From Prochlorococcus sp. AG-363-B05 (GTDB taxonomy: Bacteria; Cyanobacteriota; Cyanobacteriia; PCC-6307; Cyanobiaceae), in NCBI GenBank assembly GCA_003278445.1, contig QCFD01000002.1, forward strand, positions 62,001 to 126,000: DNA of 64,000 nucleotides, written 5' to 3'. The notes beneath the pieces are model-generated. The model saw only the letters and a list, made by a program, of their open reading frames with translations. It was not told where the DNA came from and did no database searches. The translations under genes were made by a program, and so were the position numbers. Shown here one piece after another: positions 1 to 64,000 of the stretch; the first letter of the stretch is position 1, and each line of letters opens with the position of its first letter.

Positions 1-17
1 AATAATTAAAAAATTGT

Positions 18-1640
18 ATGGGTCTTGTTTTTACAAATTTAATATATTCAATAGTATTTATTATATTAACAACGAAGGAGTTGATTACTGATAAATATGA
101 TCACGATATAGATCAATTTATGTATTTCGGGAGCAGGGTATTACATGGCGAATTAATATGGACAACCGAATTCGACGATAAGTCACCAATTATTCAATAC
201 ATTTTTTCATTACCAGCGGCATTCAAAAATACAAGTATATTTGTTCTTATAACGTTAATAGTTAGTCTTATTTCAGCATGCCTCGGATATTTAATGTTAA
301 AAGATATACTGCAAAAAAGTGATTTAGAAATAAATAAAAATGTTGAAAGCTCAATACTATATTTTGGTATTATATTATATTTAACTTTATTAGTTTGTAT
401 ATATGGATCTTTTCATCATATAAATGCAATTAGTTCATCTCTATGTCTAATTACAATAGTGATAACTTACTTCAATAAGAAACTAAATAATAAATTATTG
501 ATAAACATATCTGCTATAACATCTGCAATCTCAATTTCCATAAGGCCTTATTACCTGCCAAGCATAATAGTTCTACCATTGTGGTTGTTTACGAGAGAAG
601 CATATAAAAATAAAAAAAACGAAAATTTTAGAATTAGAATATATTTAGATTACATAAAAAATCAGATAAACTGGATTCTATTAATAACTTTCTATATAAT
701 ACTTTTCAACCTTACACCCTATTTATTGACGGGTAACATATCGGCCTTTATATATGGCATAAAGCTAAACTCTATAGACTATATAAACCATAATATTTTC
801 GAAAGACAGTATATAAATATTGGTAGGAATCCTATCCTATATCCAATTCTATTTGGAATGGTAATTCTACCTTTGATAAGGATATATTATAGAGAAATTA
901 TTTATCAATATTATCGAAAGAAAGTAAATGGTCTTACAAATCTAAATAAAATTAATGTCGATATAATATTTTTTGGAATAGTAAGTCCTGTACTTCTAGA
1001 GATAATGTTTTACAGGAAACATTTCTTTGGACATTACTTTACATTATTCTGTCCATATATATTAATAGTTTTTGTTATATTAATAGCAATGTTATATAAA
1101 ATAAATAAATTAATTTATAATTACAATATTTACAAACAAGCAATAAAAAGCTTTTCTATAATGCTTCTGATTGCTTGCTTGCTTACGAATCAAAGCTTAC
1201 CTGACACCATAAATGAATTTGCAGATAATAAGACCTCAAGTAAATCATACAAGTTAGAATTAATCAAAGAATTTATTAATAAAGAAAGGCTAGAAAACAA
1301 AAATTTAGGATTCCTAGCACCGGAAAATAATTATATTCATTGGCAATTAGGTGAATCGCGACATGGATTCCCACAGAAAGCTGTATTTAGAAATATCTCA
1401 ACAGGAAAAATGGATGGCATGGTAAAGCAACACAACAAATTAAATTACAAATTCTTATTACCAACTAGTACTGATTTATGTGGAACTCTAAACAGCAAAG
1501 CTCCTAAATATATAATAACTAAAAACAATGATTTCTCATTCAATTGCTTAAACAAAGTCTCATCTAAATACGAGTTATTATCTACAACTGAAAATCTAAA
1601 TAAACAAAATATATTTATCTTCAAAAGATTTAAAGAATAA
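18..1640 (+). CDS. Polytopic membrane protein, GT-C glycosyltransferase-like
   Basis: A 540-residue protein with about ten or more hydrophobic segments and a soluble C-terminal part (roughly residues 410-540). An acidic cluster in the first external loop (DHDIDQFMYFGSR, then FDDKSPII) resembles the catalytic-loop Asp of dolichyl-phosphate-mannose/ArnT-type GT-C glycosyltransferases that use lipid-linked sugars at the membrane. An in-frame stop just upstream of the ATG means the gene is probably complete at the window edge. It is convergent with the LptF/G gene, and another GT-C-like gene lies 2 kb away, so a role in surface glycan assembly is inferred. Exact activity is unknown; the membrane topology is clear and the family call is tentative. 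Confidence 0.6.
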   Translation: MGLVFTNLIYSIVFIILTTKELITDKYDHDIDQFMYFGSRVLHGELIWTTEFDDKSPIIQYIFSLPAAFKNTSIFVLITLIVSLISACLGYLMLKDILQKSDLEINKNVESSILYFGIILYLTLLVCIYGSFHHINAISSSLCLITIVITYFNKKLNNKLLINISAITSAISISIRPYYLPSIIVLPLWLFTREAYKNKKNENFRIRIYLDYIKNQINWILLITFYIILFNLTPYLLTGNISAFIYGIKLNSIDYINHNIFERQYINIGRNPILYPILFGMVILPLIRIYYREIIYQYYRKKVNGLTNLNKINVDIIFFGIVSPVLLEIMFYRKHFFGHYFTLFCPYILIVFVILIAMLYKINKLIYNYNIYKQAIKSFSIMLLIACLLTNQSLPDTINEFADNKTSSKSYKLELIKEFINKERLENKNLGFLAPENNYIHWQLGESRHGFPQKAVFRNISTGKMDGMVKQHNKLNYKFLLPTSTDLCGTLNSKAPKYIITKNNDFSFNCLNKVSSKYELLSTTENLNKQNIFIFKRFKE

Positions 1641-1767
1641 AAATTAAATTTTCTATATTTTTTGTAGACTATCTAATAAACAGTTAAGAGGTGTATTCCC
1701 AATAGAATGTATATCACAAGGAAAAATTAATAATAAAGAAATAACAAAACTAAAATTTAATTTTTAT
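1637..1767. repeat. 16-bp perfect inverted repeat in a convergent gap
   Basis: ATAAAAATTAAATTTT at 1637-1652 is the exact reverse complement of AAAATTTAATTTTTAT at 1752-1767, with 99 bp between. The arms touch the stop codons of the two convergent genes. It could be a shared bidirectional terminator with a long loop, or chance in AT-rich DNA. Confidence 0.5.
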
Positions 1768-1769
1768 AG

Positions 1770-2981
1770 TTACCTATTTGCATACTTCATCAACAAGAGT
1801 CCTGTAATACTTGAAATAAAAACAGGCGACCAAGCTGCTGAAATATGAGAAATGGAGCCCTTTACACCAAGTGAACTAAAGGTGAAGCTTAATATATAAT
1901 AGAATAGAATTAATATGATACTTATACCAAAACCTTGGGTTCCGTTAGTCTTAGAATTAGGAATTGAAGCCAAGCTACTCCCAATCAAAGAAAATACAAT
2001 ACATGCCATAGGTAGAGTGAATTTTTCTTGAATCCTTACTTTTAATCGTCTAACTTCCTTTATATTTGAAGTCTCTTTATAGATTTCAAGTGCTTTTTTA
2101 GCTTGAGATAAAGTCATATCATTTGCATCTTTAGGTATAGATGCAACCTTAATAGGACCGGTATTAAATGGATATATATAAGAATCAAATTTTGTTACCG
2201 TTGAATCACCTTTATCAGAGAAAAGTAGTAATTTTCCATTTAAAAATTGCCATTTATTTATATTTGAATCCCAAAATGCTTTTTCCGCTGATAAAACTTG
2301 AGTATATCCATATTTTGATAAATCCAGAACTTTTACTTTATTCATGAATCCATCTGTATAGTCCTTAGCATAAAAAATATGAGTTAGGGAGCGAGATACT
2401 TTATTATTATCAGAATCAATTATATTTCCATGACGTGAATAAATAATATCTTCTCCCTCTTCCATTGTGAAAGTTTTACCTAAAGAACTTCTAAGAACAA
2501 AATCAGCTTTACTATTTGAATATGGAACAATATTATTATTAAAAACAAAAGTTAATCCTGTCATTAATAATGCCAAACATAAAGATGGAAGAATTATTCG
2601 ATAAATTGAAATCCCGATAGCTCTTAATGCTTTCAGCTCACTATTAGAAGAGAGCTTACTATATGTTAATAAAGAGGCCAATAAAGTAGCCATTGGGAAT
2701 GATAAAACAACAAAACCAGGCAATCGAAGAATAAAGATATTAAATGCTATATTCAAAGGGAGATTAAATTCAACTATCTTTCTGACAAGATCAAACATTA
2801 CTCCAACTGATACAGAAACAACTGTAAATGCCGAGATCGAAAATATTAAAGGTGGAATTAATTGTGAGAGAATCCATCTATCAAGTAGAGGAATATAATT
2901 AATTCTTATTCGGAAATAATTTAATAATTTCATTAAAAAACTTACCATTTTAGTATGACGATTAAATATTGGATTAGTCAA
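1770..2981 (-). CDS. LptF/LptG-family LPS export permease (YjgP/YjgQ)
   Basis: The 403-aa protein has hydrophobic helices near the N-terminus (SQLIPPLIFSISAFTVVSVSV), a central hydrophilic beta-rich region (about residues 145-290) and C-terminal helices. This is the layout of LptF/LptG permeases, which with LptB extract lipopolysaccharide from the inner membrane. Cyanobacteria often carry one such permease gene rather than the enterobacterial lptF-lptG pair, and only one is seen here. Its start overlaps the end of lptB by 4 bp (ATGA), so the two are transcribed and probably translated together. The first residues (MTNPIFNRHTKM) allow a second possible start at Met12. Confidence 0.88.
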   Translation of the reverse strand: MTNPIFNRHTKMVSFLMKLLNYFRIRINYIPLLDRWILSQLIPPLIFSISAFTVVSVSVGVMFDLVRKIVEFNLPLNIAFNIFILRLPGFVVLSFPMATLLASLLTYSKLSSNSELKALRAIGISIYRIILPSLCLALLMTGLTFVFNNNIVPYSNSKADFVLRSSLGKTFTMEEGEDIIYSRHGNIIDSDNNKVSRSLTHIFYAKDYTDGFMNKVKVLDLSKYGYTQVLSAEKAFWDSNINKWQFLNGKLLLFSDKGDSTVTKFDSYIYPFNTGPIKVASIPKDANDMTLSQAKKALEIYKETSNIKEVRRLKVRIQEKFTLPMACIVFSLIGSSLASIPNSKTNGTQGFGISIILILFYYILSFTFSSLGVKGSISHISAAWSPVFISSITGLLLMKYANR

Positions 2982-3706
2982 AGTTGGAAATTTTCTCCTA
3001 AATAATATTTTTTGACAATTGGATCATTTGAAACCTCCTTAGAAGAGCCTGAACGAAGTATTCTCCCTTCAGTAATAATGTATGAACGATTAGTAATTGC
3101 TAAGGTTTCACGAACATTATGATCTGTTATCAATAGACCCATACCACTTTCTCGTAAAGTTTCAATTAAATTTTGAATATCATAAATCGCGATTGGATCG
3201 ATACCTACAAAAGGCTCGTCTAAAAGTAAATATTTGGGCCCTATACGACCAACAGCAAGGGCCCTTGCAACTTCACATCTTCGCCTCTCTCCTCCTGAAA
3301 GTTGATATCCATAACGATCAACAAAAGAAGATAAATTAAATTTATCTATCAATGCCTCAAGTCTATTTCTACATAAAGATTTAGACAAACCAGAATGGAA
3401 TAAAGCAATGTTCAAGTTTTCTCTAACTGTAAGATTTCTAAAAACACTTGGTTCTTGAGCTAAGTAACCAATACCTAATTGAACTCTTTTTGTCATCGAA
3501 AAATTTTTTATACAATTTCCATCCAAGTAGATATTTCCATGGTTCGGCTTAATTAAGCCCACAATCATATTAAAGGTACTTGTTTTACCTGCTCCATTTG
3601 GCCCCAAAAGACCAACCACCTCACCAGGATTAACATTCAAAGTAACTTTTCTTACAATATTTTTATTGGATAAGGTTAGCTCCAAACTCTCAATAAGTAG
3701 AGTCAT
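2978..3706 (-). CDS. lptB: LPS export ABC transporter ATPase LptB
   Basis: A 242-aa ABC ATPase with Walker A GPNGAGKTS (about residue 35), Q-loop (LAQEPSVFRNLTV), signature LSGGERRR and Walker B YLLLDEPFVGID followed by the H-loop (LLITDHNVRET). The ERRRCEVARALA and FVGIDP segments are typical of the LptB/YhbG subfamily, not of general ABC importers. It lies directly upstream of, and overlaps, the LptF/G-type permease, the expected partner in lipopolysaccharide transport across the envelope. Length matches the family (about 240 aa). Confidence 0.93.
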   Translation of the reverse strand: MTLLIESLELTLSNKNIVRKVTLNVNPGEVVGLLGPNGAGKTSTFNMIVGLIKPNHGNIYLDGNCIKNFSMTKRVQLGIGYLAQEPSVFRNLTVRENLNIALFHSGLSKSLCRNRLEALIDKFNLSSFVDRYGYQLSGGERRRCEVARALAVGRIGPKYLLLDEPFVGIDPIAIYDIQNLIETLRESGMGLLITDHNVRETLAITNRSYIITEGRILRSGSSKEVSNDPIVKKYYLGENFQL

Positions 3707-3781
3707 TTCAATAAAACCTATCGGGGTAAATCTTATACATGATAATTATCTACTAATTAATTATACCTAATATATACAAAT

Positions 3782-5347
3782 TTAATCAATAATCCTCTCA
3801 ACCCAATATAAGTAAAACTTCTCTGAATTGTTATAGGAATTTTCAAATTTAGAATCAGCAATCAAACTAAATTTATCAAAGGAAATAGATTCGCCTGGTT
3901 CCAAATTCTTGATAGATGAATGATTACTTAAAAGAAGTAATAATTTATTTACTTTAGGGAATTTATCTAAATAAAGTTTAACTTCTTCTAGTGTTTGATT
4001 TCTATCTATGGTGATCCTGTTAGCCCATTGCGCATAGCTACCATATCCTTTTAACTCAGGAAGGTAAAATTCTCTATCAAGGTATCCAGATACTGTCGCC
4101 ACTTCAACATCTCTAGTAGCAAATATTGGAAAATCTTGCCAACCCTTAGTCTGGATATATTGAGCCGTTTCCTTTCCACTTGAATATGGCAAACGAAAAT
4201 CATTAAAGGCCATATGAACACCAACAAACATGTGTATTGCCAAACAAATAGTAAGTAAATTAGGAAAATAAAGTGAATTACCTTTTGTGAATATATTTTG
4301 CTGGCTTGATAAGACTAATTGTTCGTCGTGATTAGACAAAGATAACCAGATTGATGAAATAATCAATAGAAAATAATATCCATAGTGCCTAGATCCATCT
4401 CCCAAAAACAAGAAATAATTAAAACAGAATAAAAACGTAATTCCACTAGAAAAGAATATTAATGACGATCGATCAGATCTAATAAATGAGATTGTACTAA
4501 CCAATAATATTATAGTAAGAAGAGCACATATACCTAAATCGATATATCTACTTGAATCAGGAATAATAAGAACATAGCCACCAAATATTTGTCCTATTAC
4601 TCTAAGAAAATGACGAATATCTATAATAGAAGACAATAATTTGACTGAATCTCTTACTTGAAAAAGACTAAATGCTCCGAAACATAGCAATGAGAATGAT
4701 ATAACAATGCTTAAAGTCAAATCATAAATCCAATTTTTATTTCTCATATAAACATCTCTTTGATTAGGATTAAAAAACCAATCAAAGAGAAGGGTCACAC
4801 CTATCGCAAAAGCTAATGACCATGATAAAGCTTGAGTATTAGCCAACAGTCCTATAAAGAGGGAGAATGGTAAATATGTCTTCTTTTTAAAATGATAAAT
4901 AGAACAGAAGGCAAATATTATTAATTCTGCTATGACGTAATGTCGACAAATAAAAAAATATTCCCAGAAAGGGAAATATCCAAAAGTAAATAAAGCTTTA
5001 ATTGTTAGATTAAAAGGACTATATTTCCAAAAAATCAAAATAGCAGAGCTTCCTAAGAACCAATGCATCAACTGCATACTTAAAGGAGTTCCAGTAATAT
5101 TTTTAGAAAAATAAATCAAAACTGACCAAAGGACTGGATGTCCAGATGGAGAATTATTTTTCCATAAATCTACCAAGTTATTACTTTGCCAAGCCACAAG
5201 CCATCCTTGCATCTCATCCCTCCAAAGAGCATGATTAAATGCTGCAATTAAACCTATAATTATAAAAAGACTTGGTAAGAGTATTTCATAAAAGCGTTGA
5301 TCAGATGATTTAATTTGATTAATTCTTTTGATTTCCATTTTAATCAA
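3782..5347 (-). CDS. Polytopic membrane protein, GT-C-like
   Basis: 521 residues with many hydrophobic segments and a soluble C-terminal tail of about 130 residues. The first periplasmic loop carries WRDEMQGWLVAW and then NNSPSGHPVLW, an acidic pair after the first helix as in GT-C glycosyltransferases. The protein is not clearly homologous to the first gene of the window but has the same overall plan. It lies upstream of lptB on the same strand with a 75-bp gap, so a role in lipid-linked sugar transfer for the outer envelope is inferred, not shown. The start MIKMEIKRIN could also be at Met4. Confidence 0.6.
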   Translation of the reverse strand: MIKMEIKRINQIKSSDQRFYEILLPSLFIIIGLIAAFNHALWRDEMQGWLVAWQSNNLVDLWKNNSPSGHPVLWSVLIYFSKNITGTPLSMQLMHWFLGSSAILIFWKYSPFNLTIKALFTFGYFPFWEYFFICRHYVIAELIIFAFCSIYHFKKKTYLPFSLFIGLLANTQALSWSLAFAIGVTLLFDWFFNPNQRDVYMRNKNWIYDLTLSIVISFSLLCFGAFSLFQVRDSVKLLSSIIDIRHFLRVIGQIFGGYVLIIPDSSRYIDLGICALLTIILLVSTISFIRSDRSSLIFFSSGITFLFCFNYFLFLGDGSRHYGYYFLLIISSIWLSLSNHDEQLVLSSQQNIFTKGNSLYFPNLLTICLAIHMFVGVHMAFNDFRLPYSSGKETAQYIQTKGWQDFPIFATRDVEVATVSGYLDREFYLPELKGYGSYAQWANRITIDRNQTLEEVKLYLDKFPKVNKLLLLLSNHSSIKNLEPGESISFDKFSLIADSKFENSYNNSEKFYLYWVERIID

Positions 5348-5454
5348 GGTGAATTGTCGATTTATATGATTTGAATTAATCAGATCTTACTTTTTTTGCA
5401 CTCATAATTAAATAAATCCCAAAAAGACTTCACAAGTAAGCTTAAATAAAATTA

Positions 5455-5835
5455 TCAAAGGAAACAAAGTACAGGCAAGCCACAAGGTGAGATATCCTTC
5501 CCAATTTGTAGAAGTTCTAATCTGTTAGTAATGCATTCACAAAGTCCTACAATATCTAAACCTAAATTAGCCAATTGAAATCTTTTTAATCTACCCAATG
5601 CTTCTCCGTAAAGTATCATCGCACCATTAATATTACTATTTTCTAAATGTACTTGTGCAACAGCCACTTGCAAAATGCCCTGTAATAATTGCCTGTCATC
5701 TCCACCTGTCTCATGCCATATCTCTTCAAAAACATCATGAGATTTATACCATTGACAAGAATTAAATAAATTCATTCCAATTTCAAAACGAGAATCATTT
5801 ACAAATGAATCATCTTGTTTATTTACAGAAATCAT
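5455..5835 (-). CDS. DUF309 domain protein
   Basis: 126 aa matching the DUF309 pattern: FNSCQWYKSHDVFEEIWHE, then LLQGILQVAVAQVHLENSNINGA. The conserved His/Glu motif (HDVFEEIW) and the LQGxxQxAVAxxH helix are present. The family is small, helical and common in cyanobacteria and chloroplasts; its biochemical role is not established. Its ATG overlaps the typA stop by one base (TAATG), which suggests translational coupling to typA and expression from the same transcript. Confidence 0.85.
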   Translation of the reverse strand: MISVNKQDDSFVNDSRFEIGMNLFNSCQWYKSHDVFEEIWHETGGDDRQLLQGILQVAVAQVHLENSNINGAMILYGEALGRLKRFQLANLGLDIVGLCECITNRLELLQIGKDISPCGLPVLCFL

Positions 5836-7637
5836 TATTTTTTCAAATTTTTCTTTGCGTTAATCTTTCTAAGCCTTATTGATTCAGGAGTAACTTCCAA
5901 CATCTCGCCTGGACCAATATATTCTAAAGCTCTTTCTAATGTCATTTCTATTGGAGATTGCAATTGGTCTAGTTCATCTGCACCAGCTGAACGCATGTTA
6001 GTAAGTTGTTTAGCCCTACAAATATTTAATTCAAGATCTTGCGGACGATTATTTTCACCAATAATCATTCCTTTATAAACCTTAGCTCCAGGAGTAATAA
6101 AAAATTGGCCGCGATCTTCAGCATTTTTCAAAGAATAAAATGTAGCAACGCCCTCTTCAAATGAAATAAGGACTCCATTCCTTCTTTGTTCAAAATCTCC
6201 TACTAATGGTCTGTATTCAAAAAACGAGTGACTCATAATGCCTTCCCCTCTTGTTGCACGAATAAATTCGCCCCTAAACCCAATTAAGCCTCTTGATGGG
6301 ATAAGAAATTCAAGTTGAGTTCGATGATCAGTTCCTGTTTCCATGTTTTGCATTTCACCTTTTCTCACTCCTAAGCTTTCAATACAAGCACCAATAGAAG
6401 CCTCAGGGACATCCAGGACTAGGGTTTCAACAGGTTCGCATTTGATTTCATCAATAACCCTAAAGATGACTTGTGGTTGAGAAACTTGAAATTCATACCC
6501 CTCTCTTCGCATTGTCTCTATAAGTATTCCTAGATGTAACTCTCCTCTTCCACTAACAGAAAAGCGATCAGGAGAATCTGTATCTTCCACTCTTAATGCA
6601 ACATTCGTAAGAAGTTCTTTATTTAAACGATCTTTCAGCTGGCGACTTGTTACGAACTTGCCCTCTTTCCCTGCAAATGGAGAATCATTCACAACAAAAG
6701 TCATCTGCAATGTGGGCTCATCTACCTTAATTAGAGGTAAAGGCTTCGGCTCATCAGGACAGGCTACTGTTTCTCCAATAGAAACCTCATCAAATCCAGC
6801 TAACGCAACTATATCGCCAGCATTTGCTTCATCTATTTCAATTCTTTTTAATCCTTTAAATCCTAATAGTTTATTAATCCTTCCCTTTTTTAAACTTCCA
6901 TCCTCCTTAATTAAACTAGCCCTTTGACCATTTTTAATTACGCCATTATGAACTCTTCCAATAATAATCGTTCCTAAAAAATCTGAGTAATCAAGTGTAG
7001 TAACTTGTAATTGTAAAGGCTTATTCTGATCACCAATTGGAGGAGGAACTTGTCTAATAATTGCATCAAATAGAGGTTTCATATTATCACTTTCACTTTT
7101 CATATCGGTCTTTGCAAAACCACCTAATCCGCTCCCGAATAAATACGGAAAATCACATTGATCATCATCAGCTCCGAGTTCTAAAAAAAGATCTAACACT
7201 TTATCTACAGCACTTTCAGGTTCTACCCTTGCACGATCAATTTTATTGACAAAAACAATAGGTCTTAAACCTTGCTCTAAAGCCTTTTTCAAAACAAAAC
7301 GAGTTTGAGGCATTGGACCTTCATTGGCATCAACAACAAGAAGACAACCATCTACCATGCCCAATACCCTCTCTACTTCACCACCAAAATCAGCGTGACC
7401 TGGAGTGTCAACAATATTTATTCGTGTGTCGTTATATGTAACAGCAGTATTTTTCGAAAGGATCGTTATCCCTCTTTCACGTTCCAAATCATTTGAATCC
7501 ATTACACAAGTTGGAACCTCCTCATTCTCTCGAAAAGTACCTGATTGATTTAGAAGAGCATCAACCAAAGTTGTCTTCCCATGATCAACGTGAGCAATGA
7601 TTGCGATATTTCTTATGGCTTGTATATCAAAACTCAT
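5835..7637 (-). CDS. typA: Ribosome-associated translational GTPase TypA/BipA
   Basis: 600 aa, the normal TypA length. G1 is AHVDHGKTTLVDALL, G2 region RGITILSKN, G3 DTPGHADF and G4 NKID. The EF-G-like domains II, III and V follow, and the TypA-specific C-terminal region (about 480-590) is complete. TypA binds the ribosome at the EF-G site and helps 50S assembly and translation under stress. It is the first gene of a small unit with the DUF309 gene. No sign of truncation. Confidence 0.97.
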   Translation of the reverse strand: MSFDIQAIRNIAIIAHVDHGKTTLVDALLNQSGTFRENEEVPTCVMDSNDLERERGITILSKNTAVTYNDTRINIVDTPGHADFGGEVERVLGMVDGCLLVVDANEGPMPQTRFVLKKALEQGLRPIVFVNKIDRARVEPESAVDKVLDLFLELGADDDQCDFPYLFGSGLGGFAKTDMKSESDNMKPLFDAIIRQVPPPIGDQNKPLQLQVTTLDYSDFLGTIIIGRVHNGVIKNGQRASLIKEDGSLKKGRINKLLGFKGLKRIEIDEANAGDIVALAGFDEVSIGETVACPDEPKPLPLIKVDEPTLQMTFVVNDSPFAGKEGKFVTSRQLKDRLNKELLTNVALRVEDTDSPDRFSVSGRGELHLGILIETMRREGYEFQVSQPQVIFRVIDEIKCEPVETLVLDVPEASIGACIESLGVRKGEMQNMETGTDHRTQLEFLIPSRGLIGFRGEFIRATRGEGIMSHSFFEYRPLVGDFEQRRNGVLISFEEGVATFYSLKNAEDRGQFFITPGAKVYKGMIIGENNRPQDLELNICRAKQLTNMRSAGADELDQLQSPIEMTLERALEYIGPGEMLEVTPESIRLRKINAKKNLKK

Positions 7638-7771
7638 GATTTAAAAAAATTTAAAATTCTTTTAGCGAATAGAAACATAAAGAATATCTCACCATGACTT
7701 CATTTAGCTGTTTTTAAATGCCAATAAAAATATCGAATAGAAAGTAGAAATAAAAAATAATGAAGTCATAC

Positions 7772-8482
7772 TTATTTGAATTTTGTAATTTTATTAGCAT
7801 CCTCAAATTTCTTCAAAGCATTAACAGTTCCTTCAAATCTCCAATGCCAGGGCTCATAAGTTACTCCTTGTTTATTGTTGGAAGGGAAAGAAAGAACGAA
7901 ATGATATTTAGAAGCAAACTTCTTCATCCATTTGAAAGCAGGTGTTTGTTCAAATTCAACCTCAAAATGAGTATTTGGATAATCTCCATCACCAACATCT
8001 ATTGCATACCCTGTGCTGTGTTCAGAATATCCAGGAGGAGCTGAATCCCATGATCTTTCAATAGCGGTTTGATTCCTAATGGATTTATTTTCATAAAAAA
8101 TATCTCTTTGCAAATTGATTGATCTATATCCACTTAGTAATTGAAGAGAAATTCCTTTTTGGGCAGCCTTGAATTGCATTTCTTTAAAGTTCTCATAAAT
8201 ATCTTTATGAACATAAATACCTGGAGAAAAGAGAATTAACTCGTCTTTTGAGGCCTGAGGATAAGGAAGATGGCCCAATAAACTTTTATTCTGGATATTT
8301 TCGATCAAATTAATCGAATCTTCTAAGGACGTTGTTTGTCGTAAAACTGATCTATTAGATAGGAACGTTAACGATATTCCAACCATAAAGAATAGAAATC
8401 CGATGCGCAAAAAGGACTTAGCTGGAATGGTTCTGATGGATTTAATCCTTTTAGCCAGTGGGATGTCATCTTGATAATTCAT
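7772..8482 (-). CDS. D-alanyl-D-alanine carboxypeptidase, VanY-type (M15B)
   Basis: 236 aa with one N-terminal hydrophobic segment (FLRIGFLFFMVGISLTFL), which fits a membrane-anchored periplasmic enzyme. The M15 zinc site is visible: SEHSTGYAIDVGDGD gives the SxHxxGxAxD ligands, and YEPWHWRFEG supplies the third ligand His. QRDIFYENK and WMKKFASKYHFVLSFP match VanY. It trims terminal D-Ala from peptidoglycan stem peptides. In a free-living cyanobacterium this indicates wall remodelling and not vancomycin resistance. It is divergent from chlP with about 140 bp between. A VanX-type dipeptidase gene lies 6 kb away. Confidence 0.9.
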   Translation of the reverse strand: MNYQDDIPLAKRIKSIRTIPAKSFLRIGFLFFMVGISLTFLSNRSVLRQTTSLEDSINLIENIQNKSLLGHLPYPQASKDELILFSPGIYVHKDIYENFKEMQFKAAQKGISLQLLSGYRSINLQRDIFYENKSIRNQTAIERSWDSAPPGYSEHSTGYAIDVGDGDYPNTHFEVEFEQTPAFKWMKKFASKYHFVLSFPSNNKQGVTYEPWHWRFEGTVNALKKFEDANKITKFK

Positions 8483-8619
8483 ACGATCTACTTATGGTCT
8501 AAACAATTGGAATTCAGAAAAATGATGTTTCGATAGTAACGAGTATCTCCAATCTTTATACTTTCGATGAGATAAGGATGTAAGTTTTATATATAGAGAA
8601 CTAAATTTTTCATCCAAAG

Positions 8620-9954
8620 ATGTTAAGAGTTGCTGTTATTGGTGGTGGTCCTAGTGGATCATGCGCCGCAGAAATTTTAGCTAAAGCAGGAATTAAAACT
8701 TGGATTTTCGAAAGAAAGCTGGATAATGCAAAACCATGTGGAGGAGCCATACCATTGTGTATGGTTTCTGAATTTGATCTTCCTGAGTCAATTATTGATA
8801 GAAAAGTCAGGAACATGAAAATGATATCTCCATCAAATAGAGAAGTCGATATCATTTTGGATGATATTTATCCAGGAAGTGATAAAGAATATATAGGAAT
8901 GTTAAGGCGTGAGGTGATGGATTCTTTCATGAGAAATCGCGCCGCAGAACTAGGGGCAACATTAGTAAATGGATTGGTATCAAAAATTGAAACCGGTACA
9001 AACAGGCAAGGTCCCTATACACTTCATTACACTGAAATACTCAATGATCAATCTGAAGAAAAAGGTAAGCAACTAGAAGTTGATTTAATTGTTGGAGCAG
9101 ATGGTGCAACAAGCAGAGTAGCCAAGGCTATGGATGCTGGTGATTACAACTATGCAGTAGCAATTCAAGAAAGGATAAAGCTTCCTAAAGAAGAAATGAA
9201 ATATTACGAAGACAGAGCTGAAATGTATGTAGGGACTGATGTATCACCAGATTTTTATGGCTGGGTATTTCCCAAGTACGACCATGTAGCAGCTGGCACA
9301 GGCACCATGAAGCAAAATGGGGCGCTAATAAAAAGCCTTCAAATTGGTGTTAGAGAAAGAGCCAAGAAAAGGTTAGTAAATGGAGAAGTAATCAAAGTAG
9401 AAGCTCACCCAATTCCTGAGCATCCAAGGCCAAGAAGAGTTGTTGGAAGGATGGCTTTAGTTGGTGATGCCGCTGGTTATGTAACCAAGAGCTCAGGCGA
9501 AGGGATTTATTTTGCAGCCAAAAGTGGAAGAATGTGTGCTGAGCAGATTGTCGAATCAAGTCAAAATGGGAAAATAATACCTACAGAAAATGACCTCAAG
9601 AAATATTTAAAAAAATGGGATAAAAAGTATGGTACAACTTATACAGTTTTAGATATTCTACAAAGAATTTTCTACACAAGTGATGGAGCGCGAGAAGCTT
9701 TTGTAGAGATGTGTGGTGACATGGATGTTCAGAGACTTACATTTGATAGCTATCTATACAAAACAGTAGTTGCAATGAAGCCGCTACAGCAATTAAAACT
9801 CACTCTGTTAACAATTGGTTCAGTTTTAAGAGGAAAAGCATTAGCACCAAGCACTTACAAACCAGTCCCAAGTGCAGTTAGGGATGATAAAGAAGTTAAT
9901 AAAATGTTATCAGCAAGTTCAATTAAAGGAGGTATAAAAGTTGGGAAGAAGTAA
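8620..9954 (+). CDS. chlP: Geranylgeranyl reductase ChlP
   Basis: 444 aa FAD-dependent reductase. The N-terminal dinucleotide fold is VIGGGPSGSCAAEILAKAGI, followed by CGGAIPLCMVSEF; the second FAD motif is VGDAAGYVTKSSGEGIYFA. These match ChlP of plants and cyanobacteria, which reduces the geranylgeranyl group to phytyl for chlorophyll and tocopherol. In Prochlorococcus it would act on divinyl chlorophyllides. The ATG follows an in-frame AT-rich leader with no clear Shine-Dalgarno. It is convergent with glyS. Confidence 0.97.
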   Translation: MLRVAVIGGGPSGSCAAEILAKAGIKTWIFERKLDNAKPCGGAIPLCMVSEFDLPESIIDRKVRNMKMISPSNREVDIILDDIYPGSDKEYIGMLRREVMDSFMRNRAAELGATLVNGLVSKIETGTNRQGPYTLHYTEILNDQSEEKGKQLEVDLIVGADGATSRVAKAMDAGDYNYAVAIQERIKLPKEEMKYYEDRAEMYVGTDVSPDFYGWVFPKYDHVAAGTGTMKQNGALIKSLQIGVRERAKKRLVNGEVIKVEAHPIPEHPRPRRVVGRMALVGDAAGYVTKSSGEGIYFAAKSGRMCAEQIVESSQNGKIIPTENDLKKYLKKWDKKYGTTYTVLDILQRIFYTSDGAREAFVEMCGDMDVQRLTFDSYLYKTVVAMKPLQQLKLTLLTIGSVLRGKALAPSTYKPVPSAVRDDKEVNKMLSASSIKGGIKVGKK

Positions 9955-9972
9955 CCACCTAGATTTAATTAA

Positions 9973-12135
9973 TTAACTAAGTTTACCAAAATCAGCAATA
10001 ACTAAAGATTGATTTCTAAGTATAGTCAATAGATTTAGCCTGTTATTTCTTAGATTAATATCATCTGTCATAACCATTACACTATCTTCTCCATCAAAGA
10101 ATCGTGATAAAACTTCCGCACTTAAAAATAGTTCATCAGCCAACAATTTATATTTAAGACGATCGCCACTTATAGATAAAGGCTTTAATTTCTCCAGGAC
10201 ATTAAACATTTGAATTTCACAATCCTTCTCAAATAGAGATTTATCAATAACAAGTAAAGGATCTATTACATCCTTGGAAATAGAACTTTTAGCTGCCAAC
10301 TTAGAGGCTCGAGTTACCACAGCTTGCAACAAATTAAGTGTATTATTTTTCCTCATATCCATTAATAATGAAGCACGAAAATCAAAGTCTGTTGGATCAT
10401 CTAATAATCTTGATGTTGAAGTTGTATCTCCTGCAATTGCCTGAATAATATCAAAATCGATATTTTTCTCTTCTAATAAACTAACAATTCTTTGACGAAA
10501 GAATTCTCTTAACTCACGAGAAAGGCAACTTATATCAAAAGATAGCGAAGGGAAGAGTTGCTTCCAATGAATAAGTGAATCATTGATTATTTCATTGATA
10601 TTTAACTGCCAAGTTTTATTCCACAAAATTAAAAGTATTCCATTGGCAGCCCTTCTCAATGCATATGGATCAGATGATCCAGAAGGTCTTTCACCCTTTA
10701 CAAAAATGCTAAGAATCAGCTCAAAGCGTTCAGCTAATGAAACCGCATTGCCAAGATTATTTGATGGAAGAGAGTCTGAAGTTCCTTTAGGCTTATAATG
10801 TTCTAAAACACCAAGACATACATCTCTTGATTCACCCTCATTAAGTAAGTATTTAGATCCCATAATTCCCTGCAACTCTGGAAATTCGTCAACCATGTTG
10901 CTAACCAAATCATGTTTAGAAAAATAAGCAACTTTCAAAGATTTTTCAATGTCACTCTGATCAAATTTAAGTTTTGTTGTTAGCAAGCTAGTAAGCCATT
11001 TTATACGATTCACACGATCATATAAAGAACCTAATCCTTCAGCAAAAGTAACTTTTTTCAGTTTATTAATACGTGAGGAGCTATTTACTAATAAATCCGA
11101 CTTTATAAAAAATGAAGCATCAGAAAATCTTGCCTTTAAAACTTTTTCATTTCCTAAAATAATATTTTCTTTAGCTGAAAATAATCCATTACTAATACAC
11201 AAGAAACTAGGAAATAAAATATTTCTAGAATCAAGTGATAATGGATCAAACTCAACATTTAATTTATATAAAGGTATGTACCTTTGATGAACCTTCATCA
11301 CTGTAGACAAAACCTCAGGGGGTAAATCGAGGAATGATTCATCAAAACTCCCAGTCAAAAGCAAAGGAGACTCAACCAAATCTGTCAGCTCATTTAAAAG
11401 GGTTTCAGTCAAATCTGGCTTAACTTTTTTATTTATTTCGTGATTAAGAACTAAATCATTAATACATGAAAGGCGCCTGCTCCTATCAACTATTACTCCA
11501 ACATCCTGCAATTGATCAAAATAAGTTTTTGCATTATTTATTTGAAATGTTGATCCATACAATCTATGTGGTCTTGATATATTACCTATTTGAATTACAG
11601 GATCGCAACCAGAAATTTTAAAAGGTAAAACTTCTGAATCAAACAACGAAACAATCCAACGAATAGGTCTCGAAAAGCGAAAATCGCCTTTTCCCCATCT
11701 CATAAACCTTCTTCCTTGAATTTTGCTTATCCATACAGGTAAATAATCAGCAAGCAAACTTGCAACTGGCTTTCCTTTCTCAATTAATTTAGCAAAAACA
11801 AATAAACCCTTTGGTGTTTCTCGAATCTCTAATTTTTCAGGAGAAAGGTCATATCTTCTAGCAAAACCAATTGCTGCGTTTGTAGGCTTACCATCATGAA
11901 AAGCTTGAGAAACGGGTGGTCCTTTCCGTTCTGCAATATTATCTTCAGAAAAAAGAGAAAGACCTTCAATCGTTAATGCAATTCTTCTAGGGGTAGTAGT
12001 AACTCTTATTTCACTAAATTTTATTTGAGAAGAATTCAAATCATTATTTACATTTAACTCAAGCTGAGAAATAACAGATTCAGCCAACTCAGCTGGTAGC
12101 TCCTCAGTGCCAATTTCTAAAAGATAAGTAGACAA
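9973..12135 (-). CDS. glyS: Glycyl-tRNA synthetase beta subunit
   Basis: 720 aa, normal for the bacterial alpha2beta2-type GlyS. The N-terminus LLEIGTEELPAELAE is diagnostic, and RRFMRWGKGDFRFSRPIRWIV and the HD-like region KVAYFSKHDLVSNMVDEFPELQGIMG follow. The C-terminal anticodon-binding region contains SDPYALRRAANGILLIL. It charges tRNA-Gly together with GlyQ, which is not in this window. The gene is divergent from the sulfite reductase ORF across 146 bp. Confidence 0.97.
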   Translation of the reverse strand: MSTYLLEIGTEELPAELAESVISQLELNVNNDLNSSQIKFSEIRVTTTPRRIALTIEGLSLFSEDNIAERKGPPVSQAFHDGKPTNAAIGFARRYDLSPEKLEIRETPKGLFVFAKLIEKGKPVASLLADYLPVWISKIQGRRFMRWGKGDFRFSRPIRWIVSLFDSEVLPFKISGCDPVIQIGNISRPHRLYGSTFQINNAKTYFDQLQDVGVIVDRSRRLSCINDLVLNHEINKKVKPDLTETLLNELTDLVESPLLLTGSFDESFLDLPPEVLSTVMKVHQRYIPLYKLNVEFDPLSLDSRNILFPSFLCISNGLFSAKENIILGNEKVLKARFSDASFFIKSDLLVNSSSRINKLKKVTFAEGLGSLYDRVNRIKWLTSLLTTKLKFDQSDIEKSLKVAYFSKHDLVSNMVDEFPELQGIMGSKYLLNEGESRDVCLGVLEHYKPKGTSDSLPSNNLGNAVSLAERFELILSIFVKGERPSGSSDPYALRRAANGILLILWNKTWQLNINEIINDSLIHWKQLFPSLSFDISCLSRELREFFRQRIVSLLEEKNIDFDIIQAIAGDTTSTSRLLDDPTDFDFRASLLMDMRKNNTLNLLQAVVTRASKLAAKSSISKDVIDPLLVIDKSLFEKDCEIQMFNVLEKLKPLSISGDRLKYKLLADELFLSAEVLSRFFDGEDSVMVMTDDINLRNNRLNLLTILRNQSLVIADFGKLS

Positions 12136-12281
12136 AATTTTCCCTATGTTCTTAGCAAGATTAGATCTAAATTTGAATTACTTCTACATTCTGTGTCCTA
12201 GAAAAAATTTAATCCTCAATTTTTATATATTTGAGCGCACATTATTTCATTTGAACAATTAGACACCATCAAAGACGAAAA

Positions 12282-12491
12282 ATGATACAGTGTAGGTACC
12301 GGTGTAGGTACCATTTGTCCAGTATTATACAAATACCAGGAAGGTCAGGTTTTTACCTTAGAGTTGCCGTTCCAAGAGGTAAATTAAGGGATGCTTTTGG
12401 TACATGTGATGTCGTTAAAAAAATAGGTAACACTATAGAAGAAGCTGAAGAGAACATAAGTGCAGCAGAGATTGCTATTCAACAAAAATTC
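12282..12491 (+). other. Recombinase N-terminal-like segment fused to sir
   Basis: The first 70 codons of the sir ORF read like the arm-binding/N-terminal (DUF6538-like) domain of phage integrases: GRSGFYLRVAVPRGKLRDAFGTCDVV, then a helix EEAEENISAAEIAI. The segment begins with a 12-bp tandem near-repeat (TGTAGGTACCGG TGTAGGTACCAT) coding CRYR-CRYH. No catalytic recombinase domain follows. I infer a remnant of a mobile element's integrase gene captured upstream of sir; the family match is by eye. Confidence 0.55.
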
Positions 12492-14459
12492 GATGAAAAG
12501 ATAAGAGAAGAAGAGACAAATAAAATCAATAAATCCTTGCAAAAAGGATTTAGAGTCGAAGAAATTAAAAATACAAGTTTAAAAGAATCACCAAAAAACA
12601 TAGAAAAAGATTTAAAAGATGCCGGGTTTAGTAATGCAGCAATTGAAGCTCTGATGAATTTCGAAGAAAAAGAAAGCATATATAAAGCAGAAACAGAAAA
12701 GACTGTATCTTCACCTTGTATAGCTAATAATTCACCTCGAGCTAAATTTGAACAATTTAAAGCCGATAGCAATTACTTAAATGAACCCCTACAAAGTGAA
12801 TTAAAGAATGAAAGTGACCACTTTACAAACGACGCAGTTCAACTTCTGAAATTTCATGGTAGTTATCAACAAGATGACCGTGAACATAGGAAAAAAGGCG
12901 GAACAGGCAAAGACTGGCAAATGATGTTGAGACTTAGGAATCCAGCCGGTTTCGTTCCAGGTCCACTGTTCATAGCATTAGATGATCTCTCTGATCGATT
13001 AGGGAATCAAACCCTTAGAGCAACCACTCGTCAATGCTTTCAAATGCATGGAATAAAGAAAAAGAATCTAAAAGAAGTTATAGGAACAATTGTTAAATCA
13101 ATGGGATCAACATTAGCAGCATGTGGAGACATCAATAGGAATGTTATGGCTCCAGCAGCTCCATACGAGCAAGGTTCTTATCCAGCAGCTAGAAAATTAG
13201 CAACCGATATCGCAGATGTTTTATCACCCAAAAAAGCAGAAATAACTTACCTAGATTTATGGGTTAACGGTGAACTCAGATATGCAATTAAACCATCTCC
13301 TGAAGTCAAGAAAAACAGAAAGAAACAGCTAAATCCAGGTGTTTTTAGCGGGGATAACAAAGAGCCCTTATATGGTTCGACCTATTTACCAAGAAAATTC
13401 AAATGTGCAACTACAGTCCCTGGAGACAATTCTGTTGATATTCTCACTCATGACATAGGATTGGTGACGTTTACTAACAAGAAAGGAGTAATTGAAGGTT
13501 GCAATGTCTATGTCGGAGGAGGGATGGGTAGAACTCATAACTTAGATACTACGTTTGCTAGGATCGCAGATCCCATTGGTTTTGTAGACGGAAAAGATGT
13601 ATTAGAACTTGTACAATCTATTCTTGCTCTTCAAAGGGATTACGGTGACAGAAAAACAAGAAGACACTCAAGGCTTAAATATGTTTTACATGATATGGGT
13701 ATTGATTGGTTCAAGAAACAGTTAACAAGTAAATATTTTACAAAAAAAATCGAACCCCTAAGGTACGAAGGGGACACAATAATTGAAGATTACTTGGGCT
13801 GGCATAAACAATCTAAGAAACTATGGTTTGTTGGGCTACCACTACTATCAGGTAGGCTTACGGGAAAAGTAAAGAAACAACTTAGAATTATAGTTGAAAA
13901 ATATGGATTGGATGTACGTTTAACTCCAAACCAAGATCTCTTATTATGTAATATTGGTAATTATCAAAAAACAAGTGTCAACAATTCTCTAATTAATATA
14001 GGTTTTTCAAACCCAAGTAGTCCCGAACCACTAGCCAGGCATGCCATGGCATGCCCAGCTCTTCCATTATGTGGACTTGCGATGACAGAAGCAGAAAGAT
14101 TTTTGCCAGAACTTTTAAATCGTATAAAAAGTCAATTAAAAAGGCTAGAGATTAACAAATCAATTTTGATCAGAGTTACAGGATGTCCAAATGGATGTGC
14201 ACGTCCATATATGGCAGAGCTAGCTCTGGTTGGTAGTGGTTTAGACCAATACCAACTATGGCTTGGTGGCAGCACTAATTTAAAAAGATTAGCAAAGCCA
14301 TATCTACAAAAAATGCCTCTCAATGAATTAGAAAAGACATTAGAGCCTTTATTCATTAGCTGGAAAAACACTGGTAAATTATCAAGTCTTGGAGATCACG
14401 TTACGAAGCTTGGAGATGAAAATGTAATGTCCTTACTGACTTCAAATGCGACTCCATAA
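12282..14459 (+). CDS. sir: Ferredoxin-sulfite reductase with unusual N-terminal extension
   Basis: 725-aa ORF. From about residue 150 it is a full assimilatory sulfite reductase: KFHGSYQQDDREHRKKG, the siroheme-pocket arginines, and the cluster/siroheme cysteines in ACPALPLCG and TGCPNGCARP. It reduces sulfite to sulfide with six electrons from ferredoxin. Cyanobacterial homologues are about 590-640 aa. The first 120-150 residues are extra, and residues 20-70 resemble the N-terminal domain of a phage-type tyrosine recombinase (GFYLRVAVPRGKLRDAFGTCDVV). The true Sir start may be the in-frame ATG at 12654 (601 aa). The reading frame is open throughout, so either a fusion protein is made or recombinase-derived DNA now forms the leader. 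The 3' end overlaps the convergent VanX-type gene by 64 bp. Confidence 0.93.
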   Translation: MIQCRYRCRYHLSSIIQIPGRSGFYLRVAVPRGKLRDAFGTCDVVKKIGNTIEEAEENISAAEIAIQQKFDEKIREEETNKINKSLQKGFRVEEIKNTSLKESPKNIEKDLKDAGFSNAAIEALMNFEEKESIYKAETEKTVSSPCIANNSPRAKFEQFKADSNYLNEPLQSELKNESDHFTNDAVQLLKFHGSYQQDDREHRKKGGTGKDWQMMLRLRNPAGFVPGPLFIALDDLSDRLGNQTLRATTRQCFQMHGIKKKNLKEVIGTIVKSMGSTLAACGDINRNVMAPAAPYEQGSYPAARKLATDIADVLSPKKAEITYLDLWVNGELRYAIKPSPEVKKNRKKQLNPGVFSGDNKEPLYGSTYLPRKFKCATTVPGDNSVDILTHDIGLVTFTNKKGVIEGCNVYVGGGMGRTHNLDTTFARIADPIGFVDGKDVLELVQSILALQRDYGDRKTRRHSRLKYVLHDMGIDWFKKQLTSKYFTKKIEPLRYEGDTIIEDYLGWHKQSKKLWFVGLPLLSGRLTGKVKKQLRIIVEKYGLDVRLTPNQDLLLCNIGNYQKTSVNNSLINIGFSNPSSPEPLARHAMACPALPLCGLAMTEAERFLPELLNRIKSQLKRLEINKSILIRVTGCPNGCARPYMAELALVGSGLDQYQLWLGGSTNLKRLAKPYLQKMPLNELEKTLEPLFISWKNTGKLSSLGDHVTKLGDENVMSLLTSNATP

Positions 14460-15151
14460 ATAGCCTCAGACTGATTGCTAAACAAAGACCATAATTGATC
14501 TCCATAACTAAAATGCCACCATTCGTTTGGGTGTTGAACAAAACCAGCCTGTTCCATAACTGAAAGCAAAAGAGATCTTCTTTCATGAAAAACTTGATAT
14601 TTTGAACAAGGCATCCTTAAAGATTCTTTCTCATAAAAATCAGGTCTAGATTTAGCACCAATAAAATCAATTTCCCCTCCCATATCCAAAGGGTTACCAC
14701 TTTTATCAGCAAGAGTTAAGTCAATTGCAGCACCAGTACTATGTGGAGGTGGAGTAGAAGAATTATATGTTGGTCTCGCCCAAAAATTACCTACCTCAGC
14801 AATAATCTCAGTGATAATAGTCTTTGAAGAATGATCATTAATATCAATCCCTCTGGACTTACAAGTTTCCTGTATAGTGTAATTAAACATAAACTCTTGA
14901 ACAGAAATAGGTCTCCAGGCATCAAACAAAGCTAACTGCAAATGTGGCTTAATCTCAGCAAGATACTGCTGTGCTTCTATTAATCTTTTTATAACACTTG
15001 TACGCAAAACCCATGGATCTTCTCCATCTAGATATGGAGCACCCAATGACATATAAGGATGAGGTGTTAATCGAAATACTGATTGTGGAATAGAAATTAA
15101 AGTTTCATGGCATTCATTTATTTTTATATTATTCCAAGGTTTAAATTTCAT
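14396..15151 (-). CDS. D-Ala-D-Ala dipeptidase, VanX/DdpX type (M15D)
   Basis: 251 aa. The zinc motif HSTGAAIDLTLADKSGNPLDMGGEIDFI and the later EWWHFSYGDQLW are the VanX/DdpX signature, with SxHxxGxAxD ligands and a Glu-x-x-His pair. VanX enzymes hydrolyse free D-Ala-D-Ala in the cytoplasm. No signal peptide is visible, which fits. Outside vancomycin resistance clusters such genes are thought to recycle D-Ala. No vanH or vanA neighbours are seen. Its last 64 bp are antisense to the end of sir. Confidence 0.9.
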   Translation of the reverse strand: MKFKPWNNIKINECHETLISIPQSVFRLTPHPYMSLGAPYLDGEDPWVLRTSVIKRLIEAQQYLAEIKPHLQLALFDAWRPISVQEFMFNYTIQETCKSRGIDINDHSSKTIITEIIAEVGNFWARPTYNSSTPPPHSTGAAIDLTLADKSGNPLDMGGEIDFIGAKSRPDFYEKESLRMPCSKYQVFHERRSLLLSVMEQAGFVQHPNEWWHFSYGDQLWSLFSNQSEAIYGVAFEVSKDITFSSPSFVT

Positions 15152-15257
15152 TAGTAACAGAAAATATTATTATCAAATTCAAAAGTTTTAGAAAATATTT
15201 TTAATTAATTCTATCCTTAAGAAATCAAAAATTCAATACTAATAGCCTATAAAAAAG

Positions 15258-17798
15258 TCAATTTAATTTATTCCCAATTTTTAGTTTGTCCCACTGCTCT
15301 TTGATTGACATGCGAAGCATTGAATTATTTATAAGTTGAGGATCTAAATCTAAAATTTTTCTAGCCTCGTTCCTGGCAAGTTCAAGCAAATCTGCATCTT
15401 CAGCTAATGATGCCAGGGCAAAATCAGGTAATCCTGATTGTTTTGTACCTAAGACCTGACCAGGTCCACGAAAACGCAAGTCAATTTCAGCAATTTCAAA
15501 TCCATCATTTGAGTTAACCAAAACCTCCAATCTTTGTCTAGATAAATTGTTTTTATTTTGGTAACTTAAAAGGCAATATGACTTAGAAGCACCTCTTCCA
15601 ACACGGCCCCTTAATTGATGCAATTGAGCTAGTCCAAAACGGTCAGAATTCTCTATTAGCATTACGCTTGCATTTGGCACATCAACGCCTACTTCTATAA
15701 CCGTAGTGGAGACAAGTATATCGCTTTTTTTGTTAATAAAGTTCTGTATAACCTCTTGCTTTTCAATACTCTTCATTCTCCCATGTAGTAATTCAACTGT
15801 AAATTCAGAAAAAACATCAGTAGACAATTGATTATGTACGTCAACAGCCGCACGGAGTTCAAGTTTCTCAGATTCTTCAATTAAAGGAAGAACTACATAA
15901 ATTTGATGTCCTTTATTGATTTCACTCCTAATTAAATCATATGCATACTTTTTATTTTTTGGTGATATGATCTGAGTATTGATAGGAGTTCTACCTGGTG
16001 GAAGCTCATCTAATTGACTAACATCAAGATCACCATGCAAAGTAAGTGCCAATGTTCTAGGAATTGGTGTAGCAGTCATAGTTAGCAAGTGAGGTTGAAG
16101 GCCTTTGTTTAAAAGTTTATTTCTCTGATTAACACCAAAACGGTGCTGTTCATCGACAACAACTAAACCAAGTCGTTCAAAGACAACTGGGTCTTCAAAC
16201 AAGGCATGAGTTCCAACAAGAATATCTGTAGAACCATTCATCAAATCAATAAGAATTTGTTTGCGACGGGACTTTGACGTGGAACCAGTTAATAGATCTA
16301 CGTTTAACTCAAGCTGAGGGATCCATTTGTTTAGTGTTTGGAAGTGTTGTGTGGCTAGCACCTCGGTTGGCGCCATAAAAGCACCCTGCCATCCTGATTG
16401 AACTGCAGTGAGGAGAGCTGAAATAGCAATAACAGTTTTTCCACTACCTACATCTCCTTGCAATAGTCGAGACATTGGCTCAGGTTTGACTATATCTAAT
16501 TCAATTTCGTTCATAACTCTTTTCTGAGCATCTGTAAGAGAAAAAGGAAGAATGCTTAAAAATTTACAAACCAGGCTATTACTATTTCGCTGAATACTTA
16601 ACTGAGGAGAGTTGCATTTCTTATGTAAGTCACGTCTCAAAAGCAGACTGAGCTGTAACAATAAAAACTCTTCAAATACAATTCTTCTTTTTGCTTTAGT
16701 TAAAGTTTTTGAGTTCTCTGGATTATGAATATGAAAAAATGCATCTTTTTTAAGAGGTAGATCTAATCTATTCAAAGTGTCTGCAGGAATTGAATCATTG
16801 ATATCAGAAGTTAAATAAAGAATCGAATGTATTAAGTTTCTAAATTTGTCAGCCGTAACTCCTTCAGTTAAGGAATAAACAGGAAATATTTGGCCAATAG
16901 TTTTAGATTTCAAATAACTACTGGGATTCTCAATAATTTCTATTAAAGGATCATTTATTGTTTTACCATATCGACCTTCTTTAACTAAGCCGCTTACAGC
17001 TAGTGTCACACCAACTGGATATAAACTTTGTTGAGATTTCACATATGCAATACTGCTTCGACGATAACCAGCAAAGAACTTAGTAATTTTCATTCCTCCT
17101 GTCTTATCTTTAATAAACAATTCAAGAATTGAAAGGTTGGGATTTCTTGGACTTTTAAATGAACTGCATCGCCTAACTTTTGCTACGACCGTTACGTTTT
17201 GGCCTGATTCAGTTTTATCTATCGTTTTCAGCGAAGTGTAATCGACATAATCACGAGGAAAATAATTTATGAGGTCACGAATCAAAAAAAGTCCTAATTT
17301 GGATAATCTTTCAGCCTGTTTTATACCAACACCTTTAATTGTTGAAATCGAACTATCTAAAGTTAAAGGGCTTGACAAAGAACTTTTCTTATATAAATCG
17401 GAGATATTTAATTTTCTAATTTTTAAATTTGGTGCATCTTCCGTCTTTGATACTTGAGCATATTTGTGCAACTCATGCAAACACTGTCTTGTCTGAACTA
17501 TTAATCTACGTCTAAGATCATTAGACATAGATGGATATTCTTCATAAGTCAAAGCTAATTTCTTTAATTTGGAAATTTCATGCTTCGGTAAACTTTCAGA
17601 AGGACAAGTTAATAAATAATTACTTACGAAAGAAAAGAATTTATTTGTTCTTCCTTGAATATTAGAAAAACCATGATCAACCTCAGCAGTTAAGGCTTGT
17701 TGTAAAGATCGAATCCAAAATATTAATTCACCTGATTTCATATCAGGATTCACTTTTGAATCATTACTGCTTATATTTTTGTTGTATCCTTCCACCAT
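15258..17798 (-). CDS. recG: ATP-dependent DNA helicase RecG
   Basis: 846 aa. It has an N-terminal extension of about 150 residues as in other cyanobacterial RecG, then the wedge/OB domain (about 160-330), and superfamily-2 motor motifs: GDVGSGKT (I), VVVDEQHRFG (II), MTATPIPRTLALT (III), and the motif VI region HQLRGRVGRGASKSYC. RecG regresses stalled replication forks and processes recombination intermediates. The start overlaps the preceding 401-aa gene by 28 bp, and rpsB-tsf lie upstream on the same strand. A slightly later start (MKSGELIFW) is possible. Confidence 0.96.
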   Translation of the reverse strand: MVEGYNKNISSNDSKVNPDMKSGELIFWIRSLQQALTAEVDHGFSNIQGRTNKFFSFVSNYLLTCPSESLPKHEISKLKKLALTYEEYPSMSNDLRRRLIVQTRQCLHELHKYAQVSKTEDAPNLKIRKLNISDLYKKSSLSSPLTLDSSISTIKGVGIKQAERLSKLGLFLIRDLINYFPRDYVDYTSLKTIDKTESGQNVTVVAKVRRCSSFKSPRNPNLSILELFIKDKTGGMKITKFFAGYRRSSIAYVKSQQSLYPVGVTLAVSGLVKEGRYGKTINDPLIEIIENPSSYLKSKTIGQIFPVYSLTEGVTADKFRNLIHSILYLTSDINDSIPADTLNRLDLPLKKDAFFHIHNPENSKTLTKAKRRIVFEEFLLLQLSLLLRRDLHKKCNSPQLSIQRNSNSLVCKFLSILPFSLTDAQKRVMNEIELDIVKPEPMSRLLQGDVGSGKTVIAISALLTAVQSGWQGAFMAPTEVLATQHFQTLNKWIPQLELNVDLLTGSTSKSRRKQILIDLMNGSTDILVGTHALFEDPVVFERLGLVVVDEQHRFGVNQRNKLLNKGLQPHLLTMTATPIPRTLALTLHGDLDVSQLDELPPGRTPINTQIISPKNKKYAYDLIRSEINKGHQIYVVLPLIEESEKLELRAAVDVHNQLSTDVFSEFTVELLHGRMKSIEKQEVIQNFINKKSDILVSTTVIEVGVDVPNASVMLIENSDRFGLAQLHQLRGRVGRGASKSYCLLSYQNKNNLSRQRLEVLVNSNDGFEIAEIDLRFRGPGQVLGTKQSGLPDFALASLAEDADLLELARNEARKILDLDPQLINNSMLRMSIKEQWDKLKIGNKLN

Positions 17799-18976
17799 TC
17801 TTTATTAACCTCTTCTGCTATAGATCGACCTTTCCAATATCTTTGCTGTTTAATCATACCCAAAAGTACATTTTGATAATATCTAATATGAGCTCTATTT
17901 TTTCTAAGTTTTGGATTATCAAATTCCATATCCGAAGGAGTAATTAGCAAACAATCAATATCTGACCCTCCAGAATCTAATGAACTATTAGCTGTTAATT
18001 TTAAAGTTAGAATATTTGATATAGATTTAGTTGAAATCAATTGACCTGCCAAAGCAGCATCTAAAATACTAATAGGGACAAGAGTATTCACCAAGCCTGA
18101 TTTCAAAAGTTCAGTATTAATGGAATGGGAAAGATCACGCAATCTTCGAATCAAAGCTGTATCTATAGATATCATCCAATCATGCAAACCTATTGGTGAC
18201 TGTGGTAACAAACGATTATTTTTCAGATCTTCATAAGAGTAAGATTTATAAGAAGAATCATCTTTTTTTTTGTCTAAATCACTTAAGTTTGAATCTTCAG
18301 TTAACGCAAATATTGATTGTAAGACTTCCATATCATTACTTTTTAAATTAAAAGCATCAAGACTCATTTCATCATCTTTCATAGAATCATTTTCTTTGAA
18401 TGTATTTTCAATAAAATCATCATTTTCATTTATTATATTATTAATGTAATGTTCTTTTTCATCAATTGAATATGGCGCTTTTAATTCTCCATGCCAACCT
18501 TCAGTAATTAATAAGTTATCCAATGGATGGTTAGCACTTATATTAATTGAATTATCAACATTAAACTCTTCTGATTTTTCAGAAGAATTTTTCATATTTA
18601 GAGCATTCACCATTTCATATTTAGCATTATTTAAATGACGAATATTTTCTTCATCAATTTTTTTTGCTAATTCATTTAAATGTTCAATTGTTAAAAGTGA
18701 TATGTTGTCTGAAACTAATTTATCTATTTTCAACTGAAATCTTTTTCTTGATTTTATTGTCGAGAACCCAACATCCTCTCCAAGCCTATCAGTAATAAGA
18801 GATAATAATGAAGTTCTTATTACTTGAGGTAAAAGCTTTCTTAATTCTTCAAGATATAAAGATCTAACATTGTATAAATGCAAAGATATATTATTACACT
18901 TTTCTTTGAGCAACTTTAATTGATCTAAAGGATCAAAATTTGAATCAAAGAGAGACTGATTCTCTGACAATGTCAC
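17771..18976 (-). CDS. Conserved unknown protein between tsf and recG
   Basis: 401 aa that I do not recognise. The N-terminal third is helical ([23 protein letters not shown]). Residues about 130-250 are low-complexity and very acidic or polar ([22 protein letters not shown]), likely disordered. The C-terminal 130 residues look folded and conserved ([22 protein letters not shown], then [14 protein letters not shown]). No signal peptide or membrane segment. Its start overlaps the tsf stop by 4 bp and its end overlaps recG, so it is translated within the rpsB-tsf-recG run. Confidence 0.75.
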
Positions 18977-19629
18977 GCTGAGGTCATAGAGGCTACTTCT
19001 TCTGCGAAGTCTGTTCCCTGGACCTCAATTCCTTCTCCAAGTGTATATCTAGTAAATCTTCTAACTTTTACATTTTCACCTATTTTGCCAGCAACTTGCT
19101 TTACAAGTTCTTCAACATTTATTGAACTATCTTTTATGAATGGCTGCTCAAGAAGAGCCATTTCTTTTAATCTCTTTCCTATTCTTCCTTCTACAATTTT
19201 AGCTTTTATCTGATCTGGCTTTCCTGAGAGATCATCTCTTCCCATTTCTATTTCTTTCTCCTTGCTGCAAATTGCCTCAGGGATTTGATCAACACTTACA
19301 TATTCAACATTCGGACAAGCTGCTACTTGCATAGATAGATCTCTCAAAAGGCCTTGAAACAAATCTCCTCTAGCTACAAAATCCGTCTCACAGTTCAATT
19401 CTAGAAGGACACCTACACGAGAACCGGTATGGATGTAACTCCCTACCGCACCTTCAGCGGCAACTCTTCCAGATTTCTTTTCAGCACTCGCGATACCTTT
19501 TTGTCTTAACCACTCAATAGATTTGTCCATATCACCCTTATTTTCGATTAGGGCTTTCTTGCAGTCCATCATTCCTGCAGATGTCTTGTCTCGCAATTCT
19601 TTTACGAGTTTAGCTGTTATTTCCGGCAT
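18973..19629 (-). CDS. tsf: Translation elongation factor Ts
   Basis: 218 aa, the short cyanobacterial and chloroplast form. It contains [20 protein letters not shown] and the EF-Tu contact TDFVAR in [13 protein letters not shown]. It is the nucleotide exchange factor for EF-Tu. It follows rpsB by 60 bp in the usual bacterial order and overlaps the next gene by 4 bp (ATGA). The dimerisation insert of long EF-Ts forms is absent, as expected. Confidence 0.98.
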
Positions 19630-19689
19630 TTTATTTAGAAGTAGTGAGAGATAAAGTGAATAAAGATTTATTGAGTAAGTTTGCTATTT

Positions 19690-20382
19690 TCAATCATTAG
19701 ATCCATGCCTTCCTTCATTAATAGCATCAGCCAATCTACCCAAAACAAGTTGAACAGATCGAACAGCATCGTCATTACATGGTATGGGGATTTCACAAAG
19801 GTCTGGATCACAATTGGTATCTAGCATTGATACCAATGGAATATCCAGTTTTCGAGCCTCCAAGACAGCATTTGTCTCTCGCCTTTGATCAACCAAAACA
19901 ACCACATCAGGCAAACGTCTCATTCCTTTTAATCCACCTAAATATTTTTGCAATCTTTCTAATTCTCTACGCAATACAGCGCCTTCCTTCTTAGGGCGCA
20001 TTGCTATAGCACCACTAGATTCCATTCTTTCTAGATCTTTAAGTCGGTCAATTCTTGCTTTCATAGTTGTCCAATTTGTGAGCATCCCTCCTAACCATCT
20101 TTGATTAACATAGGAAGCTCCACACCTCATAGCTTCTTGAGCAACTACTTCTGAGGCTTGTTTTTTTGTACCTACAAAAAGAAATCTTTTACCACTTCGT
20201 GCTGCTCCACGAGTCCATTTATATGCACTGTTCATACAAACAGCAGTTTTGACAAGATCAATAATATGAACTCCATTACGAGCAGAATAGATGTAACGAG
20301 ACATCTTTGGATTCCATCTTCTTGTCTGATGCCCAAAGTGAGCACCAGCTTCCATCATCTCAGAGAGAGATACAACAGCCAT
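19690..20382 (-). CDS. rpsB: 30S ribosomal protein S2
   Basis: 230 aa. [19 protein letters not shown] and [15 protein letters not shown], then [12 protein letters not shown] and [12 protein letters not shown] are diagnostic for S2. S2 joins late to the 30S subunit. It is first in the rpsB-tsf unit, and a GC-rich leader with hairpins precedes it. Confidence 0.98.
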
Positions 20383-20485
20383 GTTTTTTGAGGGGTTCCG
20401 GGTTCGCCTCCACCCAACAGGGATAAGCTAAACATTGAATCTGAAGATCAATATTTACTTATCACCCGAAACAGTCAGGTGTGCG
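20383..20485 (-). promoter_or_regulatory. GC-rich structured leader of rpsB
   Basis: In an otherwise AT-rich gap the strand upstream of rpsB carries a 7-bp hairpin, CACCTGA-CTGTT-TCGGGTG (plus-strand 20463-20481), and a GC-rich block next to the start codon (GGGTGGAGGCGAACCCGG). The motif CTGTT..GGGTG occurs twice. Ribosomal protein S2 autoregulates rpsB-tsf through a leader in several bacteria, so this may be the cyanobacterial counterpart. That is inference; no family model was matched. Confidence 0.45.
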
Positions 20486-20524
20486 GTTTTAATTTACCAA
20501 TATAATCTAACAAACAATTGCTCT

Positions 20525-21454
20525 TCAAAGTCCTATTAATGATGCTTCTCTGAAAATTTGTCTCACTCCAATCAAATTAAGAGGAAGTCTTAGCAATTCC
20601 ATTGCCAGTCCAGATTTACCATTTTTAATGAGAAAAGCTAAAAGAGGTCTAATTGAACTGGTATTAATAAGTCCTCCTAGAGTTAAAAATTCCCAAAGGA
20701 AACGATGAATAAAAGTATATTGAATAATAAATTTAACTCTCAAAGTTGGATGCTTCCTATAAAAAACCAATCCCATCTTTGCTCTCTCCTTTTCAATTCG
20801 AATCAAATTAGGAATTTGTTCTAAATCCAATGCTGGATGCCAATGGTATCCAATGGCTTTTGGACATTTAATGAGCTTAACGCCCATATTTCTTAACCTT
20901 TCTCCTAATTCCAAATCTTCCCATCCATATAATCGAAAAGAAGGGTCAAAAAGACCTGATTTTTCTAAAACCTTTTTATCAATAGCAACATTACCCGTAG
21001 CGAAGTAAGCCCAGGACAAGTCTTGCAACTTGAAGGGTTCAGACTTCGGATTATTGAAATTAGATGTATTAATTACAGAACCATATGTAAAACATTTTTT
21101 AGTGCCATTTGTTTTCCATGCTTTAGTTAGAGAATTAACATGGTTAACCAAAAAATACTTTTCAACAATTAGATCACTATCAATGAAAACAATTAAATCA
21201 CCATTTGACTTATCCACCCCTAGGTTTCTTCCGATAGCGGGACCACAATGAGATTGTTCAAAAAGTTTTAAATGAGGAAAATTCTCAATATTTTTCTCTA
21301 ACCAATCGACAGTCCCATCAGTAGATCCATCATCTACGAGAACTATCTCATAATCATCAATTTCATCTATCAAAAATTGATTTTCTAATGAAACCAGACA
21401 CTTTTTTAGTATCGGAAGCCTATTATAAGTTGGTATAACAACACTTACTAACAT
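20525..21454 (-). CDS. Family 2 glycosyltransferase
   Basis: 309 aa. GT-A fold: VSVVIPTYNRLPILKKCL at the N-terminus, VLVDDGSTDGTVDWL, the DxD-type motif FIDSDLIV, and GYHWHP downstream. The acceptor-side segment FRLYGWEDLELGERLRNMG carries the ED pair common in these enzymes. It transfers a sugar from a nucleotide donor, probably to a surface polysaccharide, glycoprotein or lipid; the substrate cannot be told from sequence. No transmembrane segment is obvious. It is the gene upstream of rpsB but separated by the structured leader. Confidence 0.88.
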   Translation of the reverse strand: MLVSVVIPTYNRLPILKKCLVSLENQFLIDEIDDYEIVLVDDGSTDGTVDWLEKNIENFPHLKLFEQSHCGPAIGRNLGVDKSNGDLIVFIDSDLIVEKYFLVNHVNSLTKAWKTNGTKKCFTYGSVINTSNFNNPKSEPFKLQDLSWAYFATGNVAIDKKVLEKSGLFDPSFRLYGWEDLELGERLRNMGVKLIKCPKAIGYHWHPALDLEQIPNLIRIEKERAKMGLVFYRKHPTLRVKFIIQYTFIHRFLWEFLTLGGLINTSSIRPLLAFLIKNGKSGLAMELLRLPLNLIGVRQIFREASLIGL

Positions 21455-21540
21455 CCTAAATCAAAAACATTAAAAGATTTTGTTCAAACACTTTAAATTA
21501 TTAAGTAATTAAAAAATATTTTTTAATTTAAAAAAGGATA

Positions 21541-21696
21541 TTAATCGGCAGCTCCGCCGTTGTTTGCGGTACCAGTTACACCATTACCTGCCCCCTCACC
21601 TCTACCGTCATTACGAAGCTTACGCTTCTTGAATTTCCTTGCATAAGCGCGATTTCTCTCTTGCTTTTCTTTCTTAAGATTGCGTCTTTTAGACAT
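21541..21696 (-). CDS. 51-aa very basic small protein
   Basis: Below the ORF-track cutoff. It reads MSKRRNLKKEKQERNRAYARKF..., a strongly basic N-terminal 30 residues followed by a Gly/Asn/Ala-rich tail (GEGAGNGVTG). The composition suggests binding to RNA, DNA or the ribosome. GC content is higher than in the surrounding intergenic DNA, which supports real coding. It lies 37 bp downstream of devA on the same strand, so it may be the last gene of that operon. Function unknown. Confidence 0.65.
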   Translation of the reverse strand: MSKRRNLKKEKQERNRAYARKFKKRKLRNDGRGEGAGNGVTGTANNGGAAD

Positions 21697-21733
21697 GCTT
21701 TAATTTGACAGAATTTTATATATTTCCAATTTA

Positions 21734-22426
21734 CTAAACAGAGGGCAATAATTGGCCATCTTCCATTCGCAAGAGACGATCTGCTACATCTAATATTCTC
21801 GGATCATGAGTAACCATCAATACTGAACAGGATTGTTCTATAGCTAGTTTCTTTAATAAAATAACGATCTCTCTACCAGTTGAACTATCTAATGCAGAAG
21901 TTGGCTCATCCGCTAATAATAATTTTGGTCTTGCTGCGAGAGCTCGAGCAATAGCAACACGTTGTTTTTGGCCACCTGATAAGTCATGAGGTAGCTTTGC
22001 CATTTGATCTTCTAATCCGACAGCTCTTAGCCATTCTCTAGACTGTGCCCTGCGAGCCTTATATGAAAATCCATTTAAAAGGTCAGCACCCATTTGGACA
22101 TTTTGTTCAGCAGTTAGACATCTCAAAAGATTATGGCCCTGAAAAATCATGCCAATATTTTTTCTAAGATTCTGCCTGGTTTTTCTGCTGGCGCCGCAAA
22201 GCTGTTTCCCAAAGACTCTAAGATCTCCATCCTGAACTTTACGAAGTGCTCCAATTAAAGTCAGAAGAGTAGTTTTTCCACATCCAGAAGGTCCCGTAAG
22301 TAAAACAACTTCACCAGGGAAAATTTCCATTGAAATAGATTGAAGAACATGTCTTTTCATCTCTCCTTGACCATACCAATGATTCAGGGAAACAATTTTC
22401 AAAGTATTATTAACTAAATTGTTCAT
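21734..22426 (-). CDS. devA: DevA-type ABC exporter ATPase
   Basis: 230 aa. Walker A GPSGCGKTTLL, Q-loop IFQGHNLL, signature DLSGGQKQRVAIARAL, Walker B LLLADEPTSALD. It belongs to the MacB/LolD-like group and sits with DevC and DevB homologues, the three parts of the DevBCA exporter known from heterocyst glycolipid export in Anabaena. Unicellular cyanobacteria keep such systems, with unknown substrate. Last exporter gene of the pcyA-devB-devC-devA run. Confidence 0.88.
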   Translation of the reverse strand: MNNLVNNTLKIVSLNHWYGQGEMKRHVLQSISMEIFPGEVVLLTGPSGCGKTTLLTLIGALRKVQDGDLRVFGKQLCGASRKTRQNLRKNIGMIFQGHNLLRCLTAEQNVQMGADLLNGFSYKARRAQSREWLRAVGLEDQMAKLPHDLSGGQKQRVAIARALAARPKLLLADEPTSALDSSTGREIVILLKKLAIEQSCSVLMVTHDPRILDVADRLLRMEDGQLLPSV

Positions 22427-22458
22427 AAATATGTAATTTTAAGTATTAAAATTTTTCA

Positions 22459-23634
22459 TTAAAATATTTCAGCTGGATCAGCATCTGCCAATTTTTTCAT
22501 AGCCGCCAATGCTGATCCCATACACATAAAAAGTATCAAGAAAAATATAATTGATGCTCTACTAAAGCTCATTTCAACAGGCAATTTAGTTGACGATCGA
22601 ACTAAAGCATATAAAGCTTGACCTGAAATATAGGCTGGAATGTAACCCATAATTGATAATATAAAACCCTCTCTAGCGACAACGCCTAAAAGACTTCTTA
22701 GGTTATATCCCATTGCCATTAATGTTGCATATTCTGGCAAATGATCACTAACATCACTATAAAGTATTTGATAAACAATTACACAACCAACAATAAATCC
22801 CATTGCTGCACCCAAAGTAAAAATAAAGCCAATAGATGTACTACTTTTCCAATAATTCTTCTCAAAATCTATAAATGATTTTAAAGACATAACCTTAACA
22901 TCACTGGGTAAACTTAAATTCAAAGAGCGAACAACTTTTTCAATATCAGAGCCTTTCTTTAACCTTACCAAGCCAATTTCAATACTCCCTTGAGGATTAC
23001 CAGGTGATAATCCTAAGTAAGTCTCGCTACTAGTTATTAAATTTCCATCTGCGCCAAAAGACGGCCCTAAACTAACTATTCCAGAGACTCTGACTCTTTT
23101 TCCGGAAACTTCAGTTTCCACCAAACGACCAGACTTAAACCATGCGGAAATAGGACCAAATTCATCTCTTGAAAGATCGTCAAACAAAACCCTCCCTTTG
23201 TTTTTTAGAGTTGCAGCTTTTCTTTCAAAATCAGAATCAACTAATAGCGGCTTGCTTGGTTCAAAACCCAAAGCAAGAATGGATCTTGTTGATAAATTCT
23301 CAGGATTTCGCCAAAGAAGAAAATTCCAATTAACTGCAGTTGTTCCGATAACATCTTTATGTGCCATTGATTGAACTAATCTTCTACGAGGAAACCCACT
23401 CATACTTATTGAACTTTTTGAACGAGGACTAATTAAAACCAGATCAGCATTAAACAACTTATGAACCGTAACACTTGCGTCAAATAAACCATCTCTAAAA
23501 CCTAGTTGCATAAACATCAATATTCCTGCAAAAGATATTCCAGCAATAGCAACCAATATTCTTAAAGGTTGTCTTGTAAGCAAAAGCCAAGCAAGAGGTA
23601 TTTTTCTTTTTTCAAAAAATCTTTTTAACTTCAC
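22459..23634 (-). CDS. devC: DevC-type ABC exporter permease (FtsX-like)
   Basis: 391 aa with one N-terminal helix (LRILVAIAGISFAGILMFMQLGFRDGLFDAS), a long periplasmic domain (about residues 45-260) and three C-terminal helices: the FtsX/MacB permease topology. The start codon is GTG and overlaps the devB stop (TAGTG), which indicates translational coupling. It would join DevA at the membrane and DevB in the periplasm to form a tripartite exporter, probably with a TolC-type outer-membrane protein encoded elsewhere. Confidence 0.88.
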   Translation of the reverse strand: MKLKRFFEKRKIPLAWLLLTRQPLRILVAIAGISFAGILMFMQLGFRDGLFDASVTVHKLFNADLVLISPRSKSSISMSGFPRRRLVQSMAHKDVIGTTAVNWNFLLWRNPENLSTRSILALGFEPSKPLLVDSDFERKAATLKNKGRVLFDDLSRDEFGPISAWFKSGRLVETEVSGKRVRVSGIVSLGPSFGADGNLITSSETYLGLSPGNPQGSIEIGLVRLKKGSDIEKVVRSLNLSLPSDVKVMSLKSFIDFEKNYWKSSTSIGFIFTLGAAMGFIVGCVIVYQILYSDVSDHLPEYATLMAMGYNLRSLLGVVAREGFILSIMGYIPAYISGQALYALVRSSTKLPVEMSFSRASIIFFLILFMCMGSALAAMKKLADADPAEIF

Positions 23635-24542
23635 TATGGCTGGAAACGAGCGATTACCTTCATTCCAGTCAAATGCGAAACATTTTTGGCTGACGAAGTA
23701 TCAAGTTTAACCCTAACCTCAACAACTCTTGAATCAGCATCACCCGTAGGATCGGTTGAGAGAACACGCCTTTGTCTGACTTGTGGACTGATCAAACTTA
23801 CTTGACCTCTTAAAGACCCATCAAAACCGCCATTCTCACTAATTAAATCAACAATCTGGCCTATTTCGACTCTATCAATATCAGATTCATATACTTCTAT
23901 AAGTGCTTCCATTGATTGGTTAGCGCCAACATTAATAACTCCAGACGAAGTTGGTCTCTCTCCCTCTCGAGCTAGGATTTGGAGAACAATTCCATCAATT
24001 GGACTTTTTAATTGTGTTTGTTCTAAGTCAAAGTTGATTGCATCAATAGCTGATTTAATCTTTAATATCCTTGCCTCTAAAATAACAAGATCATCCTTCA
24101 TCTTATCTAAAACAATAACTGCCAACGCACCTTTATCGAAAAGCGTTTGATATCTTTTTATTTCCCTTTTCTGAATTCTTATTTCATTCTTCAATATATT
24201 TAAATTTGCCTTTTCAACTGCTAAATCAGCTTCAAGTTTAGGTCGATTGTCAAAAACAGCCAAGATTTGCTCCCTAGAAATTGAATCTCCTTCTTGGACT
24301 AATAGTTTAGATAATCTTGGTGTGCCACCCTTTCCACTTGTTGGAGCTGCTAATTTTCTTACTTCACCAAGAGGATTTAGTTGCCCAAGAGCTGCCACTC
24401 CTTCTATCTTCTCTACAATTTCAATAGTGTTAGAACGTTTATTTTCATTTAGATTTTTATTATTGCATCCATAAACTATAAGCACGAAAAAAGGTGCTAT
24501 GGAGTAAAGAAATATAGATTTAAAAGAAAAGTATTTAAACAT
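23634..24542 (-). CDS. devB: DevB-type membrane fusion protein (HlyD family)
   Basis: 302 aa. The N-terminal hydrophobic segment ends in LIVYGCNNKN, a possible but imperfect lipobox, so it is either a lipoprotein or has a signal anchor. The lipoyl/barrel-sandwich halves are around PLGEVRKLAAPTSG and QLKSPIDGIVLQILAREGE, separated by a coiled-coil hairpin (about 85-165). This is the periplasmic adaptor of the DevBCA exporter. Its ATG follows the pcyA stop codon directly (TAAATG) with no gap. Confidence 0.88.
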   Translation of the reverse strand: MFKYFSFKSIFLYSIAPFFVLIVYGCNNKNLNENKRSNTIEIVEKIEGVAALGQLNPLGEVRKLAAPTSGKGGTPRLSKLLVQEGDSISREQILAVFDNRPKLEADLAVEKANLNILKNEIRIQKREIKRYQTLFDKGALAVIVLDKMKDDLVILEARILKIKSAIDAINFDLEQTQLKSPIDGIVLQILAREGERPTSSGVINVGANQSMEALIEVYESDIDRVEIGQIVDLISENGGFDGSLRGQVSLISPQVRQRRVLSTDPTGDADSRVVEVRVKLDTSSAKNVSHLTGMKVIARFQP

Positions 24543-25268
24543 TTAACAAGAAAAAAGAATTTCCTCTATATATTGATCTGTCCAAGATGAACCAAAAAAC
24601 TTAGATAAAATAACTCTAGTTTTATCATTCTTTTTTTGATTCGAGCAATATTGTTTTTGATATTCAAATCGACTAATAGTATCTGATGAATTAATTTCAT
24701 CCCTTCTTACAACTACAACCAAAGATAATAATATAGATAAATATTTATCTATAAGTGTTAAGAATGACTTTTCTTCGTAGGAATCAACTGGACGAATAAA
24801 ACATACATATGGAGAAAAAATATATCCCCAATCTGGAAGCATCCTAGGATCTTTAAATTTAGGGATATGCAATGATGCCATTTGAGAACTCATGGATTGA
24901 GGGATGTACTTCCAAACAGGTGACAAGTCAACAATGGCAGCAGAAATATTATTAGAACTAAAAACCAAGTCAGCTCCAAATATTGGCAGGTCAAAACATG
25001 GGTCAGGAAAAAATACACAGTGCAGTATTTGAAATGGGCTCCCCAGTTTTGCAACTTCCAAATGTATTTTTCTAAACCCTTTAGCTTTATAAAATTCGTT
25101 TATAATAAAAAATTCCTCCTTTTTAAGGTTCCTGTAGATCTCACTAGATTTTGGATCAAAGGCTAGAGATTTAACATCAGGTAATGCATTGATTCTATTT
25201 TTTATAAGCTCTATAGCCTCAAGCAAAAGAGGATGAAATTTACTTTGAGTGCAAAAACCTGACTTCAA
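24543..25268 (-). CDS. pcyA: Phycocyanobilin:ferredoxin oxidoreductase
   Basis: 241 aa. The core ILHCVFFPDPCFDLPIFGADLV carries the His and Asp that in PcyA protonate biliverdin, within the ferredoxin-dependent bilin reductase fold. PcyA makes phycocyanobilin from biliverdin by four-electron reduction. Prochlorococcus lacks phycobilisomes, so the bilin may serve residual phycoerythrin, a photoreceptor or regulation. It is first in a packed unit with devBCA, an arrangement that could be functional or only positional. Confidence 0.93.
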   Translation of the reverse strand: MKSGFCTQSKFHPLLLEAIELIKNRINALPDVKSLAFDPKSSEIYRNLKKEEFFIINEFYKAKGFRKIHLEVAKLGSPFQILHCVFFPDPCFDLPIFGADLVFSSNNISAAIVDLSPVWKYIPQSMSSQMASLHIPKFKDPRMLPDWGYIFSPYVCFIRPVDSYEEKSFLTLIDKYLSILLSLVVVVRRDEINSSDTISRFEYQKQYCSNQKKNDKTRVILSKFFGSSWTDQYIEEILFSC

Positions 25269-25620
25269 AACTAATAACTCGAGTTAAGGGACTTGACGAG
25301 GAGGATAAAAAATCTTTGTTTCTAGATATGCCTATACAACATTATATAAGTATTAAGACACAAAAAAAGAGAAAATGAATTTTTCATGCCTAGCAAAGTA
25401 AATAAGAACTATGATTCATAGTTGAATTCAGAAAGAAATAACATATTATTAATGAAATTAATATATGCTTGATTTCAATATTGAGATAGAATTCATCTAT
25501 GTCTTAAATTTATAATTCTAAAGATTAAGATATCAAAAGCTTCACCATTATATAAATTTTAAATCTAATTCCTAAATATTCATATAGCATAAAGAATTAG
25601 TATCTATTAAAATATTTGGA
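25269..25620. other. Divergent intergenic region pcyA / M16 protease
   Basis: 352 bp, very AT-rich. It must hold the promoters for the pcyA operon and the M16 pair. I saw no credible small ORF (the longest start gives MNFSCLAK) and no strong hairpin. Confidence 0.5.
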
Positions 25621-26853
25621 ATGAAAGTCAATCATTGGACATTACCTAATGGTGCTACATGTGTTGTAGCTAATATTGAGGACTCTACATTGACATGTAT
25701 TGACTTTTGGTGCAAAGGAGGAAGTAATTATGAAATGAAAAATGAAGAAGGAATAGCACATTTCTTAGAACATATGATATTTAAAGGGAGCAAAAACCTG
25801 AAAGAAGGTGAATTTGATTTAAAGATTGAATCCTTAGGTGGAAGTAGTAATGCTGCAACTGGTCTTGATGATGTTCACTATCACGTTCTAGTACCACCTG
25901 AAAACACAGTAGAAGCACTTAATCTTCTATTAGAATTGTTATTATTTCCAGAAATTGAAAGAAATGCTTTTGAGATGGAGAAAGAAGTAGTTTTAGAAGA
26001 AATTTCACAAAATATTGATCAACCAGAAGAAATAATTTATATGAAATTATTAAAAGAATGTTGTTCACCTCATAGATATTCCAGGCCAATACTTGGTGAC
26101 AAGAAAACTGTTAGAAAAATATTTCCTGAACAAATGAAAGCATTTCACAAAGATCATTACGTAGGTAAAAATTGTAGTTTATGTATAGCAGGAAAGGTCC
26201 CAAATGAAATTCATTCGATAATTAATAACAGTCAACTTAAGCAATTAAAATCTAAAACGGAAAAGTTCAATATTGATAAACAAATCACTTTTAATAAAGG
26301 CTATAAAAAAGAATCCATACCAAGACTTGAAGGTGGAAGAATCTTAAAAGCTTGGAAACTGCCTCCCGCAAAAGAAAATCTGATAATTTTAGGTGCAGAA
26401 ATTGCTGCAACAATTTTATGCGAAGGCAGAAGCAGCCTTATGGTCAAAAAATTAAGAGAAGAAAAACGCATTATTGAATCAATAGAAATAGATTTACAAA
26501 TTCTTGAAAAAGGTGGATTAATAATTTTGGATGTATGTTGCCCGATAGAAAATCTTAAAATTGCTGAAAATGAAATCAACAATATTCTTAATCAATCGAC
26601 TAAAGTTTTATTCAATAAAAAAGATTTGGATCGTGCTAAAAAATTAGTCAAAAATAATATTTATTTTGGTCTGGAGTTAAGTAATCAAATTGCATCAACA
26701 CTTGGTGGTCAAGCACTTTGGGGACGACATGATTCTATACTAAAATCAATAAAAGAAATTTCTTTTTGGACATCAGAACGTCTAAATAAATTAATATTTC
26801 CATTATTTAATCCAGAAGAATCATTTACATTAATAGCTGAACCAGAGGATTAA
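25621..26853 (+). CDS. M16 zinc protease, active subunit
   Basis: 410 aa. The inverted zinc motif HFLEHMIFKG (HxxEH) is at about residue 48, and the distal Glu lies in the helix ALNLLLELLLFPEIERNAFEMEKEVVLEE. These are the M16 active-site elements (pitrilysin and processing peptidase family). Bacterial enzymes of this size work as a heterodimer with an inactive partner, and the next gene supplies one. Gap to that gene is 2 bp, so they are surely co-translated. Substrates unknown, probably short peptides. Confidence 0.92.
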   Translation: MKVNHWTLPNGATCVVANIEDSTLTCIDFWCKGGSNYEMKNEEGIAHFLEHMIFKGSKNLKEGEFDLKIESLGGSSNAATGLDDVHYHVLVPPENTVEALNLLLELLLFPEIERNAFEMEKEVVLEEISQNIDQPEEIIYMKLLKECCSPHRYSRPILGDKKTVRKIFPEQMKAFHKDHYVGKNCSLCIAGKVPNEIHSIINNSQLKQLKSKTEKFNIDKQITFNKGYKKESIPRLEGGRILKAWKLPPAKENLIILGAEIAATILCEGRSSLMVKKLREEKRIIESIEIDLQILEKGGLIILDVCCPIENLKIAENEINNILNQSTKVLFNKKDLDRAKKLVKNNIYFGLELSNQIASTLGGQALWGRHDSILKSIKEISFWTSERLNKLIFPLFNPEESFTLIAEPED

Positions 26854-26855
26854 AG

Positions 26856-28106
26856 ATGAACATCATTCTAGATAAATTCAATAGCAAAGAAATAATAGCA
26901 GCTAAACTATGGATAGAAGATGGAAGTCGAGCCGACCCAAATGATAAAAAAGGTATTCATCAAATTTTATTTTCAACAATAATTAGAGGTTGTGGGCCAT
27001 ACAATAATAATCAACTCTCAGAAATAGTAGAAAGTGCAGGGGCAATTTTAAACTGTGATACATTCGAAGATGGTCTACTAATAAGTCTTAAGTGTATAAA
27101 AGGCGATGCTTATAAACTTCTTCCTATACTTGGTTGGATGATTACAAAACCATCTCTAGAAATAGATCAAATTGAATTAGAAAAAGATCTAACTATAAAA
27201 GCAATTAAAAGACAACAAGAAAGTCCATATCAACAAGCATTTGATGGATGGAGAAAAATGATATATTCAGATGGGCCATATGGGCATGATCCACTTGGAT
27301 CAATCCAAGATATAAAAAGAATCGACAGAGAAGATATCTTATCAATCGCAAATTCATTATTATATAGAAATAAAAACTTAGTAATTGCAGGAAATTTACC
27401 TATTAATATCAAAGAATATTTAAAAGAATCTATTACTTTTATGGAAATTAATAAAATTGGATTGGATCAAAATAAAGAAAAGCAAACTATTAATAAATCA
27501 GGCCTTTTAGGTACACAAAAAAGAAATTTTATCAAGAGATCTATAAATACACAACAAGTCATTCTTCTATTAGGTAAGGCAACAATTAAGTACAATCATA
27601 AAGCTGATATCTTGCTTAGATTAATATCATGTTACTTAGGATATGGAATGTCAAGTTTATTATTTAAGGTTCTAAGAGAGAAATATGGAGTTGTTTATGA
27701 AGCAGGAGTTTATCATCCTATTAGAGAGAATCAAACACCATTTGTAATACATGCTTCTACTAGTGAAGATAAAGCTTCTCTTACTCTTAAGCTTCTCAAA
27801 GAATGTTGGGAAAAAGTTATTGATACTGAAATATCAGACGAAGAATTAAATCTCTTGAAAATAAAATATAGAGGGCAAATGGCTCATTCATTACAAAGTA
27901 TTAGTCAAAGAGCAGAACACAAAGCTCATCTTTTAGGAATTGGTCTAACAAAGAATCACGATAAAGAAATCCTAAAACGTGTTGAAAGTATAAGTAGTAA
28001 AGAGATCAGAGATGCTGCAAAAATATATTTAAGGAACCCTTCACTAAGTGTTTGCAGTAACAAAAATATTATTCAAAAAATTAGTCACCAGTGGAGTAAT
28101 TGTTAA
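26856..28106 (+). CDS. M16 protease-like, inactive partner subunit
   Basis: 416 aa with the M16 fold pattern (GADPNDKKGIHQILFSTIIRG at the position of the zinc motif) but no HxxEH, so the zinc site is lost. The C-terminal half keeps the substrate-closing elements (SCYLGYGMSSLLFKVLREKYGVVYEAG), where the conserved R/Y-type residues of M16 partners occur. It should complete the active site of the preceding protein, as in mitochondrial MPP alpha/beta. Its end overlaps sipA by 4 bp on the other strand. Confidence 0.9.
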   Translation: MNIILDKFNSKEIIAAKLWIEDGSRADPNDKKGIHQILFSTIIRGCGPYNNNQLSEIVESAGAILNCDTFEDGLLISLKCIKGDAYKLLPILGWMITKPSLEIDQIELEKDLTIKAIKRQQESPYQQAFDGWRKMIYSDGPYGHDPLGSIQDIKRIDREDILSIANSLLYRNKNLVIAGNLPINIKEYLKESITFMEINKIGLDQNKEKQTINKSGLLGTQKRNFIKRSINTQQVILLLGKATIKYNHKADILLRLISCYLGYGMSSLLFKVLREKYGVVYEAGVYHPIRENQTPFVIHASTSEDKASLTLKLLKECWEKVIDTEISDEELNLLKIKYRGQMAHSLQSISQRAEHKAHLLGIGLTKNHDKEILKRVESISSKEIRDAAKIYLRNPSLSVCSNKNIIQKISHQWSNC

Positions 28107-28333
28107 AAATCATTGTCTTTAACAATAAGTTTAAGTCTTTCAGCCGGGATCAAGAAATTTCCCCTTCTAAATTCTACTTCTAATAAATCCTTTGGCCTTA
28201 TTCCGATTACCACCCCTACCTCATCAAGAGATACAAGGTCTGGAGGTCTTATCATAGAGACAGAATCTATGGTTTTCAAATAAGGCATAGGAACTTGTAA
28301 GGATACTTTTTCTCCAATTGAAAAATTCATCAT
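28103..28333 (-). CDS. sipA: SipA / DUF3148 small SH3-like regulator
   Basis: 76 aa. The pattern SIGEKVSLQVPMPYLKTIDSVSMIRPPDLVSLDEVGVVIG, then VEFRRGNFLIPAERL, matches cyanobacterial SipA (DUF3148), a beta-barrel protein that binds the sensor kinase NblS and stimulates its autophosphorylation. NblS controls high-light and stress genes. No kinase gene lies nearby. It is convergent with the M16 pair and has its own short promoter region toward bioY. Confidence 0.82.
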   Translation of the reverse strand: MMNFSIGEKVSLQVPMPYLKTIDSVSMIRPPDLVSLDEVGVVIGIRPKDLLEVEFRRGNFLIPAERLKLIVKDNDF

Positions 28334-28405
28334 ACCTCAATGATTTTTATTGACATCTCTATCAATTAGTAAATAATACTAGATAAGATCTACTAATTAA
28401 ATTCA

Positions 28406-28978
28406 TTGAACATATTTAGTAGTGCGTTAAAAGCAATAACAGGCGTTATGTTAATCATAATCTGCGCAATGATACAATCATCTATCATTTTACCCCAACA
28501 AGACCTCTCTCTCTCAATTATTCCTCTTAATAGCACCTGGCAAATACAGGGTCTTCTTATGACTTCTCTTCTTTGCGGACCTCAGATAGGGATAATATGT
28601 GCTATTTCATATCTGATTATAGGTTTATTTTATTTACCTGTTTTTCATGGAGGAGGAAGTGTTGGTTATATTTTAACTCCTGAATTTGGATACTTATTAG
28701 GATTTATTCCTGCAGCCTGGATATGTGGTTTTTTATCTAAGAAAACATCAAGTGCTAATTTAATCAATTATTCATATTATACGTGTTTCTCATTATTCAT
28801 TTTGCACCTTACAGGTATTATTTACTTGTTTCTTGGTGAATTATTTGGAAATTGGATAGATAATGTATTTGATCTGATTTTAATCAATACATTAATACCC
28901 TTTCCAAATCAATTATTACTATGCATACCAATAAGTCTAATTTCAATATCCTTAAAACGTATACTAATACTAAAATGA
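28406..28978 (+). CDS. bioY: Biotin transporter BioY
   Basis: 190 aa with about six hydrophobic segments. GIICAISYLIIGLFYLPVFHGGGSVGYILTPEFGYLLGF is the BioY substrate-binding signature (the S component of ECF transporters). It takes up biotin, alone or with a shared EcfAT module that is not in this window. The start is TTG at 28406; no ATG lies close enough upstream. Its stop overlaps the likely lspA start (ATGA). Confidence 0.88.
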   Translation: MNIFSSALKAITGVMLIIICAMIQSSIILPQQDLSLSIIPLNSTWQIQGLLMTSLLCGPQIGIICAISYLIIGLFYLPVFHGGGSVGYILTPEFGYLLGFIPAAWICGFLSKKTSSANLINYSYYTCFSLFILHLTGIIYLFLGELFGNWIDNVFDLILINTLIPFPNQLLLCIPISLISISLKRILILK

Positions 28979-29445
28979 AACCATCTAAGAAAATAAGATT
29001 GAAGATAATAATTTATGCTTTTTATATTATTTTAATAGATCAGGTAACTAAGTTTTTAGTCTTAGTTGGCTTGGGATATGAAAGATCTATAAATCTTATT
29101 CCTAATTTATTAAACATAACTCTTGTAAAAAACAAAGGTGCCGCATTTAGTCTTTTTACCAATGCGACAACTTTTCTTACCTTTACAAGTTTTTTTGCTT
29201 CTTTTTTATTAATTATAATTATATTAAAATCCCCGCCTAAATCTTATTGGAATTCAATTGGAATTGCATATCTTTTAGGTGGTACAATAGGCAATGGAAT
29301 AGATAGGCTTGTTAAAGGATTCGTCCTTGATTTTATACAGATAGTACCTATTGATTTTCCTATTTTTAATGTAGCAGATATATCTATAAATATTGGTATA
29401 ATATGTTTTATAGCTGATCTGATATTAAAAAAAGATCAATCTTAA
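28975..29445 (+). CDS. lspA: Lipoprotein signal peptidase II
   Basis: The track ORF begins at 28921, but ATG at 28975 overlaps the bioY stop as ATGA and gives MKPSKKIRLKIIIYAFYIILIDQVTKF, the expected LspA N-terminus; I prefer it (156 aa). Four hydrophobic helices and both catalytic Asp regions are present: GGTIGNGIDRLVKGFVLDFI and PIFNVADISINIG. It cleaves signal peptides from prolipoproteins after lipidation. Coupled to bioY. Confidence 0.93.
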   Translation: MKPSKKIRLKIIIYAFYIILIDQVTKFLVLVGLGYERSINLIPNLLNITLVKNKGAAFSLFTNATTFLTFTSFFASFLLIIIILKSPPKSYWNSIGIAYLLGGTIGNGIDRLVKGFVLDFIQIVPIDFPIFNVADISINIGIICFIADLILKKDQS

Positions 29446-29485
29446 ATACTTTATATATCAAAAACAAACACATAAAACATTATAT

Positions 29486-31030
29486 ATGAAATTCAGAGAT
29501 TCAAACCCAATAATATTTTATATATTTCTATTTTTCATCTGCTTACTTCTTGTAGGCCTGCTTGGAGCAATAATTAGATTAATAAATATACCTGCTATAA
29601 TAATTACACTTCTACTAGTAATTGGCACATTTTATTACAAAAAGACTGGATGGATAAAAATTTTATTTAATTCATTATTAAAAAATAAAAGTGAGCATAG
29701 ATTACTAGATATATCACTCTTAAGCAAAAAACAAGCTGCAGGAGAGTCATTAAAAAGTATTGAAAATTTAATCGAATTAATTAATGACAAAGTTAAAGCA
29801 AAAGCTCTAAAAGAAGAAAAAAATAGAGTTTCATTAGAGCTAGAAAGAGGTGATATTATTTTAGTAGTTTTTGGAATTGGCTCGAGTGGTAAAACGTCAT
29901 TAATAAGAGCTTTATTAAAAAGAATTGTTGGTGATGTTAGCCCTGAATTTGGTTCAACTAAGACCGAAGAATCTTTCAGGCTAAAACTTAAAGGTCTTAG
30001 CAGAGGAATAATAATTATTGATACACCAGGGATATTAGAGCCTGGGGAAGAAGGTAGAGAGAGAGAAAAAAGTGCCTTGCTTCAAGCACAAAAAGCTGAT
30101 TTGATGTTAGTCGTAATTGAAGGTGACTTACGCTCAACAGAAACAAAAACCATTAGGAATTTATCTAAATTAGGGAAAAGACTTTTAATTGTACTTAACA
30201 AAATAGATTTAAGAGGAGAAAATGAAGAAAAAAGATTATTAGATATTATAAATTCTAGATGTAATGATTTTATTGAGAAGGAAGATATTATTTGTACATC
30301 AGCATCACCTCAGACAATTGCACTACCTGGCAAAAAGCCTTATCAACCTGATCCTGAAATTAATAATTTAATTAGAAGATTAGCAATTATATTACATCAA
30401 GAAGGTGAAGATCTTATTGCAGATAATATTTTACTTCAATGTAGTAATTTGGGTAAAGAGGGCAAAAGATTATTAGTTAATCAAAGAAGTCAATCTGCAA
30501 AAAAATGTATTGATAAATATGGCTGGCTTAGTTGTGGAGCTCTAATACTATCGCCCTTACCAGTTATAGATATGATCGCTGCAGCGGCTGTAAATGCACA
30601 AATGGTAATAGAAATAGCAAAAATCTATGGAGTTGAACTAACAAAGGAAAGAGCAAAGATTTTAGCATTTTCGGTAGGAAAGATACTTGCAACTATGGGT
30701 CTAGTTAAAGGTGGAGTTTCTTTAATAAGTTCAACATTGAGTCTTTCATTACCAACCTATATTGTTAGTAAAGTAATTCAAGGTATAAGCGTATCCTGGC
30801 TTACTAGAATTGCTGGAGCAAGTTTCATAACTTATTTCCAACAAGATCAAAGTTGGGGAGATGGAGGAATCCAAGAGGTTGTTGAGTATCACTACAAGTT
30901 AAATAAAAGAGATCAGTATTTTAAAAGTTTTATTAGAAGAGCCTATGAAAGAGTTATTGATCCATTAGTTGAAAAGAAATTCAAAAAGCTACCGCCGAAA
31001 GCAAGGCCTCCGAGGGAGGAGGAACCATAG
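29486..31030 (+). CDS. Membrane GTPase with DUF697 domain
   Basis: 514 aa. Two N-terminal hydrophobic helices (about 10-55), then a G domain: GIGSSGKTSLIRALL (P-loop), DTPGILEPGEEGREREKSALL (G3), NKIDLRG (G4). The C-terminal part SPLPVIDMIAAAAVNAQMVIEIAKIYGVELTKERA matches DUF697, a helical membrane-associated domain. Such YcjF/Era-like GTPases are conserved in cyanobacteria and thought to act at membranes; their cargo is not known. The last 50 bp overlap a small gene on the other strand. Confidence 0.85.
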   Translation: MKFRDSNPIIFYIFLFFICLLLVGLLGAIIRLINIPAIIITLLLVIGTFYYKKTGWIKILFNSLLKNKSEHRLLDISLLSKKQAAGESLKSIENLIELINDKVKAKALKEEKNRVSLELERGDIILVVFGIGSSGKTSLIRALLKRIVGDVSPEFGSTKTEESFRLKLKGLSRGIIIIDTPGILEPGEEGREREKSALLQAQKADLMLVVIEGDLRSTETKTIRNLSKLGKRLLIVLNKIDLRGENEEKRLLDIINSRCNDFIEKEDIICTSASPQTIALPGKKPYQPDPEINNLIRRLAIILHQEGEDLIADNILLQCSNLGKEGKRLLVNQRSQSAKKCIDKYGWLSCGALILSPLPVIDMIAAAAVNAQMVIEIAKIYGVELTKERAKILAFSVGKILATMGLVKGGVSLISSTLSLSLPTYIVSKVIQGISVSWLTRIAGASFITYFQQDQSWGDGGIQEVVEYHYKLNKRDQYFKSFIRRAYERVIDPLVEKKFKKLPPKARPPREEEP

Positions 31031-31145
31031 GCCCCCTAAAATCTAAAACAAAAACCAATGCTAAATAAAGAAGACCAATAAAGATTGAGATAAAAGCTGT
31101 TATTAGAGCTAACATATTTTTTTTATTAAAAAATTTTTTATTCAT
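30981..31145 (-). CDS. 54-aa single-pass membrane protein
   Basis: Too short for the track. It reads MNKKFFNKKNMLALITAFISI... with one strong hydrophobic helix (about 11-36), followed by LDFRGPMVPPPSEALL. A basic N-terminus, helix and Pro-rich tail suggest a real inner- or thylakoid-membrane peptide. The 5 bp between its ATG (31145) and the decarboxylase stop (31150) place it in that gene's transcript. Its 3' end is antisense to the DUF697 GTPase end. Function unknown. Confidence 0.6.
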   Translation of the reverse strand: MNKKFFNKKNMLALITAFISIFIGLLYLALVFVLDFRGPMVPPPSEALLSAVAF

Positions 31146-31149
31146 TTAG

Positions 31150-32520
31150 TCAGAAAATTGAATGATTAATAAGGTTTGCTAGAAGTTTTAAATCTTCAAA
31201 TTTAGTATTAGGGTTTCCCATAACAGCTTTTAAATAATACCTATTTCTATACATTGGTCTTGAAAGCATAAACTTACTTGTTAATAATGATCTTCGTGTC
31301 CTTATAGACCAATCTGAAGATTTATAAGAAGTATTATCAAGCGGTGTAAAGGCTAAAAGATGAAGTGGCCCTGATATTATTCGAAATTTTGATGAATCAA
31401 TCAGTGATTCTAAATAACATTTTCTTTTTATTGAATCAAGAAGTATTTTCTCAATACCATCCTCACCTAATTGTCTTAAACCAATCCATAATTTCAAAGA
31501 CTCCGCTGATCTTGTACCTTGAATTCCAAGTTCTCCTCCATGCGAGTCATTTCCTGTAAGTGGCTCCGCATAAGGTAATCCAGTTGAAAAAGCAGAAGAA
31601 AGATGACTTTTATTCGCCACTAAAAGTAAAGAGGATGTTTTTGCGATACCTAATAATTTTTGAGGATTAACAGTTATCGAGTCGGCGGAAGCTAAACCTC
31701 CAAGAACTCCTGAAGTAATTGTTGAGAGACAATAAATTCCACCAATAGCTCCATCAACATGAAGCCAAATATTTTCTTTTTTGCAAAACTGATCAATTTC
31801 AGAGAGTGGGTCAATAGCTCCTCTAACCGTAGTTCCCGCAGTTGCGACTACTGCAAAGCATTTCTTACCCTCAGACTTTATTTTCTTAAAAATTGACTTT
31901 AAATAAGAAATATTTAATTTACCTTTTTCATCAGTAGGAACTTTTTGTAAAGATTCTTGCTTCAGACCCATAATTCGAACAGCTTTTAATAGTGAGACAT
32001 GACAATCTTCACTGGCAAAAAAGACTGCACTTGGATCACTTTCTAGACCAGCAATATTTCTAGCCATTACTAATGCCATTAAATTACTTAAACTTCCTCC
32101 GCTTGCAGCTACGCCTCCAGACAAATTACCAAGACCTAATTTCTCACAAAACCATTTACAGAGCTTCCTTTCTAATAACGACAAACTAGGTGAAAGTTCT
32201 TCAGCTAAAAGATTATTATTTAAACCTGCACAAATTAGTTCTCCTACAATTGATGCTGATAAAGGAGGGGGATCTAAATGAGCAAGCGCTCCTGGATGAG
32301 ATGGCCTAAAGGAACCATTCATTAATAATTGCAGCTCCTTCAACAAAACTGAATTAGGGATACCTTCTTTCTTTGGAAAAACCTCTGGTAAATCAAATGA
32401 AGATGGCATTGGACCTTGACTGCCTGATTCAGCCAACCAATCACAAAGATTACTAGAGGCTTCTCCAAGTAAAGAATGCAATTGTCTATCTAAATTGTGA
32501 GGTGATGCAAAAGGGTCCAA
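31150..32520 (-). CDS. PLP-dependent group II decarboxylase
   Basis: 456 aa. The PLP lysine is in SITVNPQKLLGIAKTSSLLL, with upstream DGAIGGIYCL (cofactor Asp) and FAVVATAGTTVRGAIDPL. The fold and spacing fit group II decarboxylases; the closest named group I can suggest is L-2,4-diaminobutyrate or aromatic-amino-acid decarboxylase-like. The substrate is not defined by sequence. The expected His stacking on PLP is probably in FASEDCHVSLLKA. The gene is divergent from tadA. Confidence 0.85.
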   Translation of the reverse strand: MDPFASPHNLDRQLHSLLGEASSNLCDWLAESGSQGPMPSSFDLPEVFPKKEGIPNSVLLKELQLLMNGSFRPSHPGALAHLDPPPLSASIVGELICAGLNNNLLAEELSPSLSLLERKLCKWFCEKLGLGNLSGGVAASGGSLSNLMALVMARNIAGLESDPSAVFFASEDCHVSLLKAVRIMGLKQESLQKVPTDEKGKLNISYLKSIFKKIKSEGKKCFAVVATAGTTVRGAIDPLSEIDQFCKKENIWLHVDGAIGGIYCLSTITSGVLGGLASADSITVNPQKLLGIAKTSSLLLVANKSHLSSAFSTGLPYAEPLTGNDSHGGELGIQGTRSAESLKLWIGLRQLGEDGIEKILLDSIKRKCYLESLIDSSKFRIISGPLHLLAFTPLDNTSYKSSDWSIRTRRSLLTSKFMLSRPMYRNRYYLKAVMGNPNTKFEDLKLLANLINHSIF

Positions 32521-32607
32521 AGGAAATAATTCTCTATTTGTAGTATTTGATGATCCAGTTCAAATAAAAAAAAATGATTAATGATTAATATTAAGTGAAT
32601 ATTTTAT

Positions 32608-33120
32608 TTGATAATTCTCCAAACTCCTAAAAATTTGTCAAAACCAACCTCTCTGAGTCAACAAGAAAAAATCAATTGGATGAAAAGATTGCTATCAAGA
32701 GCAAAACTTGTAGGCAAAAGAGGAGAGGTTCCTATTGCTGCAGTTATTCTCGACAATAAAGGCAGATGTATTGGCTATGGTGCAAATAGAAGAGAAACGA
32801 TGAAAGACCCATTAGGCCATGCTGAGTTAGTTGCTCTTCGTCAAGCTGCTTGGATAAATAATGATTGGAGATTTAACAACTGTACATTGATAGTAAATCT
32901 TGAACCATGCCCAATGTGCGCGGGCGCACTAATCCAGGCAAGAATGGGGAGAATTATCTATGGGTCTTATGACCACAAAAGAGGAGCGCTTGGAGGGACT
33001 ATGAACTTAGCCGAACATAAAAGTGCTCATCATAAGATGTTAGTTGAAGGTGGGGTAATGAAAGAAGAGTCAACAAAAATAATCGTAGATTGGTTCAAAG
33101 ACAAAAGGAAAAGCAGCTAA
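32608..33120 (+). CDS. tadA: tRNA-specific adenosine deaminase TadA
   Basis: 170 aa. Zinc deaminase motifs: GHAELVALRQA (HAE) and NLEPCPMCAGALIQARMGRIIYG (PCxxC). It deaminates A34 to inosine in tRNA-Arg(ACG). The track start is TTG at 32608; the next Met (MKRLLSRAKL, residue 25) would still leave the whole domain, so the start is uncertain. It is convergent with the class V aminotransferase, 10 bp apart. Confidence 0.93.
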   Translation: MIILQTPKNLSKPTSLSQQEKINWMKRLLSRAKLVGKRGEVPIAAVILDNKGRCIGYGANRRETMKDPLGHAELVALRQAAWINNDWRFNNCTLIVNLEPCPMCAGALIQARMGRIIYGSYDHKRGALGGTMNLAEHKSAHHKMLVEGGVMKEESTKIIVDWFKDKRKSS

Positions 33121-33130
33121 AGAAAATTTA

Positions 33131-34291
33131 TCATCTAAACTTAGGTAATTCAGTTTCAAAAATATTTATTATCTTATCTACATTCTTAGAAGTTGAGTTA
33201 TATCCCATCAGACCAATTCTCCATACTTTTCCAGCAAGGTCACCAAGTCCGCCCCCTATCTCAACACCAAAATTATTTAATAAATGTTTAGTAAAAGCCT
33301 TACCATCAAGTCCCTCAGGTATTTTTACTGTTGTTAAAGTAGGCAAACGCAATTCTTCTTTAACTTGTAATTCCAAACCAATATTTTCTAAAGAATTCCA
33401 AAGTGATTTAGCATTCTTTTTATGCCTATCCCATGAAACTTCTAAACCTTCTTCTGCTAACAATCTAAGAGCTTCTCGAATTCCAAAGTTCATATTTACT
33501 GGAGCAGTGTGATGATATACACGATCACTTCCCCAATATTTATTTAATAAAGATACATCTAAGTACCAATTGGGGACTTTATCTTTCCTATTAATCATTT
33601 TCTTTTCAGCCCTGTAATTCATTGAAAAAGGGCCTAATCCAGGGGGGCAACTTAATCCTTTTTGACTACAGCTATAAGCTAAATCAATTTTCCACTCGTC
33701 TAAATAAAGAGGAACTCCACCCAAAGAAGTTACTGTGTCAACCAAAAGTAAACAATTATATTTTCTACATAAATCACCTATCCCATCCATAGGTTGGCAA
33801 ACACCTGTTGAGGTCTCTGCATGAACAATTGCGAATACAGCTGGATTATGCTCTTTAAGAGCATCTTCAATTTCTTCAAGAGAAAATGCATTACCCCAAT
33901 CCTTTTGAATGGTTGCAACATTTGCCTTATATCTTCCTGCCATGTCTGCAAGTCTATGACCAAAATATCCTTTTATAGCTACTAGAACCTTGTCATCTGG
34001 CTCAACAACATTAGCTAATGTTGCTTCCATTGCTGCACTTCCAGTACCACTCATGGGAAGTGTTAAACGATTACTTGTTTGCCAAGCATATCTAAGTAAC
34101 TCTTGCACCTCACTCATCAAATCCACATAAAAAGGATCTAAATGACCTATAGGAGGTTGAGAGAGTGCTTTCAAAACTGCAGGATCTGCATTTGATGGGC
34201 CAGGCCCAAGCAACAACCTTTCAGGAGAGACAGTTGGACCAAAATCTTTGCGATGTTGATTATCAACAGAAGGAAGAATTTGAGTGGCCAA
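33131..34291 (-). CDS. Class V aminotransferase (alanine/serine-glyoxylate type)
   Basis: 386 aa. LLLGPGPSNADPAVLKALSQPPIGHLDP at the N-terminus and the PLP lysine in AYSCSQKGLSCPPGLGP are the AGT/SPT signature; MSGTGSAAMEATLANVV binds the cofactor phosphate. These enzymes convert glyoxylate to glycine with alanine or serine as donor, which fits photorespiratory glycolate metabolism. Complete length. It lies divergently beside glnA across 235 bp, so both nitrogen-related genes may share regulation, though I saw no clear NtcA box. Confidence 0.9.
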   Translation of the reverse strand: MATQILPSVDNQHRKDFGPTVSPERLLLGPGPSNADPAVLKALSQPPIGHLDPFYVDLMSEVQELLRYAWQTSNRLTLPMSGTGSAAMEATLANVVEPDDKVLVAIKGYFGHRLADMAGRYKANVATIQKDWGNAFSLEEIEDALKEHNPAVFAIVHAETSTGVCQPMDGIGDLCRKYNCLLLVDTVTSLGGVPLYLDEWKIDLAYSCSQKGLSCPPGLGPFSMNYRAEKKMINRKDKVPNWYLDVSLLNKYWGSDRVYHHTAPVNMNFGIREALRLLAEEGLEVSWDRHKKNAKSLWNSLENIGLELQVKEELRLPTLTTVKIPEGLDGKAFTKHLLNNFGVEIGGGLGDLAGKVWRIGLMGYNSTSKNVDKIINIFETELPKFR

Positions 34292-34526
34292 GAAAACAGA
34301 TCAGTTCATATAGTTATGAGCCTAAACAGCGATGGGCAATGTCTGGGTGTTTTTTTTAGGGATTGCAATAGGAATTAGTTAGATTTTTTCTAAAAAACAG
34401 AAAAAATTCAAAAAACAAACAAAGTTTTCTGTTAAAAGTCTAAAAAAAGTGCTTCTTAATACAAAAAGAGATTCGATCGCTAATTACGTTCATAATTAAG
34501 TATCTCTGTTGTAAATCAAATTAACC

Positions 34527-35948
34527 ATGAGTAAGACCCCTCAAGATGTTCTTCGTCAAATTAAGGACGAGGGCATTGAGCTTATAGATTTAAAATTCAC
34601 CGACCTTCATGGAAAGTGGCAACACTTAACCGTAGCTTCAGAACTTATTGAAGAAAGCTCTTTCTCAGAAGGACTTGCTTTTGATGGCTCTTCCATACGT
34701 GGTTGGAAAGCTATAAACGAATCAGATATGGCAATGGTGCCTGATCCTTCGACAAGCTGGATTGACCCTTTTTACCATCACAAAACTCTTAGTTTGATTT
34801 GTTCAATTCAAGAACCAAGAAGTGGTGAGCCATATGCAAGATGTCCAAGAGCATTGGCTCAAAAAGCTTTGGATTATTTAGGAAGCACAAGTGTTGCTGA
34901 TGCTGCTTTCTTTGGTCCTGAGCCAGAGTTCTTTATTTTTGATGATGTGAGATATAACTCTGGGGAGGGTGGAAGTTTTTATAGCGTTGATACCATCGAA
35001 GCCCCGTGGAACACAGGAAGAGTTGAAGAAGGTGGCAACCTTGGATACAAAATCCAACTAAAAGAAGGGTATTTCCCAGTATCTCCTAACGACACTGCTC
35101 AAGACATGAGATCTGAGATGCTTCTTTTGATGGGCGAGTTAGGTATACCGATTGAAAAACATCACCACGAAGTAGCAGGGGCTGGACAACATGAATTAGG
35201 CATGAAATTTGCTCCTCTCATTAATGCAGCCGACAATGTAATGATTTATAAATATATTGTCAGGAATGTAGCCAAAAAATATGGTAAAACTGCAACTTTT
35301 ATGCCTAAACCAGTCTTCAATGACAATGGTACAGGAATGCATGTACACCAGAGTTTATGGAAAAGTGGAGAGCCTTTATTTTATGGAGAAGGTACTTATG
35401 CCAATCTTTCTCAAACAGCCAAATGGTATATAGGAGGAATTCTTAAGCATGCTCCTTCATTCCTTGCATTTACAAATCCAACTACCAATAGTTACAAAAG
35501 ATTGGTACCGGGATTCGAAGCACCAGTAAATTTAGTTTATTCACAGGGTAATAGATCAGCTGCTGTAAGAATTCCTTTGACAGGTCCAAGTCCAAAAGCG
35601 AAGAGACTTGAGTTCCGATCGGGAGATGCATTAGCCAATCCTTATATTGCTTTTTCAGCAATGATGATGGCAGGTATTGATGGAATCAAAAATCAAATTG
35701 ATCCTGGGGATGGAGTTGACGTTGACCTTTTTGAACTTCCAGCAGAGGAATTATCAAAAATAGATACTGTTCCTTCCTCATTGAATGATGCATTAGAAGC
35801 ATTAAAAAGCGATAACAAATATTTGACGGAAGGTGGTGTATTTACAAACGATTTTATTGATAATTGGATCGATCTTAAATACGAAGAAGTTCAACAGCTA
35901 AGACAAAGGCCACATCCTCATGAATTCACTATGTACTATGACGCCTAA
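34527..35948 (+). CDS. glnA: Glutamine synthetase type I
   Basis: 473 aa. [60 protein letters not shown] and NRSAAVRIP are the standard GSI metal, ATP and glutamate motifs. It forms glutamine from glutamate and ammonium, the main nitrogen entry point. The long AT-rich upstream region suggests controlled transcription, but no perfect GTA-N8-TAC NtcA site was found; GTAAATCAAATTAAC right before the ATG is the nearest match. A strong terminator follows. Confidence 0.98.
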
Positions 35949-35967
35949 AAAAGTTAATTAGAGAATA

Positions 35968-36013
35968 AAAATTTAGGTCTATGCACAAATTTTGCGTAGA
36001 CCTTAAATTTTTT
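35968..36013 (+). terminator. glnA rho-independent terminator
   Basis: About 15-bp stem AAATTTAGGTCTATGC / GCGTAGACCTTAAATTT with one bulged base and an 8-nt loop, followed by TTTTT, starting 20 bp after the glnA stop. It is the clearest intrinsic terminator in the window. Confidence 0.85.
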
Positions 36014-36075
36014 ATGATTAATTCGTCACTAATCAATCAAATCTGTTAGATAATAAAGAAATTAAGAATTGGTTT

Positions 36076-37137
36076 ATGGCTGCGCCAAGCCTTAGAAAAA
36101 TTGCATATCACACTCTTCAACAGGGCAAAACACTTGCTGGATTAGCTCATAAGGAATTGAGTACAAAATTAATGGAGTATTTTGCGCCTGAAGCAGCTAC
36201 AAGAAATTTTCCAATCGATCAAGACCTTATAAAAGAAGTTAGGAGGTCAATGGAAAGTTTAGAAAGAATTGATTGGCAAGAAGCGGAATCAGGGGTTTAT
36301 CCAAAGTCTCAACTATTTGAAGCCCCATGGTTGGAGTGGGCAAAAAAATATCCTTTGGTTTGGCTCGACATGCCGCTAACTTGGGAAAGAAGAAGAAAAA
36401 ATAAAACAAGAGAAATCCCTAAGAATGTAAAAGAGGACGATTACCCTAATTACTATTTACAAAATTTTCATCACCAAACAGATGGTTACTTAAGTAGTCA
36501 TTCTGCTGAAATTTACGACTTGCAAGTTGAGATTCTTTTCAATGGAACAGCAGATTCTATGCGAAGAAGAGTTTTAGCTCCTTTGAAGAGAGGTCTAAAG
36601 AAATTTTTATCTAATAAATCAAAGCGAGTCAAAGTTTTAGACATCGCCACAGGGACGGGAAGGACACTCCAACAAATACAAAGTGCTTTACCAGAAGTAG
36701 AACTTTATGGGATTGATTTGTCAGGATCATACTTAAAACAGGCTAGTAAATATCTAAGCTCCAGAAGTGGCGATCTTGTGCAATTGACAAAGGGAAATGC
36801 AGAAAACATGCCCTATGCATCAAGCAGTTTTCAGGCATTAACATGTGTTTTTCTATTTCATGAACTTCCTAGAGATGTCCGACAGAATGTTCTTAAAGAA
36901 TGCTTTAGATTATTAGAACCTGGAGGCACTCTTATACTTGCAGACTCAATACAAATAGAAGATTCTCCAAAATTCACCCCAATCATGGAAAACTTCCATA
37001 AGATATTTCATGAACCATATTATAGAGACTACATAATTGATGATATAAATTTAAGATTAGAGGAAAGTGGTTTTTCATCAATTTCTTCTGAATCTCACTT
37101 TATGACTAAAGTATGGAAAGCAAACAAACCAAGCTAA
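36076..37137 (+). CDS. SAM-dependent methyltransferase (UbiE-like)
   Basis: 353 aa. Class I SAM fold in the C-terminal half: VLDIATGTGRTLQQIQ (motif I), ELYGIDLSGSYLKQASK, NAENMPYASSSFQALTCVFLFHELP and LLEPGGTLILADS. An N-terminal region of about 150 residues (KIAYHTLQQGKTLAGLAHKEL, YPNYYLQNFHHQTDGYLS) is specific and is also known to me from cyanobacterial relatives. Substrate unknown. A 21-bp gap to the next small gene suggests co-transcription. Confidence 0.85.
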   Translation: MAAPSLRKIAYHTLQQGKTLAGLAHKELSTKLMEYFAPEAATRNFPIDQDLIKEVRRSMESLERIDWQEAESGVYPKSQLFEAPWLEWAKKYPLVWLDMPLTWERRRKNKTREIPKNVKEDDYPNYYLQNFHHQTDGYLSSHSAEIYDLQVEILFNGTADSMRRRVLAPLKRGLKKFLSNKSKRVKVLDIATGTGRTLQQIQSALPEVELYGIDLSGSYLKQASKYLSSRSGDLVQLTKGNAENMPYASSSFQALTCVFLFHELPRDVRQNVLKECFRLLEPGGTLILADSIQIEDSPKFTPIMENFHKIFHEPYYRDYIIDDINLRLEESGFSSISSESHFMTKVWKANKPS

Positions 37138-37158
37138 ATTCAATCAAAATTTAAAACT

Positions 37159-37449
37159 ATGGGAATAAATAATACCAGTAATTCTGAAATCATGAAAAAG
37201 AAAAATAAATCAATATGGTCAGAAAAAACAAGGTTACTTGTGAAAGATCTTCATAGTGAAATTAGTCTTGATAATTACAATTGGCATCATTTTAGGGGAA
37301 ACAAACAAAGAAGAAGCGCGGAATTAATTATTTCAGCAATTTCACAATTAATTAACGATGGAGATGAAGTAGAAATAGAAGACTTACTTAATCAAGCAAT
37401 ATTATGGATAAAAGAAGAAGTAAAAGATACAGGCTGCAAAAGTCATTAA
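37159..37449 (+). CDS. Small conserved helical protein
   Basis: 96 aa, basic and helical, without a membrane segment: WSEKTRLLVKDLHSEIS, WHHFRGNKQRRSAELIISAIS, then an acidic C-terminal helix. It resembles a small cyanobacterial family (possibly DUF6439; not verified). Met12 (MKKKNKSIW) is an equally good start. It follows the methyltransferase gene closely and converges with the RsbW-like gene. Confidence 0.7.
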   Translation: MGINNTSNSEIMKKKNKSIWSEKTRLLVKDLHSEISLDNYNWHHFRGNKQRRSAELIISAISQLINDGDEVEIEDLLNQAILWIKEEVKDTGCKSH

Positions 37450-37453
37450 AGAC

Positions 37454-37846
37454 TTATTTCTTAATTGATAGCTGAAGTCTATTTCCTTTCCTGCTCCATC
37501 TCACATCATCAAAACACTTATGAATTAAATAAATCCCTCTTCCACTATTAGCATCTATTTCAAGAGGTAAAGAAACTAATCTTTTATTTTTAACTATACC
37601 TATTCCTTCATCTTGAACTTGCCAGACAAACCAATTAGGAGTAAGAATTCTTCTAACACGAATAACTTTATTAGGATTAGATAAGTTCCCATGCACTACT
37701 GCATTAACAAGAGCCTCATGAAGTCCCAATTCAATTCTCTTTGCAGTTTCTCTACAGATTACAGGCTCTAAAAGAGTTTCAACAAATGATGCTAGTTTTA
37801 AAGTAGAGGGATGAATAAATACAGCCCAATTTTTAGAAGGCTCCAC
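37454..37846 (-). CDS. RsbW-like anti-sigma factor / HATPase kinase
   Basis: 130 aa. The single-domain HATPase_c_2 fold: ELGLHEALVNAVVHGN (N box, with the Mg-binding Asn), VQDEGIGI (G1 box) and GRGIYLIHKCFDDV (G2 box). Such proteins bind sigma or anti-anti-sigma factors or act as Ser kinases. No RsbV-like partner or sigma factor gene is adjacent. Whole domain present; the target cannot be told. Confidence 0.88.
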   Translation of the reverse strand: MEPSKNWAVFIHPSTLKLASFVETLLEPVICRETAKRIELGLHEALVNAVVHGNLSNPNKVIRVRRILTPNWFVWQVQDEGIGIVKNKRLVSLPLEIDANSGRGIYLIHKCFDDVRWSRKGNRLQLSIKK

Positions 37847-37981
37847 AATTAATTAAAAAATTCTTAGTAAATTCATCTTTTAATTAAGTAAAAAAAGAAC
37901 CTAAAAATAGAAATATATTTTATGATCATTTGAAAAATATTTATTCGATAAGAAAAAAAACAACATTAATAATTAAAAAAA

Positions 37982-38698
37982 TTAACTTTTAGCAATTAAT
38001 GCTTGATGATTTAGCAAAGAATCCATCAATCTAACTCCTCTAAGCTGATTAACCAAAGGCATGTGGCCATTTGGTGCTTCAATTGACCAATTAAATGCAT
38101 TGGGATATCGAGTCCATATACCATCTTTTTTCCACCCTATTCGAGGCCAAAGTTTGTCATATCTCCCTCCTACTGAGTCTAATATTTTAGCTTGAACTGT
38201 GAACCCAAATTTTCCTCTTGAATAAACAATCCAAAGTTTATTCAAAGTTGATAAATCACTATCAGGAATGGAATCAACCTCAGAAAAATAAACATATCCT
38301 CTTTTTACAGCCTTTTCACCAGCAAGTTCTCTAAGTTTTGAACTTGTAAAGCGATCAGCTTCCTCATAGCTTTCATTTAATAAATATTTCTGTAGAGGTG
38401 AATAATCAAAACCAACATCAGATGGAGCAGTAAACCATGAGAAATCATTGCAATTAAGATTATTTTTTATGAAATTCTCATCAGTTTTATGAATGAGTTG
38501 CAAAATAAAACCTGGAGTCCAGTCGCAAAGATCAGGATCAAAACCAGACATCAAACATGAGCCAAGCCCAATAAGCTCCTTAACACGTTCTTCCAAGGCA
38601 GTTAATAAACCAAGCCTTTTCCTATCTGAAGCCATCTTAAAAGACTCCAATAACTCATTTATGCTTTCTTTTTTTTGATTTTGTTTTTCTTCAGTCAT
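37982..38698 (-). CDS. gun4: GUN4 domain protein
   Basis: 238 aa. N-terminal helical part (about 1-90) and the GUN4 core from DYSPLQKYLLNESYEEADRFTSSKL to YPNAFNWSIEAPNGHMPLVNQLRGVRLMDSLLNHQAL. GUN4 binds protoporphyrin IX and Mg-protoporphyrin and stimulates magnesium chelatase for chlorophyll synthesis. The conserved WPRIGWKKDGIWTRYP loop is present. It is divergent from mnmH with 39 bp between, too short for two long promoters. Confidence 0.92.
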   Translation of the reverse strand: MTEEKQNQKKESINELLESFKMASDRKRLGLLTALEERVKELIGLGSCLMSGFDPDLCDWTPGFILQLIHKTDENFIKNNLNCNDFSWFTAPSDVGFDYSPLQKYLLNESYEEADRFTSSKLRELAGEKAVKRGYVYFSEVDSIPDSDLSTLNKLWIVYSRGKFGFTVQAKILDSVGGRYDKLWPRIGWKKDGIWTRYPNAFNWSIEAPNGHMPLVNQLRGVRLMDSLLNHQALIAKS

Positions 38699-38737
38699 GA
38701 TCTACTGCTGGCCTAGAATGACCTAAGCACTAATACT

Positions 38738-39790
38738 ATGTCAGAGAAACCTACCAATTCAGTTTATCCCGTAACGGATTTCCTGGATGGAACCAGTCCA
38801 ATTATTGATGTAAGGAGTCCTACCGAATTTTCCCAAGGTCATATGCCAGGTGCTATTAATATTCCTTTATTTTCAGACAGTGAACGAACGCTAATAGGGA
38901 GAAGTTATAAAAAAGAAAGTCGTTTAAAAGCAATATTCAATGGATTGAAAGTGACTTTACCAAACACCACAAAGTTGCTGGAAATAATCATAGAAACAAC
39001 TGCAAAAAATAAAAATGGAAAAAAATCATTACGTATATATTGCTGGAGAGGTGGAATGAGATCGAATGCTTTTGCCTGGCTTGCAAGAACAATTGGCATT
39101 AAAACTTATCTGCTAAAAGGTGGGTACAAAAGTTATAGAAAATGGGTTTTAAATCAATTTGAGGCTGATTTTCCTATAAGACTGCTCGGAGGTAAAACAG
39201 GAACCAGAAAAACTGATCTACTCAAACAAATAAATAATAAAAATATATATGTAATTGATCTAGAAGGAATTGCTAATCATAGAGGAAGTAGTTTTGGTTC
39301 ATTAGGTATGGGAAAACAACCATCAACACAACAATTTGAAAATATCCTCGCAGAATTGCTTAATGAATTTCTTAAGAGCAAAGCTATTGAGATATGGCTA
39401 GAGGCTGAAAGTTCAAACTTAGGGAAGTGCCGCATTCCAAATAGCTTGTATACAAAAATGAAAAAAGCACCAATTCTAGAAATAATTAAAACAAAAAATG
39501 AGCGTGTAGATAATTTAGTGAATGTTTATAGTCAAAATTCTCAAAATGAATTAAAAGAAGCTGTGAATAGAATAAGCAAGAGATTAGGGCCACAAAGAAC
39601 AAAAGAGGCTTTAAATGCAATTACAAGAAAAGAATGGTCAAAAGCTTGTAGAGCCATGCTTGATTATTATGATAGATGCTATGAATATGAACTTGAAAAA
39701 AACAAAAATATCCATTCAATCGATCTGAGTGGACTTAATTTGAAATCATCATTGATCAAAATTTTGAATGAGAAGCTCAATCCTTTATAG
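38738..39790 (+). CDS. mnmH: tRNA 2-selenouridine/geranyl-2-thiouridine synthase
   Basis: 350 aa. An N-terminal rhodanese domain (DVRSPTEFSQGHMPGAINIP; catalytic Cys in IYCWRGGMRSNAFAWL) and a P-loop domain (LLGGKTGTRKTDLLKQI). This is the MnmH/SelU (YbbB) architecture, which modifies wobble 2-thiouridine in tRNA. Walker A is slightly unusual (TGTRKT for the common TGSGKT). No selD was seen in the window, so the geranyl or selenium step cannot be judged. Confidence 0.9.
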   Translation: MSEKPTNSVYPVTDFLDGTSPIIDVRSPTEFSQGHMPGAINIPLFSDSERTLIGRSYKKESRLKAIFNGLKVTLPNTTKLLEIIIETTAKNKNGKKSLRIYCWRGGMRSNAFAWLARTIGIKTYLLKGGYKSYRKWVLNQFEADFPIRLLGGKTGTRKTDLLKQINNKNIYVIDLEGIANHRGSSFGSLGMGKQPSTQQFENILAELLNEFLKSKAIEIWLEAESSNLGKCRIPNSLYTKMKKAPILEIIKTKNERVDNLVNVYSQNSQNELKEAVNRISKRLGPQRTKEALNAITRKEWSKACRAMLDYYDRCYEYELEKNKNIHSIDLSGLNLKSSLIKILNEKLNPL

Positions 39791-39830
39791 TTGATATAAG
39801 GATTATCTATTATTTAAATCTCAAGAAGAA

Positions 39831-40172
39831 ATGACTAGAAACAATGAAGTTGTAGCTATTCAATTTCTAAAAGGAAAGAATGAAAAAGATCTACCAGAAA
39901 TACGTTTATTTAGAAATCTTGATGGAAAAAAAGGGAAAGCAATATATAAATTCAATAAACCTACAACAATAACAATGGAAAATTTTAATTCAATACAAAA
40001 AATGTATCTCATTGATAAAGAAGGTGAGCTGACAACAAGGAAAATAGATCTATCGATATCAGGAAATAATATAGCGGAGGTTAAGTCAACATATAGTTGG
40101 CATTCAGAAAAAGAGTTTGAAAGATTTATGCGTTTTGCTAAAAGGTATGCAAATTCCCTTACTAATCATTAA
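39831..40172 (+). CDS. psb28: Photosystem II assembly protein Psb28
   Basis: 113 aa. IQFLKGKNEKDLPEIRLFRNLDGKKGKAIYKF, then MYLIDKEGELTTRKI and the C-terminal WHSEKEFERFMRFAKRYA match Psb28. It binds transiently to PSII assembly intermediates, at the CP47/cytochrome b559 side, on the cytoplasmic face. No membrane segment, as expected. The TTG start of the next gene lies only 9 bp downstream. Confidence 0.95.
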   Translation: MTRNNEVVAIQFLKGKNEKDLPEIRLFRNLDGKKGKAIYKFNKPTTITMENFNSIQKMYLIDKEGELTTRKIDLSISGNNIAEVKSTYSWHSEKEFERFMRFAKRYANSLTNH

Positions 40173-40181
40173 ATATTAAAT

Positions 40182-41258
40182 TTGAAATCAACTAACTTGT
40201 TCTCAATTATAGCTGCAATATTTTCCATAATTATCTTATGGAGTTTGAAAGACATTCTAATACTCTTTTTTGCTTCAATAATAATAGCAATGGCACTCTG
40301 TACTCTTACTGGGAGGCTTCGAGATTTTTTTCATATACCCAGGTGGGTCTCAGTGGGAATAACCTTAACATCTATAACATTGATCTCAAGTGTTTCAATA
40401 GTAATAATAGTCCCACAGTTTGCCAGTGAATTCCAAGAACTAATCAATCAAATACCATCAGCCATAGGAAAACTATGGGAACTTTCAATAGATATATTTT
40501 TAAATCTTTCAAATATTATATATAAAGATAATATACCTAATTTAGCTGATAGATCGATATTAATTAATAGGCTTAGCATAATCCCTGATGGAAGTACACT
40601 TGCTAATGGTGTAACAGAAAGTATTTCAAAATTAATTAGCCTAGCAGGTAATGTTGGAATAGGAATACTTCAAGTCTTATTCATAATCTCTGTAGGATTA
40701 ATGATAACATTACAGCCAAACTCCTATAGAGAGGTAGCAATCTTATTAGTTCCTTCTTTCTATAGAAGGCGTGCAAGAAATATTTTATTAAAATGCGGAA
40801 ATGCCTTAAGCAACTGGATGATAGGAGTTGTACTTAGCTCAATATGTGTTGCAATTCTTGTGTCAATAGGACTATATTTATTAGGAATAAAATTAGTAAT
40901 TGCTAACGCATTAATAGCTGGAGCTTTAAATATTATACCTAATGTAGGCCCAACAATAAGTACTATATTCCCTCTTTCAGTTGCCCTACTAGACACCCCA
41001 TGGAAATCACTCGCAGTTCTAGGTTTATATATACTAATCCAAAATATTGAGAGCTATATAATAACTCCTTCAATAATGCACAAACAAGTTAAGTTACTTC
41101 CAGGTTTAACAATTACCGCACAGTTTATATTTACTATTCTTTTTGGACCACTTGGTTTACTATTAGCAATTCCAATGGCTGTAGTAATTCAAGTATTCGT
41201 TAAAGAAATAATTATTCATGATATATTAGAAAAAAATTACTCTACAAATCAGACTTAA
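40182..41258 (+). CDS. AI-2E transporter family (PerM-like) membrane protein
   Basis: 358 aa with about eight hydrophobic segments and a central loop with a soluble helix (EFQELINQIPSAIGKLWEL). The conserved C-terminal block is IAGALNIIPNVGPTISTIFPLSVALL and IQNIESYIITPSIMHKQVKLLPGLTI. The family exports or exchanges small solutes; some members act in Na+/H+ exchange, and the original AI-2 role is not general. Start TTG at 40182; no nearby ATG. Confidence 0.87.
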   Translation: MKSTNLFSIIAAIFSIIILWSLKDILILFFASIIIAMALCTLTGRLRDFFHIPRWVSVGITLTSITLISSVSIVIIVPQFASEFQELINQIPSAIGKLWELSIDIFLNLSNIIYKDNIPNLADRSILINRLSIIPDGSTLANGVTESISKLISLAGNVGIGILQVLFIISVGLMITLQPNSYREVAILLVPSFYRRRARNILLKCGNALSNWMIGVVLSSICVAILVSIGLYLLGIKLVIANALIAGALNIIPNVGPTISTIFPLSVALLDTPWKSLAVLGLYILIQNIESYIITPSIMHKQVKLLPGLTITAQFIFTILFGPLGLLLAIPMAVVIQVFVKEIIIHDILEKNYSTNQT

Positions 41259-41615
41259 AAAAGAATAATATATAGTTTTAATATTCCTATTACTAGATTA
41301 AGAAAAAATTTTTTTATATCTCAGAAATAATTATTCTTTCAAACCAATCCATATAATCAAAATTTAGTTTACGAAAAACATAACCTGATTTATAGTAAAT
41401 TTTCACAAGAATTTAATTTATCAATCTTGATAGATTTAATAATATTTATAAATTATGTTTTAAGGGTTTGTTGCAAAATTAAGTAAAATTAAAGAGTTAT
41501 ATATATTACTAGAAGTTTTTCTTACTAAACGCAAAATACACCGGTAAATCAAGCATAAAATTAGCTAGTTAATTCATTAATTTCAGAAGTAATATTGAAA
41601 GATTAATTCATTATA
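41259..41615. other. AT-rich gap at start of accessory region
   Basis: 357 bp without a supported gene. Several stops occur in all frames and no strong hairpin was seen. It marks the change from long core genes to the small-gene region. Confidence 0.5.
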
Positions 41616-41819
41616 TCAATCATCAAACTCGGGCTTAGGTTTCTTTTTAACTTTCCCTGAAAGCAATTGATGTAAAGCGTCTAAAGAATTATAGACCTCT
41701 TTAAGCTCAGACATTTCAGGAAGCAGGCCATGCTTACCAAGCATTTGATCCAAGTCTCGAAGTTCTTGTCTGATATAACGCAAATGCGAACTAACTTCCT
41801 CTCTCTTACTGGTAGACAT
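41616..41819 (-). CDS. Small coiled-coil protein, paralogue A
   Basis: 67 aa. KREEVSSHLRYIRQELRDLD, HGLLPEMSELKEVYNSL, then a basic end KKKPKPEFDD. It aligns along its whole length with the protein at 44815-45033 (shared RQELR, GLLPE, VY, KKKxKPEF). Two short amphipathic helices likely form a helical hairpin. No known domain recognised. The two copies are on opposite strands 3 kb apart. Confidence 0.72.
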   Translation of the reverse strand: MSTSKREEVSSHLRYIRQELRDLDQMLGKHGLLPEMSELKEVYNSLDALHQLLSGKVKKKPKPEFDD

Positions 41820-42088
41820 TACAAAATAGATTGACTGCTATTAAAACTAACTTTAGCCTAAGATATGAATATTAAGCATTTATTAATTTACAAAGTTTAT
41901 AAACCCTCAATTTATGAAGAAAATTTCAAGCTAACAAAGTACTTAAAATATATACAGCTATTAATTACCTAAAAATATGGAAAATTTTGAACTCATAAAA
42001 CAAAGTACAAACAATTTATAAGCCTATAGCAAAGAAATACTTAGTGATTTGTAAAAAAATAAGAAATATCTTGTTCCATATCTTAGAT

Positions 42089-42403
42089 ATGGTTAAAAAT
42101 ATATGTATGGATCTAAAAAAAAGAAAAGACCTCAATTTGAGGCTAGGCAATTTAATACTTGCTATATTCCTTGCTACTGTACCAACAGCTATCACGTATG
42201 GAACTCTTAGCATTCATGGCTTAAATATCTGTAGAAGCCTTAGTAGCAAAGTAAGCGACTCACAAAAAATCAAAGAAAAATGTGATGAATCAGCATGGGA
42301 TACTACAAAAAGTTATATTATTTTGATAGGATTTTTTATTACTTTGCCAACTTGGATGTGGTTCTATTTATCAGTGAAGAAAAAAGAAATTAATGTTAAA
42401 TAA
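42089..42403 (+). CDS. Small two-helix membrane protein
   Basis: The track ORF starts with GTG at 42044; I prefer ATG at 42089 (104 aa) or 42107. It has hydrophobic segments LGNLILAIFLATVPTAITYG and SYIILIGFFITLPTWMWFYL, separated by a hydrophilic loop with two Cys (ICRSLSSK, KCDESAW) that could form a disulfide on the lumen side. Family unknown to me. It converges with doxX, 12 bp apart. Confidence 0.6.
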   Translation: MVKNICMDLKKRKDLNLRLGNLILAIFLATVPTAITYGTLSIHGLNICRSLSSKVSDSQKIKEKCDESAWDTTKSYIILIGFFITLPTWMWFYLSVKKKEINVK

Positions 42404-42415
42404 TATTTTAATTAA

Positions 42416-42967
42416 TCATGAAGATAAGAAACTAGAGAAAGGAAATGATTTTTTTTGATTATCAGGAATAGTTATTTTTTTATTTTCAGATAAAAAGATA
42501 TTATTAAATTTTCTTTGAGTAAAAATTAAATCAATAAATTCAGGTTTTGTTTTAAAAATTTCTTTAACAAGATAATCAACTGAAAACATACCAGGACCTA
42601 ACAAAAATATTGAGAACGCAGATGAAAAGTAAAGAACTAAAAGCTCTAATAAATAAATGTTAAATCCAGATGTAGCAATTGCATGGTAGATAGCAACACT
42701 CATAGTTCCAATTATCGCAGTCGCGCCTAACCTAGTACCAAACCCAAGAATCAACATCCAACTACCGACAATTTCAGACCCTGCAGCAAAATAAGACAGA
42801 GTAACGGGGAATGGTAAGTGAAGAGGTCGCACAAATGCATCTGCAAAATTATTTATATCATTTAATTTTTCAAAGCCATGATGAATCAACAATGCTCCAG
42901 TAAATACTCTTAAAACAAGAAAAGCAAAATCCTTAAAAGCTGATTCATAGAAGATCGAATTAAGCAA
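42416..42967 (-). CDS. DoxX family membrane protein
   Basis: 183 aa. LRVFTGALLIHHGFEKLNDINNFADAF, then PVTLSYFAAGSEIVGSWMLILGFGTRLGATAIIGTMSVAIYHAIATSGFN match DoxX/SURF4-like membrane proteins with four helices. The last 50 residues are a hydrophilic tail rich in Lys and Asn. DoxX proteins have been linked to thiol or oxidative stress complexes in other bacteria; the role here is unknown. A chain of hairpins lies just upstream of its start. Confidence 0.87.
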   Translation of the reverse strand: MLNSIFYESAFKDFAFLVLRVFTGALLIHHGFEKLNDINNFADAFVRPLHLPFPVTLSYFAAGSEIVGSWMLILGFGTRLGATAIIGTMSVAIYHAIATSGFNIYLLELLVLYFSSAFSIFLLGPGMFSVDYLVKEIFKTKPEFIDLIFTQRKFNNIFLSENKKITIPDNQKKSFPFSSFLSS

Positions 42968-42990
42968 TTTAACCTACGTTAATTTAATGA

Positions 42991-43081
42991 GCTTTAGTTG
43001 CACTAAAGCTAAAGCGTGGCAAAAAGGCGAATTTTCTTTAGCGAGTACTAATACTCACAGCAAAGCCTAATCTTATGCTGT
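42991..43081. ncRNA. Chain of four hairpins upstream of doxX
   Basis: Four adjoining stem-loops in 91 nt: GCTTTAG-TTGCA-CTAAAGC (42991-43009), GCTAAAG...CTTTAGC (43008-43042), GAGTA-CTAA-TACTC (43043-43056), ACAGCAAAG-CCTAAT-CTTaTGCTGT (43057-43081, one bulge). The first two share two bases and compete for CTAAAG. It could be the 5' leader of doxX (minus strand) or an independent small RNA. Strand and family not determined. Confidence 0.45.
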
Positions 43082-43263
43082 TGAGGTGATAACTAAAACT
43101 TCTTTAAATGGTGAGTTCGAATATAGGTTTAATAAATGTAATGCAATCTCACTGATAAGCCTTACCAAACATTAGAGAATTAAAACAATCACTTAAATTA
43201 GTATTAATACTTACAAAATGGTTTAAGTCAATTACTTAAAATCAAATAAAGCAAATATTTAAA

Positions 43264-43347
43264 TTGATCACATCACTACTTACTGCCACAGCTGCTGTGG
43301 GTCTAATAGTTGTTGCAATACCAGTATTAATTGCATCTCTTAATTAG
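43264..43347 (+). CDS. Possible 27-aa hydrophobic peptide
   Basis: TTG-started frame reading (M)ITSLLTATAAVGLIVVAIPVLIASLN, almost entirely one membrane helix. It has the size and style of small photosystem or cytochrome subunits, but I cannot match it to PsbX, Psb30, PetL or others. Composition is far from random for this AT-rich gap. The gap 42968-43396 otherwise holds only the hairpin chain. Confidence 0.4.
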   Translation: MITSLLTATAAVGLIVVAIPVLIASLN

Positions 43348-43396
43348 AAATAAAATATCAATACTATTAAAGTTTTAACAAACAATCAAAATAAGT

Positions 43397-44611
43397 TCAG
43401 ACAACTGCATTGCCTGCTACCCATCCACTTGTCCAGCAATGTTGAAAATTAAAACCTCCTGTAATACCATCAATATTTAACACCTCACCCGCGAAAAATA
43501 GCCCTTTACAAATCTTACTTTCCATAGTTTTAAAATTAATTTCTTTAAGTGATACCCCACCCGCAGTCACGAACTCTTCGCCGAAAGGGCCTCGACTATT
43601 TATTGAATAACTTTTCAAAATTAAACTTTTGACAATAGACTCTTTGTCATGCTTGGTTAACTCACACCATCTTAACTGACTATGAATTTTCTCACTTAAA
43701 AGAAGAGCTCTCCACAAGCTTTTAGGTAAATGATTAAAAGGCTTATTATTTAAAACAAGTTTCTTACCATTTTCTATTTTATATAAATCTATTTTCATCC
43801 GAACCTCATTCTCACACATGCAAAGCCAATTTATTTTTAAGTCACCTATATATTTATTAGCGTGTAAATCTCTTGCACTAAATGCAGAAAGTCTTAAAAT
43901 AACTGGGCCGCTAAAGCCTTTATGAGTAATTAATATAGGACCAGTTTCATTATATTTTTTCTTAAGAACAGTAAGTTTTGTTTGAACATTCACAGTAATA
44001 CCTGAACAAGACTCTAATGATTTTTCAGAAGTAGATAAAGAAAAAAGTGATGGTACAGGCTGGACAATTGAGTGTCCAAGACTCTTGGCTAATTTACGCC
44101 CACTAGGGTGACCGCCAGTGCAAACAAGAATGTTTTTTGTATTAAAGTAATTATTTCCTTTAACAAATAAATCAAACCCGTCGCTAGTTTTATTTATTTG
44201 CTTTACATGAGAATTAGTAAATACCTTTACACCAGATTTATCAGCAAAATCTTTCAAACATTTCATCACATCATAAGATGAATCGGAACAAGGAAATATA
44301 CGCCCATCTTTCTCTATTTTTAAACTAAGTCCTCTATTTTGGAACCAATCATAAGCTTCAGTTGTAGAGAACCGATTAAATAAGCCTATTAGTTGTTTTT
44401 CCCCTCTAGGATAATTACTTACTAAATCAGAAATATCCCAACATGAGTTGGTTACATTACATCTCCCACCGCCACTAATTCTAACTTTTTCCAATACCTT
44501 TGAAGTACTTTCTAGTATTACAACAGACCTAATTCCATTACTAGCTGCTGTAATTGCACCCATAAAGCCAGAGGCACCTCCACCAATAACAACAAGATCT
44601 GAAATCATCAA
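43397..44611 (-). CDS. HI0933-like NAD(P)/FAD-dependent oxidoreductase
   Basis: 404 aa. N-terminal FAD fold VIGGGASGFMGAITAASNG, then KVRISGGGRCNVTNSC, a middle inserted domain (about 185-335) and a C-terminal GPFGEEFVTAGGVSLKEINFKTMESK with GLFFAGEVLNIDGITGGFNFQ. This is the HI0933/YhiN flavoprotein family, common and poorly characterised. Complete and typical in length. Confidence 0.9.
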   Translation of the reverse strand: MMISDLVVIGGGASGFMGAITAASNGIRSVVILESTSKVLEKVRISGGGRCNVTNSCWDISDLVSNYPRGEKQLIGLFNRFSTTEAYDWFQNRGLSLKIEKDGRIFPCSDSSYDVMKCLKDFADKSGVKVFTNSHVKQINKTSDGFDLFVKGNNYFNTKNILVCTGGHPSGRKLAKSLGHSIVQPVPSLFSLSTSEKSLESCSGITVNVQTKLTVLKKKYNETGPILITHKGFSGPVILRLSAFSARDLHANKYIGDLKINWLCMCENEVRMKIDLYKIENGKKLVLNNKPFNHLPKSLWRALLLSEKIHSQLRWCELTKHDKESIVKSLILKSYSINSRGPFGEEFVTAGGVSLKEINFKTMESKICKGLFFAGEVLNIDGITGGFNFQHCWTSGWVAGNAVV

Positions 44612-44814
44612 ATAATAAAATCTATCTTAATAAAAAATATATGTTACTTCTATTTATTGAGGCAAGGATGAATTTAAAATTCGATAACTAATAACAATTA
44701 ATTTAAATTAAGAAGAAGAAAATAATTAATTTTGCAAGACATTGTCTTGATACCCAGTTCAAATTTTTATTTAGTTCATTTTTGTTGTATCTTTTCCACA
44801 TACAAAAAAAAAAT

Positions 44815-45033
44815 ATGGCTGGCCCTAAAAGAGATGAAGCAAAGTCTATTCTCTCGTATGTGAGGCAAGAGCTTAGGTATATGGATGAAGACCTAAGAAA
44901 CGATGGCTTGTTACCTGAACTTTCTTCGCTTAGATCAGTATATGAACAACTTTCAACATTACTAGAACTTTCAGACGGCAGAAGAAAAAAGAAAGAGAAA
45001 CCGGAATTCCCTGAAGACAAAAAAAAATTATAA
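44815..45033 (+). CDS. Small coiled-coil protein, paralogue B
   Basis: The track ORF opens at 44782; the ATG at 44815 gives MAGPKRDEAKSILSYVRQELRYMDEDL, which matches the start of paralogue A (41616-41819), so I use it (72 aa). It shares RQELR, GLLPELSSLRSVYEQL and the basic KKKEKPEF end, then adds PEDKKKL. The opposite-strand track ORF is a shadow. Function unknown; probably a soluble helical hairpin protein. Confidence 0.72.
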   Translation: MAGPKRDEAKSILSYVRQELRYMDEDLRNDGLLPELSSLRSVYEQLSTLLELSDGRRKKKEKPEFPEDKKKL

Positions 45034-45204
45034 AAAGCACATTATTGACTAGCACTATCTAAAATCATCCAATTTATATTCTAAGCCAAAAAGAATAATT
45101 TAAATTTATTCATAGTTTTTTCAATAGAGAAGCTCAATAGTATATTCTGGAAAAAAATAATATACGACTTCAATTCAATAAATAGCTCTTCTATTTTTGA
45201 ACGA

Positions 45205-45390
45205 ATGCCAAAAAAACATCCTATTTCCGGTGGTGAATCTAATCTTCTAAATCCTATAAATCACATTCGTTTTTGGGAGAAAGGAGAAATGGCATATTCA
45301 GCACTAAAAAGAATAAATGAGCTCAAAGCTAATAATGAATTCAAGAAAGCAGATATAATGTTAGATGAATGGATTTTGCAAGAGATCTAA
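45205..45390 (+). CDS. Small hypothetical protein
   Basis: 61 aa, soluble and helical (MAYSALKRINELKANNEFKKADIMLDEWILQE). The N-terminal part has NPINHIRFWEKGE. A short TPR-like helix pair is possible. Not recognised. AT-rich flanks; it lies 58 bp before the next ORF on the same strand. Confidence 0.5.
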   Translation: MPKKHPISGGESNLLNPINHIRFWEKGEMAYSALKRINELKANNEFKKADIMLDEWILQEI

Positions 45391-45460
45391 CGTCAAGAAA
45401 TAAATAAAATATTTTGAATTCAATCAAAATTTAAAGTAAATTAAGGTTTTGCGAGTAAGT

Positions 45461-45859
45461 ATGCCCTCCATAAGAAAAAGGATTGGCTATCTTCCTTCTC
45501 ATAATATTCAGGAGATAATAACCAATATTGCAAAGCAAGAAAATTTAAGTCAATCAAAGGTTGTAGGGGTGTTAGTTGAAGAGGCATTAATATCCAGAGG
45601 TTTATATGACCTTAAAAATAAAGATAATTTCATTAGGAAGGACATTTATGATAATGAAGCTAAAATGAAAAATTCATATTTAAAATATAATGATATTGAT
45701 GAATTGATATCAGATAAAGGTATAACTTACAATACAAAAAAGTACACATACAAATCTGATGACTTCTCAACCGAGCATAAAGAAAAATTTAATCAACATT
45801 TATTTGAGCAATTCAAACAGTTTATTCTCTTTCAAAAGATGATAGAAGAAGAAAAATAA
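45461..45859 (+). CDS. Ribbon-helix-helix-like small protein
   Basis: The track start is TTG at 45449; ATG at 45461 gives MPSIRKRIGYLPSHNIQEIITNIAKQENLSQSKVVGVLVEEALISRGL, which looks like a CopG/Arc ribbon-helix-helix DNA-binding unit (strand, then two helices with SQSKVVGVLVEEAL). The C-terminal 80 residues are charged, with low complexity. It may be a DNA-binding regulator or antitoxin-like protein; no toxin gene is seen beside it. 132 aa with the preferred start. Confidence 0.6.
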   Translation: MPSIRKRIGYLPSHNIQEIITNIAKQENLSQSKVVGVLVEEALISRGLYDLKNKDNFIRKDIYDNEAKMKNSYLKYNDIDELISDKGITYNTKKYTYKSDDFSTEHKEKFNQHLFEQFKQFILFQKMIEEEK

Positions 45860-46043
45860 TAAACTATTTTCTAATTAGATTTAATTTAAAGTTACTACGA
45901 ATAAAAGAGTGCCACAGCAAAAAAGAATCTAGAGATCAACAAAAACAACGCATAAAGCAAACTTATGCACTAGAACTTAAAGGTATTAGTTCTTCTAAGG
46001 ATTACTAAAATAGTTTTTTTTATAAGAAATCTAAAATATAAAC

Positions 46044-46310
46044 ATGACATCAACAACAATTCGTACAAAATCAAACGAATCAAATCTCCTTGAAGAAGCT
46101 TTGAATCAACCGCCCATTGGAGAAACAGCAAATTTCGCTTGGAACGCAACACCACTTGGTATTGCAGCAATTTACAAAGGAATTTCTCCGTCAAAGCCTC
46201 CTTATGACCAAGCAATTAAAGAAGGTGAAGAATTATCGATGGATTTAAGTAGAGAAGAAAAAGAATTCCATCTAACTGAAAAAGGTTTGGCACTAATCTT
46301 TTACTCTTAA
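46044..46310 (+). CDS. Small hypothetical protein
   Basis: 88 aa, soluble: ESNLLEEALNQPPIGETANFAWNATPLGIAAIYKGISPSKPPYDQAIKEGEELS. I do not recognise it. Codon use and the ordered-looking sequence favour a real gene over its antisense shadow. Acidic C-terminal part with EEKEFHLTEKGLALIFYS. Confidence 0.6.
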   Translation: MTSTTIRTKSNESNLLEEALNQPPIGETANFAWNATPLGIAAIYKGISPSKPPYDQAIKEGEELSMDLSREEKEFHLTEKGLALIFYS

Positions 46311-46349
46311 ATTTGAATAAATTAATCTTTAGCTGATTTTAATAAAATA

Positions 46350-46685
46350 TCATTTGTCTTCGACAGAGGAGTCTATAACCCATTCATCGTTTATACCAAG
46401 AAGAACAAGAGCTTTATCCTCCCAATCTGTATCAATAGACCAGTCGTAAGGCACATCAAACGATAGCGATAATTCATTTTTATTCTTTTTATAGTTTTTA
46501 CTAATTGGAAGAGTAGTATGAGAGATATTATTTTCAGGCAGATATAAATCATCTGAGGTAACATACTCTTGATAACCTAAATTTTTAATATTCTCCTCAA
46601 ATTTAAGTTCAATTCTTACATTAAAACAATGTGCATCATCCCAATCGGAGTAATGAGAAAAATAATTATCCCAAGAATTTGTCAT
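46350..46685 (-). CDS. Hypothetical acidic protein
   Basis: 111 aa, rich in Asp, Trp and Tyr: WDNYFSHYSDWDDAHCFNVRIELKFEENIKNLGYQEYVT, then DVPYDWSIDTDWEDKALVLLGINDEW. Beta-rich, no signal or membrane segment. Not recognised. It is convergent with the 88-aa gene. Confidence 0.6.
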   Translation of the reverse strand: MTNSWDNYFSHYSDWDDAHCFNVRIELKFEENIKNLGYQEYVTSDDLYLPENNISHTTLPISKNYKKNKNELSLSFDVPYDWSIDTDWEDKALVLLGINDEWVIDSSVEDK

Positions 46686-46814
46686 TTTTAATTTTCAACA
46701 GATTAAATTTAAGGGCATAGTCAAGTATTATTCCATATTTACACACAAAATATTTCAACAAATTCATTACTAAAAAAATATTTTATATTTTATGTCTCAA
46801 AATCAACTATTCAT

Positions 46815-47021
46815 TTAATTGGTAAAAGTAAGAAAATTAAAATCATTAAGAACCCATGTTCCTAAAGTGAGTAGTCCAAAACCAGCAATAAACATCATTA
46901 GAGCTACAACCTTATATCTTGTAGCCTCTGAACCCCTTCTAAGTAAAAAGGTTTCAGCAGCAAAAGTACTGGTTCGAGGAATTGAAGTTTGCAAAGTTTT
47001 TTTCCATGATGACGAAAACAT
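46815..47021 (-). CDS. Small single-pass membrane protein
   Basis: 68 aa. A hydrophilic, Ser/Thr/Arg-rich N-terminal half (FLLRRGSEATRYK) is followed by one membrane helix VVALMMFIAGFGLLTLGTWVLNDF. The opposite-strand ORF over the same bases is strongly basic and lacks such a pattern, so I choose this strand. The arrangement resembles small thylakoid or inner-membrane subunits; no family assigned. Confidence 0.55.
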   Translation of the reverse strand: MFSSSWKKTLQTSIPRTSTFAAETFLLRRGSEATRYKVVALMMFIAGFGLLTLGTWVLNDFNFLTFTN

Positions 47022-47448
47022 TAACTAAAAATCTCTACTAAATTAAAATTAATCGAAATTCCTATCGACCGCGAAGTAGCGACCAAGAAAGCTTGCTCAA
47101 AAGCAAGGTGTGACACCTAAGAGACAACGTTCACATGAAAAATCAAAGAAACTAAAATTAAAAAATAAAAAAGCAAGACCAAGAAAAGGAATAGATTGAG
47201 TCATTACAAAAGAAATGACCTCTAAAGCTAATCCGAACAAAAGCTGCTTAAGCAATGATGGACAGGACACGATGAAGAGCAAAAGAATGCAAGAGCTTTA
47301 CAAATAGTCGTATTTTTGTTATATTAGGCAACAATGGTTAACAATTGGTAGTTTTTGTTGCTGAGAAAGCAGTAATTTCTCAAGGTATCCAAAAGTCAAA
47401 AAACCAAGCGTCTTATCAGAAATCACTACAAATCAAAATTCTCTAAAA
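47022..47448. other. Gap with unsupported frames
   Basis: About 430 bp. Around 47080-47200 there is a Lys/Arg-rich plus-strand frame without a usable start (KRQRSHEKSKKLKLKNKKARP) and an overlapping minus-strand hydrophobic track ORF. Neither is convincing; a decayed small basic gene is possible. Confidence 0.35.
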
Positions 47449-47574
47449 ATGGAAATGAATCCTTTTAAGCCCTTAATACAGTTCTATGAGGGATATTATG
47501 AAAAAAGACTCTCTGCAAAGATTTCTTTAAGCAAATTATTTCTAAAATTAAGCAAGTTTAAGGCAGCTACATAA
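47449..47574 (+). CDS. Possible 41-aa peptide
   Basis: ATG-started frame MEMNPFKPLIQFYEGYYEKRL..., basic and amphipathic. It is supported only by a plausible start and composition; a chance ORF cannot be excluded. The rest of 47283-47709 is AT-rich without visible features. Confidence 0.35.
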   Translation: MEMNPFKPLIQFYEGYYEKRLSAKISLSKLFLKLSKFKAAT

Positions 47575-47709
47575 TTTTTTTTAAAATGCAAAAAACATAT
47601 ATATAAATACAATATAAAAGGAATGAAATATATTTATTAATCAGATAAATTATCGCGCATAAGGAAAAAATTACTAAATATTTGATAAGAATATAGATTG
47701 TTATAGCAA

Positions 47710-48558
47710 TTAGTTTATTAGAATATTTTGCAATAAATTTAATTTACCTTCTGTTGAGACATCAGTCTCAATTATTGGATTAATATTATGTCTCTTATAA
47801 GTTATTAATAACTTCTTAATAAGATTATTAGCATAGTCAACAGATTCTAAAAACTTATCTGAGCAATATACTCCTTTCCATGGTCGAAATTTGAACCTAG
47901 CTAAAAATTGTTTAGAAGGAATTAAAATACTACCAAACAACTTAATCTTATATGCTCTAGAAAAATCATCTTTTTCAGAAAATGAAATTGTGTTTTTTAT
48001 TGTTTGTATTCTACTTTCAAGAAGCTTATAGTCAGTTCCAAATTGAATCCAAATAGATTTTACAAATCCTGATTGAACCTTTTTCTCTAATTTAATAATT
48101 TCTTCTTCAAATAAAAAGCTGGAGAGATACGGATTAAATGCTACACCAATTGAAAAATCACTATTAGAAAATCTAGTATTATCTTTTAAATAACTTAAAG
48201 TAGAAACAGAGTCTAATGTTGATCTTCTTTGAGAACCTGAAACAAGAAGGACTTCCTTGCAACCAAAGCTTTTTACAGAATTCATAAATAAAACAAAAGA
48301 ATTTATTGTATTAATTCTATTTCTTCTAAATTCATTTAAGATACTAAAATGAGGTATAATATCAAAAATCGGAAACTCTTCTCTTGATATCTTAATTGAA
48401 TTTAATAAGAAATCCTTTTTCAAATTATTTTTACATGGTATATTAATTTTATTAATATTTCTCTTCTGAAAAAAAGAGAGAATTAAGCGAAGCTCCTCGT
48501 ATGATTTAAATGATATTTCCATTCTTATGTTATTTAAATCAAATATAATTTCTTTCAT
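47710..48558 (-). CDS. MetF-like (methylenetetrahydrofolate reductase fold) protein
   Basis: 282 aa. The order of elements fits a MetF TIM barrel: RMEISFKSYEELRLILSFF (strand 1 Glu), EVLLVSGSQRRS in place of the LRGDPP loop, IGVAFNPYL, LEKKVQSGFVKSIWIQFGTDYKL, KLFGSILIPSKQFLARFKFRPWKGV. The usual GD motif of the FAD/folate loop is replaced by GSQRR, so substrate or cofactor may differ from true MetF. It sits in the accessory region beside a nucleoside deoxyribosyltransferase gene. Family fold likely; activity uncertain. Confidence 0.6.
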   Translation of the reverse strand: MKEIIFDLNNIRMEISFKSYEELRLILSFFQKRNINKINIPCKNNLKKDFLLNSIKISREEFPIFDIIPHFSILNEFRRNRINTINSFVLFMNSVKSFGCKEVLLVSGSQRRSTLDSVSTLSYLKDNTRFSNSDFSIGVAFNPYLSSFLFEEEIIKLEKKVQSGFVKSIWIQFGTDYKLLESRIQTIKNTISFSEKDDFSRAYKIKLFGSILIPSKQFLARFKFRPWKGVYCSDKFLESVDYANNLIKKLLITYKRHNINPIIETDVSTEGKLNLLQNILIN

Positions 48559-48693
48559 TTTTTGAAATGGAAATATTATTTATAAAAATCAAATCATATC
48601 ATATAAAAGAAACTCTAAAAATAACTTCCATATAAAGAGGAGGTTTAAATCAGAAATTTATTTATTTTAAAAGTAAAGTTTTTTATAAGAGAT

Positions 48694-49158
48694 TTAATTA
48701 TTTAACCATTTATAAATCGCTTTATATTTATTATCTATCTCATCAAGAGAACTATAATAATAATCTTTCCAATTTTCATAAGGAATGCCCTTAAAGATCA
48801 TTAAATTAAGGGGATACTCATCAGAGTCAGAACATTTACGGAAATCATCTCTAAATAAAAATGTAGGTTTACCTAACGCAATAGCCACCCCAAGCTCAAC
48901 CATTACGCCCTCATCTGGGGGAGATCCATTAACTATTGCAAATAGTCCATCAGAATGAATCAAATCTCTAAAGTTGGAACAAGCCACTTTATTAGCCCAG
49001 CCTGGTGTAGAAATATCAACATGACTATTCCGAAAAAAAGGTTCCCAAACATCTACTCCCATTAATTCAAGTTTACTTATAAAATCAGGCAAAAGCTTAA
49101 CTCTCCAATGCTTAGAAAATCCATATGGAGAAGCCAAGTATAGTTTTTTTTTCGACAT
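48694..49158 (-). CDS. Nucleoside 2-deoxyribosyltransferase family protein
   Basis: 154 aa. LYLASPYGFSKHWRVKLLPDFISKLELMGVDVWEPF at the N-terminus, SDGLFAIVNGSPPDEGVMVELGVAIALGKPTFLFRDDF in the core. The catalytic Glu is probably that of VELG, and the Asp of PPDEG binds the ribose. These enzymes exchange bases on deoxynucleosides or hydrolyse modified nucleotides. Complete length. About 135 bp upstream of the MetF-like gene on the same strand. Confidence 0.85.
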   Translation of the reverse strand: MSKKKLYLASPYGFSKHWRVKLLPDFISKLELMGVDVWEPFFRNSHVDISTPGWANKVACSNFRDLIHSDGLFAIVNGSPPDEGVMVELGVAIALGKPTFLFRDDFRKCSDSDEYPLNLMIFKGIPYENWKDYYYSSLDEIDNKYKAIYKWLNN

Positions 49159-49218
49159 AATTTATTATCTCCAGATTAATATTAGTAGTGTTAAATAATT
49201 AATAACATGATAAATGAT

Positions 49219-49497
49219 CTATTTTTTAGAATCATCTTTCATGTTATTAAATTGAAAACTATCTTGATTGTTGTCAGAGAATCGTTCATTGGCATCTTTT
49301 ACCAACAAAATTGATAAATCCTTTACATTAAAAATAAAATTCTTTTGATTTAGATACATTTTATATATTATTTCCTTAATCTCAAAATTAAAAGTTGTAT
49401 TCGAACACAAGAGAATTAATGTCCATCCACTAATTACAGCTGAGAATGTAATAATCAATTTAAAGATTTTATGGAAAATTTTTAGCAATTTATACAA
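49219..49497 (-). CDS. Small single-pass membrane protein
   Basis: 92 aa. One hydrophobic segment near the N-terminus (IFKLIITFSAVISGWTLILLC) preceded by basic residues, then a hydrophilic helical domain ending DNNQDSFQFNNMKDDSKK. Not recognised. It lies upstream of the deoxyribosyltransferase gene on the same strand with a 60-bp gap. Confidence 0.5.
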   Translation of the reverse strand: MYKLLKIFHKIFKLIITFSAVISGWTLILLCSNTTFNFEIKEIIYKMYLNQKNFIFNVKDLSILLVKDANERFSDNNQDSFQFNNMKDDSKK

Positions 49498-49608
49498 TCA
49501 TCAATAGTCAAATCAATAATAACTAGTTTAAAAATGAATGCACATTTTAATTAAATATAAAAACTAATCTCTGAAAATCCATAATGCAATCAAAGATAAA
49601 GCTAGATT

Positions 49609-49878
49609 TCATGCAATTTTAATCTTTTCAATATCTAATTGAACCCAATTTGAAGCAAGCAATTGTTTCCATGTCTTAAGTGAATCTTGTTTTGTAGTTT
49701 TTCTTCGACTTTTAAACTCCATAGGTTTCCCGTTTGGGAGCAAACCCCACATATCGATAGTAAAGTCTGTTCCAATATCCTCATTAGAATTTTTTTTAAA
49801 GTCAAAATGAATGGCCCATTTGCTATGAGGATCTATAAGCCAACCAATAGGGGCATCAAGTTTTTCTATTTTTGCCAT
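49609..49878 (-). CDS. DUF1651 protein
   Basis: 89 aa. WLIDPHSKWAIHFDF, the middle WGLLPNGKPMEFKSRRKTTKQDSLKTWKQLLASNW is the DUF1651 pattern, a family seen mainly in marine picocyanobacteria, often in several copies per genome. Function unknown. No membrane segment. The plus-strand track ORF over it is a shadow. Confidence 0.75.
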   Translation of the reverse strand: MAKIEKLDAPIGWLIDPHSKWAIHFDFKKNSNEDIGTDFTIDMWGLLPNGKPMEFKSRRKTTKQDSLKTWKQLLASNWVQLDIEKIKIA

Positions 49879-50205
49879 CTAAAAACAATGTCTTAATTTT
49901 GTTTTTAAATAAAAAATCACCTTTCGTCAAGGCTAAGAATCTAAAACGAAGGTAAAGAATGGTAATGCTTAAATAAAGAAAAAGGCAAAAACCTATAGAC
50001 AGATCTGAGAAAGACTAAATCTCTTATGTCTTGAAAGGATTTCAAAAATGTCATCATATTATTTTTATTAATAGAAAAAATATAAAAAAAGCACAAATTT
50101 AATTATTTTACTCGGAAGGCAAGAGAAATTATTTAGAAAGGTTGAAAGAGAATTACTCTTTTAGAAGAGTAGATATAATATTTATAAATAAATAAAAAAG
50201 CTAAT
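49879..50205. other. AT-rich gap with 7-bp hairpin
   Basis: 327 bp without a gene. TACTCTT-TTAG-AAGAGTA (50154-50171) is a perfect stem-loop 35 bp before the next ORF and could be part of its leader. ACCTTTCGT...ACGAAGGT near 49919-49955 is a weaker inverted pair. Confidence 0.4.
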
Positions 50206-50397
50206 ATGTCCTATGAAGCTGGTAGCAATGAATGCAGAGGGTTGATAGAGGCAAAAGAAAGCCTAATAAAAGCAATGAATTCTCTTGCAACTATCAAAAA
50301 TCTAGATCATATACAACAAAGATTACGTGAGATCTACAATGAATTAGAAAAACTTCATGACTCCAGGAGAATAAAAGAATCAAATGATCTCAATTGA
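50206..50397 (+). CDS. Small helical protein
   Basis: 63 aa: ECRGLIEAKESLIKAMNSLATIKNLDHIQQRLREIYNELEKLHDSRRIK. Nearly all helix with heptad-like Leu/Ile spacing, so a coiled coil or helical hairpin. It recalls the paralogue A/B proteins in size and in an LREIYNEL segment, but the alignment is weak. Function unknown. Confidence 0.55.
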   Translation: MSYEAGSNECRGLIEAKESLIKAMNSLATIKNLDHIQQRLREIYNELEKLHDSRRIKESNDLN

Positions 50398-50638
50398 GTC
50401 TAAACAAGTCATACTTAAATTAAGATAAGAATAATAATAAAAACACAGATAAAGTACTCTATAGCTATTTTTCAGATCGATTCAAACAACTATTCATTAT
50501 GAAAATATAGTAATTTAAGTTGATTTTATAATAAAGATTATACTCAAAAAATATTTAAGTGAAGAGATAATCGCGTAAATGTTTTTTCATAAATTATATC
50601 TATAGGATCGTTTCCTGTTAGTATGATAAAAAAATTAT

Positions 50639-51049
50639 ATGTCTAAAAAAGATTGCGAAATTTCAAAATTAGAAGATCTTGACAAATTAAGATCTGCGCC
50701 AATATTAAACTCAAAACAAATAGAATTACTAACGAAACAAGTTGAAGATATTATATATAAAACAGATTGGGTAACTATAGGAGTTATGTCTCCCTGCATC
50801 GAAGCAGGAATAGAGGCGGTTAGAAGAATAGAAAAAAGGTTTAATTATATTGAGATGAAATGCATCACATTACCTAGCTTAAATGGTCCGATTTTCTTAA
50901 AGGCGAATCAAAATACAGGTGAAATACATGCAAGGATAGAGTATGGGCTAGGAGAAGGTATATTAATTAGTTGTCATAATGAGGATATTACATTACCAGC
51001 GAGAACGATTGGACCTTTCCCATTGGATTTCTTTAATTATAAGCAATAA
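50639..51049 (+). CDS. DUF1824 family protein
   Basis: 136 aa. TDWVTIGVMSPCIEAGIEAVRRIEKRFNY, GPIFLKANQNTGEIHARIEYGLGEGILISCHNED and the end GPFPLDFF match DUF1824, a cyanobacterial and algal family of unknown function. Soluble, alpha/beta. The ATG follows an AT-rich leader. Confidence 0.82.
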   Translation: MSKKDCEISKLEDLDKLRSAPILNSKQIELLTKQVEDIIYKTDWVTIGVMSPCIEAGIEAVRRIEKRFNYIEMKCITLPSLNGPIFLKANQNTGEIHARIEYGLGEGILISCHNEDITLPARTIGPFPLDFFNYKQ

Positions 51050-51266
51050 TTAATAGCTTATAATTTAAGATTCATATCTAAAATAAATAAGTAGAAAACA
51101 AAAAAAAAGAAAAATAATGCTAATATATAATTAAACTTATATTACAATTAACAAATAAAATAAATTATTTATAAATTACTAAAATGAAATTTAGAAATTC
51201 ATAACTTAATCAAATGGTTTACGCCTTTAAACCAGATATTCGTAATGAATGCACCCTTTAATATAA

Positions 51267-51722
51267 ATGGATAAAGAAAGAGCTAAGTTTTATCAATCAG
51301 GTGATGGATCCTATTTTTATTCAGCCGAAGATGCCTCCAAGTGGGATCTTCTAGATAGAATGGGACAACTAAACCTCCTTCATGTATTAAAAAAAGAGTG
51401 GGCGCCAGAAGAATCCAGTCAAAGTAAATTAAGAAAAGCCCTTCAACAAATAAATATTGATGAGTTTGAAGATTTCATGGCAGATATATTGGGCATATGT
51501 GAATCATTCGAGGAAATGGTATATGAATTTGAGGGCAATATAAATTTAAGCCCAGAATACTTAGAAAGGGTATACCCAGAAGAAAAAGAAAGTCTTGAAA
51601 AGTTGAAACAACAAATCAAAGAACATAAGGAATGGAAAGAAAAGCATCAAGCTTCATATTCTTTCCTTACTAGAAAACTATTAGAGAAAGATGAGAAAGA
51701 TAGCAATGAAAATAGCTTTTAA
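51267..51722 (+). CDS. Hypothetical soluble protein
   Basis: 151 aa, charged and helical. YFYSAEDASKWDLLDRMGQLNLLHVLKKEW near the start, an acidic middle (IDEFEDFMADILGICESFEEMVYEFEG) and a C-terminal coiled-coil-like stretch (ESLEKLKQQIKEHKEWKEKHQASY). I do not recognise it. Clear coding character against the AT-rich flanks. Confidence 0.62.
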   Translation: MDKERAKFYQSGDGSYFYSAEDASKWDLLDRMGQLNLLHVLKKEWAPEESSQSKLRKALQQINIDEFEDFMADILGICESFEEMVYEFEGNINLSPEYLERVYPEEKESLEKLKQQIKEHKEWKEKHQASYSFLTRKLLEKDEKDSNENSF

Positions 51723-52353
51723 CTTAATTTTTTCATCATTAATTAAAATAATTAGCATTGATTATTATTTAAAAACTTTCTGAATCAGAACTTATCTATT
51801 TAGTTTTTCAACAGAATTTGCTTGGTAATACTATAAAATTTATCAATAATAATCTATCAAGATTTTATTATTTGATACAAATAGTAAATTAGAAAAAGTA
51901 TTTATAAAATTAATTACTATAAATAGTAAATGTTAACGAACATAAAGTTAAAATCCAGCAACATACTCTAGTTATTTAAAAATAGGTGGAAATAATCATG
52001 AAAAAACATATTAAGTAAAACCCTGCCAATAATATGAATATATAAAATAAATAAACAAAAGGACTTAAAAACATTAATTAGTCAATACAAGGTTTTGAAC
52101 GTCACTAACAACAGTCCAAAGATCTAAAAGTCTGCTCAAATTCGGATTAAAGTGATTTTACCTACACAATTCTTTAAAAAATCCATTATAGTATTAACAA
52201 ATATTTACAAAATGTATCTATGTGTTTCCCTGCCTTAACTGTTAGTGCAGATTTACAATCTCTAAAAAGTTAGGCATAGCAGCTTTTCCTCGTCATTGCA
52301 GTCCTTGATTGGATCCGACAAGGCAACCCGAAACATCTAATTACATAAAACAA
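51723..52353. other. Long AT-rich gap with extended hairpin
   Basis: 631 bp with no supported gene. At 52231-52276 TGCCTtAACTgTTAG pairs with CTAAaaAGTTAGGCA, a 13-bp stem with bulges and a loop of about 16 nt. The bases around it are more GC-rich than the gap. It may be a small RNA or the leader of the next gene. Confidence 0.4.
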
Positions 52354-52530
52354 ATGACTTCTACAAATCCAAAATCAAAAAATCTAATAGATAGAGATGT
52401 GGTAAATGAGATGATAGAGAATGCAATAAGGAGACATAATAGAAGGTCAACAATTATCTCAGCAATACTTGGATGGATACTGATAGGAGGATATTCATTT
52501 GGTCTATTTCATGTAGTACAGAATATTTAG
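52354..52530 (+). CDS. Small single-pass membrane protein
   Basis: The track ORF starts at TTG 52309; ATG at 52354 gives MTSTNPKSKNLIDRDVVNEMIENAIRRHNRRSTIISAILGWILIGGYSFGLFHVV (58 aa). A cytoplasmic helix rich in Arg is followed by one membrane helix. Not recognised. In the + frame before it, DPTRQPETS looks like leader sequence and not protein. Confidence 0.5.
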   Translation: MTSTNPKSKNLIDRDVVNEMIENAIRRHNRRSTIISAILGWILIGGYSFGLFHVVQNI

Positions 52531-52576
52531 AAAATTAAGTATTAATTTAAAGTAGTTATATTTAAAAATCTAAAAA

Positions 52577-52617
52577 CAAAAAAAGCTTAGTTGATCGGCA
52601 TTAAAGAATACTAAGCT
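52577..52617 (-). terminator. Intrinsic terminator
   Basis: Stem AGCTTAGT / ACTAAGCT (8 bp, 18-nt loop) followed on the minus strand by TTTTTTT. It lies about 50 bp beyond the end of the minus-strand gene at 52666-52812. The A-tract on one side only favours the minus strand. Confidence 0.65.
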
Positions 52618-52665
52618 ATTCTTATGAATATAAGAAAAATCAATCAATTCTAATTAATTGATTCT

Positions 52666-52812
52666 TCACCATCTATCTTGATATGGAAGTTGATAATCCT
52701 CTTTATTCATAGGGATCCAACTCCAGTCTAAACAAATAGAAAATTGATATCCAATTACATATAGAGCTAATATTGCATTGAATAAATTTATATGAGTGAT
52801 CGGGGGATACAT
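52666..52812 (-). CDS. 48-aa hypothetical peptide
   Basis: Below the track cutoff. MYPPITHINLFNAILALYVIGYQF..., a hydrophobic stretch (about 9-26) followed by a polar tail with WSWIPMNKEDYQLPYQDRW. It has an ATG start and a terminator behind it, which supports transcription. Unknown function. Confidence 0.5.
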   Translation of the reverse strand: MYPPITHINLFNAILALYVIGYQFSICLDWSWIPMNKEDYQLPYQDRW

Positions 52813-52977
52813 AATTTGGTAATATTTTCATAATCATAACTAATTAAAAACTACAACAAAGCTTCCAATAATCAAAGTGACCATGTAATTAGAAAAGAAT
52901 CTCTAACTATAATTAGAAAATCTTTTCCAAACAATTATATTAATATGATTTAGTCTGTTAGAAAATTATTCAGTTAA

Positions 52978-53121
52978 TCAATTTTTAATTAGTGGGACTG
53001 TAGGATGATCAGAAGGGTCATCATTCAATATAGGCGCACATACTTGGCGGCAAGACATTCCTTGCTCATCTTCAATACAAACCTCCAAACATTCAAAATA
53101 TCTATCCTGTGCTGTTTTCAT
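52978..53121 (-). CDS. 47-aa Cys-containing small protein
   Basis: Below the track cutoff: MKTAQDRYFECLEVCIEDEQ..., with four Cys in a C-x3-C and C-x3-C arrangement (ECLEVC, SCRQVC) about 14 residues apart. That twin CX3C pattern is typical of helical hairpins held by disulfides or metal. Acidic overall. It is a credible real gene. Confidence 0.58.
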   Translation of the reverse strand: MKTAQDRYFECLEVCIEDEQGMSCRQVCAPILNDDPSDHPTVPLIKN

Positions 53122-53206
53122 ATTTTCAAAACTAGTAGTACCTAAACATACTATTGAACGATTATATTTCTAGATAAATTAACAAAACTTTTTTAGGTAA
53201 ATGCAC

Positions 53207-53389
53207 TTATCCGCGCTCTTTTAAATGAAATAATATCTCTGAAGATTTTTTATTTGCATCACAAGCTAATACACACTGTGTTAATTCTTTATTTGCAAGA
53301 AGTTCTAGAATCCTAGCCATATCAATAGAAGACAGTTCTCCATCAGAACTCCATTTAAGAGTAGTTTTTCTTTGAATGGGTTTCTTCAT
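53207..53389 (-). CDS. 60-aa hypothetical protein
   Basis: TTLKWSSDGELSSIDMARILELLANKELTQCVLACDANKKSSEILFHLKERG looks like a compact alpha/beta domain. The basic start MKKPIQRK follows a normal AT-rich leader. Not recognised. Same strand as the neighbouring small genes. Confidence 0.5.
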   Translation of the reverse strand: MKKPIQRKTTLKWSSDGELSSIDMARILELLANKELTQCVLACDANKKSSEILFHLKERG

Positions 53390-53427
53390 ATCTCTCCAAT
53401 AAAACTAAGCTACAAATAACATATGCT

Positions 53428-53616
53428 TTAGTAAATTTTTTTAATTTTTATATTATTTTTATTTTCATGAAAAGCATAGGTATTAATTACATAGTCACTG
53501 TTATTGACTTTTGCAAAAATAAACTTTCTAGGTTCATAATTCAAAATATTAAAGAAATTATCCTGATCTGGTTTTATTAGTCTCAAGAAACGATAAACAT
53601 GTAAATTTTTGTACAA
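53428..53616 (-). CDS. Doubtful 62-aa ORF
   Basis: MYKNLHVYRFLRLIKPDQDNFF... with a Lys/Ile/Asn-rich end. Composition is close to that of random AT-rich DNA, though YVINTYAFHENK looks ordered. Kept at low confidence. Confidence 0.3.
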   Translation of the reverse strand: MYKNLHVYRFLRLIKPDQDNFFNILNYEPRKFIFAKVNNSDYVINTYAFHENKNNIKIKKIY

Positions 53617-53688
53617 AAAATTAACTCTAAAAAAAATTTAATAAAAGAAAATTTATTAAAAAGGCTTACAAAGATAAACTAATTAATT

Positions 53689-53805
53689 TTAAAATAAGAT
53701 ATTTGATTCATTAAATGAATTTATTTTATTTTGATCTTTTTGTGGTTTAACTTTGACATCTTTAAGATAAAATTTGGAAAATTGTTGTGTTTTTTGTTCT
53801 TGCAT
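53689..53805 (-). CDS. Doubtful 38-aa ORF
   Basis: MQEQKTQQFSKFYLKDVKVK..., polar and Lys/Gln/Asn-rich, ATG start. It could be a small basic peptide or chance. No family. Confidence 0.3.
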   Translation of the reverse strand: MQEQKTQQFSKFYLKDVKVKPQKDQNKINSFNESNILF

Positions 53806-54173
53806 TGTAAAAGTAAGTTTTAAATCCCTAGAATTTAGTTATGTTTGATTGTAAGATTACATCAATTAATCAAACGAACTTTATAAATATAGCGAAATTA
53901 TTAGTCTAACGTGACTGAAAGCCGAACATCAAGAAAAAATGTTTAATTAATTTCATTGAATTAAGTGTCCTTAAAATTAAATCTACATATTGTAAAAAAT
54001 AGGAAATTTATAAATAAAAAAATCAAATAATTATCTAGAAATTAAATATTTATTTTAAGTATTCACAGCACTTTCTAGATTTATATATTAAAAATAAAAA
54101 AATCAGCAACATACATGAAAAGCCTCTATCAAGTCAGAACCAAGATAAGTTTAACTTATGCTTCTAACGATTT
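53806..54173. other. AT-rich gap
   Basis: 368 bp without a supported gene, hairpin or repeat. It presumably contains promoters for the flanking minus-strand small ORFs. Confidence 0.45.
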
Positions 54174-54308
54174 CTAATTAATAGACCTTGTCCAGCTTTT
54201 TGTGCGTTTTGTTTTTTTTTCTCCTTTTAATATGAAAACCATTAGCAAAGGAGCTATTCCCATCAAGGGAACTACCAGGTTCATCGCGTAATTATGGGTT
54301 TCCTCCAT
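54174..54308 (-). CDS. 44-aa possible membrane peptide
   Basis: MEETHNYAMNLVVPLMGIAPL... has one hydrophobic helix (about 9-27), then a strongly basic tail GEKKTKRTKSW. The frame has better base composition than the surroundings. An inner start (MNLVVPL) is possible. Unknown function. Confidence 0.45.
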   Translation of the reverse strand: MEETHNYAMNLVVPLMGIAPLLMVFILKGEKKTKRTKSWTRSIN

Positions 54309-54460
54309 TTCAGGCTCAAAATATTATTTTTAATTTTAATTCAATTAGATTTCATGTTAATGCGTAAAAATTCTTATTTGCAAGAATTTTCTCCTATTAT
54401 GGAATAAATAAAAGTTCTTGGAAATAAATTAGTCTTACTTTTCTCATTATTATAGATAGA

Positions 54461-54703
54461 ATGGGAAAACAAATACCATACATGAATAATAATTTCATCA
54501 ACCTTCAATACCTTGCTCCTAAAGGTTTTATAGGCTTTTGGATTCTATTTATAGGTCTGATTTTTACAGTAGTTATTTTCAATTTTGTTTTTTTTAGACT
54601 TAATGAAGACAACTATTCATACAAGGATAGAGAAAGAAAATATCTTGAGAAAGAAAAACAGAAAAATAAAATAGCTAGGCTTTATCCAAAAAAAGAAGAT
54701 TAG
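54461..54703 (+). CDS. Small single-pass membrane protein
   Basis: 80 aa. One hydrophobic helix, GFIGFWILFIGLIFTVVIFNFVFF, then a basic, coiled-coil-like tail (YKDRERKYLEKEKQKNKIARLYPKK). Met8 (MNNNFINLQ) is another possible start. Not recognised; thylakoid or plasma membrane location likely. Confidence 0.55.
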   Translation: MGKQIPYMNNNFINLQYLAPKGFIGFWILFIGLIFTVVIFNFVFFRLNEDNYSYKDRERKYLEKEKQKNKIARLYPKKED

Positions 54704-55037
54704 ATTTAAAAATCATTATCTATAATTAAATATTTTAAAATTATCAGCTTAAGTAGCTCAAATAACTTTCATAAAAAATATATGTTTATCCATTAACAAA
54801 TCAATGATTTAAAGGCTATTCATATATTTTTATATATAAAATTATTAGTTTAAACATCTTAATTTCATCAAAATTCTAAAAAGATAGTAATACTTCAAAA
54901 TAAGCTAAAAAAGCCAACCTGAATTCAAATACTATTACAGCTCGTATTTCTTCAGAAGGTTTTCATTTATTGAGCAAATTAAAAGAGATAATAATAAAAC
55001 AAAGAAAAAGGCTTTTAATTAAATCAAGCCTAATGTA
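54704..55037. other. AT-rich gap before repeat protein
   Basis: 334 bp, many stops in all frames, no strong structure seen. It should hold the promoter of the repeat protein. Confidence 0.45.
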
Positions 55038-55397
55038 ATGAAACCTATGGCTTCGAATCGAGCAAACCCTAGTATCAGTCTTAATGAGCAGGCCCCTCTT
55101 TCCGATTCTGGGAAGCAAGTTCCTGCAGCTTTATCAATGATGATGGACTCAATGACAAGCATGGTAGAAAGAGCAAAAATAGATTTAGAGAATGTTGATC
55201 AAAGAGCAAGAGCTGACCTTGAGAACATCGACCAAAGAGCAAGAAAAGATGTTGCCCTCCTCGATCAAAGAGCAAGAGAAGATATTCAAAAAATTGATCA
55301 AAAAGCCAGAAAAGATATAGCTATTCTTGATCAAAGAGCAAGAGCTGATCATGACCTATTGAGAAAGGTAAGAAAAGCTAGAGAATTAACCTCTTGA
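55038..55397 (+). CDS. Hendecad-repeat coiled-coil protein
   Basis: 119 aa. After a low-complexity N-terminus (about 1-45), residues 49-103 are five exact-length 11-residue repeats of the form D-[LVI]-x-x-[VIL]-D-Q-[RK]-A-R-x, and a sixth degenerate unit follows (DHDLLRKVRKA). Eleven-residue periodicity gives an unbroken right-handed coiled coil or an amphipathic helix that can lie on membranes. No signal peptide. Met4 is a possible start. No known family; it sits next to the predicted 6S RNA. Confidence 0.7.
   Translation: MKPMASNRANPSISLNEQAPLSDSGKQVPAALSMMMDSMTSMVERAKIDLENVDQRARADLENIDQRARKDVALLDQRAREDIQKIDQKARKDIAILDQRARADHDLLRKVRKARELTS
55182..55346 (+). repeat. Five 33-bp tandem repeats in coding sequence
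   Basis: Each unit carries GATCAAAGAGCAAGA or a close variant. Units keep strict 33-bp spacing with protein-level conservation greater than DNA identity, which points to duplication followed by selection on the protein. Confidence 0.8.
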
Positions 55398-55497
55398 AAT
55401 AAGATATTCAATAGAGGCTAAAGGAAAAAAATCATAGACCTTAAACAATTTAACTCTTAAAGAAACAAGAACATTGCACCGCAATCAATCAGAAGAT

Positions 55498-55675
55498 AGT
55501 ACCGCTTTGCCGTAAGGCCCAAGAAGCATCGACCTGGAAGAACCAGAAGGGGAATCAAAGTGAGGCTTCGTTTCCAGGACAAAGCTGGTATACGTTGCTT
55601 TCACGACAGTTTCCCCAAATCGAAAGAGAGTCAGATCAGAGCACTTGAGAAGGCCTTTACCAACAAAGCAGTACT
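55498..55675 (-). ncRNA. ssaA: Probable 6S RNA beside purK
   Basis: A GC-rich island of about 178 bp that folds as a long rod. The ends pair as AGTACcGCTTTG (55498-55509) with CAAAGCaGTACT (55664-55675), then GTAAGGCC with GGCCTTTAC, then CAAG with CTTG. Inside are GGGGAA/TTCCCC, GTGA/TCAC and a terminal CCAG/CTGG hairpin, leaving a central bubble with a small hairpin (CTGG-AAGAA-CCAG). This is the size and architecture of 6S RNA, which binds RNA polymerase, and cyanobacterial 6S (ssaA/Yfr7) is known to neighbour purK. The minus strand is preferred: a -10-like TAGATT lies upstream, a hairpin with a T-rich tail lies downstream, and the small bubble hairpin then falls on the 3' side. Strand is less certain than identity. 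Confidence 0.68.
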
Positions 55676-55699
55676 AACATTAATCTAAACAAAATATCA

Positions 55700-56845
55700 T
55701 TAAGAGGTAGGCCAAATTGACCTTATAGTTTTTAAAACTTCTAGAGCTTCTTTTCTTCTAGAAGTCACATCTTTATTATTCAAAAGATAAGTGACGTGGC
55801 CAAGCTTTCTACCTATTTTTTCTTCTTCTTTTTCATACCAGTGTATATTCAAGCCAGGAATAGCCCTTAAATTATCCAACCTTTGACTCAGTGATATCGG
55901 ATAGTTACTTTTCAAACCAAGCAAGTTAACCATTAAAGCACCATCAACAAGCATCTCAGGCATGGGTACATTAATACCAGACGTGATACAAATTTGTTGA
56001 TCAAACTGACTGCTACTACATGCATCTATAGAAAAATGACCTGAATTATGAGTTCTTGGCGCTATTTCATTCACCAGCAATCCTTCAGCTCCATAAAAAA
56101 ATTCAATTGCAATAACACCAACATAATCCAACTCAGCCAGCAACGAAGAGACGATGTTTTTCACCAAAAGATCAACGTCATGGTCAATATCAGCTGGAGC
56201 AAGCACCCAGTCACAAACTTGCCTTGTTTGGTAAGTTTCTACAATTGGCAAACTACGAACTATACCTTTTGAATCCCTACTAGAAACAACAGACAATTCT
56301 TTTTCGAAAGGAACCCACTTCTCCAGCATCCATTGTTCGTCAGTCTCAACTTCAATTAATTCTTCCAGTTGTTTGAAATTTTTAATAATTTTTGTTCCTT
56401 TGCCGTCATATCCACCTTTAGCAGCTTTTGCCATCAGTGGGAAGGTCCATTCGTCAGGAAGATCAACTTTTGATACTTTCTCTAAAGGGATAGGTAACCA
56501 TTCAGGACAGGGTATATCAAGACTGTTCAATAACTCTCTTTGAGTTATTTTATTAATTAAAGGACTTATGGATTGAAGTCTAGGAATAAACGACACTCCA
56601 TTATTTTGAAGAAAAAGCAAACTTGGTATATCAACCCATTCATTCTCAAAGGTTATCAATCTTGACTTTTCGGCAAGAAGTTTTGTGCCCTCAGCGTTTT
56701 TGGGATCATGCAATATGACTTGATTCGTCTTTTTTGCAGCAGGATCAGTTTTGGCTGACGTCTGCACAACGACATCAACATCTCTTTTCTTTCCAGCCTC
56801 AACAAGAAGCATTGCAAGTTGTCCACCACCCACAACCCCAATCAT
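55700..56845 (-). CDS. purK: N5-carboxyaminoimidazole ribonucleotide synthase PurK
   Basis: 381 aa ATP-grasp enzyme. GVVGGGQLAMLLVEAGKK at the N-terminus, MAKAAKGGYDGKGTKII (glycine-rich loop), EKWVPFEKELSVVSSRD, and VNEIAPRTHNSGHFSIDAC (metal and substrate site) are diagnostic. It carboxylates AIR in purine synthesis, with PurE. Its ATG overlaps the stop of a small upstream ORF (TAATG). The predicted 6S RNA lies 24 bp beyond its stop. Confidence 0.97.
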   Translation of the reverse strand: MIGVVGGGQLAMLLVEAGKKRDVDVVVQTSAKTDPAAKKTNQVILHDPKNAEGTKLLAEKSRLITFENEWVDIPSLLFLQNNGVSFIPRLQSISPLINKITQRELLNSLDIPCPEWLPIPLEKVSKVDLPDEWTFPLMAKAAKGGYDGKGTKIIKNFKQLEELIEVETDEQWMLEKWVPFEKELSVVSSRDSKGIVRSLPIVETYQTRQVCDWVLAPADIDHDVDLLVKNIVSSLLAELDYVGVIAIEFFYGAEGLLVNEIAPRTHNSGHFSIDACSSSQFDQQICITSGINVPMPEMLVDGALMVNLLGLKSNYPISLSQRLDNLRAIPGLNIHWYEKEEEKIGRKLGHVTYLLNNKDVTSRRKEALEVLKTIRSIWPTS

Positions 56846-56958
56846 TAGTTCAAGTCCTCATTTTTAGAGCTTTGGTCACTTGCAGAAAACGAAAAAAAAG
56901 TAATACAAATAAATACCAATAATGTATGAAATGCAATTTTAATAAAAACATCCTTCAT
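56845..56958 (-). CDS. 37-aa membrane peptide upstream of purK
   Basis: MKDVFIKIAFHTLLVFICIT..., one hydrophobic segment with a short polar tail (DQSSKNEDLN). The stop codon overlaps the purK ATG (TAATG), so translation would be coupled. It may be a real small protein or a leader ORF that controls purK translation. No family. Confidence 0.45.
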   Translation of the reverse strand: MKDVFIKIAFHTLLVFICITFFSFSASDQSSKNEDLN

Positions 56959-57130
56959 AGACAACCAAAATAATATTCCAATATGAGATTATTTTGATCC
57001 GGCAATAAATACTAAAAATATAAGAACATATATCAATGATTTATTAAATGTGTTAATCAACCATATAATTACTTTCATATTTTGATGATTTAACCTAATA
57101 AGTTATCAAGAATTTAATACTCTAAAAACT

Positions 57131-58237
57131 GTGAATAAAGACAAACTCCATATTAAAGTCTCGTTAACTAGAAACCCATACGAAATAGTTATTGGGGAAA
57201 GTAGTCTTGAATATATAGGTAATGAGCTAAGTAGAATTGGTTTTAAGAAAGGGCTAAAAATATTAGTTGTATCAAATAAGGAAGTCTCAGATCATTATGG
57301 TGATTGCGTAATTGAAAGTCTAATTAAAAATAATTACAATCCAAAACTATTGATATTAAAGGCTGGAGAAGAACAAAAAAACCAATCCTCTATTGATTTA
57401 ATTCACGATGCGGCCTATGAAGCCAGGTTAGAGAGGGGGTCTTTAATGATTGCCCTTGGAGGTGGCGTAATTGGTGACATGACTGGTTTTGCGGCTGCTA
57501 CTTGGTTAAGAGGAATTAATGTTGTCCAAATTCCTACAACCTTACTCGCCATGGTTGATGCCTCTATTGGAGGTAAAACAGGTATAAATCATTCAAAAGG
57601 TAAAAATCTAATAGGTGCATTTCATCAACCTAAATTAGTGTTGATTGACCCTAAAACACTAATAACTCTCCCAAATAGAGAATTCAAAGCAGGTATGGCC
57701 GAAATAATCAAATATGGTGTTATATCAGACCTCAACCTATTTGAAATTCTAGAGAATCAAGAGAATATTTCTAATCTATCCAGCATTGAAGACCAACTGC
57801 TAAAAAAAATAATTGAGCGTTCTGCTAGATCTAAAGCAGCAATTGTAATGAAAGATGAAAGAGAAAGTGGGGTCAGAGCATTTTTAAATTATGGACATAC
57901 TTTTGGCCATGTAATAGAAAATCTTTGTGGATATGGAAAATGGCTACATGGTGAAGCTGTTGCAATGGGTATGGTTGCAGTTGGTCAGTTAGCAGTTCAA
58001 AGAGGTCAATGGAAAGAGATTGACGCCAAAAGACAGAGACAACTAATAGAGAAAGCAGGCTTACCCTCAAAGTGGCCAGGACTTCAACTGGAAAATGTTC
58101 TAAGCTCACTTCAAGGAGACAAAAAAGTCAAAGATGGAAAAATTAGTTTCGTTATGCCCTTAAGAATTGGTGAGGTTAAAATATTTAATAATATCTCTAA
58201 TCAAGAAATATATGAATGCTTGCAAAAACTTAACTAA
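57131..58237 (+). CDS. aroB: 3-dehydroquinate synthase
   Basis: 368 aa. [56 protein letters not shown] and [28 protein letters not shown] are the NAD- and metal-site signatures; [13 protein letters not shown] gives the zinc His residues. It is the second step of the shikimate pathway. The start is GTG at 57131. The end overlaps the MidA-type gene by 8 bp on the other strand. Confidence 0.97.
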
Positions 58238-59435
58238 TTGGCTCTTCAAGAAAACGATTTCGTAAATTCAAATTATTACGATTATCACGCTGAAAAGCTA
58301 GCCACCTGAATTCTCCAAGTCCCATAGGATCAACAAGTCTCAACAATGACTCTCTTCGATTCAATGCTGCCGAGAGATCCTCACTAGTTGTATTCTGAAG
58401 AGAATAAATAAATTTTGAAAGTCCCAATGCCAATAGAGCTTGTCCCTGCCTTGTCTCACCCATAAACTTCCAACCATTAGTTTGAGCATAATTAATGGTT
58501 GATTCAATACATAAATGTGCGGTCAAATCACAAAAGCCAGCATCTTTCAAAATATTGGCATTTGCTTCTTGATTCGAATAAGCAATAACAGTTCCGTCTT
58601 TTCTCATCGAGTTATAATAACGTTTTGACTCCAACGCATAATCGACGAGTAATAGTGAGCCATTAATTAAAACTTTAGATAATTTGCTAAACCACGTTGG
58701 CACATCACAATGCCATTCTGTAACCCATCCATTGCCTATATCCTTAGGTGGGAACTCAATATTTAAAATACTCATAGAATCCTTTATAAACTGTTTAATC
58801 GCAGAAGTAGGCTTTAGATCAACAAGCTCCAAAAAATGTTCATCATTTCTCTTTTTCAAAGAAACTCCCTGCCTAAAAACTTTTTCATCTCTAAAGACCA
58901 ATCTCTCTACTGGGAATGCATCCAAAACCTCATTAGCAATAACTACACCTGTTACTGGTTTTAGCATTAGCTCGTCGAGGTCAGTCCAACGACAATTAAC
59001 CCCTTTAAAATTATTAACTACATTTTCTTGTCGTTTCCTCATCCCAATATTTTTCTCAACTAAAATAAGCTCAATTTTACTGATTAAAGCAGGTTCAATT
59101 TCATAAATAGCATCTATTAAATCTCTAGCCAAAGAGCCTTCGCCTGGTCCAATCTCAACAAGAGAAAACAACTCACAAGCACTTCCTGCTTTTTCTAGAT
59201 CAAGAAACCATTCAGCGACTTGAATAGCTAATAAATATGCAAAATCGTTACTTAAAGATGGTGAAGTACAAAAATCTCCATCTTTTCCAATCTTTAATCT
59301 TCCAGTTGAATAAAAACCATTATCCGGATCATTTAAAGCTAAATCCATAAACTCATAGAAGCTGATTACACCACCACGAGCCATCATGGGACCAATCAAC
59401 CATTCAGAACATCTCGCAGTAGGATCAGTCATCAT
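58230..59435 (-). CDS. MidA/NDUFAF7-type protein arginine methyltransferase
   Basis: 401 aa. [23 protein letters not shown], then [13 protein letters not shown] and the SAM motif [39 protein letters not shown] is a family hallmark. NDUFAF7 dimethylates an arginine of complex I subunit NDUFS2 in mitochondria, and the cyanobacterial homologue could act on NDH-1; this is inference by homology. It is divergent from the Psb32-like gene with 29 bp between. Met1 or Met2 may be the start. Confidence 0.85.
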
Positions 59436-59464
59436 GGAGAATACGTTCAGAGAACAAAAAGTTC

Positions 59465-60268
59465 ATGCTCAAACAATTATTTAAAAAATCCATAATTTTT
59501 TTTCTTGGACTCTTACTAATGTTTTCTATGGAGGGAATCGCATTTGCTTACGATAATCCTGATCTTTTGCCAAAAGAACAAACGCCCATAATCGATCTTG
59601 CAAAAGCCCTAAGTGAAAAACAAAGATTAGATTTGGAGTCCTCACTAAATTCATATGAAGAAGAAACCGGGTGGAAAATAAGGGTATTGTCACAATATGA
59701 AAAAACACCTGGTTTAGCGGTTAAAGATTACTGGGGGCTTGATGAAACAAGCCTACTTATAATTGCAGACCCAAGAGGAGGAAACCTACTTAGTTTTAAT
59801 GTTGGTGACGCATATTTTGCTCTCATGCCAAGAATCTTTTGGGTGGAATTACAAACAAGATTTGGAAATCAATTTTATGTAAGAGATAACGGTGAGGATG
59901 GTGCGATTCTAGCTTCAATAAAAGCTGTAGAAACTTGTTTGGACAAAGGTGGTTGCGAGGTCGTACCAGGGTTACCTAAGGAACAATGGCAATGGACATT
60001 ATTAACATCTTTGCTGGGAGGATTTATTGCAGGCTTTGCAGCATCACCGAGAAAAGCCAATGAATCTTTCTCTATAGGATGGTTATTGCTCCTATCTCCT
60101 CTTTGGATAATGCTATTTGGGATTTTTGGAGTTGCTTCTGTTATGACAAGAACCAATGATATTCTTCCTTTAATGAGAAATATTCTAGGATTTATAGGCT
60201 CAGCTATTGGTGCGTATCTGATTGCAGAAAGAAAATTTAAGGATCCTAATTTAAATGAACAAGATTAA
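59465..60268 (+). CDS. Psb32-like TPM domain protein
   Basis: 267 aa. A signal peptide ends at AFA-YDNPDLLP. The TPM domain covers about 35-165 (IIDLAKALSEKQRLDLESSLNSYEEETGWKIRVLSQYE). Two hydrophobic helices follow near the C-terminus (TLLTSLLGGFIAGFA and LLLLSPLWIMLFGIFGVASV). Psb32/TLP18.3 homologues sit in the thylakoid lumen and help PSII repair and protection; that role is inferred. Complete. Confidence 0.82.
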   Translation: MLKQLFKKSIIFFLGLLLMFSMEGIAFAYDNPDLLPKEQTPIIDLAKALSEKQRLDLESSLNSYEEETGWKIRVLSQYEKTPGLAVKDYWGLDETSLLIIADPRGGNLLSFNVGDAYFALMPRIFWVELQTRFGNQFYVRDNGEDGAILASIKAVETCLDKGGCEVVPGLPKEQWQWTLLTSLLGGFIAGFAASPRKANESFSIGWLLLLSPLWIMLFGIFGVASVMTRTNDILPLMRNILGFIGSAIGAYLIAERKFKDPNLNEQD

Positions 60269-60308
60269 TATCAATTGATATTATATAAATAATAGAAATC
60301 TAAAATAT

Positions 60309-61121
60309 TTATTTATTTAATAATATTTCTTTATAAGCAATAGATGCATCATTTCGGAACCATCTATGTGAAGCATGAATAAGTTTGCCTTTTGAAAACT
60401 CAACCCAAGAAAAATGACACAAATTCTCCCCCGTAGAGTCGATGCCTCTTCTTGGAACACACGCTGCGTTTAAATATGAAGTTCCCCATATATCTTTCGC
60501 GAAAGTCTTTCTTGTTCGATTACCACCAATTCTTAATTGATGGTGTGTATGACCAAAAACAACTAATTCTGGAATCCTAAACTTACGAATTTGATCTATT
60601 GCAATACCAAGATCTTTATCTCCCCAATCCATAGATGGCAATTTCCAATCTCTGCCACATAAACTTGAAGACTCCGAACCAAGACCAACTGGTCCTGAAT
60701 GAGCAAGAAGTAATAGAGGAAATTCTAGAGGTGCTGACTTGGCTGCAGAAACAATCCTAAGGACAGACTCATCAAGACTAACCTCGCCAAACACCTCCTT
60801 AACCTCTGGGGCCAAGAAAAAGCCTCCTCCTGCACTGCAAGGCCTAGCTCCAACAACAGAAAGTTCATTCAATTTCCATTTAGATAAATTCCAAGAACAA
60901 TTTTTTTCGCCAAGTAAGTCCAATTGAGCTCTTAAAATATCTCCTGATCTGTCTTGCCCTCTATCATGATTTCCAAGTATTACTGATGTGGGAATAGAGA
61001 TTTTACTTATTGCCTTAGCAATTCTCAAATCACCATCTGACAAGTCACCAACAAATAAAACCCCATCAGGATTCAGTTCCAAAAGCAAGTCCAGGTCATC
61101 CTGACTCCAGGACCCATGCAA
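60309..61121 (-). CDS. Metallophosphoesterase, TIGR04168-like
   Basis: Calcineurin-like phosphoesterase: GDLHGSWSQDD at the start, VGDLSDGD, LGNHDRGQ, LAHSGPVGLG and FGHTHHQLRIGG are the metal-binding blocks. The track begins at TTG 61121, which cuts the first motif: the in-frame upstream codons read IRIAIAGD and complete the first strand and the metal-binding Asp. No ATG, GTG or TTG occurs further upstream; the nearest candidate is CTG at 61154 (281 aa). So a non-standard start is likely. Cyanobacterial family of unknown substrate. Divergent from nadA. Confidence 0.85.
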   Translation of the reverse strand: MHGSWSQDDLDLLLELNPDGVLFVGDLSDGDLRIAKAISKISIPTSVILGNHDRGQDRSGDILRAQLDLLGEKNCSWNLSKWKLNELSVVGARPCSAGGGFFLAPEVKEVFGEVSLDESVLRIVSAAKSAPLEFPLLLLAHSGPVGLGSESSSLCGRDWKLPSMDWGDKDLGIAIDQIRKFRIPELVVFGHTHHQLRIGGNRTRKTFAKDIWGTSYLNAACVPRRGIDSTGENLCHFSWVEFSKGKLIHASHRWFRNDASIAYKEILLNK

Positions 61122-61285
61122 ATCTCCAGCGATAGCAATTCGGATAACTGACAGATTTTTTAGGAAATTACACCCTATACTGCCCGAACACCTTCACATG
61201 GAAACTAATTACCACTGTTTCCTATTACGAGACTGATACATCAGTCTCAAATACACGCAAAAATCTCACTGATGAGATCAATTTT

Positions 61286-62179
61286 TTGCGAGAAAAAAGA
61301 AATGCAATAATTCTTGCTCATTATTACCAAGAACCTGCAATACAAGATATTGCAGATTTTATTGGTGATTCACTCGAATTATCGAGAAAAGCCTCTGAGA
61401 CAAACGCTGACGTGATTGTTTTTTGCGGCGTTCATTTTATGGCTGAGACAGCAAAAATATTATGTCCGGAGAAAACTGTCCTTCTTCCTGATTTTGATGC
61501 TGGATGCACACTTGCAGACGACTGCCAACCTGATGAATTCCAACATTTTTTAGATAAACATCCCGACCATTTTGCTATAAGCTATATAAATTGCAGTGCA
61601 GCAGTAAAGGCAAAAAGTGACCTGATCTGCACAAGTAGCAATGCAGTTGATCTTGTAAAGAAATTACCCAAAGATCTACCTATATTATTTTCACCTGATA
61701 GGAATCTTGGTAGATGGGTTGAACGTCAGAGTGGCAGAAAATTAACCCTATGGCCTGGAAGATGCCTTGTTCATGAAACTTTTAATGAAGAAGCTTTAAT
61801 TAAATTAAAAATCAAACATCCAACAGCTGAAGTTCTTGCCCACCCCGAATGTCAAGAAAATTTATTAGATTTAGCTGATTTCATAGGTTCAACAAGCAAA
61901 TTGCTAAATTATTCTCAAAATAGTAAAAATAATAATTTTATTGTGCTTACAGAGCCAGGAATAATTCATCAAATGAGATTGAAAGACCCCGTAAAGACAT
62001 ATATAGAAGTACCTGGAATTGATGGTTGTAGTTGCAATGTATGTCCATATATGAGAATGAACACCTTAGAAAAAGTATATAAGTGCCTAAAAGATATGAA
62101 GCCAGAATTACTCATGGATGAAAAGATCAGATCAATGGCATATAAACCTCTGCAGAAGATGCTTGACATGAGTAATTAA
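61286..62179 (+). CDS. nadA: Quinolinate synthase
   Basis: 297 aa from the TTG at 61286. [42 protein letters not shown] (first cluster Cys), [20 protein letters not shown] and [12 protein letters not shown] (further cluster Cys). It condenses iminoaspartate and DHAP to quinolinate in NAD synthesis, with a [4Fe-4S] cluster. The reading frame stays open for about 130 bp upstream ([10 protein letters not shown]), and the usual N-terminus is about 15-20 residues longer, but no ATG is available; an ATT at 61208 is one option. Co-transcribed with the DUF1543 gene (8-bp gap). Confidence 0.92.
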
Positions 62180-62187
62180 TTAATAGT

Positions 62188-62745
62188 ATGAATTTATCCC
62201 TTTTTATTGTTGTATTAGGGGGGAGAAGTTTAAAAAGTAATATAGAGATTCACGATGTAAGGTGGGTTTTAGGTGAATCATTAGAAGATACATTTCTTGA
62301 ACTTAGGGAACAATGGATAGGGAAAATAGGTGGACTTCATATTGATAGTTATAAGCGTATTGAATATGTTGATGGGTATAAAATAGAAATATCTAACTGC
62401 AATAAAAACAATTTAATTAATACAAAAAGAGAAGATCAATCACTTTGGTTCATTAACTTAGGTGGATACAATCCGGAAAAAATGTATGAAGAACATGAAT
62501 TTACTCTAGTAGTCGCTAAAAATGCTAGAGATGCGAAAAAAAAAGCAAAAACAAATTGGGTCTCAAACTTAAAGAAGAAACATAATGATGACATCTCAGA
62601 TATAATGAATTTTGCAAAAATAGATGATATTCATTCAATTAAGAAAATAAGTAACTGGGAAATAAAATTAATTTCTGACCCTGAAAGGAGAAATGATAAA
62701 CTCACTCCTGACTGGTATGGTTACATGAGGATTGATAACTTTTAA
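62188..62745 (+). CDS. DUF1543 domain protein
   Basis: 185 aa. LFIVVLGGRSLKSNIEIHDVRWVLGESLEDTFLELREQWIG is the DUF1543 signature; a second similar half appears around WFINLGGYNPEKMYEEHEFTLVVAKNARDAKKKAKTNW. So the protein may be two related alpha/beta units. Function unknown. It abuts the convergent protease gene with no gap. Confidence 0.85.
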   Translation: MNLSLFIVVLGGRSLKSNIEIHDVRWVLGESLEDTFLELREQWIGKIGGLHIDSYKRIEYVDGYKIEISNCNKNNLINTKREDQSLWFINLGGYNPEKMYEEHEFTLVVAKNARDAKKKAKTNWVSNLKKKHNDDISDIMNFAKIDDIHSIKKISNWEIKLISDPERRNDKLTPDWYGYMRIDNF

Positions 62746-64000
62746 CTATTTTTTAAGAGCATATTTTATATTAGATTTCTTAGGATTATAAGTATTTTTA
62801 TTATTTTCAACTTTATACTTTTTAAGTAATATATTTTCAGCCACAACATACTGACTATCTTTTAACGTACCCAAATCTGAATTTTTCAATTTATCTTTAT
62901 CATTCAACAAAAGATCTGCTCGAATATCAGGTTCTATACCATTTTTATTAATATCCTTTCCACTAGGTGTCAAATATTTAGCGACAGTAACCGTCAATCC
63001 TGAGCCATCAGATAGAGATCTTACCGACTGAACAAGTCCTTTTCCAAAAGTTTTTTTCCCAACTAAAACCCCTCTATTATTATCCTGAATTGCTCCAGAG
63101 AGGATCTCACTAGCACTCGCAGATCCTTCATCAATTAAAACAACAACTGGTCTATTAGTTAAGGCCCTACTATTTGCTTTCCTAACATCAGTAATTCCAT
63201 CTTTTGTTTTAGTACTAACAATAATTCCAGTATTTATCCATTGCCTAGCAATTTCAATGCTTGCCTCTAGCAATCCTCCTGGATTACTTCTAAGATCTAA
63301 TACATAACCAAAAGGTTTTTGTTTTTCTAATTTCTTAATCGATAAGCTCATCTCTTTTGGAGATTTTGCATTAAATTGTTTTAATCTTAGATATCCAATT
63401 TTTGCACCTACAATTGTATTATTTATTCGACTATCAACTACATTAATCTCTATTCTATCTCGTATTAATGAGACGTTTAAAAGTTTATCGTCTCTAATTA
63501 TGCCTAGTTCAACCTTAGTTCCTTTTTTTCCTCGAATAAGTTTAACAGTGCTATCTATACTCAAACCTTCTATAGGCATACCATCGATTGATACAATGAT
63601 ATCCTTCGGTTTAACACCTGCAAGGAAAGCTGGTGTTCCTTCTATGGGAGAGACAACAACAATTTCTTTAGTAACTTCATCTAAAGAAATTTGAATACCC
63701 ACTCCCATCAATTCTCCTGTTGTCTCTATTCTCATTTCATCAAATTCTTTGGGATCTAAAAACCTTGTATAAGGATCATCTAATTTTGTCAATATTTCTT
63801 TTATAACAATATAAGCGTCGTCGTTATTCAGATATTTAGTTGACAGTATTTCCTTTCTTAATTTAATCCAATCCTCAACATTATATTTCCCTGAATAGTC
63901 TAAAAAATCTCTATATATTATTTGCCATACTTGATCAATAATCTCCTTTGGATTATCAGTAACCAAAGTAGAAGAATTAGCCTGAAAAGAAAAAGATGGG
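62746..64000 (-). CDS. C-terminal processing peptidase (S41), 5' end beyond window
   Basis: The frame stays open to the right edge, where FSFQA-NSSTLV looks like the end of a signal peptide, so the track start at 63966 (TTG) is not the real one. It contains a PDZ domain (GVGIQISLDEVTKEIVVVSPIEG), then the S41 core: DEGSASASEILSGAI (catalytic Ser) and GKKTFGKGLVQ (catalytic Lys). CtpA-type proteases process the D1 precursor in the thylakoid lumen; CtpB/C paralogues have other substrates, so the paralogue is not assigned. Confidence 0.9.
   Translation of the reverse strand, partial: PSFSFQANSSTLVTDNPKEIIDQVWQIIYRDFLDYSGKYNVEDWIKLRKEILSTKYLNNDDAYIVIKEILTKLDDPYTRFLDPKEFDEMRIETTGELMGVGIQISLDEVTKEIVVVSPIEGTPAFLAGVKPKDIIVSIDGMPIEGLSIDSTVKLIRGKKGTKVELGIIRDDKLLNVSLIRDRIEINVVDSRINNTIVGAKIGYLRLKQFNAKSPKEMSLSIKKLEKQKPFGYVLDLRSNPGGLLEASIEIARQWINTGIIVSTKTKDGITDVRKANSRALTNRPVVVLIDEGSASASEILSGAIQDNNRGVLVGKKTFGKGLVQSVRSLSDGSGLTVTVAKYLTPSGKDINKNGIEPDIRADLLLNDKDKLKNSDLGTLKDSQYVVAENILLKKYKVENNKNTYNPKKSNIKYALKK

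Follow-up and report, generated by a model that had tools for sequence, protein, structure and literature searches.

A 6S RNA gene in its standard place downstream of purK in Prochlorococcus sp. AG-363-B05

The element at positions 55498-55675 of the DNA analysed here (the window, 64,000 nucleotides of contig QCFD01000002.1 from Prochlorococcus sp. AG-363-B05) is almost certainly 6S RNA, encoded by the single 6S gene of a Prochlorococcus-type genome, and its place beside purK is an ordinary and standard one that is known already. When the whole window was scanned against Rfam, 6S RNA (RF00013) was the sole family to score above any gathering score, with a match on the minus strand from 55677 to 55495 that covers the complete model (1-187 of 187) at 96.1 bits (E 5.5e-18; cut-off, 46.4 bits). 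The initial annotation had identified the segment as 6S RNA and had proposed a search with the 6S model on both strands; that search found the minus strand only, the full-length match bears out the identity, and the coordinates given for the RNA were right to within 2-3 nt of the model boundaries. The mature RNA probably spans about 55675 to 55498.

Table 1. Positions of the 6S RNA gene and associated features in the window
Feature	Position	Strand	Basis
6S RNA gene (yfr7/ssaA)	55495..55677	-	Rfam RF00013 model boundaries and covariation
GTG-started 42-aa frame antisense to 6S RNA, judged not a gene	55560..55688	+	unconserved
-10-like box (TAGATT) shortly before the RNA start	55682..55687	-	conserved in relatives
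purK, 5-(carboxyamino)imidazole ribonucleotide synthase	55700..56845	-	NCBIfam; upstream neighbour, same strand

The GC content of the segment is 48.3%, compared with 32.1% for the window as a whole, and only 0.06% of the window's 178-nt stretches reach this value. Both strands pair end to end when folded and form a terminal hairpin, a bubble and an internal stem, the minus strand at -62.5 kcal/mol (z -4.14) and the plus strand at -58.2 kcal/mol (z -4.31), and for neither strand was any of 200 shuffles as stable, so that composition and folding together corroborate the GC-rich rod that had been described from the letters. Assignment of the strand by folding energy was dropped, with both strands at a z of about -4; because the energies are so alike, the strand of the RNA is set by the covariance model.

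Support for the structure itself comes from 56 distinct relative sequences, onto whose alignment the Rfam 6S structure was transferred. Two-sided pair changes occurred in 112 cells, against a shuffled mean of 47.0 (sd 5.6), and none of 500 shuffles reached that number; 19 pairs carried changes on both sides where shuffling gave a mean of 13.0, and the covariation score was 0.121 as opposed to 0.072. Since related sequences can beat shuffles through kinship alone, even where there is no structure, the argument rests on the count of 19 pairs against 13.0 and on controls in which the 3′ partners were slid out of register, every measure of which was lower than for the true pairing. The closing stem, in which 9 of 17 pairs have changed on both sides, and the terminal part hold most of this support, while the inner helix beside the bubble shows no two-sided changes and speaks neither for nor against its pairing. 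An RNAalifold consensus pairs the bubble somewhat differently and includes an alternative helix as well as a 4-bp hairpin (CTGG/CCAG) on the 3′ side; as these pairs either do not vary or have changed on one side only, they are outside the reach of covariation. The features that define membership in the 6S family, namely a closing stem, a large central bubble and a terminal stem with conserved pairing, are all present, and the 5′ side of the RNA contains a long invariant block, GTGCTCTGATCTGACT.

The upstream neighbour is identified as purK by two NCBIfam equivalogs, each scoring above its cut-off (PRK06019.1-5, 432.6 bits; TIGR01161, 346.3 bits), and purK identity to Prochlorococcus single-cell genomes, the closest named records, is up to 87%. 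The RNA follows purK immediately, in the same orientation and about 22-25 nt past the stop codon, as the initial annotation correctly saw in placing it beyond the 3′ end of purK. The further suggestion, that 6S RNA usually sits upstream of purK and that the arrangement here reflects a local rearrangement, does not hold. The RNA is on the purK strand, 25-38 nt past the end of the purK match, at all 85 loci that have a close 6S match (nhmmer matches to the window's 6S sequence in Prochlorococcus and marine Synechococcus, which include the window's own locus and some genomes fetched twice, and which comprise 57 distinct RNA sequences). This synteny, together with the 2005 report by Axmann and colleagues, whose four strains all have yfr7 downstream of purK (PMC1242208), indicates that the upstream premise was mistaken and that there was no rearrangement. 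The same source places 6Sa/ssaA directly downstream of purK in PCC 6301 and PCC 6803 (PMC1242208). Among 16 more distant cyanobacterial loci, purK is present in the stretch in eight, and the RNA is downstream in seven of these and upstream in one. The single case of reverse order is a more distant cyanobacterium (L003, 159-1683), in which the 6S RNA and purK share a strand and the RNA precedes purK by about 190 nt. By its coordinates this locus shows that the order is not universal, and it is what might be said for a shift of the 6S gene, in the present genome, from a place before purK to one after it; given the uniform position in the close relatives, its prevalence in the distant ones and its prior publication (PMC1242208), there is next to no chance that such a displacement took place.

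The proximity of the RNA to purK, on the same strand and 22 nt past its stop, might instead mean that the element is a structure in the 3′ UTR of the purK mRNA or is made mainly by processing of the purK transcript, and two observations elsewhere lean in this direction: high-light Prochlorococcus is known to make longer 6S transcripts (PMC1242208), and in Nodularia a start lies inside purK. Against this stand the complete 6S architecture with its sequence blocks, the mapping of Yfr7 5′ ends in MED4 and SS120 (PMC1242208), and a -10-like box that is conserved and suitably spaced. In 36 of 36 close relatives, a TA[GAT]ATT motif (TAGATT or TAAATT) precedes the RNA start by 5-7 nt; about 17% of shuffled sequences would be expected to contain one by chance. 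The box is consistent with a promoter of the 6S RNA's own, a putative function that we read from its sequence, and we consider origin as a purK 3′ UTR or processing product very unlikely. It is improbable, too, that read-through from purK yields part of the 6S RNA as a longer form, in the manner of high-light Prochlorococcus; if it did, 6S levels would be tied to purine synthesis. At the other end of the gene, a terminator scan found no intrinsic terminator after the 6S RNA, and a weak hairpin within 55455-55500 folded no better than shuffles. The 6S RNA of marine Synechococcus and of low-light Prochlorococcus measures 175-185 nt on published Northern blots (PMC1242208).

A reading of the locus as protein-coding would center on the GTG-started frame of the plus strand, translation of which had been named at the outset as grounds for abandoning the 6S interpretation. 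Its predicted product has tblastn identities of up to 86% at the amino acid level to some relatives, but DNA that is conserved for the RNA it encodes would be expected to give this anyway. The frame itself is broken: a 1-nt length difference shifts it out of phase in most close relatives, and in four of them (L033, L046, L029 and L018) it stops after 7 codons. Variable sites are spread evenly over its codon positions (14/40, 14/39 and 10/39), with no sign of codon-position bias, the compensatory changes suit an RNA, and the product has no family match. Analogous antisense frames, PMT0670 and SYNW1307, were annotated over the 6S RNA in two genomes and had no detectable expression (PMC1242208). 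That the frame is a translated small protein gene is therefore hardly credible, and the segment is best regarded as 6S RNA.

The source genome (1.09 Mb, 67% complete) contains one 6S match. Matches were found in 56 of 60 relatives, including 37 of 37 well-completed ones, and the matching relatives carry one copy per genome with a single exception. A second copy in the source genome is not expected from these complete one-copy relatives, the genome itself being 67% complete. Thus the model matches at this locus and no second gene was found, the opposite of the combination that the initial annotation had named as fatal to its identification. In Prochlorococcus AG-315-B03, purK and the 6S RNA occur twice on one contig (L053 4035-5540 and L054 515-2020); the doubled stretch of 1506 bp is 100% identical and arose either by recent duplication or as an artefact of single-cell assembly.

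Several small frames lie nearby. The 6S gene is adjoined by a plus-strand frame (55038-55397) for a 119-aa protein made up largely of a repeated DQRARxDxxxI-like unit, which is 67-86% conserved in the genus, has no Pfam match and has only marginal matches in NCBIfam and PHROGs. Beyond the 6S gene are an 80-aa frame (54461-54703, plus strand) with no Pfam or NCBIfam family and a 44-aa frame (54174-54308, minus strand) with no NCBIfam or PHROGs family, both about 62-90% conserved in relatives and in the same order. The published map of SS120 places another RNA, yfr6, in this neighbourhood.

We propose that the RNA is transcribed from its own promoter on the minus strand in the gap right after purK. 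By analogy with the 6S family, we further propose that its rod with a central bubble would imitate an open promoter and should be bound by RNA polymerase carrying the housekeeping sigma factor in place of promoters, that this binding would shift transcription between growth states, and that the polymerase would be released after a short product RNA is synthesized from the bubble. Binding of the housekeeping polymerase and templating of a product RNA by 6S RNA are known from E. coli, whose SsrS belongs to the same covariance model (RF00013) at full length, although it has other genomic neighbours; inhibition of RNA polymerase was shown in E. coli and is predicted here. The closest known counterpart is Yfr7 of Prochlorococcus SS120, MIT 9313 and MED4 and Synechococcus WH 8102, which matches the present RNA in place (right after purK and in the same orientation), in its rod with a central bubble, in size class (SS120, MIT 9313 and WH 8102 have RNAs of 174-175 nt) and in having a spurious antisense frame of the same kind (PMC1242208), and which differs from it at the sequence level only. 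The 6Sa/ssaA RNAs of PCC 6301 and PCC 6803, also of the 6S family and downstream of purK, are more distant (PMC1242208). In Synechocystis, where function was studied through deletion, loss of ssaA slowed recovery from nitrogen starvation and recruitment of SigA (PMC5721685). Because the effect there appears to be recruitment of SigA upon nitrogen recovery rather than its simple sequestration (PMC5721685), the mechanistic detail may differ in the present organism as well.

The 6S RNA described here is of a kind that is missed by annotation based on open reading frames, and it invites the naming of a false antisense gene. The order of purK and 6S RNA, which the group conserves, can serve as a marker and is useful as such, though not new.
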